From assembly GCA_021793315.1 (NCBI GenBank), contig JAJYSZ010000029.1:1-33768 (forward strand): DNA of 33,768 nucleotides, in the 5' to 3' direction. The position numbers and the translations under genes are program-made. Below, one piece after another: positions 1 through 33,768 of the stretch. Origin of the DNA: Bacillota bacterium. Lineage in GTDB: Bacteria; Bacillota; Sulfobacillia; JAJZYS01; JAJYTV01. The notes under the pieces are model-generated. The model ran no database searches and was not told the origin of the DNA. It saw only the letters and a list, made by a program, of their open reading frames with translations. Positions within the stretch are counted from its first letter, which is position 1. Each line of letters begins with the position of its first letter.

Positions 1-10
1 CCATCCTTCC

Positions 11-961
11 GTGCCTCGTGCAGCCTTGAGCCTGTTCTGGCGGCCGATGGTCTTCGGATTCTACGAGAACCAGGGCACAGGTCCGGGGACGGCTTGGGCA
101 TCTCTTGTGGCCCACGCAAGGCAGATCCAGATCACCAGTCCGTACTGGTACCGCATCAACGCCTCCGGCAACCTGACAAACGACATGGCAGTCCCGCAGG
201 TGACCAAGTTCGCGCACAGCCATCGCAGCTACGTCTGGCCCTTGATCGGCAACTCCGGCACCGACCCCATGTACACTACCTCGACGCGCAGCCAGATGAT
301 CGGGACGATCGAGAGCCTCGTCAAGCGCCACGGCTACGACGGCGTCCTGATCGACTTCGAATTGCTGGCGCCCTATTCGCGCGACGATCTCTCCACCTTC
401 CTGAACGACCTCGGCAAGGCACTGCACCATCAGGGCAAGGGACTCGGTGTGGCGGTCTTCCCCAAGGTGGGCATCAGTCGCGACATGAGCTACCCCTACG
501 ACTACCCGGCGCTCGGCAAGGTCACGGACGCCGTGGTGATCATGGCCTACGACCACCACTACCAGGGCGGCCCGCCCGGTGCCGTGGCGCCGCTGCCGTG
601 GGTGCGCAGCAACGTCGACTTTGCGCTCGGCCACATCCCGAGCGAGCGCATCTACCTTGGCGTCGCCTCCTACGGCTACGACTGGATGAGCTCCGGCCAG
701 ACCAGCACGGTCACGACGCTGCAGGCCCAGGCCCTGCTCAAGAAGTACGGCATCTCGCCCACCTGGGACCCGACCTCCCAGGAGTACCACTTCAGCTACG
801 TCGACGGTGGACTGCACCACGACGTCTGGTACGAGGACCAGCGTTCCTTCGGCCAGAAACTGGCGCTCGCCAAGGCGTCGCGCCTGGGCGGCATTGCCCT
901 CTGGGAGCTCGGCGGGGAGAACCCGGACATCTGGACCCAGCTGCGGCACACGATCTTCTGA
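11..961 (+). CDS. Glycoside hydrolase family 18-like protein (YaaH/spore-germination type); 5' end may extend outside the window
   Basis: Motifs 'YDGVLIDFELL' (GH18 DxxDxE-like, degenerate), 'VVIMAYDHHY', 'GGIALWELGGENPDIW'. The start lies only 10 nt from the window edge, so the N-terminus is uncertain. Confidence 0.8.
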   Translation: MPRAALSLFWRPMVFGFYENQGTGPGTAWASLVAHARQIQITSPYWYRINASGNLTNDMAVPQVTKFAHSHRSYVWPLIGNSGTDPMYTTSTRSQMIGTIESLVKRHGYDGVLIDFELLAPYSRDDLSTFLNDLGKALHHQGKGLGVAVFPKVGISRDMSYPYDYPALGKVTDAVVIMAYDHHYQGGPPGAVAPLPWVRSNVDFALGHIPSERIYLGVASYGYDWMSSGQTSTVTTLQAQALLKKYGISPTWDPTSQEYHFSYVDGGLHHDVWYEDQRSFGQKLALAKASRLGGIALWELGGENPDIWTQLRHTIF

Positions 962-965
962 CACG

Positions 966-1769
966 TCAGGCAAGGAGGACCGCGCCGAGGACAACGAGCG
1001 CGGTCCCAGCCCAAGCGAGGGGCGTCGGACGTTCGCGCAGTCTCATATAGCCGAGTCCCGCGGCAAACAGCGGTGCCGTCTGACGCATCGCCACTGTGGG
1101 TGCCAGCGGCCCGAGGCGATAGGCGTAGAGGAGCAGCAGGTACGACGCGAGGCTCAGGGCGCCGAAGACCGGAGCCAGGCGATCCCCCGGACCGGTCGCC
1201 GCTCGCACGGCGAAGGGGGCTGTGAGCACGGTGGCGCCGGTGTAGAGCAGAGCGATGTAGAGCAGCGGCGGGGCATACTGCACGCCCCGGCTGTCGACGA
1301 AGGTGTAGGCGGCGATCAGCACGCCAATCCAGGCCACGCGCAGCAGGTCGCGCGGGCGTTCAGGCTTGCCCGACACGAGGACGCTGCCCAGCAGCACAAG
1401 CGCGATGGCGGCCCATGCGAGAGGCTGCTGGGTCTGGCCGAGCAGCACGAGGGCGGCCAGGGACGCCAGCAGCACGCCGCCTGCGCGCGAAAGCGTATAG
1501 GCCCAGTGAAGTTCACCTGTGCGGTAGGCGGCGGCCAGCGACGTGAAGTAGAGGGCGTGCACCACGGCGGTCGCCAGCAGGTATGGCCAGAGGTCCTCCC
1601 AGGCGGCGTCCCGCCAGAGTCCCACCGACAGCATCAGGGCCAGGACCGCGGAGGAGCCGGTGAGCAGCCACATGAACCTGAGACGCCCGCTCTCCTGCCG
1701 TGCCGCCGCGTTCCACAGGACATGCAGCACAGCGGAGGCGAGCGCCAGCAGCAGGGCCATCTGCGACAT
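966..1769 (-). CDS. EamA/DMT-family membrane transporter
   Basis: 267 aa with about 10 hydrophobic segments and an internal EamA-like repeat; SD-like ggaggtgatccc precedes ATG. Confidence 0.8.
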   Translation of the reverse strand: MSQMALLLALASAVLHVLWNAAARQESGRLRFMWLLTGSSAVLALMLSVGLWRDAAWEDLWPYLLATAVVHALYFTSLAAAYRTGELHWAYTLSRAGGVLLASLAALVLLGQTQQPLAWAAIALVLLGSVLVSGKPERPRDLLRVAWIGVLIAAYTFVDSRGVQYAPPLLYIALLYTGATVLTAPFAVRAATGPGDRLAPVFGALSLASYLLLLYAYRLGPLAPTVAMRQTAPLFAAGLGYMRLRERPTPLAWAGTALVVLGAVLLA

Positions 1770-1796
1770 GGGATCACCTCCCCGGCCGCAGCTCGC

Positions 1797-2099
1797 TCAG
1801 AGCTCGATCTGCGCCGACCAGCCGGCTTCGCGCAGCGGGCTCAGGGTCTCCTGCACGAACTTGCGGTGCCGAGGGTCCTCGATGTAGGCGGTGAAGTCCG
1901 CTGGCGACCGGAAATCGAGAGAGACGGCGTAGTCGGCGGGCACGCCGGAGCTGCCCGGCAATCGGAGCGCCGTGCCAACGTGGCCGTCGGCGACGGCTGG
2001 AATCTCCCTCAGCAGCTGCCGGAACGCGGCGTCGAGAGCGGCGACCTCTTCGGAGCGGACGCCCTCCTTGAACTTGAGCAGCAGGACATGGCGGATCAT
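1797..2099 (-). CDS. Dabb-family (stress-responsive alpha/beta barrel) protein
   Basis: 'MIRHVLLLKFKEG...ALRLPGSSGVPADYAVSLDFRSPADFTAYIEDPRHRKFVQETLSPL' is typical of Dabb proteins. Confidence 0.85.
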   Translation of the reverse strand: MIRHVLLLKFKEGVRSEEVAALDAAFRQLLREIPAVADGHVGTALRLPGSSGVPADYAVSLDFRSPADFTAYIEDPRHRKFVQETLSPLREAGWSAQIEL

Positions 2100-2110
2100 G
2101 GCGGACCTCC

Positions 2111-2896
2111 TCAGGAGATGATGTCGGCTGGCGCGGCAGTTGCGGTGTGGGTGCGGTAGGTTGCGAACGCCAGGGCTGTCGAGAGCCAGAGTACTGCCGG
2201 ACTGAGGACGATGCCGAGCAGCTGGCCCGACGTGCCGAGGACCTGCTCGATGAGCCCTGCCGCAAGGTCAATGACGATGGCGACCAACAGGACAAGTAGC
2301 CAGTGCCCGAAGCGCCCGCGTCCGTAGGCTGCCGCGAACGCCTGCGAAAAGGCCACGAGAACGGGGACCTGGTCGACGTAGACCTGCGCCTGGGCGGCCT
2401 GCATATAGGGCCCCACGGCCGCGACCAGCACGATGACGATGACGGCGAAGATGCCAAGCAGTCGGTAGACGTCCGTCAAGTTCAGGTTCGCAAGGGACGT
2501 GACGTGGCTGAGGCCCGTGAAGGCGCCCGTCACGGCGAGCAGGAGCAGGATGACGATCGTCAGCGCGATGCCGATCAGGAGGTTGACGCCGAACAGGCCC
2601 AAGGTGCGCCCCCACAGGCGGTAGCCGCGGGTCCAGAAGGCGCTGGGCGGATCCCCGCGCGCCGCCTCCCCCAGGGCGCCGAGCGCGGCGCCGTAGCCGA
2701 ACGCGAGCTCGGCTACGACCGCCAGGACGCCGATCAGCACCACAAGCCCGCCGGCCTGACCGGCGTGGGCGGCGGCGTCGATGGCGACCAGCCCCACGAT
2801 CAGCGCCGCCGCCACGATCGTCAGCAGCAGCTGGACGTAGACATCCGCCCTCGTACGTAAGATCCGGCCCCAAAGGGAAAAGATCGAGGAGACCAC
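2111..2896 (-). CDS. Polytopic membrane protein of unknown function
   Basis: 261 aa with multiple hydrophobic segments; no family recognised with certainty. Confidence 0.65.
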   Translation of the reverse strand: MVSSIFSLWGRILRTRADVYVQLLLTIVAAALIVGLVAIDAAAHAGQAGGLVVLIGVLAVVAELAFGYGAALGALGEAARGDPPSAFWTRGYRLWGRTLGLFGVNLLIGIALTIVILLLLAVTGAFTGLSHVTSLANLNLTDVYRLLGIFAVIVIVLVAAVGPYMQAAQAQVYVDQVPVLVAFSQAFAAAYGRGRFGHWLLVLLVAIVIDLAAGLIEQVLGTSGQLLGIVLSPAVLWLSTALAFATYRTHTATAAPADIIS

Positions 2897-3036
2897 CCGA
2901 CCACCCCTTCATGCATGAAAACGTCCCGCAGCCGGGCCCGGGATCACCATTCAGTTCGCCCAGGCGGCCTGTCGCTCCTTCGCCAAGGCAGCATCGGGCA
3001 CCGTCCCGCATAGCATCGAGTAGCGGGGGTGACCCA

Positions 3037-3309
3037 ATGGCCGGCGCTGCCGACGAGAAGCACCATGCCCTGAACCTGCGCGACCGCCGTCTGATGGAAC
3101 TGACGGGCGTGACCAAGGTGGAGTCGTTCGACGAGCACGAGATCGCCCTTTCCACGCAGCTCGGAGTACTTTCGGTCAAGGGTGAGAACCTGCACATCAA
3201 GCACCTTGACCTCGAAAACGGCGACCTCCAGCTGGATGGCACCATCCTGACGCTCAGCTACCAGCAGGAGAGCCGGCGCAAGGGGCGTCTGGGCAGGCTG
3301 ATCAGATGA
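3037..3309 (+). CDS. yabP: Sporulation protein YabP
   Basis: 'HALNLRDRRLMELTGVTKVESFDEHEIALSTQLGVLSVKGENLHIKHLDLENGDLQLDGTILTLSY' matches the YabP family; followed directly by yabQ. ORF track starts at 2911; ATG 3037 is the better start. Confidence 0.93.
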   Translation: MAGAADEKHHALNLRDRRLMELTGVTKVESFDEHEIALSTQLGVLSVKGENLHIKHLDLENGDLQLDGTILTLSYQQESRRKGRLGRLIR

Positions 3310-3617
3310 TCGATCTGCCGCTGCCGGAGCAGTTTGATCGCCTGCTGTGGGCGGCAGCCGTCGGTCTGTGCCTGGTGCCCCTTTGGTACCTTGTCGCGCG
3401 CACCTGCGGGCGACGAGGCTTCTGGCGCAGCTTTCTGGAATTCTGGCTGCTCGGCCTCCTGGGCGTCGGCGCTGCCGCGGCCCTCTTCGTCGGCACCCTG
3501 GGTGACCTTAGGGCCTACGTGCCGGTGGGATTTGCCGGCGGCGGCGCTCTCGCGGCAGGACTTCTGCACATTCTCCGGGCTCCCTGGCAGGAGACGAGGC
3601 ACAGGCACAGAATCTAA
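3306..3617 (+). CDS. yabQ: Spore cortex biosynthesis protein YabQ
   Basis: Hydrophobic 103 aa protein overlapping the yabP stop (ATGA); conserved gene order. Confidence 0.85.
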   Translation: MIDLPLPEQFDRLLWAAAVGLCLVPLWYLVARTCGRRGFWRSFLEFWLLGLLGVGAAAALFVGTLGDLRAYVPVGFAGGGALAAGLLHILRAPWQETRHRHRI

Positions 3618-3677
3618 TCCGACATTCTATCCACAAAGTGTGGACAAAATGTGGACAAGCAAGGAGGCGAGGCGCAA

Positions 3678-3926
3678 GTGCACCTGGAAATCAGGGGGGC
3701 AGAGCGCCTCAGCTTTCGGGAGCGGCAGGTGGTTACCCTGAAGGAGACAGGGGTACGCCAGGACGCCATCGCGCGTCAGCTCTCGTTGAGCGAGTCCAGT
3801 GTCGCCACCCTGCTCCATCGCGCCAAGACAAAGGGCTATCAGGTCGTCATCGTCATCGATGGTGACCCTCTGGCCTTGAACGACGACAGCTTGGAGGAGG
3901 AAGAGGAGATTGGCGAAGGCAGCTGA
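3678..3926 (+). CDS. Small helix-turn-helix protein (sigma region 4/LuxR-like HTH)
   Basis: 'LSFRERQVVTLKETGVRQDAIARQLSLSESSVATLLHRAKTKGYQ' HTH. GGAGG at 3663-3667 supports GTG 3678; the ORF track starts at GTG 3651. Confidence 0.75.
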   Translation: MHLEIRGAERLSFRERQVVTLKETGVRQDAIARQLSLSESSVATLLHRAKTKGYQVVIVIDGDPLALNDDSLEEEEEIGEGS

Positions 3927-4299
3927 CGCGATCGGCCTCGCAGTCCTCCGTGCACCGGCTCCTGCGCGCAAGGCGCCGGCGGAGAAGGAGGAACGGCAGA
4001 GCCAGCCCCGTCGCAAGGCGCGGCGCCGGGTGCGCCTGCGCTTCGGCCGCCTGATGTTCGCCGCGGCGATCGCCTACCTTGTGGGCGCAGGGGCGATCGG
4101 TGAGCTTCAGCTGCTGCACGTGCAGGCGCAGGAGAGCCAAGTACTCCAGAAGCTTCACGTGGTCAAGGGACATGCCGCACAGATGAAGACCGAGTTGCGC
4201 CAGCTGAGGACGCAGACGGGCGAGGCCGAGGCGGTGCGGCAGGTCTTGCACTACGCGCCCAAGAGTGGCGCACCCGTGGTGATCACGGTACAGCACTGA
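3910..4299 (+). CDS. divIC: Septum formation initiator, DivIC/FtsB family
   Basis: Basic N-terminus, one TM segment (LMFAAAIAYLVGAGAI), then a coiled coil; position after yabQ matches the conserved order. Confidence 0.8.
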   Translation: MAKAADAIGLAVLRAPAPARKAPAEKEERQSQPRRKARRRVRLRFGRLMFAAAIAYLVGAGAIGELQLLHVQAQESQVLQKLHVVKGHAAQMKTELRQLRTQTGEAEAVRQVLHYAPKSGAPVVITVQH

Positions 4300-4418
4300 A
4301 GTGTGGCGTTCGGCGGTAGCCGGGCGAACAAAAGGGAAGGCTCCCGTTCGGGACCGTAGGGGAGATGCCGCCCATACGGGGAAGAGCGATGTCGCATGCC
4401 ATACGAGGAGGATGTCCG

Positions 4419-4754
4419 GTGGGCAAGATTCTTGTGCTGCTGAACGCCGGTAAGGAGGATCCGACGCGCGTGCGCTCCGGACTTGGCTTCGCAGGCGTGG
4501 CGAGCCAACGCCCGGACGTGGACAAGGTCGCCCTCATCTTCTTCGGCAATGCGGTAGAATTGTTGACCGATCCCGAGTATGTCGGCACAGCGGAGAAGTT
4601 TATCGAGCGTGGCGTCCTGACGCTGGCCTGCCAGGCGCATGCAGAGCAGAAGCAGATCAAGGACCAACTGAGCCAGGGTCCCGTCACGCTGAAGTACGTC
4701 GGCGAGGACATCGTGCGGCTGATCAACGAAGGATACCAGGTCGTCAGCTTCTGA
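4419..4754 (+). CDS. DsrE-family-like protein
   Basis: 'VGKILVLLNAGKEDPTRVRSGLGFAG...KVALIFFGNAVELL...ACQAHAEQ..VKYVGEDIVRLINEGYQVVSF' resembles the DsrE/DsrF fold. SD gaggagg at 4405-4411 precedes GTG 4419. Confidence 0.75.
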   Translation: MGKILVLLNAGKEDPTRVRSGLGFAGVASQRPDVDKVALIFFGNAVELLTDPEYVGTAEKFIERGVLTLACQAHAEQKQIKDQLSQGPVTLKYVGEDIVRLINEGYQVVSF

Positions 4755-4957
4755 AGGGGAGCCCATCGCGCTCCGCCGGTGAGGCGAGGGGCGTCAAGCC
4801 GCCCGGTGCGGCCGCGTTCGCCACGCGGCCGGGGTCGGATCGGCCCGGCTTTCTACCTCCGAGAAGTTGGCCTGCGCTTGACTGGACGCGCAGGACCTCG
4901 CTAAACTTCGTATCAGAGGTATTGGGCGAATCAGCCCAGTTGGAAAGCGGGGAGACT

Positions 4958-5410
4958 TTGGCGGAGGAAGAGATCGTCGTTGGGTCCGTGGTCGAGGGCG
5001 TGGTGACCGGCATCACGCGCTTCGGCGCATTCGTGTTGCTCCCGGGCGGCAAGACAGGACTTGTCCACATCTCCGAAGTGGCGGATTCCTATGTCAACGA
5101 CATCAAGGAGTTCGTCAAGGAGCAGGACCAAGTCAAGGTCAAGGTTCTGTCGTACGACGGCAACCAGAAGATCGCTCTCTCCATCCGTCAGGCCAAGCCA
5201 GGCGCATCGGCCGTCCGTCCGCGCAGTGGAGGATTCAGCGGCGGCGGCGGCGGCGGCGGCGGTCATGGACGTGGACCCGCACGTCCGCAGAACTTCGAGG
5301 ACCGTCTGGCCCGGTTCATGAAGGAGAGCGAGGATAAGCAGGCGGACTTGCGCCGCCATCACGACTCGCGCCGGGGAGGTCACCACGGCCGCGGCGAAGG
5401 CTCGCTCTGA
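4958..5410 (+). CDS. yabR: S1 RNA-binding domain protein (YabR-like)
   Basis: 'VGSVVEGVVTGITRFGAFVLLPGGKTGLVHISEVADSYV...QVKVKVLSYDGNQKIALSIRQA' S1 domain, then a Gly-rich tail; located after divIC. Confidence 0.88.
   Translation: MAEEEIVVGSVVEGVVTGITRFGAFVLLPGGKTGLVHISEVADSYVNDIKEFVKEQDQVKVKVLSYDGNQKIALSIRQAKPGASAVRPRSGGFSGGGGGGGGHGRGPARPQNFEDRLARFMKESEDKQADLRRHHDSRRGGHHGRGEGSL
5240..5263 (+). repeat. (GGC)n microsatellite encoding the poly-Gly tail of the S1 protein
   Basis: Seven uninterrupted ggc units followed by ggt. Confidence 0.9.
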
Positions 5411-5427
5411 TTCGTAGCGGAACTTCC

Positions 5428-5454
5428 GGGCGTCCTTTCTGGGACGCCCTTTTT
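5428..5454 (+). terminator. Rho-independent terminator after yabR
   Basis: gggcgtcc-tttct-gggacgccc followed by ttttt. Confidence 0.9.
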
Positions 5455-5550
5455 ATGCCTCAGAGACCGGTGGCCTCTTGCGCAGCCTGGACCTGAATGG
5501 CAAATTAAGTATGCCAGTCCACAGAATTCGACAGAAAGGGCTCGCCGCCC

Positions 5551-5877
5551 ATGTTGGCAAAAGTTCAGGTGCAGGAGCGGACGATACGCGTGGCGCTGCC
5601 GGAAGGCACGGAGCGCACGGTCACCTTCCCAACTGCGATCGCACAGGTCGTGGGGTTTAGGGAGGTCGTCGCCGTCCGCTGTGAACCCGATGCCTACACG
5701 ATGCGAGACCGCAACGTATTCGGCGTCACCGACGTGTCCGGCGAGGTGTGGCGAGTGGACGCCCGGATCGCCGGCTCCGTCTGCACGGAGATCGCCGCGC
5801 AAGCGGAACGGCTGGTCGCATCCCTCTCAGACGGGCGTGTCGTTGCGCTTGATCCGATGACCGGAAAACTGCTCTAG
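5551..5877 (+). CDS. Hypothetical protein, 108 aa
   Basis: ATG preceded by gaaaggg; no recognised family. Confidence 0.6.
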   Translation: MLAKVQVQERTIRVALPEGTERTVTFPTAIAQVVGFREVVAVRCEPDAYTMRDRNVFGVTDVSGEVWRVDARIAGSVCTEIAAQAERLVASLSDGRVVALDPMTGKLL

Positions 5878-5887
5878 CCGAAGCGCT

Positions 5888-5935
5888 TTGCACGAGCGGC
5901 CGCCTTCTGGTACCATGTGCACAGATTTGTGCACA
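5888..5935 (+). promoter_or_regulatory. Candidate promoter and operator for the acyl-ACP-reductase-like gene
   Basis: TTGCAC (5888-5893), 17 nt, TACCAT (5911-5916), overlapped by TGTGCACA-GATT-TGTGCACA (5916-5935). Confidence 0.5.
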
Positions 5936-5954
5936 CGACGGGAGAGGTAGACTT

Positions 5955-7052
5955 TTGGAGCGCTTCGCTTTTATCCTCCATCCCCTGCGCTTCGTCGACT
6001 TCACCCGCAAGTACCCCGCGCTACGCCTGCTGTCCGAATCTTTCGTCGAGAAGGGTTTCAGCCATCTTCCGCCGTACAAGGCCTCCCACATCACGGGACT
6101 TCGCTCACCCACCGGCGTGGAGGCAGAGGGCTGGTTCATCGTCGTGCCCGTCTCCGCCAATCTCATGGTGAAGATGCCATTCCGCGAGGAGATCCTGCCG
6201 CGGCTCGTGCGCGCGGGCAGGGTAGCCGAGGATCTCGGCGCCCGCATCGTCGGACTCGGTGCGTTCACCAAGGTGGTGGGAGACAGGGGCGTCTCGGTGG
6301 CCAAGGCCCTGTCTGTCCCCGTCACGACCGGAAACTCCTATACGGCCGCGTCTGCCGTGGACGGAGCGCTGCTTGCGGCGGAGCGCATGGGCATCCCCGC
6401 ACAGGAGGCCGAGGCGTGCGTCGTGGGAGCCACCGGTGCGATCGGCCGCGCGGTTGCCGCGGCCTTGGCGGGTTCGGTGCGGCGGCTCAGCCTGATCGGT
6501 CGGCGCGTCGACAAGCTGCAGGCCATCAAGCGCAGCATCGACGATCTCGGCACCTACACGGACGTCACGATCGGCACCGACGCGCGGGTCGCGGCCAAGA
6601 CGGCCGACGTCGTCCTGACGGTCTCGTCGGCCACGGGCGTGCTGCTTGAGCCGGAGGACCTGAGGCCGGGGTCGGTGGTCTGTGACGTGGCACGGCCGCG
6701 CAACGTGTCGGAGAAGGTGTACGAGCGGCGCCGCGACGTCCTCGTGATCGACGGCGGCGTCATCGCGGTGCCGGGCAAGGTGGACTTCCACTTCGACTTC
6801 GGCTTCCCGCCCGGCTACGCCGAGGCATGCATCGCGGAGACGATGATCCTGACGCTCGAAAAGCGCTACGAGCCGTACACGCTCGGCCTCGACATCAGGC
6901 CGGAGCGGGTGCGGGAGATTCGTGAGCTCGCCCGCCGCAACGGCTTCTCGGTCGCGGGGTTCCGCCGCTTCGAGCGTGCGATCCCCGAGGCGGAGATCGA
7001 CGCGATCCGCGAGGAGGCGGAGCGCAGCCTGCGCCGCTCGACCAGCGCCTGA
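5955..7052 (+). CDS. Acyl-ACP reductase-like oxidoreductase (cyanobacterial AAR family)
   Basis: 'GLGAFTKVVGDRG...VTTGNSYTAASAVDGA...ACVVGATGAIGRAVAAAL' and 'ACIAETMILTLE' parallel cyanobacterial AAR (GGFSSIV..TTGNTHTAY..VCGATGDIGSAV..ACFAEAMLLEFE), including the Cys. TTG start with gggagagg SD. Confidence 0.8.
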   Translation: MERFAFILHPLRFVDFTRKYPALRLLSESFVEKGFSHLPPYKASHITGLRSPTGVEAEGWFIVVPVSANLMVKMPFREEILPRLVRAGRVAEDLGARIVGLGAFTKVVGDRGVSVAKALSVPVTTGNSYTAASAVDGALLAAERMGIPAQEAEACVVGATGAIGRAVAAALAGSVRRLSLIGRRVDKLQAIKRSIDDLGTYTDVTIGTDARVAAKTADVVLTVSSATGVLLEPEDLRPGSVVCDVARPRNVSEKVYERRRDVLVIDGGVIAVPGKVDFHFDFGFPPGYAEACIAETMILTLEKRYEPYTLGLDIRPERVREIRELARRNGFSVAGFRRFERAIPEAEIDAIREEAERSLRRSTSA

Positions 7053-7071
7053 GCCGGTTCTCGGCGACCTT

Positions 7072-7102
7072 TTGTGCCCTCTGCCTGAGGCAGAGGGCAC
7101 AA
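7072..7102. terminator. Bidirectional rho-independent terminator
   Basis: Perfect 14-bp stem ttgtgccctctgcc-tga-ggcagagggcacaa between convergent genes. Confidence 0.85.
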
Positions 7103-7103
7103 T

Positions 7104-7373
7104 TTATTGGCGGCCCTTCGTGCGCTGCAGCACCCGGCGGGTGTAGACCGACTGCCAGATCTCCTGCGCCACGAAGAGGAGCACCAGGAGGAAGGCCACC
7201 GGCAGGATCCCTGTCGGAAGCGCCTTGCGCAGCCACAGGATGATGCCGAGCGCCCCCAGGAAGAGCGCGAACCAGGACCAGTAGGCAAGTCTCAGGGCGA
7301 AGCGGCGTTCCTTCTCGGGAAGGTCCGACAGCGATGCCATGCAGTCCGTCCCCCTTTCAAGGCGTTGCGGCAC
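7104..7373 (-). CDS. Small membrane protein, two TM segments, unknown function
   Basis: 89 aa with hydrophobic segments 'WSWFALFLGALGIILW' and 'GILPVAFLLVLLFVA'; SD aaggggg. Confidence 0.6.
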   Translation of the reverse strand: MPQRLERGTDCMASLSDLPEKERRFALRLAYWSWFALFLGALGIILWLRKALPTGILPVAFLLVLLFVAQEIWQSVYTRRVLQRTKGRQ

Positions 7374-8175
7374 TTCGAAGGAAGTTCAGGATCTCCCTGT
7401 TCGTCTCCTCGCCGAGCTCGTAGTGGAAGAGATGCGAGGAACGCTGGCCCTCGAGCAGGCGGAAGCGCGCGCCGGGGATGGCGTCCGCCACCTCCTTGCC
7501 ATATTCCCATGGGGTCATGAGGTCGCGTTCTCCGCCGAGCACAAGACAGGGCAGGCGCAGATGCGCGAGCCGGGACAGGCGATCCGTGTCGCGGGCCAGG
7601 GATAGGTAGTGCGCCATGGTCTCGTCGCTGACCGAGCGGCTGCCGCGCAGGCCGAGGCCGCCGCCGCCGCTTTCATCCAAGCCTGCGATCAGGGCGCGTG
7701 AGGCCATGAAGTAGGGGAGCATGGCGAGACGATCCTCGAGCGGCTGGCGGACGATGAGCGAGACGATGCGGCTGCGGAGCTCGAGAAAGCTGTCCTGGCG
7801 GCCCCAGGTCGCGAGCAGGATCAGGGAGGCGGTGCGCGAGGGCTCGAGCATGGCCATCTCCTGGGCGACGGCGGAGCCGAGGGACTGGCCGAGGATGTGG
7901 CAGCGGCCCACGCCCAGCGCGTCAAGTGCCGCGAACGCGTAGCCGGCGAGATCCTGGACGTCCTGCGGCAGGGTGCCCGTCGCCAGCCCGAGCCCCGGGT
8001 AGTCCAGCGAGAGGGCGCGGTACCCCGCGGCCTGCAGCGCGCGACCCTGGAGGCCGAGCGCCATGCGATCGGCGCCGGCGCCGGGCAGGAGCAGCACCAC
8101 GTCCCCCGCGTGGCCGAACTCCTGCAAGCTGGCTCGCCTGCCGTCGCGCAACTCCGCTTCGCGATGGCTGCTCAC
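7357..8175 (-). CDS. Alpha/beta-fold hydrolase
   Basis: 'LLLPGAG', nucleophile elbow 'GQSLGSAVAQ', 'GERDLMTPWEYG'. Confidence 0.88.
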   Translation of the reverse strand: MSSHREAELRDGRRASLQEFGHAGDVVLLLPGAGADRMALGLQGRALQAAGYRALSLDYPGLGLATGTLPQDVQDLAGYAFAALDALGVGRCHILGQSLGSAVAQEMAMLEPSRTASLILLATWGRQDSFLELRSRIVSLIVRQPLEDRLAMLPYFMASRALIAGLDESGGGGLGLRGSRSVSDETMAHYLSLARDTDRLSRLAHLRLPCLVLGGERDLMTPWEYGKEVADAIPGARFRLLEGQRSSHLFHYELGEETNREILNFLRSAATP

Positions 8176-9152
8176 GAGAGGAGGTCCACCTCCTGGCCGA
8201 CGCCTTCGGCCTCAGCCCGCCGCAGTACCGTGGCGGCCACCGCGAGGTCCCAGGCGGCGATGCCCTGGGAGAGGAAGAGGGTGACGTCATCGTGGTGGCG
8301 GCGTCCAGGGCGCTTGCCAGCCACCACCTCGCCGAGATTGGGCAGCTCCTCCGCGTCGATCTCGCCGCGCGCAGCGAGCGGCGTGAGTTCGCCGGCTTCG
8401 GCCTTGGCCGTCGGGCGCGAGTCCACCACCACAACTGCGGCGCGGAGCACGGCCGGCCCGTCGAGTTCGCGCTCATGCAGCCGGTTGGAGCCGATGGCGT
8501 TGATGTGCTGCCCCGGCTCGATCTGGCTGCCGAACAGCACGGGCTCGCGCGCGGACGTCGCCGTCACGACGATGTCCTTGCCGGCCACCGCCTCGTCGAT
8601 GCTCGCCGCGGGCTTCACGGTGACTCCGGTGCGCTCGCTCATGCTGCGGCAGAAGGCCTGCAGACGTTCGCGGTTGCGGGCGTAGACATGCGCCTCCTCG
8701 AGATGACGCACCCTGGCGATCGCCTCGAGCTGGCTTTGGGCCTGATAGCCTGCGCCGATCATGCCGAAGCGGCTCGCGTCCGGGTTGGCGAGCACGTCTG
8801 TGGCGACGGCCGAGGCGGCGCCCGTCCGGAGCTGTCCGAGGCGGTTGCCTTCGATCAGGCCGAGCAAACGGCCGTCCTGCTGGGAGAAGACCTGCACGAG
8901 AAAGCGTACGCCGCCCCCTTTCGTCACCACGTACACCTTGCCGCCGATCAGGCCGAGCGTCGGGTGCTCGGCGAAGAGATCCGAGAGGATCGCGCCTGAA
9001 GTGCGCAGGCGGCGCCGCGGTTCCTCGACAAGCCCTGTTTCGCCCTGGGCCAGGCTGAGTTCGCGGACGGCCGCGATCGCATCGTCCATGGTCAGGAGAG
9101 CATCCACTTCAGCCTCACGTATGAGTCGTGCCACGAGGCCAACACCTCCCAT
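8172..9152 (-). CDS. Ornithine cyclodeaminase/mu-crystallin family protein
   Basis: 'GGKVYVV', 'GQLRTGAASAVATDVLANPDASRFGMIGAGYQAQSQLEAI', 'GQHINAIGSN'; 4-nt overlap with the downstream hydrolase. Confidence 0.9.
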   Translation of the reverse strand: MGGVGLVARLIREAEVDALLTMDDAIAAVRELSLAQGETGLVEEPRRRLRTSGAILSDLFAEHPTLGLIGGKVYVVTKGGGVRFLVQVFSQQDGRLLGLIEGNRLGQLRTGAASAVATDVLANPDASRFGMIGAGYQAQSQLEAIARVRHLEEAHVYARNRERLQAFCRSMSERTGVTVKPAASIDEAVAGKDIVVTATSAREPVLFGSQIEPGQHINAIGSNRLHERELDGPAVLRAAVVVVDSRPTAKAEAGELTPLAARGEIDAEELPNLGEVVAGKRPGRRHHDDVTLFLSQGIAAWDLAVAATVLRRAEAEGVGQEVDLLS

Positions 9153-9245
9153 GCCATCCTAGCATTCCGCACCGCCCAGGGCTTGGCTACCTGGCCAGGG
9201 TTCGATCCGGTACAATAGCCGGGAGAATGCGAGGCGGTAGGCTTG

Positions 9246-10517
9246 ATGCGCATAGCGGTGCTCGGTCTGGGAACGGTGGGGCGGCACGTCGTCGCGGCGA
9301 TCGACAGCGAGCGTGAGCTCTTCCGTTCCAGGCTGGGTGAAGAAATCGAGGTGTCGCGCATCCTTGTGCGCGACCCGGACAAGAAACGGCCGCAGAGTAT
9401 GCAAGACCGCACCACTTTTGCGGCGGAGGAGATCCTCGCGGACCCGGACGTCGAGATCGTAGTCGAACTCCTGGGAGGATTCGAGCCGGCGCGCAGCCTG
9501 ATCGAGGCCGCGCTCAAGGCGGGCAAGTCGGTCGTGACGGCCAACAAGGAGGTCATCGCGAGGGCCGGCCCCGCGCTATCGCTACAGGCCCAGCCAGGCG
9601 CGGACCTGCTGTTCGAGGCCGCCGTGGCCGGGGGCATCCCGATCATCCGCTCGCTGCAGGAGTCCCTGGCGGGCAACCGGCTCCAAGCGATCTACGGCAT
9701 CGTCAACGGCACCACGAACTTCATTCTGAGCCGCATGCAGCAGGCAGGCGCCAGCTTTGCTGATGCCCTCGAAGAGGCGACAAGGCTGGGCTACGCCGAA
9801 GCCGAGCCAAGCGACGACCTCGACGCCTTGGATGCGGTACGCAAGATCTCGATCCTGGCGTCCCTGGCCTTCGGTGGCTGGGTGGACGTCGACGCGGTGG
9901 CCAAGGAAGGCATCCGGAACATCACCGAGGTGGACATCGCGGAGGCCAGGAGCCTCGGCGGCGTGATCAAGCTGATCGCGCGGGCGGAAGCGACCCCTGA
10001 AGGGCTCACGCTTGGGGTCTCGCCCACCCTCATCCCGCTCGGTCACCCGCTGGCCGACGTCCAGGGCGCGCAGAACGCCATCTACGTGCGCGGCGAGCCC
10101 ATCGGCGAACTGATCTTCCAGGGACCGGGCGCGGGCGGGCCCGCGACCAGCTCGGCGGTCATCGGCGACATCATCGACGCGGCGCGCTCGCGCCGCGTCG
10201 GGGGCCGGAGCGTCGCCCTGCCGCGCGAGCCGGCACCGCTTGTCCCGCTTGGCCGGCATGCCCACGCGTACTACCTGCGGCTTCGGCTGCGCGACGAGCC
10301 GGATGCGCTTGCCCTCGTAGCCCAGGCATTTGCCAGGGCCGGGGTCACCTTGCGCTCCGTGCGCCAGCCGATGCACCTGGGCGGGGCAGCCACGATCTCC
10401 CTCGTCACCGGCCCGACGCGCCGCGCCCAGCTTGAAGAGGCGCGCCTGGCGCTCCGGCGCAGCCCGGCCGTGCTGGCGGAGGAGAGTCTCATCCTGGCGG
10501 AGATGGAACCGGTCTAG
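9246..10517 (+). CDS. hom: Homoserine dehydrogenase
   Basis: 'MRIAVLGLGTVGRHV...VVTANKEVIA...FEAAVAGGIPIIRSLQESLAGNRLQAIYGIVNGTTNFILSRM...GYAEAEPSDDLDALDAVRKISILASLAFG'; C-terminal ACT-like region. Confidence 0.96.
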   Translation: MRIAVLGLGTVGRHVVAAIDSERELFRSRLGEEIEVSRILVRDPDKKRPQSMQDRTTFAAEEILADPDVEIVVELLGGFEPARSLIEAALKAGKSVVTANKEVIARAGPALSLQAQPGADLLFEAAVAGGIPIIRSLQESLAGNRLQAIYGIVNGTTNFILSRMQQAGASFADALEEATRLGYAEAEPSDDLDALDAVRKISILASLAFGGWVDVDAVAKEGIRNITEVDIAEARSLGGVIKLIARAEATPEGLTLGVSPTLIPLGHPLADVQGAQNAIYVRGEPIGELIFQGPGAGGPATSSAVIGDIIDAARSRRVGGRSVALPREPAPLVPLGRHAHAYYLRLRLRDEPDALALVAQAFARAGVTLRSVRQPMHLGGAATISLVTGPTRRAQLEEARLALRRSPAVLAEESLILAEMEPV

Positions 10518-10602
10518 ACCTTGGCTTCGCCGGACCCGCGCGGGAAAGAAGACAGGCCAATGGTGCTGCCCGCCAGCCGGGCATGGCGTGCTCTTCTTGG
10601 GC

Positions 10603-10633
10603 CGAAAGGGCTGGCTTGGCGGCCCTTTCGTTT
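10603..10633 (+). terminator. Probable rho-independent terminator after hom
   Basis: cgaaagggc-10 nt loop-gccctttcg-ttt. Confidence 0.6.
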
Positions 10634-10713
10634 GCGCTAGGCCGGTCCAGGACAGGGATCCGTACTGGCCCGGCGAAGTGCCTTGCGTACGCCAAAAGGA
10701 GGCATTCCGCCCC

Positions 10714-12810
10714 GTGCAAAGCCGCTTTGACCCAGTGACCCTCGACGATATCGCACAACTGCCGGCCCCCGGCTGGGGACACCCTGGTTCGCTCCGGTTT
10801 CTGCCGGACGGGAGCGGCGTTCTCTATGTACAGCCCCGCCAGGGCGAACTTGCCCAGGATCTCTGGCTTTACGAGATCGAGGAGCGCAAGGGGCGCATCC
10901 TGGTGGAAGCGCAGGGCCAGTCGCAGCCTACGTCGCTGGCGGAGCAGCTGCGCCGTGAACGCCTGCGCCAGGCCTACGTCGGCGTGACGTACTTCGATGT
11001 GGCGCAGGACACCCTGGTCGTGCGCCGCGGCGACGAGATGCTGGCGGGCAAGGTGCGCGGCGATCTCGATGCCGTGCCGGCGCTCGCCCGTGCCGAAGCT
11101 CCCAAGCTGTTCCCCGACGGCCGGAAGGTGGCCTACGTCGAGGACGGCAACCTCAAGGTGCTCGATCTCGGCAGCGGTGCCGTGACGCAGCTGACGCAGG
11201 AAGCTGAGCCCGGCCTCTCTTTCGGCCTCGCGGAATACGCCGCTCAGGAGGAACTCGACCGCGGCGAAGGCTTCTGGATCTCGCCCGGGGGAGATCAGAT
11301 CGCGCTCTGCCGCGTGGACGAGCGGCACATCCCGCTCTACTCGATCGTGCACCAGGGAGCGGGCGACGTCTGGCTCGAGCAGCACCACTACGCCTTCGTC
11401 GGCCAGGAGAACGCAAAGGTCACCCTCGGCGTCGTATCGGCGTCGGGCGGCGAGATCACCTGGCTCGAGGGCCACGGCGAGTACATCCTGCGCGTCGCGT
11501 GGACGGGGCGCGGCCTCATGGCCCTGTTTTGCGACCGCGAGCAGCAGCACGCCGAGTGGCGGCTCTACCGCGCCGGCGACCAGGCGGGCGAGGTCGTATG
11601 GCAGGAAGAGAGCCTGCCCTGGTTCAACGTCGACGACGCCACGCGCTTTTTGGATGACGGATCGATCCTTTTCCGCAGCGAACGTGACGGCTACCAGCGC
11701 CTCTACCTCCAGAGTGCCCACGGCCAGACCAAGGTGGTCACGCCCGAGGGCTACCTCGTCTACGACCTCCTGGACTTCGATCAGAAGAGCGGCCTCTTCC
11801 GCTGCGTGGGCAGCGCAGAGGATCCCACCGTCCGCCACGTCTACGAAGGCAGGCTGGACGGTGCCGGTCTGACCGTCCTGACGGTGGAGCAGGGGCTGAA
11901 CTACGCAGTCTTCTCGCCGGACCACCGCCGCTACGTCCTGCAGGTGACCTCCCCACAGCACCCGGTGCGCACCACCCTGCACGACACGCAAGGCGCCCAA
12001 GCCGTAGTGATGCACGAGTTCCCGGGCCTGGACGCCGATGCCCTGGGGCTCAAGCCCCCCGAGTACATTGACATCAGGCGGCCGGACGGTCTCGTGCTGC
12101 ATGCCGCGCTCTATCGCCCGCAGGGGCTCCAGGGCCCCTTGCCGCTGATCGTCTCGGTCTACGGCGGTGCGCACGCGCAGATGGTGGTGAAGTCCTGGGA
12201 CATGACGACCGATCTTCGCGTCCAGTACCTCGCCCAGCGGGGCTACCTCGTGTTCAAGCTCGACGGACGCGGCAGCTCAGGCCGCGGCCTTGTCTTCGAA
12301 GCTCCGCTCGACCGATCGTTTGGCACAGTGGAGCTCGAAGACCAGGTCATCGGGGTCAAGACACTGGTCGACCAGGGACTCGTGGATCCGGAGCGCGTGG
12401 GCATCTTCGGCTGGAGCTACGGCGGGTACATGACGCTGACTGCCCTGACCAAGGCGCCGGACGTGTTCAAGGCGGGTGTCGCCGGCGCGCCGGTGACGGA
12501 CTTCCGCTGGTACGACACCGCCTACACCGAACGCTACATGGGAACCGACGAGGACAACCACGAGGGCTACGAGGAGGCCAGCGTCCTTCCGCACGTGGAG
12601 GGTCTCAAGGGGGACCTTCTCATCGTGCACGGTATGGTGGACGAGAACGTGCACTTCCGGCACACAGCGCAGCTCCTCGCGCGTCTCATCGAACTGCGCA
12701 AGCCGTTCGAGATCGCCACGTTGCCGGAATCGCGCCACATGGTGCGCGGTTTCGAGCAGCGACGGTTCGTTTGGGAGCGCACGCTCGAGTTCCTGCGCCA
12801 GAAGGTGTAG
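10714..12810 (+). CDS. S9 family peptidase (dipeptidyl peptidase IV-like)
   Basis: Beta-propeller N-terminal domain, catalytic 'GWSYGGYMTL', 'VHGMVDENVHF', C-terminal 'SRHMV'. The start is trimmed from the 10330 ORF to GTG 10714 (aaaggagg upstream); the longer ORF overlaps hom. Confidence 0.9.
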   Translation: MQSRFDPVTLDDIAQLPAPGWGHPGSLRFLPDGSGVLYVQPRQGELAQDLWLYEIEERKGRILVEAQGQSQPTSLAEQLRRERLRQAYVGVTYFDVAQDTLVVRRGDEMLAGKVRGDLDAVPALARAEAPKLFPDGRKVAYVEDGNLKVLDLGSGAVTQLTQEAEPGLSFGLAEYAAQEELDRGEGFWISPGGDQIALCRVDERHIPLYSIVHQGAGDVWLEQHHYAFVGQENAKVTLGVVSASGGEITWLEGHGEYILRVAWTGRGLMALFCDREQQHAEWRLYRAGDQAGEVVWQEESLPWFNVDDATRFLDDGSILFRSERDGYQRLYLQSAHGQTKVVTPEGYLVYDLLDFDQKSGLFRCVGSAEDPTVRHVYEGRLDGAGLTVLTVEQGLNYAVFSPDHRRYVLQVTSPQHPVRTTLHDTQGAQAVVMHEFPGLDADALGLKPPEYIDIRRPDGLVLHAALYRPQGLQGPLPLIVSVYGGAHAQMVVKSWDMTTDLRVQYLAQRGYLVFKLDGRGSSGRGLVFEAPLDRSFGTVELEDQVIGVKTLVDQGLVDPERVGIFGWSYGGYMTLTALTKAPDVFKAGVAGAPVTDFRWYDTAYTERYMGTDEDNHEGYEEASVLPHVEGLKGDLLIVHGMVDENVHFRHTAQLLARLIELRKPFEIATLPESRHMVRGFEQRRFVWERTLEFLRQKV

Positions 12811-12852
12811 GGCGGATCTCGGCGATGACGCGGATGCTATAATCCGAACTGT

Positions 12853-12938
12853 GCCGGGGTGGCGAAATGGCAGACGCAGGGGACTTAAAATCCTCCGGTG
12901 GAGACACCATGCGGGTTCGAGTCCCGCCCCCGGCACCA
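12853..12938 (+). tRNA. tRNA-Leu(TAA), CCA encoded
   Basis: gccgggg...ggacttaaaatcc...gttcgagtc..ccccggcacca; TATAAT at 12838-12843; hairpin 12942-12965 downstream. Confidence 0.95.
12880..12938 (+). repeat. Direct repeat copy 1 (att-like, inside intact tRNA-Leu)
   Basis: 59 nt, 56/59 identical to 15063-15121 by manual alignment. Confidence 0.92.
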
Positions 12939-12941
12939 GCT

Positions 12942-12965
12942 AAACCCGCATAGGAATGCGGGTTT
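12942..12965 (+). terminator. tRNA-Leu terminator hairpin
   Basis: aaacccgcat-agga-atgcgggttt perfect stem. Confidence 0.7.
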
Positions 12966-13470
12966 TAGCGATCGCCCCTGGCTCCAGCCGAGGGCGGTCT
13001 TGTTATGGTTGGCGCCATCCTGGTATGTCGGTCAACCCGGCCAGGGCGGCTGAGTGCCTTGGACAAGACCTCGACATCCATCGACAGAATGTGTCGAATG
13101 AAATACAAGTTAGTTCCACGGTCGTGAGCCTTAGCGACTTGTGTCCAAACGTCGAAAGGAGATCCTTTCGAACCGGCATTTGCGTCAAGTTCACCATGCC
13201 CCGCGGCGGGGCACCGTCGGGCATGAAAACAGGACATGGAGAGGCGACGCCAAAGGGGTTGAACGGCGTCTGTGCGGGTGACAGATTGCACGACTGCGCT
13301 CTCGCGCGGCGCCTCACCAAGACTGGGGTCCTCCACCGGGTGACCCCAGGTTCTTTGTGTGTGTCGCGCGTTCTCGCAGGGCCCTATTTTCGGGGCAGAT
13401 GGAGTTGCGTCGGAATGCGGCTTTCGGGCGCCTCCGCCGCACCACCCTTTTGGACCGAGGGCAGACGAAA

Positions 13471-13519
13471 AGGTGCAACCAGCCAAGCGTGATTGCACCT
13501 CGACAGACTGTGGTACATT
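13471..13519 (+). promoter_or_regulatory. Candidate promoter/operator of the cargo gene pair
   Basis: AGGTGCAA (13471-13478) and TTGCACCT (13493-13500), perfect inverted repeat; TTGCAC could be a -35 and TACATT (13514-13519) a -10 with a short 15-nt spacer. Confidence 0.45.
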
Positions 13520-13525
13520 AGTGCC

Positions 13526-14080
13526 ATGGACAAGCACGCCCACTTGACAAGGCAGTCGAACTGGTTCTGCGCGATGGGGCTGCGTAAGCTCGCCGTGCAG
13601 GAGATGGCACGCGTCACGGGCGACCGCTTGTGGCTCAAGCGAACCTGGGGCGACCGTGCCACGCTTCAGCATGTGCTGGAGTTGCCCGAACGCTTGGACA
13701 AGTGGAAGGGGGTCTGGCTGCTACTCAGCCGACCTACTGTGCTTAGGCACGAACTGCGGCACCATCGGGCTTCGCCAGCAGTGCAGGATGCCTTGTGGGT
13801 GCTCGATTGGCTGCGTGAGGATGCAACAGATCCAGACCTGCGGGCCTTGTCTTTCTGGCTGCAGAACATGCATCTGCGCACCGTCGTCACCGTGGGGGCT
13901 CCGAGCCGTCCGATGTCGGACCCGGTTCGGTTGCAGAAGTCTCTGTACCTCTTGGCATCTGGCATGAACGCCGCCGCTGCCGGCCATCGGTTCCACCGGT
14001 GGGGGTCGCAGCGATTCGACTTGACGCTGCTCCGACGTGGAGCTAGGAGGTTGAGTCGGGCATGGGTTTCCACGACCTGA
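13526..14080 (+). CDS. Unknown protein (184 aa), first gene of the two-gene cassette
   Basis: ATG 13526, no convincing SD (ORF track starts at TTG 13493); overlaps the next gene by 19 nt; no family recognised. Confidence 0.6.
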   Translation: MDKHAHLTRQSNWFCAMGLRKLAVQEMARVTGDRLWLKRTWGDRATLQHVLELPERLDKWKGVWLLLSRPTVLRHELRHHRASPAVQDALWVLDWLREDATDPDLRALSFWLQNMHLRTVVTVGAPSRPMSDPVRLQKSLYLLASGMNAAAAGHRFHRWGSQRFDLTLLRRGARRLSRAWVSTT

Positions 14081-14595
14081 GCGATGTCCGGGAGACCTTG
14101 CTAGCCCTCGACAAGGCACCCGAGCTACGCGACACCGCCGACATCACAATCCTGTTGATCGGCGGTGTCGCATTGTATTGCTACGGCATCAGCTACCGGG
14201 AGACCTCGGACATCGATGCTTTCCTCTCAGCAGCGGGGTCCGTACGGCAGACACTTGCCGGCGTGGCACATCGCTTCGGGCTGTTCTTCGATGGCGGAGC
14301 AGTCGGCTGGATGCCCGATGACTGGGATCAGCGAGCCCGACGGTTGAACTGGCCGTTGGAGCATCTTGTCGTTTGGGTGATCGACGAGTACGGCTTCATC
14401 ATCACGAAGATGGGACGGTGGGCCGGTCACGACCAAGAAGACGTGCGGCAGGTACTTCCGCGTATCAGCATGGAGAAACTTCGTGCGTATGTGCGGGAGC
14501 AGAAACCACTCTACATCGGTCGGTCGGAACACATCGACCAAACTTGGCGCGAAGTTTGCGAGATGGCCGGGCGCCTGGATCTCAACATGTTGTGA
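14062..14595 (+). CDS. Nucleotidyltransferase-fold protein (DUF6036/AbiEii-like)
   Basis: 'ITILLIGGVALYCYGISYRETSDIDAFLSA' = GG-x-A ... R-x-T-x-D-I-D motif; 'ITKMGRWAGHDQEDVRQVL' resembles the downstream helix of this superfamily. Confidence 0.75.
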   Translation: MGFHDLSDVRETLLALDKAPELRDTADITILLIGGVALYCYGISYRETSDIDAFLSAAGSVRQTLAGVAHRFGLFFDGGAVGWMPDDWDQRARRLNWPLEHLVVWVIDEYGFIITKMGRWAGHDQEDVRQVLPRISMEKLRAYVREQKPLYIGRSEHIDQTWREVCEMAGRLDLNML

Positions 14596-14648
14596 CGAAC
14601 GACCGTTGTCCCGTCTTGTCAGGCAATTCGGGCAGGAGTGGACACCAG

Positions 14649-14764
14649 ATGGATCAGCCAGGCGACACGTGCCTGACCACCTCGCAGGTCGCAGCGATGA
14701 CCGGGTACTGGTGAATGTCTTGCGCCGATGGTGCCAGACCGGACGCCTTGCGCCACGCGCGTAG
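14649..14764 (+). pseudogene. Frameshifted excisionase-like (MerR-type HTH) remnant
   Basis: Frame 1 'CLTTSQVAAMTGYW*', then from 14711 in another frame 'VNVLRRWCQTGRLAPRA*'. Adding one nt in tac-t.g-gtg gives 'LTTSQVAAMTGY(S/W)VNVLRRWCQTGRLAPR'. Confidence 0.7.
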
Positions 14765-14775
14765 GCCCCCAGGAC

Positions 14776-14912
14776 CAAGTAAAGTCGTGAGCATCTCCAA
14801 GATGTTGGACCACAAGAGCTTCGCGTTCACAGCGCAGGTCCATGCCCATGCCCACGTTCTTGACGCCACCATCCAGGCGGCGTTGTTCGACCTGCTCGTG
14901 GGAGATGAGTGA
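14776..14912 (+). pseudogene. C-terminal fragment of a tyrosine recombinase/phage integrase
   Basis: 'SKVVSISKMLDHKSFAFTAQVHAHAHVLDATIQAALFDLL' resembles the terminal KxVSKxLGHxSxxxTxxxYxH region; the N-terminal and most catalytic residues are absent. Confidence 0.7.
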
Positions 14913-15062
14913 ATGGCGCCATTGTTGGCGCCATTCTGCGCGGCGAACCGGGGGTAAACGGCGGTAACCGTGAGTATAGTCAATGGGGCTCAAACTCGCG
15001 CTACAACCGCATTCATGACTATTCCAGGGAACTGGTGGGTAAGCTCGGGGATTCCCGTCGAT

Positions 15063-15121
15063 GGGACTTAAAATCCTCCGGTGGCAACACCATGCGGGTT
15101 CGAGCCCCGCCCCCGGCACCA
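15063..15121 (+). repeat. Direct repeat copy 2: partial tRNA-Leu 3' half (att-like)
   Basis: gggacttaaaatcctccggtgg(ca)acaccatgcgggttcgag(c)cccgcccccggcacca; the 5' half of the tRNA is missing. Confidence 0.92.
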
Positions 15122-15424
15122 ACGAAAAACCGCATAAGACAGCGGGTTGCAGTGCTGCCCTCGGCTCCAGGCAGAGGGCAGTTCTCGTACTGGGTTGCTG
15201 CCATTCTGGTATGTCGGTTAGCCCGAGTACGACGAGGCTTACGTCATCGGAACCTCAGCGATGGCGCCTGCAGAGATTCTACCTGCGCGATCCGGGAGGT
15301 CTTCCGCTATCTACCCCGCAGCAGGGGACCAGTGATCAGGCTGCGGACTACTACAGCACAGAAGCTGGGGCGGGTTGCCTTAGTTTTGGCTATGCCGCGT
15401 CCCGTTAGGGAATCAGCCACCGAG

Positions 15425-15994
15425 TCAATCCACCTGGTGATCTGAGGCACAGGCGCGGACAAATGGAAGGAAGACGGTGTCTACGATCTGGTCTAAGGTG
15501 GAATCCAGTATGGGCCAGCTCGTGGCGCCCCTGATCTCGTTGCGCAGCAGGTCCACGGGCAGGGATGCCATCCGGTCCGTCACCTTCTCTAGACAGACCT
15601 CGCCCCACCGCGCTGCATGGCGCAGGATGGCCATCATGGCATCGCGGCCTGCCTGCCTCCCCAGTTGGAAGGCTTCGCTATCTGTGTAGGAATAGGTCTC
15701 GACGATGAGCCCGAAGAGCGTGTCCCGACCGAATTCGGCTGTTTCGACTGTCACGCGGCGCAGGAGCGCCAGGACATCGCCGCGGAGGCTCCCGGTGTCC
15801 GGGCTGTCGCCCGACAGCATCGGCGCGAAGCGTTGCATGGCGGTGATGACAAGTTCCGCGCGGCTATGCCACCTGCGATATAGGGCAGTTTTGCTTGTCT
15901 GTGCTTTGGCCGCGATGGCCTCCCCATGCACCGAGCGGCCCTCTCCACCCAACCGGTCCTGAGGAGCTCCCAGGGCAAGGCGAAGCCTTGCCAA
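15425..15994 (-). pseudogene. TetR-family regulator, probably N-terminally disrupted
   Basis: HTH 'GEAIAAKAQTSKTALYRRWHSRAELV' is clear, but the first helix is not readable in frame; the alternative frame gives 'PWELLRTGWVERAA'. Confidence 0.6.
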
Positions 15995-16394
15995 AACTAA
16001 CCGAAGGGCCGGTCTGGGTGCGCTAACCCTGCCGGACCACTGCTACGACAACTTCTTTTGTTCATCACGCCCACGGTTAGGTCAGGAGAGCCAGTTTTCG
16101 GAGACTCCGCGCCATGCGAGGCGGGCGTTCGTGGAGATGGCCACAGACCTGGCGATCAAGGCGAGGTCTGGTCAGGCGTTGTTCACGCGTGAGACTTGTA
16201 TGGCCGATGGTAGCCGACCGACCGCACCGGGGACGCAAGGAACGCTGGTCGAGACCTCCCCGGAAGACCATTCGTCGGGATGGGACACCCTGTCGCCAGC
16301 CTTCGCCAAGGCGCGTCGCCAAAAAGCGATCTCGAGTCAGAGGGAATTTGTAGGTCCGACACAATTCGGCAGAAAGGGCCTTCGGTGGCCGACT

Positions 16395-18170
16395 ATGTTT
16401 GCGATGGAGCCACTAGTCCTTGGAAGGAGCTTTCCTATCGCCGTTTCCAAAGACAGTTGCCTCATGTTGCTCTCCGCTGCCGGCGTGGTGGAAGGCTGGC
16501 AGACGTTCGACAGCAATTCGACGTTCCTCGGCTACCTGCCGGAAGATGCCGAAGGTTGGCCGCTCGAGACCCTCGTGGGCCCGCCACAGCAGCGGCAGAA
16601 GATCATCGACCACGAATCTCCGGGTCCGTTCCTGGTCCGGGGCAAGGGTGGAACACAGTATTACGTCACGGCGCAGCGGCTTGGCGAAGGCGTCCTGATG
16701 CGCGATGTGACCCGTGTCACAAGCGAAGCTGAAGCCGACCGCGTAAAGGCCTGCTGCAGTGTCCTTGACGGGGCTCATGACGCCGTCCTGGTGGTCAATG
16801 AAGCCGCACGCGTCGTGTTCGGCAGCCTCCAGGCGCAGCGGATGCTTGGCTTTGCGAAAGGCGATCTCCTGGGCCAGCCGATTGCGGGCTTGCTGCCTGA
16901 GTTCGCCGGGGACTTCCCCGTAAACGGCCCGGTTCCTCTGCGTACCGTCCGACAGGACGGCAGCTCGTTCATTGCAGAGACCAGGGTGACGCGCTGGGAG
17001 CATCAGGCCGTCACCTTCTGGATTGTGTGGCTTCGCGACAGGTCCGCCGAGGTGTCCGTTCGGGGCGCGGAGCGCCAGATGGAACGGGGCTTTCGGGCTC
17101 TGATCGGTGGGGTTGAAGAGTACGCCATCTTCACCCTGACGCCGGATGGGCGCGTCGCGACGTGGAACCTGGGCGCGCAGCGCATCAGCGGCTACCGGGC
17201 GGCAGAGGTCATCGGCCAGCACGTCGCCCTTCTCTATCCGAGCGAGGCGCGCCTGGCGAATCGGCCGGAGCAGGCGCTTGAGGCAGCCAAGCGCGACGGG
17301 CTCTTCCTTGAGGAAGCGGAGCGCTTGCGCAAGGATGGATCCCGCTTCCTGGCCAACGTGGCGCTCACTGCGGTCCGCGGGCGCAGGGGCGAGCTGCGGG
17401 GCTTCACGAAGGTAACGCGCGACGTCACGGCCCTGCGGCAGGAAGCGCAGCAGGGCAACGAGCGCTCGGCCGCGGCGGAGCGCGAACAGATTCGTCGCCG
17501 TTTCGTGCAGATCGCTGCGCATGAGTTCCGCAACCCGATGGCAGGCGTCAAGGGGACGCTCGGCCTGGTGCGGGATCGGATCGCCTCGGGGCGTCCCATC
17601 CGCAGTCCGGAGGACCTGCTTGATATGATGGAGCGTGAGGTGAACCGTCTGGCCGAACTGGCCGACGGTATCCTCGACGCCTTCCATACGGAGGACCCGA
17701 GCTGCCCCTTCGACCTTGTGCCCTACGACCTGCGCGAGGCTGTCCAGGCCGCGCTCGGGCCCTTCAAGGCAGCAGGGACCCGCAGCTTCGCCGTGGACCT
17801 GGGCAAGGACCCGGCGCCGGTAAACGGGGATGTCGAGCGTCTGGCCCAGGTCTTCCGCAACCTGCTGTCCAACGCCGTGAAGTATTCGTCGCCCGGTTCG
17901 ACGGTCGGCGTGCGGTTGCGCCGGGAGCAGGCCTGTTTGCGGGTCACCGTCTGGGACCACGGCATCGGCATACCCGCGCAGGACCTGCCGCTGGTGTTCA
18001 AGGACTTTTTCCGCGCGTCGAACCTGAAGGGCAGGGACCCCGGCGGCATGGGGCTCGGCCTGCAGCTGTGCCGTCACATCGTTGATCGGCATCTCGGGCG
18101 GATCTGGCTTGAGAGCGTCGAGAATCTCGGCACCCGCGTCCATGTCTCGCTGCCCCGCCTTGAGGTCTGA
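16395..18170 (+). CDS. Cytosolic PAS-domain histidine kinase
   Basis: PAS-like segments, H-box 'FVQIAAHEFRNPMAGVKG', N-box 'QVFRNLLSNAVKYSSPG', G-boxes 'DHGIGIP' and 'GGMGLGLQLCRHIVDRHLG'. No TM segment evident. Start trimmed from 16131. Confidence 0.88.
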   Translation: MFAMEPLVLGRSFPIAVSKDSCLMLLSAAGVVEGWQTFDSNSTFLGYLPEDAEGWPLETLVGPPQQRQKIIDHESPGPFLVRGKGGTQYYVTAQRLGEGVLMRDVTRVTSEAEADRVKACCSVLDGAHDAVLVVNEAARVVFGSLQAQRMLGFAKGDLLGQPIAGLLPEFAGDFPVNGPVPLRTVRQDGSSFIAETRVTRWEHQAVTFWIVWLRDRSAEVSVRGAERQMERGFRALIGGVEEYAIFTLTPDGRVATWNLGAQRISGYRAAEVIGQHVALLYPSEARLANRPEQALEAAKRDGLFLEEAERLRKDGSRFLANVALTAVRGRRGELRGFTKVTRDVTALRQEAQQGNERSAAAEREQIRRRFVQIAAHEFRNPMAGVKGTLGLVRDRIASGRPIRSPEDLLDMMEREVNRLAELADGILDAFHTEDPSCPFDLVPYDLREAVQAALGPFKAAGTRSFAVDLGKDPAPVNGDVERLAQVFRNLLSNAVKYSSPGSTVGVRLRREQACLRVTVWDHGIGIPAQDLPLVFKDFFRASNLKGRDPGGMGLGLQLCRHIVDRHLGRIWLESVENLGTRVHVSLPRLEV

Positions 18171-18171
18171 C

Positions 18172-18600
18172 GTGGGCCCCATCTACGTGCTCGACGATGA
18201 GCCGGTGATCCGCTACGTGATCTCGGAGGCGCTGCATGACGCGGGGTATATTACAAGGGATACCGCGTGCGGCGCAGAGGTGCTGCGCTGGCTCCAGGAG
18301 GGCAAGGTCCCCGCGGCGATCGTGCTCGATCTCCTCATGCCGGGCATGAGTGGGAGGGAGTTTCTGCAAAGGCTGCGAGAAAATCCGGCCTGGGCGGACA
18401 CCCCGGTCGTGCTCGTCACAGGCGCCGTATATGCGGACGATACGTTCCCGCCGGAGGATAGTTACCAGGCGCTTGTGCTGAAGCCCTTCGACCTGCGTGA
18501 ACTAGTTTGCGCCGTCCGCAACACGCTGGACGACGCGTGTTTCGGCAGGGGAGGTGGTCGTGGCGTGCGGGAGCCGTCGGGCAACTCGAAGATATCCTAA
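18172..18600 (+). CDS. Single-domain response regulator (CheY/Spo0F-like receiver)
   Basis: 'YVLDDEP', 'AIVLDLLMPGMSG', 'VLVTGAV', 'LVLKPF'; no output domain. GTG start one nt after the kinase stop. Confidence 0.88.
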   Translation: MGPIYVLDDEPVIRYVISEALHDAGYITRDTACGAEVLRWLQEGKVPAAIVLDLLMPGMSGREFLQRLRENPAWADTPVVLVTGAVYADDTFPPEDSYQALVLKPFDLRELVCAVRNTLDDACFGRGGGRGVREPSGNSKIS

Positions 18601-18884
18601 GCTCTTTCTTCGGCCGCCTTGAGAGGCGCCGGCTAACATCCACATGGGGCGTCGGCACCAGAGCGGAGCGGCCCGCGGCCGCTTGCCGTGGGATCCGAAA
18701 CCGCAAACTAGCGAGTTTTGCAGGGGTTCCATTGCGGTGGAGCCAACTTTAGAATAAGGATATGTTTGCGCAAGCAGAAGGTCTCCGGGAGCGATTGCGC
18801 CCTGGGCCCGGTGATGTCCTGCCACTGCTGCTGGCGCCCTAGGGCTCCGATGTGGGACCTGAGAATTGGCGTGGAGGGGACGCA

Positions 18885-20618
18885 GTGAGCGGAGTTACCG
18901 TATGGTTTACTGGACTGTCGGCATCAGGCAAGACGACCATTTCGCTCCGGGTGGCGGAGCTTTTGCGTGCCGCCGGGGTTCGTGTGGAGCGTCTCGACGG
19001 CGATGTCGTGCGACAAGGACTGACGAGGGACCTCGGCTTTTCGGCGGAAGACAGGCGCAAGAACATCGAGCGGGCCAGCTTCGTCGCGAAGCTGCTTACC
19101 CGCAACGACGTCGTCTGCCTTGCCGCATTCATCTCGCCGTTCGAGGAACTGCGCGACATGGCAAGGCGCGAGATCGGGGAGTTCCTCGAGGTGTACGTGA
19201 CGGCGCCGCTCGACGTCCTCGTGGAGCGTGACACCAAGGGACTCTACCGCAAGGCTCTGGCGGGCGAGATCAAGAACTTCACCGGCGTGAACGACCCCTT
19301 CGAGGTGCCCGAGAACCCAGACCTCGTGCTCGAGACCGACAAGAAGACGGTGGAAGAGTGCGCCCAGGCCGTCCTCGACCTGCTGGTGGAACGCGGATAC
19401 GCCTCCCCGGCCGACCGGGCCGGCGCGCCGGCGCAGGTCGCGGCGAGCCGCGGCGAGGCCGCGCAGGAACTGCCGGCACATGGTGGACAGCTCGTAGACC
19501 GCCAACTGCGCGGCCGGGCCCTGGCGGATGCCCTGGAGCGTGCGAAGAGCTTGCCGAAGGTCTTGCTCGACGAGCGCGCCTACTGGGACCTTGGCCTTCT
19601 CGGGATCGGTGCCCTGAGCCCGCTCGAAGGGTTCATGCGCCGCCCGGATTACGAGACCGTCGTGGAGGCCATGCGTCTGACCGACGGCACGCTCTGGCCG
19701 CTGCCGGTGACGCTTGCCGTCGGACCGGAGCACGGGTCATTGCCGGAGGGTGCCGAGGTGGCGCTGACGGACGCCGGCGGCCGCATCGTAGGCGTCATGC
19801 GCATCCACGACAGCTTTACGCGCGACAAGCGCAAGGAGGCCCAGCTCGTCTACGGCACGACCGACGAGGCGCACCCGGGGGTGGCGCAGCTTTACGCCCA
19901 GGGTGACACGCTGCTCGGTGGCCCGATATGGCTTCTGGATCACCCGGCTGCGCAGGGAGGCGGGCTCGCTCTCACCCCGCGCGAGTTGCGCGCCGCGTTC
20001 GTGGCGCGCGGCTGGCGCACGGTGGTCGCCTTCCAGACGCGCAACGCTCTTCACCGTGCCCACGAGTACATGATCAAGGTTGCCCTCGAGACCCTCGACG
20101 GGGCGATCCTGCATCCTCTCGTCGGCGCCACGAAGTCCGACGATGTGCCGGCGGAGATCCGCATGAGGAGTTACGAGACGCTGCTGAGGCACTATTTCCC
20201 GTCCGACCGCATCATGCTTTCGGGCTTCCCTGCCGCCATGCGCTACGCGGGGCCCCGCGAGGCGGTCTTCCACGCGATCGCGCGCCGCAACTACGGCTGC
20301 ACGCATTTCATCGTCGGGCGCGACCACGCGGGCGTTGGCGGCTACTACGGCACTTACGCCGCTCAGGAGCTGGTCTCGTCGCTCGAGGATGAGATCGGCA
20401 TCCAGGTGTTGAAGTTCGAGAACGCGTTCTACTGCAAGGCCTGCGAGGGCATGGCGACGGAGAAGACCTGCCCGCACGACGCCAGCGAGCGCATAAGCCT
20501 GAGCGGTACGAAGGTGCGTGGGATGCTCCAGGCGGGAGAACTGCCGCCCGGAGAGTTCATGCGTCCTGAGGTTGCGGAGGTGCTGGCTGATGGGTATCGC
20601 GGTGTGGTGGCCGACTAG
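18885..20618 (+). CDS. Bifunctional adenylylsulfate kinase (N-term)/sulfate adenylyltransferase (C-term)
   Basis: CysC P-loop 'GLSASGKTT', 'RLDGDVVRQGLTRDLGFSAEDRRKNI'; Sat 'FQTRNALHRAHEYMIKVALE', 'GRDHAGVGGYYGTYAAQEL'. SD ggagggga precedes GTG 18885. Confidence 0.95.
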   Translation: MSGVTVWFTGLSASGKTTISLRVAELLRAAGVRVERLDGDVVRQGLTRDLGFSAEDRRKNIERASFVAKLLTRNDVVCLAAFISPFEELRDMARREIGEFLEVYVTAPLDVLVERDTKGLYRKALAGEIKNFTGVNDPFEVPENPDLVLETDKKTVEECAQAVLDLLVERGYASPADRAGAPAQVAASRGEAAQELPAHGGQLVDRQLRGRALADALERAKSLPKVLLDERAYWDLGLLGIGALSPLEGFMRRPDYETVVEAMRLTDGTLWPLPVTLAVGPEHGSLPEGAEVALTDAGGRIVGVMRIHDSFTRDKRKEAQLVYGTTDEAHPGVAQLYAQGDTLLGGPIWLLDHPAAQGGGLALTPRELRAAFVARGWRTVVAFQTRNALHRAHEYMIKVALETLDGAILHPLVGATKSDDVPAEIRMRSYETLLRHYFPSDRIMLSGFPAAMRYAGPREAVFHAIARRNYGCTHFIVGRDHAGVGGYYGTYAAQELVSSLEDEIGIQVLKFENAFYCKACEGMATEKTCPHDASERISLSGTKVRGMLQAGELPPGEFMRPEVAEVLADGYRGVVAD

Positions 20619-20668
20619 GGATCGAAAGGTGTGGCTGCCTTGACGCTGATGGGCGTGGGGATCGGGGC

Positions 20669-21565
20669 GTGAAGCCGAACTTCCTGGTCGTCGGCGCGCC
20701 GCGCAGCGGCACGACGACGCTCTATGAGGGTCTGGCCCAGCATCCCGAAATCTACATGAGTCCGCGCAAGGAGCCCTGGTTCAGCGAACTGACGGGCGAG
20801 TACGGCCCGTGGCTCGGACCGCGCGACGGGCAGCCCGTCGCGTCATGGCCGGAGTATGAGGAGCTGTTTTCCGGCGCGAACGGCGCCAAGGCCGTAGGCG
20901 AGGCGTCCACCCTCTACCTCGCGGCGCCAGAGGCGCCGCTTAGGATCAAGCAGAGCCTGCCGGACGCCCGCCTCATCTGCATCCTGCGCAACCCGGTCGA
21001 CCGGGCCTACTCGAACTTTCTCGAGCACGTCCAGGAGGGGCGTGAGACGGAGTTCGACTTCCGCAGAGCCGTCGAGGCGGAGGACGAGCGGCTGCGCAAG
21101 AAGTGGGCACCGTCCTGGGCCTACACCGGTCTCGGCTACTATGGCGAGCAGCTGGCGCGCTACTTTGCGGAGTTTCCGCGCGAACAGATGCTGGTGCTGC
21201 TCTACGAAGACCTGAAAGATGACCGCGTCGGCGTCTACACCCGCATGTTCAGCTTCCTGGGGGTTCATCCCGGCATTATTCCGGTTCTTCCGCAGCGCAT
21301 CAACGAAAACTCCGGCATCCCGAAAAACCAGTTTGTCCACGTGCTGCTTACCCATCCGAACCCGGTGCGCCAGGCGCTGCGCAGCGTCCTGACAGACCGG
21401 CAGCGCAAGTCCGTCCGATCCTGGCTGCTGCACCACACCTTGCAGCGCCCGCATCTCGATCTGGAGTTGCGCGTGGAGCTGACCGAGCGCTTCCGCGACG
21501 ACATCCTGCGCACGGCCGATCTGATCGGTCGGGACCTGAGCGGCTGGCTGGCCCCCCGGCAGTAG
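20669..21565 (+). CDS. PAPS-dependent sulfotransferase domain protein
   Basis: PAPS 5' motif 'FLVVGAPRSGTTTLYEGLAQHPEIYMSPRKEPWFS', 'RLICILRNPVDRAYSNFLEHV'. Confidence 0.92.
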   Translation: MKPNFLVVGAPRSGTTTLYEGLAQHPEIYMSPRKEPWFSELTGEYGPWLGPRDGQPVASWPEYEELFSGANGAKAVGEASTLYLAAPEAPLRIKQSLPDARLICILRNPVDRAYSNFLEHVQEGRETEFDFRRAVEAEDERLRKKWAPSWAYTGLGYYGEQLARYFAEFPREQMLVLLYEDLKDDRVGVYTRMFSFLGVHPGIIPVLPQRINENSGIPKNQFVHVLLTHPNPVRQALRSVLTDRQRKSVRSWLLHHTLQRPHLDLELRVELTERFRDDILRTADLIGRDLSGWLAPRQ

Positions 21566-21570
21566 GGCAG

Positions 21571-21620
21571 GACAGAACACCCGGCACGGCTTCTGCCGTG
21601 ACGGGTGTTCTGTCTTTTTT
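21571..21620 (+). terminator. Rho-independent terminator
   Basis: gacagaacacccg.cacgg-loop-ccgtg.cgggtgttctgtc followed by tttttt. Confidence 0.92.
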
Positions 21621-21674
21621 CTGGCCAAGCTACGTGCTACACTGCGCAAAAGCCCTTGCTCCCGGGCGGCGCGG

Positions 21675-22637
21675 TTGAGCACCACAACGCGAGGAGGCAT
21701 AGGTTTGTCAAGCGCGTGTCGCCCGATGCGACGGACCTGGCTCCCCCTGCTGGCGGCGACCCTGTGCGTCTGGGGCATCGCCCACGCGAAGGCGGCAGGG
21801 GCCGCGGAACGTCCCGCTGCCCGCACAGGATTCGTCTGGATGATCACTCTGCGGTCGCTCCGCCGCCTCACGGCGCTGCCTGGGAGCGACCAGGCCGTCA
21901 GGACGTTCTTCTCCTCCAAGCGGTACTCGATCCTGGTCGGCGGCGCGCACAGCAGGTTCCCTTCGCTCCCCGCCAGGCGTTCGCAGGCGTTCGGCAGCTA
22001 CCAAAGCATGCGCAGCGGCGTGGCCCAGAGCATGCCGAGAGGCCCGCGCCTTGTCATCCTGGACCTCGAGCATTGGTCCCAGACGCCCCCCGGCGAGCAG
22101 CAGCATCCCGCGCACTACTACCGGCTCGCGGGCCGGCTGGCCCGCCGCAAGGGGATGGTGCTGGTGGCGACGCCATCCTCGAACCTGGTGGAGCCATGGC
22201 CCGTCCGCTTCGTGCCCGCCTACACGTCGTATCTTCAGAGCGGCCTCGTCGGGCAGGTGGCCAAGTCGGCGGACATCTTCGAGGTGCAGGCGCAGGGCTT
22301 CGAGCGCAGGACCGCACTCTACAAGGAGTTCGTGGTCGCCGCGGCGGACCAGGCGCGCGACGCGAATCCACGCGTGACCGTCATCGCGGGTCTCAGCACG
22401 AATCCCGGCGGACGCGGCGTACCGGCGGCGCAGCTGTACCGCGATGCCATTGCCGTCCGGCCCTATGTCGACGGCTTCTGGCTCAATATCCCAGCGCGCT
22501 CCGAGGCTTGCCTGCGCTGTGGCGTTGCCCGTCCCGAGATCGCATTGGACCTGCTGCGTCGGCTGATGCACGAGCAGGCCTTCCTGCCTGGCGCGGGCCG
22601 CGTGACGGCAGCCGGCGGCGGACAGCGGGGGGCTTAG
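21675..22637 (+). CDS. Predicted exported protein, possibly TIM-barrel-like; start uncertain
   Basis: Signal-like 'RRTWLPLLAATLCVWGIAHAKAAGAAE'; 'RLVILDLEHWSQTPP', 'VTVIAGLSTNPGG', 'VDGFWLNIP' suggest a glycosidase-like barrel. Confidence 0.6.
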   Translation: MSTTTRGGIGLSSACRPMRRTWLPLLAATLCVWGIAHAKAAGAAERPAARTGFVWMITLRSLRRLTALPGSDQAVRTFFSSKRYSILVGGAHSRFPSLPARRSQAFGSYQSMRSGVAQSMPRGPRLVILDLEHWSQTPPGEQQHPAHYYRLAGRLARRKGMVLVATPSSNLVEPWPVRFVPAYTSYLQSGLVGQVAKSADIFEVQAQGFERRTALYKEFVVAAADQARDANPRVTVIAGLSTNPGGRGVPAAQLYRDAIAVRPYVDGFWLNIPARSEACLRCGVARPEIALDLLRRLMHEQAFLPGAGRVTAAGGGQRGA

Positions 22638-24433
22638 CCCGCCCGCTCCACACTATGGCTGGCCGTCGCCTCGCTGGTGCGATGGCCAGGCCAGGAGAAT
22701 TGCCATGCCCGCGCCGATGACGTCTCGGTGCGCCTGCGCATGAAGACGATCGCTAGTAGGTAGGGCAGGATCAGGAAGAGGCTGTAATAATAGCGCACGG
22801 ACTGCCCCTGGATGGAGATCGCAAGGCCGAGCACCTGGAACACCCACGGGATGGCCGCGAACAGGACGACGCGACCGCGCAGGAATGCTCCTGCGATGGT
22901 CAGGGCGAAAAGCAGCCACATCACCCAGAATGGGCGCCACAGCCAGATCATGTTGCTGGTCGTAAAGTTGGCGATGCGCCTGAGCGTGTTGAGCAGCGTC
23001 TGCGCAGCGCTGTGCGTCTTGAGGCCCAGGCTGTTCGGTGAGATGCGCAGGGAGCTCAGGGCGATGCGGTAGTCGCCGGTGGGTCGCAGCACGAGGGCGT
23101 TTTCCGTGATGCGCTCGTTCAGGTAGGAACCCGGATAGCGCAGCCCGACCTCGGCCCAGACCTTGAGGAACTCACTGTAATGATGGTCGATCGGGGACTC
23201 GTTGTAGGACGGATTGAAGCGCTTTGACACCAGAAATTGCGGTGTGTACGGATTATATTTGCGCACCCAGTCCTTGAAGGGCATGATCTTCTCGAGATAA
23301 CTCTTCTCCGAGGCCGTCAGGCCAGAGGTGCCATGCTGCGTGATCGCGGCGCTGATCTGGTGGAGCAGCGCCTCGCTGGCGAAGGCCTTGGAATAGGGCT
23401 GGATCCCCAGCATCGGGTAGGCGAAGAGCTGGACGCAAAGAAATCCCACCAGCCAGCCGCCAGCGATCGCAAGCACCCGTCTGCGCTGACTGCGCAGCAC
23501 GAGGAAGGAGCCTGCCAGCACGCCGAAAACCACGCTGAGTCCGTTGTGGGCGAAGAGCGGAATCAGGAGAAGAGCTGCGGCCAAAGCCCAGCTGTGGCCC
23601 CTGCCGGCGAGCCAGGCACCTTTCGTGATGTAGGAGAGGTACATGACGTGGGTGACCCAAAGCACGAGCAGCGAGTAGAGGATGTCGTGCCAGAGCGTCA
23701 CGGTGAAAGTGCCGAAGATCGGTAGGCCGACATACAGGGCGAGCCCGAGAGCCAGCAGCCAGCGCTGAGCCCCATGGCGGTCGAGGTAGGAGAAGAGCGC
23801 AGCGATCAGCGCGGCGCTGAGCAGAAGCTGCAGGAGGCTGGCAGACGCGGGCGTGCCAAGGGGCATGCCGGTCAGCCAGATGTAAAGGGTGTAGACGGCG
23901 GGGCTGTAGTCGCTCAAGCGGAAGGTGAGCGCCTGACTCCATGCGCTGAGTGAGTCGGGGGACATGATACCCGGGAAGTAGCTCAGCCAGAACGGAGCCC
24001 AGGCAAGGATCAGGGCGGCGAACGTCGCGAGGAGCATCTTGTGCTCCAGAAGCCAGGTCCCGGCGCTGCTCGTCTCGTGCCTGCTGTCTTGTGTCAGGGA
24101 CGTGATCCCGAGCCAGCCGACAAACAACAGGGCCATATACCCAAAGAACGCCAAACCGCTATGGGCGCCCAGAAGAAGGATGAGACCTGCGAGCGCGCTG
24201 GTGCTGTGCCACGCCACCGTGACGGCGATGGTCGGATTGGCCCGGCTAGGGTGGGCAAGACGCGTGGCGCCGACCGCGATCGCCGTAACGGCCGCGACCA
24301 GCAGCAGCGAGAAGGCGGAAGGTGAGGAGAGGGCGCCGACGGCCGCCAGGATCAGGAGGGCAACGCCCATCGGTAGGACGAACTGATAAAGGGGCCGGCC
24401 TGGTTTCGTCTGGTAGCCTTGCGTGTGCATCAC
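22634..24433 (-). CDS. Polytopic membrane protein, DUF6020-like
   Basis: 599 aa; 'WAPFWLSYFPGIMSPDSLSAWSQALTFRLSDYSPAVYTLYIWL' resembles multi-span glycosyltransferase-like/DUF6020 proteins. Converges with the upstream gene by 4 nt. Confidence 0.65.
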   Translation of the reverse strand: MMHTQGYQTKPGRPLYQFVLPMGVALLILAAVGALSSPSAFSLLLVAAVTAIAVGATRLAHPSRANPTIAVTVAWHSTSALAGLILLLGAHSGLAFFGYMALLFVGWLGITSLTQDSRHETSSAGTWLLEHKMLLATFAALILAWAPFWLSYFPGIMSPDSLSAWSQALTFRLSDYSPAVYTLYIWLTGMPLGTPASASLLQLLLSAALIAALFSYLDRHGAQRWLLALGLALYVGLPIFGTFTVTLWHDILYSLLVLWVTHVMYLSYITKGAWLAGRGHSWALAAALLLIPLFAHNGLSVVFGVLAGSFLVLRSQRRRVLAIAGGWLVGFLCVQLFAYPMLGIQPYSKAFASEALLHQISAAITQHGTSGLTASEKSYLEKIMPFKDWVRKYNPYTPQFLVSKRFNPSYNESPIDHHYSEFLKVWAEVGLRYPGSYLNERITENALVLRPTGDYRIALSSLRISPNSLGLKTHSAAQTLLNTLRRIANFTTSNMIWLWRPFWVMWLLFALTIAGAFLRGRVVLFAAIPWVFQVLGLAISIQGQSVRYYYSLFLILPYLLAIVFMRRRTETSSARAWQFSWPGHRTSEATASHSVERAG

Positions 24434-24707
24434 CCGCGTTTATGTATGAAGACGTTCGGAACTTCCGGCCTGGGCAGACTGCCGGCGGTGCTTCCCCTGA
24501 CCAAGTGTAGCGGCGTCGGCTGAGATATGCTGAAGAATTTCCTTAGACGCGTTGGCGGCAGCTGCGGACGCTGTCCCTGGTGGCCAGAAGTCCGGCATGC
24601 CCGTGGGGCCCTTCGGCTGCCGCGCAATGGTGGGTCCGGAGCTCCCGCTATCGTGTAACATCGAAGTGTTCAGGGTGTGCTTGGGCGACCGGACGCCCTG
24701 CCCCGCA

Positions 24708-25631
24708 ATGGAGGTCCTGGTCACGCTCCCACTGTCAAAAGCTCGGGTTGGCCTGGCCGAGGAGCGGCAGATCCGAGGCCGAACTGGCCGCACGGTGCGC
24801 CACCTGATCCGTCACCCCCTCTTCTGGCTTGGTGGCGGGATGCTCTGCTTTCTCCTGGCCTTCTCCTTCCTCGGACCGCTGCTGTTTTCGTATCGTGCGG
24901 GCGAGACGGCGATTGACGTCGCGCAGCAGTTCCTGCCGCCGAGCCCGAGCCACCTGCTCGGGACCAACGTGCTCGGCCAAGATGAACTCGCCCAGATGAT
25001 GATCGGCGGTCAGGCACCCATCATCACCGGATTCGTCGCGACGTTCGTCGCGGCGCTGCTTGGCATTGCCATCGGCCTCGTCTCCGGTTTTGCGGGCGAC
25101 GTCGGCGATTCCTTCCTGATGCGGCTCACGGACATCTTCCTCAGCATCCCGCAGGTGGTGCCGATTCTGCTGCTCGACGCGCTGTTCCAGGCCAGCACGG
25201 AAGTCCTTGTGATCGTGGTGGCGCTTACGTCATGGCCCGCCATGGCGCGCATCGTGCGAGCCCGCACCCTGGCTCTGCGCCATCTGCCGTTCATGGAGGC
25301 CGCGCACGCGAGCGGCGCGAAAGGGCTGCGGCTCCTCTTGCGCCACCTTGTGCCCAACATGCTGGACGACATCATCCTTGCCACGACGAGCCTGTTCGCG
25401 AACGTCGTGCTCATCATGGCGATCACCACCTTCGTGGGCCTGGGGCTGCCGCCACCGTGGAACTGGGCGACGATGTTCGCGGCGAACCTGGCCGGCGTCT
25501 TCGGCGGGCAGTGGTGGACCGTGTTCCCGCCGGGCATCGCCTTCGCGATCCTGCTGTTGTCCGTCTCCTACCTCGGCGAGGCCTTGCGTCAGGCACTGAA
25601 CCCGCAGCAGGCCCGGGAGGTCCGCCAGTGA
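24708..25631 (+). CDS. ABC transporter permease, DppC/OppC type
   Basis: 'HLLGTNVLGQDELAQMMIGGQAPIITGFVAT', 'RIVRARTLALRHLPFMEAAHASGAKGLRLLLRHLVPNM' EAA motif. Start trimmed from 24552. Confidence 0.9.
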   Translation: MEVLVTLPLSKARVGLAEERQIRGRTGRTVRHLIRHPLFWLGGGMLCFLLAFSFLGPLLFSYRAGETAIDVAQQFLPPSPSHLLGTNVLGQDELAQMMIGGQAPIITGFVATFVAALLGIAIGLVSGFAGDVGDSFLMRLTDIFLSIPQVVPILLLDALFQASTEVLVIVVALTSWPAMARIVRARTLALRHLPFMEAAHASGAKGLRLLLRHLVPNMLDDIILATTSLFANVVLIMAITTFVGLGLPPPWNWATMFAANLAGVFGGQWWTVFPPGIAFAILLLSVSYLGEALRQALNPQQAREVRQ

Positions 25632-26542
25632 TCACCCTCTACATCGCACGGCGTGTCGGCGAGGCGTTGCTCACGCTTGTTGCCGTCGGCTTTGCCGCCT
25701 TTTTGCTGCTGCACCTCATGCCCTACAATGTTGCGGCGATCCTGGCAGGACCCACGGCATCGCCGGCGGAAGTCGCGCAGGTCGCCGCCGCAATCGGCCA
25801 AAACCTGCCCCTGCCCGTGCAATTCGTGCGCTGGCTTGGCCAGCTTGTCTCGGGCGGGCTCTACCAGACGGCAGCCCGCGCGATGCCGACGCTCGAGCTC
25901 CTCGCGCTCGGCAGCGGACTCGCGATGATCCTGGCGCTCGGCCTCGGCTGGGTGCAGGTCCGATATCCCGACTCGCTGCTGGACCGCGTCGCCGCTTCGC
26001 TGGCCTTCGTGCTCTACACCTTGCCTTCGTTCTGGATCGGGTTCATCCTGATCTACTTCTTTGCGATCGACCTGCTGTGGCTGCCGGCGCAGGGGCCGTC
26101 CCTGAACCCCTCGTCACAGCACCAGTGGTTCCTCTACATGATTCTGCCGGTGGTCACGCTCGCGCTCACCACGATCGCCACCTGGTCCACCAGCGTGCGC
26201 GCCGCCGTGGAAGAGTCCCTGCGCTCCGACTACGTCCGCACCGCAAGGGCCAAGGGTGCGTCGGAGCGTCTCGTGTTCCGCCGTCACGTGCTGCGCAACG
26301 CGCTGCTGCCGCTGATCACCACCGCGGGCATGTCGCTGCCGAGCCTCTTCAACAACGTGATCGCGATCGAGTGGCTGTTCTCGATGCAGGGACTGGGATC
26401 CGGCCTCATCGACTCCCTCACGTCCTTCGACTACGGCACGGCAGTCGATCTGGTCTTCGTGATTGGTGCGGTGACGGTACTCGGAAGCTTTGCCGCCGAT
26501 CTCCTTTACCTACTCGCGGATCCCCGCATCCAGTACCGCTGA
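25628..26542 (+). CDS. ABC transporter permease, DppB/OppB type
   Basis: 'ITLYIARRVGEALLTLVAVGFAAFLLLHLMP', 'RSDYVRTARAKGASERLVFRRHVLRNALLPLIT' EAA motif. GTG 25628 overlaps the previous stop; trimmed from 25232. Confidence 0.92.
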   Translation: MITLYIARRVGEALLTLVAVGFAAFLLLHLMPYNVAAILAGPTASPAEVAQVAAAIGQNLPLPVQFVRWLGQLVSGGLYQTAARAMPTLELLALGSGLAMILALGLGWVQVRYPDSLLDRVAASLAFVLYTLPSFWIGFILIYFFAIDLLWLPAQGPSLNPSSQHQWFLYMILPVVTLALTTIATWSTSVRAAVEESLRSDYVRTARAKGASERLVFRRHVLRNALLPLITTAGMSLPSLFNNVIAIEWLFSMQGLGSGLIDSLTSFDYGTAVDLVFVIGAVTVLGSFAADLLYLLADPRIQYR

Positions 26543-26681
26543 AGGGTAACCGGAGCCGCTGGCGGCGAGCAACGGGGCCTTCTGCGGAGAACTGCCCCAA
26601 GCGAGGGCCAGGGAGGCGCCTGGCCTTTGTGGAAGGGAGCCATGCAGGTCATCACTTCGGACCGCACGGGAGGGCACTGGC

Positions 26682-27449
26682 ATGAAACGGGTCGAGGTTG
26701 AGGTCAGGGAAAGGGCCGCCATCATCACGCTCTTAGGGGAGGAACCCAGTCACCGGCTGTCGTCCGCCATGGCCAAGGACATCCGGTCGGCCATCGAGGA
26801 AGCCCAGGCGAAGCCCGGCGTGCGAACGCTGATTCTCCAGGGCGGCGGCCAGAACTTCTCAGTCGGGGCCGATCTCAAGGAGCGCGCGAAGCTGTCGGCC
26901 GAGCAGTGGCAAGCGCACCACACGGTCTTCGAGCAACTGGCCCTTTCCCTGCAGACCGTCCCGCAGCCGACCATCGCGGCGGTGCGGGGCTGGGCCTTGG
27001 GCGGCGGCGCCGAACTGGCTCTCGGTTGTGACATCGTCGTTGCGGCTCCGGATGCTCACTTTGGTCAGCCGGAGGCTTTGCGCGGCCTCGTCCCGGGCAT
27101 GGGAGGGCCGCAGCTTTTGCGAAAGCGCCTGCCTCACGGCATGGCGGCTTACCTGCTCTACACCGGTGCGACGATCACGGCGGCCGACGCCGTCAGTCTC
27201 GGCCTTGTCACCTTCATCGATGACGATCCGCCGCAGCGGGCGCTCGCGCTGGCAGGAGAGATCGCCCAGGCCTCGCCGGGGGCGGTGCGAGCCCTGCGGC
27301 GCCTTTTGCAGCGAGCTTGCGAAGAGTTCCCTACCGCGTACCGGCAGGAGCTCGCGGCGTGGCGCGCGGCCGTCGATTCCGGCGACGCCGCGGAGGGGGC
27401 GCAGGCGTTTGTCGAAAAGCGGCCCCCGCTCTTTTCGGATCCCAGCTGA
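26682..27449 (+). CDS. Enoyl-CoA hydratase/isomerase family protein
   Basis: 'GGGQNFSVGADLKE', 'AAVRGWALGGGAELALGCDIVVAAPDAHFGQPE' crotonase signature. Confidence 0.93.
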   Translation: MKRVEVEVRERAAIITLLGEEPSHRLSSAMAKDIRSAIEEAQAKPGVRTLILQGGGQNFSVGADLKERAKLSAEQWQAHHTVFEQLALSLQTVPQPTIAAVRGWALGGGAELALGCDIVVAAPDAHFGQPEALRGLVPGMGGPQLLRKRLPHGMAAYLLYTGATITAADAVSLGLVTFIDDDPPQRALALAGEIAQASPGAVRALRRLLQRACEEFPTAYRQELAAWRAAVDSGDAAEGAQAFVEKRPPLFSDPS

Positions 27450-27719
27450 CCGAGAGGCGGTCCGCCTCGCGACGTGAAGGAGCGCCCCGCCTAGAGCGAC
27501 GCGCTCCGAGCCGGGCTGGGAGGGGATTTGGCCGCTTCGTGGAAGATTCAGAAGGTCGGGTAATGATCAGAATGCGTCTGCTTCGGCTCGTCGCGCGAGA
27601 GCGTTGCCATAGGATTCGCATGTTGCATCTTGGGGGAGAACGCATGACCCTTGATGGTCGCCGGTGCGTGGATCCCCTGGCGGCAGTCCGCGGGGATCGG
27701 ACACCGAGGAGGTTTCCCT

Positions 27720-28343
27720 GTGCGAAGCGGTCGTAGACCGCCCGGGAGGCCCCGTCTCGCAGATTTGGCCGAGCCCACCGAGGTGGGCATCCTGCGGGCA
27801 TCGGCCAGTCTGTTCATGGAGCATGGCTACCGCGGCGTCACCATGGACATGGTGGCGGAGGCGGCCGGCCTGACCAAGGCGGCGGTCTATTACCATTTCC
27901 ATGACAAGGCGTCGCTGGTGGTGGCCACGATGCAGCGCACCTTTGAGGGGGCACGCGTCGGCACCGAGCGCATCCTGGCCAAGCCCCGCCCGCTGGCGGA
28001 GCGGCTCGAGGAGATGGCCCAGGTCGTGCTGGCCCTACCGCAGCCCTTCGTCGCCTTCAATGCGTTGATGCATGAGGCCCAGGCCGAACTGTCGCCGGAC
28101 CAGATCGCCACTCTGCGCGAGGCGGAAGCCTCCGTGACGGTGCCCCTGGAGCGGGCGGTGTTCAGAGCGGCTGCAAGCGGTGAGATTCAGGTGGAGGACC
28201 CGCTGCTGCTCGTCCACACCTTCGTCGCAGCGCTGCGTGTGGGGCAGACCATTGCCCCGGACGGGGTGCCGATCTTTCCGGATAGGCAGCGCACCGCGAA
28301 GGTGCTTGTGTCCATGTTCTGGCAGGGCATCGGGCGCGCCTAG
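27720..28343 (+). CDS. TetR/AcrR family transcriptional regulator
   Basis: 'ILRASASLFMEHGYRGVTMDMVAEAAGLTKAAVYYHFHDKASLVVATM' HTH; GTG 27720 start is better than 27651. Confidence 0.92.
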   Translation: MRSGRRPPGRPRLADLAEPTEVGILRASASLFMEHGYRGVTMDMVAEAAGLTKAAVYYHFHDKASLVVATMQRTFEGARVGTERILAKPRPLAERLEEMAQVVLALPQPFVAFNALMHEAQAELSPDQIATLREAEASVTVPLERAVFRAAASGEIQVEDPLLLVHTFVAALRVGQTIAPDGVPIFPDRQRTAKVLVSMFWQGIGRA

Positions 28344-28396
28344 GGGTGCCTGACCGATAGAAGGACGCCGGCGGGCGCGTCTTCGCAGCCGCTTCC

Positions 28397-29005
28397 CTAC
28401 GATCCGGCGGGACGCCTGCCATAGGCGTACAGGCCGTTGACGAGGATATGCAGCGCGAGAGGCGCGAGGATGGTGCCTGTGATGAGGACGAGCATGCCGG
28501 CGACAAGGCCGAAGAGGAGGTCCGCAAGAGTCTCGCGCGGGCTGCGGCGGGCGCCGCCGATGCGTCCGAACTCATGGACGCCGAGAAAGAGCACGGCGCT
28601 GAAGGCTACGGCGCCGTAGCCGCCGAGCGGCGGCAGGGCGAGGCTGAGCAGGAAGCCGCGGAAGAGGAGTTCCTCCGACAGTGGCGAGAGCACGGCGACG
28701 GTGAGGGCCGCACCATCCGGCGGACCGTCGTCTGCTTCGTCGCGTCGCACGATGCCTGTGGCGAAGACCGCGAGGTACAGGGCGGCAAGGCCGATCAGGA
28801 TGCTAAGCCCGAAGGCGGGCGGCTCCGGACGCGGCGGCCAGATCCGCAGCGGCAGCCAGAGCGCGAGGACCACCCACGAGGCCAGTGCGATCAGCACTGC
28901 CGTACCGTCGCGGCCCAGCCGACCGGCCGGCGGCAGCAGGGCGCTCAGCAGCGTCGGCGCCAGAAGCCAGTAGGCGAGGAGCAGGATGCTCAGGAGAAGC
29001 GCCAC
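28397..29005 (-). CDS. CPBP-family intramembrane metalloprotease
   Basis: 'SEELLFRGFLL', 'LFLGVHEFGRI', 'LALHILVNGLYA' with TM segments. Confidence 0.88.
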   Translation of the reverse strand: MALLLSILLLAYWLLAPTLLSALLPPAGRLGRDGTAVLIALASWVVLALWLPLRIWPPRPEPPAFGLSILIGLAALYLAVFATGIVRRDEADDGPPDGAALTVAVLSPLSEELLFRGFLLSLALPPLGGYGAVAFSAVLFLGVHEFGRIGGARRSPRETLADLLFGLVAGMLVLITGTILAPLALHILVNGLYAYGRRPAGS

Positions 29006-29040
29006 GCTCAGGCCTCCCGTGTGCCGCGACCCGGTCGCAC

Positions 29041-30258
29041 CTAGGACCTCAGCTGCAGGACCTCGCGCAGTTCGGCGAGATCTGCGTGGATGGCCTGGGG
29101 CCTGCGTTCGGCGAGCAGGTACTGAGGGGTCTTGAGACCGCTGCCGGTCACCAAGGCGACCACCCGCTCCTGCGCTTCGACCAGGCCGCGGCGGCCGGCC
29201 TCGACGAGGCCGGCCAGGGCGGCGGCGCCAGCCGGCTCGGCCGAGACGCCCGCACGCGCGAGCAGCAGAGCGGCCGCTTTGAGGATGTCCTCATCCGGCA
29301 CCGCCAGCAGGGTGCCATGGCTCTCGCGGATGTCGCGCAGCACCACAGCGGCGCTGACAGGGTCGGGCACGGCGATCCCCTCGGCCACCGTGCCGCCTTC
29401 ACCCCGGGGGAGCGGCGGCAGGTCCTGCAGACGGCGCACCAGCGGGTCGAGCCCGGCGGACTGCACGCCGATCAGCCGCGGCAGCCTGCCATCGGCCCCG
29501 CAGAGGGAGAGCTCCCGGAAGCCTTTGGCCAGGGCTGCGATGGTCGGCCCGTCCCCGACGGGGGCGACCACCACGTCCGGCATGGTCCGGCCAAGCTGCT
29601 CCCAGATTTCGAACGCGACCGTCTTCTTGGCTTCCGTGGTGAGAGGGTTGACCCCAGTGTTGCGGTCCAGCCAGCCGAATTCCCTCGCCGCCAGGCGGGA
29701 CAGATCGAAGGCGGCGGAGTAGCCCTCCGCGACCTCGAGGACATCGGCGCCGGCCGCGAGCATCAGTTGCAGCTTGAGCGGGCTGGTGCCGCGCGGGACG
29801 AAGATCACCGCTTTGAGGCCCGCGGCGGCCGCGCCGATTGCCAGGGACGAGGCCACGTTCCCGGTCGAGGCGCAGGTGACCACCTTCTGGCCGCGCCGGA
29901 TGCCGGTTTCGAGCACGAGCGCCGTCGCCCGGTCCTTGTTGGACGCGCTCGGGCCACGTGCCTCGTCCTTGAGGTACAGGTGGCTTAGGCCGAGTGCGTC
30001 GCCCAGCCTCCCGGCGGTCATGAGCGGCGTGCCGCCCACCGCGAGCGGGTAGCGGATCTCGCCAGGTTCGAGCGGCAGAAGGCGGCGGTAGCGCCAGATG
30101 CCGGAGCCTTCCGCGTCCGTCGGCAGAAGATCCGGGGCGTAGCGGTAGATGATTTCGACGTGGTGGCTGCCGGGGCGGCCGGCGGCGTCATCGATGCCGG
30201 GCGCGGACTCTGAGCTGTCGTCCGGGGCGATGATCCGGATCTCCTCGATCTGCGGCAA
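29041..30258 (-). CDS. Threonine synthase-like PLP-dependent enzyme
   Basis: 'YPLAVGGTPLM', 'LYLKDEARGPSASNKDRATALVLETG', 'STGNVASSLAIGAAAAGL', 'AEPAGAAALAGL'. Start TTG 30258 inferred; the ORF track extends to 30354 into the neighbour. Confidence 0.82.
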   Translation of the reverse strand: MPQIEEIRIIAPDDSSESAPGIDDAAGRPGSHHVEIIYRYAPDLLPTDAEGSGIWRYRRLLPLEPGEIRYPLAVGGTPLMTAGRLGDALGLSHLYLKDEARGPSASNKDRATALVLETGIRRGQKVVTCASTGNVASSLAIGAAAAGLKAVIFVPRGTSPLKLQLMLAAGADVLEVAEGYSAAFDLSRLAAREFGWLDRNTGVNPLTTEAKKTVAFEIWEQLGRTMPDVVVAPVGDGPTIAALAKGFRELSLCGADGRLPRLIGVQSAGLDPLVRRLQDLPPLPRGEGGTVAEGIAVPDPVSAAVVLRDIRESHGTLLAVPDEDILKAAALLLARAGVSAEPAGAAALAGLVEAGRRGLVEAQERVVALVTGSGLKTPQYLLAERRPQAIHADLAELREVLQLRS

Positions 30259-30275
30259 ATCGGGACACCGTCCTT

Positions 30276-31175
30276 TCAGTGCTGCGATGATGCGGCCAGC
30301 AGCCGGTCTGCGACATCGGCGATGTCGCCCCAGCGCTGGACCGCCTGTCGCCATTCGGCGGGTATTGCGTCCTCCCCGTAGTACGCTCCGGCCAGCTGGC
30401 CGTACACGGCACCGGTGGTATCCGAATCGTTGCCGAGGTTCACGGCAAGGTAGAGCCCGCCGAGAAAGCTGTCGCCGTGGTGGAAGGCCCAGAGAGCCGA
30501 CGCCAGCGAGGAGACAACGTAGCCGCCGCCATCGATCTCGGGCGGGCGTCTGAGCTTGTAGTCGCCACGCGCGAGCGCTACGATGGCAGGCTCGAGCGGC
30601 TCATCGTGCCAGAGCCCAGGCTCAGGCGTGTAGAACTCGGCGAGCAGGTCCCGCTTCGGTACCTCCCTCAGCGCTCCAAGCTGGAGTGCCGCGAGGTAGC
30701 GGCAGGCGTCGACGGCTTCTTTGGCCCTGTGCGTCGTCTCGGAGCTCAAGCCCGCATAGGCGATCGCAGCGCGTGGATCCTGGCGGAAGAAGAGCGGGAC
30801 TGGCGCCAGCCGCATGATCGACCCGTTGCCGGCGGCCATCGGATCGTCGCTGCCGCATTTGGGTCCAGGATTGCGGAGGAAGCGCTCGAGGGCATCGCGC
30901 GTCGTGCCGCCGATGTCGAAACAAGTGCCTTGGCTGCTGTATTGCCCGTCGCGCCACCAGGCCACATAGCGGCGGAGCTGGTCCTCACCGTCGAAACCAC
31001 CTGAGGTGAGCAGCGAGTCCGCAAGGCAGAGCGCCATCGAGGTGTCGTCGGTGAACTGGCCTGGCAGCAGTCTGTGCGGACCGCCGCCTTGCATTTCGAA
31101 CACCGGGGCATAGTGCGGGTAACGGCTGAACTCGATGCTTGCGCCAAACGCGTCCCCGACTGCGAGCCCGAGCAT
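30276..31175 (-). CDS. ADP-ribosylglycohydrolase (DraG/ARH) family protein
   Basis: 'MLGLAVGDAFGASIEF', 'GQFTDDTSMALCLADSLL', 'GNGSIMRLAPVPLFF', 'AVNLGNDSDTTGAVYGQLAGAYYG'. Confidence 0.94.
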   Translation of the reverse strand: MLGLAVGDAFGASIEFSRYPHYAPVFEMQGGGPHRLLPGQFTDDTSMALCLADSLLTSGGFDGEDQLRRYVAWWRDGQYSSQGTCFDIGGTTRDALERFLRNPGPKCGSDDPMAAGNGSIMRLAPVPLFFRQDPRAAIAYAGLSSETTHRAKEAVDACRYLAALQLGALREVPKRDLLAEFYTPEPGLWHDEPLEPAIVALARGDYKLRRPPEIDGGGYVVSSLASALWAFHHGDSFLGGLYLAVNLGNDSDTTGAVYGQLAGAYYGEDAIPAEWRQAVQRWGDIADVADRLLAASSQH

Positions 31176-31377
31176 GGCGCCGCGGTAGCGGGCACGGAGA
31201 TCCAGGGTCGTCGCCGCCTTTCAGGGTCGCTGGGCCTGCCTTCGACGCGTCTCGTCGGGCCCCTGCAGACCTCGGTGGCTTGTGAGCTCGTCCTGACAGT
31301 CTCTAACTCCGTTGCCGCAGTTCACCGTGGCCACCTCACTCGTCCACCCCGTAGGCTCGGAGCAAGGGGGCGGCGAG

Positions 31378-31734
31378 GTGGCAGACAAACCGGCTCCGCA
31401 GGTCTACATCCTGCGTCTGGGTAACGCAGCGCAACGAGTGGGAGAGTCTAGGGTGCGTTGGGTCTACGCGATCCAGTGCACTGATGAGGAAGTCCTGCGT
31501 CAGCAGTTCGCACTTCTCGGTTCGGCGCCCTCCCTGGGGGCGCACGAGATTCAGCAGATGCTTGCGGCATTGCCTGCCGACGCCGTCCTGGCCGGTCCCG
31601 GTGAAATCCAGGCGGCCGCCAAGAGAGACCCGGGCCTCCGCCGCGCTCTGCGAGCTGCGCGCGAGGGTCTGCGCGAGGATCCTGGGGCATCGCTGACGAA
31701 CAGGACGCCTGAGCGAGACAAGGGGGCCGTATGA
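31378..31734 (+). CDS. Hypothetical protein
   Basis: ORF immediately upstream of the nucleoside hydrolase, GTG 31378 (ORF track start 31312); no family recognised. Confidence 0.5.
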   Translation: MADKPAPQVYILRLGNAAQRVGESRVRWVYAIQCTDEEVLRQQFALLGSAPSLGAHEIQQMLAALPADAVLAGPGEIQAAAKRDPGLRRALRAAREGLREDPGASLTNRTPERDKGAV

Positions 31735-31737
31735 GGC

Positions 31738-32652
31738 GTGCAAATCCTGTTCGACGGAGATCCCGGCATCGACGACGCACTGGCCATCCTCACCCTGCTG
31801 CGCGAACCGGTAGATGTCCTCGCGATGAGCGCCGTGGTCGGGAACGTGCCGGTGGAGACCGGCTTTCGCAATCTACGTGATCTGGTCGCCCTGGCGGGGC
31901 GGGAGGATATTCCGGTCTTTCGTGGTGCGTCGCGCCCGCTGGTGCGCGACTACGTCTTCGACCCGATGGTACACGGCGTGGACGGACTTGGCGGCGCCAA
32001 GCTCCAGCCCAGCCGGGCGGCTCTGCAGGAGGAGCACGCCGCCATCGCCCTGGCACGCCTGCTTGCAGCGGCCAGCGAACCTGTTACGTGGGTGGCCACC
32101 GGCCCCCTGACCAATGTCGCCATGGTGCTCGGCCTTGATCCTTCGCTGGTGCGCAAGGTGCGGCGTCTTGTCGTGATGGGCGGCAGCACCTTGCGGGGCA
32201 ATGTCACGCCCGCGGCGGAGTTCAACGTCTACGTGGATGCGGAGGCATGGCGGGCCGTGCTGGCCTCGGGCATCCGGCCGGTCATGGTGGGCCTCAACGT
32301 GACGCATATGGTTGGCATGCGGGCAGAGGACTTCGCTGCAGCCGAGCAGATCGATACGCCGGTCGGGCAAGTGGCGGGCACGATGCTCGCGTACTACCGC
32401 CGCGTCAGCACGGAACAAGACTGGGGCGCCCCGAAGCTACACGACGTTGTGGCGCTCCTCGGGGCTGTCTCGCCCGAACTGCTCGAGGTGCGTCCGGCCT
32501 TCGTGGATGTCGAGACAGGGAGTTCCCTGACCTACGGCATGACGGTGGCGGATGACCGTGCCGCCGCCGATCGCTGCAACTGCGACGTCGCTGTGGATGT
32601 CGACGCGGACGCGGTGAAGCGTCGCATGCTCAGGGCCTTGCGCTCCTACTAG
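31738..32652 (+). CDS. Inosine-uridine-type nucleoside hydrolase
   Basis: 'LFDGDPGIDDALAILTLL', 'VTWVATGPLTNVAMVL', 'RRLVVMGGSTLRGNVTPAAEFNVYVDAEA', 'KLHDVVALL'. Confidence 0.94.
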   Translation: MQILFDGDPGIDDALAILTLLREPVDVLAMSAVVGNVPVETGFRNLRDLVALAGREDIPVFRGASRPLVRDYVFDPMVHGVDGLGGAKLQPSRAALQEEHAAIALARLLAAASEPVTWVATGPLTNVAMVLGLDPSLVRKVRRLVVMGGSTLRGNVTPAAEFNVYVDAEAWRAVLASGIRPVMVGLNVTHMVGMRAEDFAAAEQIDTPVGQVAGTMLAYYRRVSTEQDWGAPKLHDVVALLGAVSPELLEVRPAFVDVETGSSLTYGMTVADDRAAADRCNCDVAVDVDADAVKRRMLRALRSY

Positions 32653-32678
32653 GACTTTGTTGCGGCCTCCTTCACGCC

Positions 32679-32707
32679 TTGACGCGCGCGGGCGGCGGCC
32701 CTATAAT
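32679..32707 (+). promoter_or_regulatory. Sigma-A-type promoter of the tRNA cluster
   Basis: TTGACG (32679-32684), 17 nt, TATAAT (32702-32707). Confidence 0.85.
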
Positions 32708-32725
32708 CACTTGTGCTGGTGAAAT

Positions 32726-32806
<81 letters not shown>

Positions 32807-32817
32807 TTTTGTGGTTC

Positions 32818-32894
32818 GGCGGCGTAGCTCAGTTGGTTAGAGCATACGGTTCATACCCGTAGTGTCGCTGGTTCGAGTCCAGCCGCCGCTACCA
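32818..32894 (+). tRNA. tRNA-Met(CAT) (elongator, or Ile2 if lysidine-modified), CCA encoded
   Basis: ggcggcgtagctcagttggttagagc..ggttcatacc..ggttcgagtccagccgccgctacca. Confidence 0.9.
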
Positions 32895-32904
32895 AACTTA
32901 GTTT

Positions 32905-32980
<76 letters not shown>

Positions 32981-32993
32981 AATGTGAAGATCG

Positions 32994-33027
32994 GAAACCC
33001 GCTCTGTGAGCGGGTTTCACGTTTTTC
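32994..33027 (+). terminator. Rho-independent terminator of the tRNA cluster
   Basis: gaaacccgctc-tgt-gagcgggtttc followed by acgttttt. Confidence 0.92.
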
Positions 33028-33255
33028 TCAGCGAACGCTTGCGCCAATACCTGGCATGGCGACAGGTCCGCCACTACGAAGCGCCACTAAGAGAGCGAGT
33101 CGGCAATGGAACCGCACTCGGAGAGAGAAGTGACGCTTTCCAAAGACGACTATGGCCGAAGCGGGTGACAGTGCCGTCACTGTGATCATCCGGCCGAAGT
33201 GACGATTCCCATGGCGACAGGAGTTGCTAATCGCGGTGCGAAGCCCCTCCGGGAC

Positions 33256-33768
33256 CTACCCTTTACCCACTTCCGAGCTGGGATGAGCAGCCATCCAGGC
33301 GGCAGTGAAGATCTCGGCGCGCTGAAAGCCGCGCCAGAGAACCTTTACGCCGGGCATGCCATCGTCTTTGCGAGCTAAGAAGCCGCCGAGGCGGGCGAGC
33401 CAGATGACGGCGGTGGAGAGTTTAGGCGGCTCGGTAGGCATGTCCATGCCGGCGGTGAACTTTTTGCGGTAGATGGCGAGGTAGATGCCTTTCCATTCGG
33501 CGTCGGTGAAGACCAGGGTGGCTGGCGCGTCCGGGTTCTCGCGAGCGACGTAGGTGAGGTAGAGCACGCGCCAGGCCACGATGCAGTAGGTGGCAATGGC
33601 GTTCTCGAGTCGGCGCAACGTTTCGAACTGCAGCTTCTCGATCTGGCAGCCGCTCTTCAGGGTGTAGTGGAAGCGCTCGATCCGCCAGCGGAAGGAGTAC
33701 CAGCGCACCACGGCCGCTGCCTGCTCTGCCGTTTGCGCCTGCAACGTGGTGAGCAGCACCCAGCCCAC
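33256..33768 (-). mobile_element. IS4-family transposase, C-terminal part (continues beyond the window)
   Basis: 'YSFRWRIERFHYTLKSGCQIEKLQFETLRRLENAIATYCIVAWRVLYLTYVAR' and 'VKVLWRGFQRAEIFTAAW' match Tn5/IS4-type transposase C-termini. Confidence 0.88.

Follow-up and report, generated by a model that had tools for sequence, protein, structure and literature searches.

A mobile pair of a DUF6036 nucleotidyltransferase and a new partner protein as a candidate AbiE/MenAT-like toxin-antitoxin module

Two overlapping genes lie inside an element integrated at a tRNA-Leu gene, and the question is whether they form a toxin-antitoxin or defence module, as an earlier note on this DNA had suggested. The window, the whole stretch of 33,768 nucleotides that was analysed, was compared with related genomes of the same class and with known nucleotidyltransferase systems. 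Comparative evidence makes it near certain that the two genes constitute a mobile two-gene module. That this module is AbiE/MenAT-like, with the second protein (P0002) as toxin and the first (P0001) as a new antitoxin family, is in our analysis somewhat better than an even bet, and the module may possibly act against phages.

Layout and expression signals of the gene pair

The P0001 gene (13526..14080, + strand) encodes a partner protein of 184 aa, the proposed antitoxin or regulator, whose homologues adjoin the nucleotidyltransferase. The P0002 gene (14062..14595, + strand) encodes the DUF6036 nucleotidyltransferase of 177 aa, the proposed toxin, assigned by Pfam, alignment, model and motif definitions. 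Both reading frames are on the + strand and share 19 nt (14062-14080), as first claimed. A strong Shine-Dalgarno sequence, AGGAGGT (14045..14051, + strand), is located within the 3' end of the P0001 gene, 10 nt before the P0002 ATG, and the sequence makes translational coupling of P0002 to P0001 likely. The junctions between partner and enzyme genes differ between loci, being a 19-nt overlap, a 32-nt overlap, an ATGA overlap or a 15-nt gap.

Upstream of the P0001 gene there is no Shine-Dalgarno sequence, and an extended -10 promoter element, TGGTACATT (13511..13519, + strand), ends 7 nt before the ATG, so the P0001 transcript could be leaderless. TGnTAyAnT is the textbook extended -10. Each of the four loci that hold an adjacent, unbroken pair has a match to this motif no more than 50 nt ahead of the partner gene, and the motif is absent upstream at both orphan partner loci (0/2); the pattern was set post hoc, after the sequences had been inspected, and its background for the four pair loci is 0.5-2% per 100 nt.

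The earlier note had suggested that the pair is possibly self-regulated, and had pointed to an inverted repeat carrying a possible -35. The repeat exists and is perfect, AGGTGCAA (13471-13478)-N14-TTGCACCT (13493-13500), covering 13471..13500 with no strand assigned. When the same 120 nt were shuffled, though, 4% of the shuffles contained a perfect inverted repeat of at least 8 bp with a gap of 3-30, as did 12% of 120-nt stretches drawn at random from this window, and the repeat was not found at any homologous locus. Occurring at chance level and unconserved, it does not support self-regulation, and it was set aside as an operator candidate. The possible -35 (TTGCAC) is only 15 nt from TACATT, and a sigma-70 scan returned no promoter at the repeat region. 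Judged on sequence, the conserved extended -10 is the better supported promoter candidate.

The tRNA-Leu element and other mobile settings

The integration target is a tRNA-Leu (TAA) gene identified by ARAGORN (12853..12938, + strand). The flanking repeats named in the earlier note were confirmed (12880-13039 versus 15063-15225), and between these tRNA 3'-end repeats lies an integrated element of 2,183 bp (12880..15062, + strand). The sister species G004 has the empty site: its tRNA-Leu runs uninterrupted into the downstream DNA, with one repeat copy. The right attachment repeat (15063..15225, + strand) consists of the displaced native tRNA-Leu 3' part and downstream sequence. Its tRNA part is identical to the tRNA of G004, whereas the intact left tRNA differs in its 3' part, which, starting at 12880, seems to be the copy that belongs to the element. 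A right copy that matches the empty site together with a left tRNA carrying the element version is the classic signature of tRNA integration.

As the earlier note had seen, the repeats enclose no intact cargo besides the pair; the remainder of the element is decayed. A frameshifted HTH_17/MerR-like remnant (14649..14762, + strand), recognised from translations and a weak tblastn match, weakly resembles an HTH region in another locus (L086) and may be the N-terminus of an excisionase or of an IS607-type resolvase. It is followed by a tyrosine integrase C-terminal remnant (SISKMLDHKSFAFTAQ..., 14789..14914, + strand), 70-73% identical at the protein level to the ends of integrases that are intact in sister species.

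Other copies of the pair are also found in mobile settings. An integrase adjoins the second copy in G396, and the G413 pair is beside a serine recombinase and an FtsK-like ATPase. The intact G396 pair is situated between a tRNA-Arg(CCT) and a cas7 gene (L043, G396:C1; 3807-3882 and 9337-10308), the cas7 gene being about 4 kb from this first copy. Directly upstream of the G020 pair is an AbiEii gene (L013, G020:C100; 2653-3603, - strand), whose nucleotidyltransferase product has a weak, below-cut-off N-terminal match to DUF6922. The elements of G413 (L040, 7098-7577) and G045 (L045, 8757-9431) have in common a second small nucleotidyltransferase gene, Polbeta/MNT-like, that is separated by a few kb from the DUF6036 gene.

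The same tRNA-Leu site is occupied differently elsewhere. In G002 an AbiEii-type nucleotidyltransferase gene with an overlapping neighbour of 166 aa (L099, G002:C292; 1222-2441, - strand) adjoins the same tRNA-Leu(TAA), before another tRNA 3'-end repeat, and is apparently an independent enzyme-partner pair at a shared integration site. The presence of such an AbiEii-type pair in a sister species suggests a turnover site for modules of this kind. Conjugation-type genes, including one for a TraG-like P-loop ATPase, were observed downstream of the same tRNA-Leu in the sister species G001 (L100, G001:C22; 7753-12700).

The two proteins and their distribution

P0002 belongs to DUF6036 (PF19502) with E=5e-16 and 59.4 bits against a Pfam gathering cut-off of 23.6, over 140 of the 164 family positions, which bears out the nucleotidyltransferase motif first noticed in the second protein. 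Its match to AbiEii (PF08843) is below cut-off (19.6 versus 22.5 bits) and is confined to residues 27-66, that is, motifs I-II. The motifs G34-G35-x14-D50-I-D52, K116 and H-D124-x-x-D127 are all present, and the positive residue ahead of motif IV is His. AbiEii enzymes are defined by hG[G/S]...DhD, a Lys and DxxD (PMC3985639), and MenT by the catalytic residues T39/D41/K137/D152, with the Thr two positions before the Asp (PMC10435456). The residues of P0002 follow the MenT catalytic order and spacing, including a Thr two before the Asp, and T48 occupies the MenT phosphoacceptor position. G34, T48, D50, D52, K116 and D124 are invariant across the five homologues of the enzyme alignment (A4); conservation among members is incomplete for R46 and for the second G in motif I. 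By this motif alignment the catalytic residues are intact, a point that the earlier note had singled out for checking. The predicted model of P0002 is good (pLDDT 83, pTM 0.82), and TglT/Rv1045 (6j7p) ranks second among its PDB matches (prob 0.84, E 0.06, TM 0.47); the fold is the expected one, but the match is weak. PDB sequence matches for both proteins were spurious and were rejected.

P0001 has no family in Pfam, NCBIfam, PHROGs or PADLOC, and five homologues likewise gave no family match. On sequence comparison it is the founder of a new partner family seen only in this bacterial class. Tryptophans, WEGPWLL-like motifs and RLERR motifs are conserved in the family, and neither an antitoxin domain nor a DNA-binding domain can be recognised in P0001. 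Six P0001 homologues share no invariant His and thus no conserved HEPN Rx4-6H motif, and no HEPN match was obtained. The model of P0001 is poor and mainly helical (pLDDT 55), so nothing is to be read into the fold, and a fold search with it gave no match. A match to P0001 in G043 fell in the rplT region on the wrong strand and was rejected.

Among 154 genomes of the class, leaving aside one weak partner match and two weak enzyme matches, the partner is present in seven, the enzyme subfamily in six and both in five. In all five shared genomes the genes are adjacent and in identical order, and the hypergeometric probability of this co-occurrence, with the relatedness of the genomes ignored, is about 2e-7. 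Co-occurrence of the 184 aa family with the nucleotidyltransferase, another check named in the earlier note, is confirmed, with adjacency and order kept. The pair is adjacent in four genera, and a decayed pair is found in a fifth; in 4/4 intact loci the partner gene comes first and either overlaps the enzyme gene or is separated from it by no more than 15 nt. Outside the class, no further credible members came from about 400 sampled genomes of the phylum or from 85,000 species covered by a pattern scan. The latter, run with the partner alignment, returned three records, all from loci already known in the class, and a scan of genome collections with P0002 alone had no match. In phage, plasmid and IMG/VR collections no relatives of P0001 were found, and those of P0002 amounted to one distant plasmid match.

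Orphans and broken copies bear on which half might be harmful. The partners in G398 and G414 are both unbroken, with no relative of P0002 detected there. The sole orphan enzyme (G045) has the second Gly of motif I changed to Glu (GG->GE) and D127 changed to H. Such changes would fit an enzyme that is the harmful half, although there is one case only. In G400 the pair is broken. In the second, degenerate copy of G396 the partner is broken, having lost its start codon and three of its tryptophan codons, but the enzyme reading frame is intact; this points against the enzyme as toxin unless the intact pair that G396 holds elsewhere in its genome acts in trans.

Proposed function and comparison with known systems

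Three other readings of these data were weighed. The roles could be reversed as in the type VII system HEPN-MNT, for which HepT/MntA is a known precedent (PMC7641770, PMC11586414), so that P0001 would be the toxin and P0002 an antitoxin silencing it by NMP transfer. The predicted mainly helical character of P0001 and its position as first gene fit this arrangement, but the family lacks the HEPN signature, two genomes keep the unbroken partner with no detected enzyme, and P0002 has AbiEii-type motifs III-IV, leaving role reversal improbable. Slightly less doubtful, yet still unlikely, is a two-subunit enzyme modifying RNA or protein on mobile elements, composed of a catalytic and a specificity subunit and serving defence or element housekeeping. 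P0001 has conserved motifs rich in tryptophan and arginine that could bind RNA or a protein, and the pair is associated with cas genes and methyltransferase-bearing elements; against this, orphans of each gene exist, which shows the genes to be separable, and toxin-antitoxin genes on mobile elements usually have this layout, a compact overlapping pair with a promoter of its own.

The pair in the window's genome might also be a non-functional relic of a decaying element, since everything around it in the element has decayed, other copies are broken (G400) or partly so (G396), and its third-position GC is lower than that of the neighbouring genes. We regard this as very improbable, because the reading frames, Shine-Dalgarno sequence, promoter motif and catalytic residues have stayed intact in the window whereas the integrase and HTH gene have decayed, a difference that suggests selection on the pair.

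Under the favoured AbiE/MenAT-like reading, production of P0001 from its own promoter would run a little in advance of P0002, which would be translated by coupling. P0001 would bind P0002, with its presumed DNA-polymerase-beta fold, and hold it inactive. It might do so sterically or, in the manner of MenA with MenT, by promoting autophosphorylation at T48. Loss of P0001, through element loss or phage takeover of the host, would set P0002 free to transfer a nucleotide onto an acceptor essential to the cell, tRNA 3' ends being the likeliest, and growth would stop. Binding, toxicity, target and phage defence are what we infer, with AbiE and MenAT as the analogy for P0002 as toxin. More specifically, we put forward tentatively, and at less than even confidence, that P0001 is a new antitoxin (or toxin) family controlling a DUF6036 nucleotidyltransferase by an undescribed mechanism; the pair would then be a new toxin-antitoxin or phage-defence system, restricted to this lineage and spread by elements that target tRNA genes. 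Such a compact mobile pair with a new partner family makes two questions directly testable: whether DUF6036 enzymes are toxins of the MenT/AbiEii kind, and whether antitoxins that differ widely converge in inhibiting the active-site Thr/Ser in the same way.

Pfam describes DUF6036 nucleotidyltransferases as 'of unknown function', and no paper mentioning them was found in the literature collection searched. Several other genes of the family in the phylum, and one in the window's genome, also have a small neighbouring ORF. Those of these partners that were tested are not similar to P0001 by profile comparison, and many DUF6036 partners are downstream rather than upstream; similarity of P0001 to AbiEii partners was likewise rejected. 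The window's genome has two more DUF6036 genes, L083 (G000:C68, about 981-2016), with an unrelated ORF of 146 aa directly upstream, and L084 (G000:C136, about 4076-4768).

HEPN-MNT resembles the pair in combining a nucleotidyltransferase with a small, predicted helical protein, and differs from it in the conserved Rx4-6H that P0001 lacks and in that P0002 is a DUF6036 protein. The likeness to MenAT (DUF1814; MenT1, MenT3/TglT, MenT4) comprises the fold match of P0002 to TglT/Rv1045 and the matching order of Thr at D-2, DxD, Lys and Asp. MenA antitoxins are diverse, and MenA1 also has no AbiEi/COG5340 winged helix; P0002, however, is in another Pfam family, P0001 is unlike any known antitoxin family, and a tRNA target of P0002 is only proposed. 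With AbiE (AbiEi/AbiEii; type IV toxin-antitoxin, abortive infection) the pair shares a two-gene operon with the putative antitoxin first and the enzyme motifs I-IV, including the R-x3-D-x-D spacing. It departs from AbiE in the sub-threshold AbiEii Pfam match of P0002, in a P0001 without the winged-helix AbiEi/COG5340 domain and in having no significant operator repeat. As the AbiEii match is below the domain cut-off and the partner has no winged helix, the pair is filed as an AbiE/MenAT-like variant rather than as a member.
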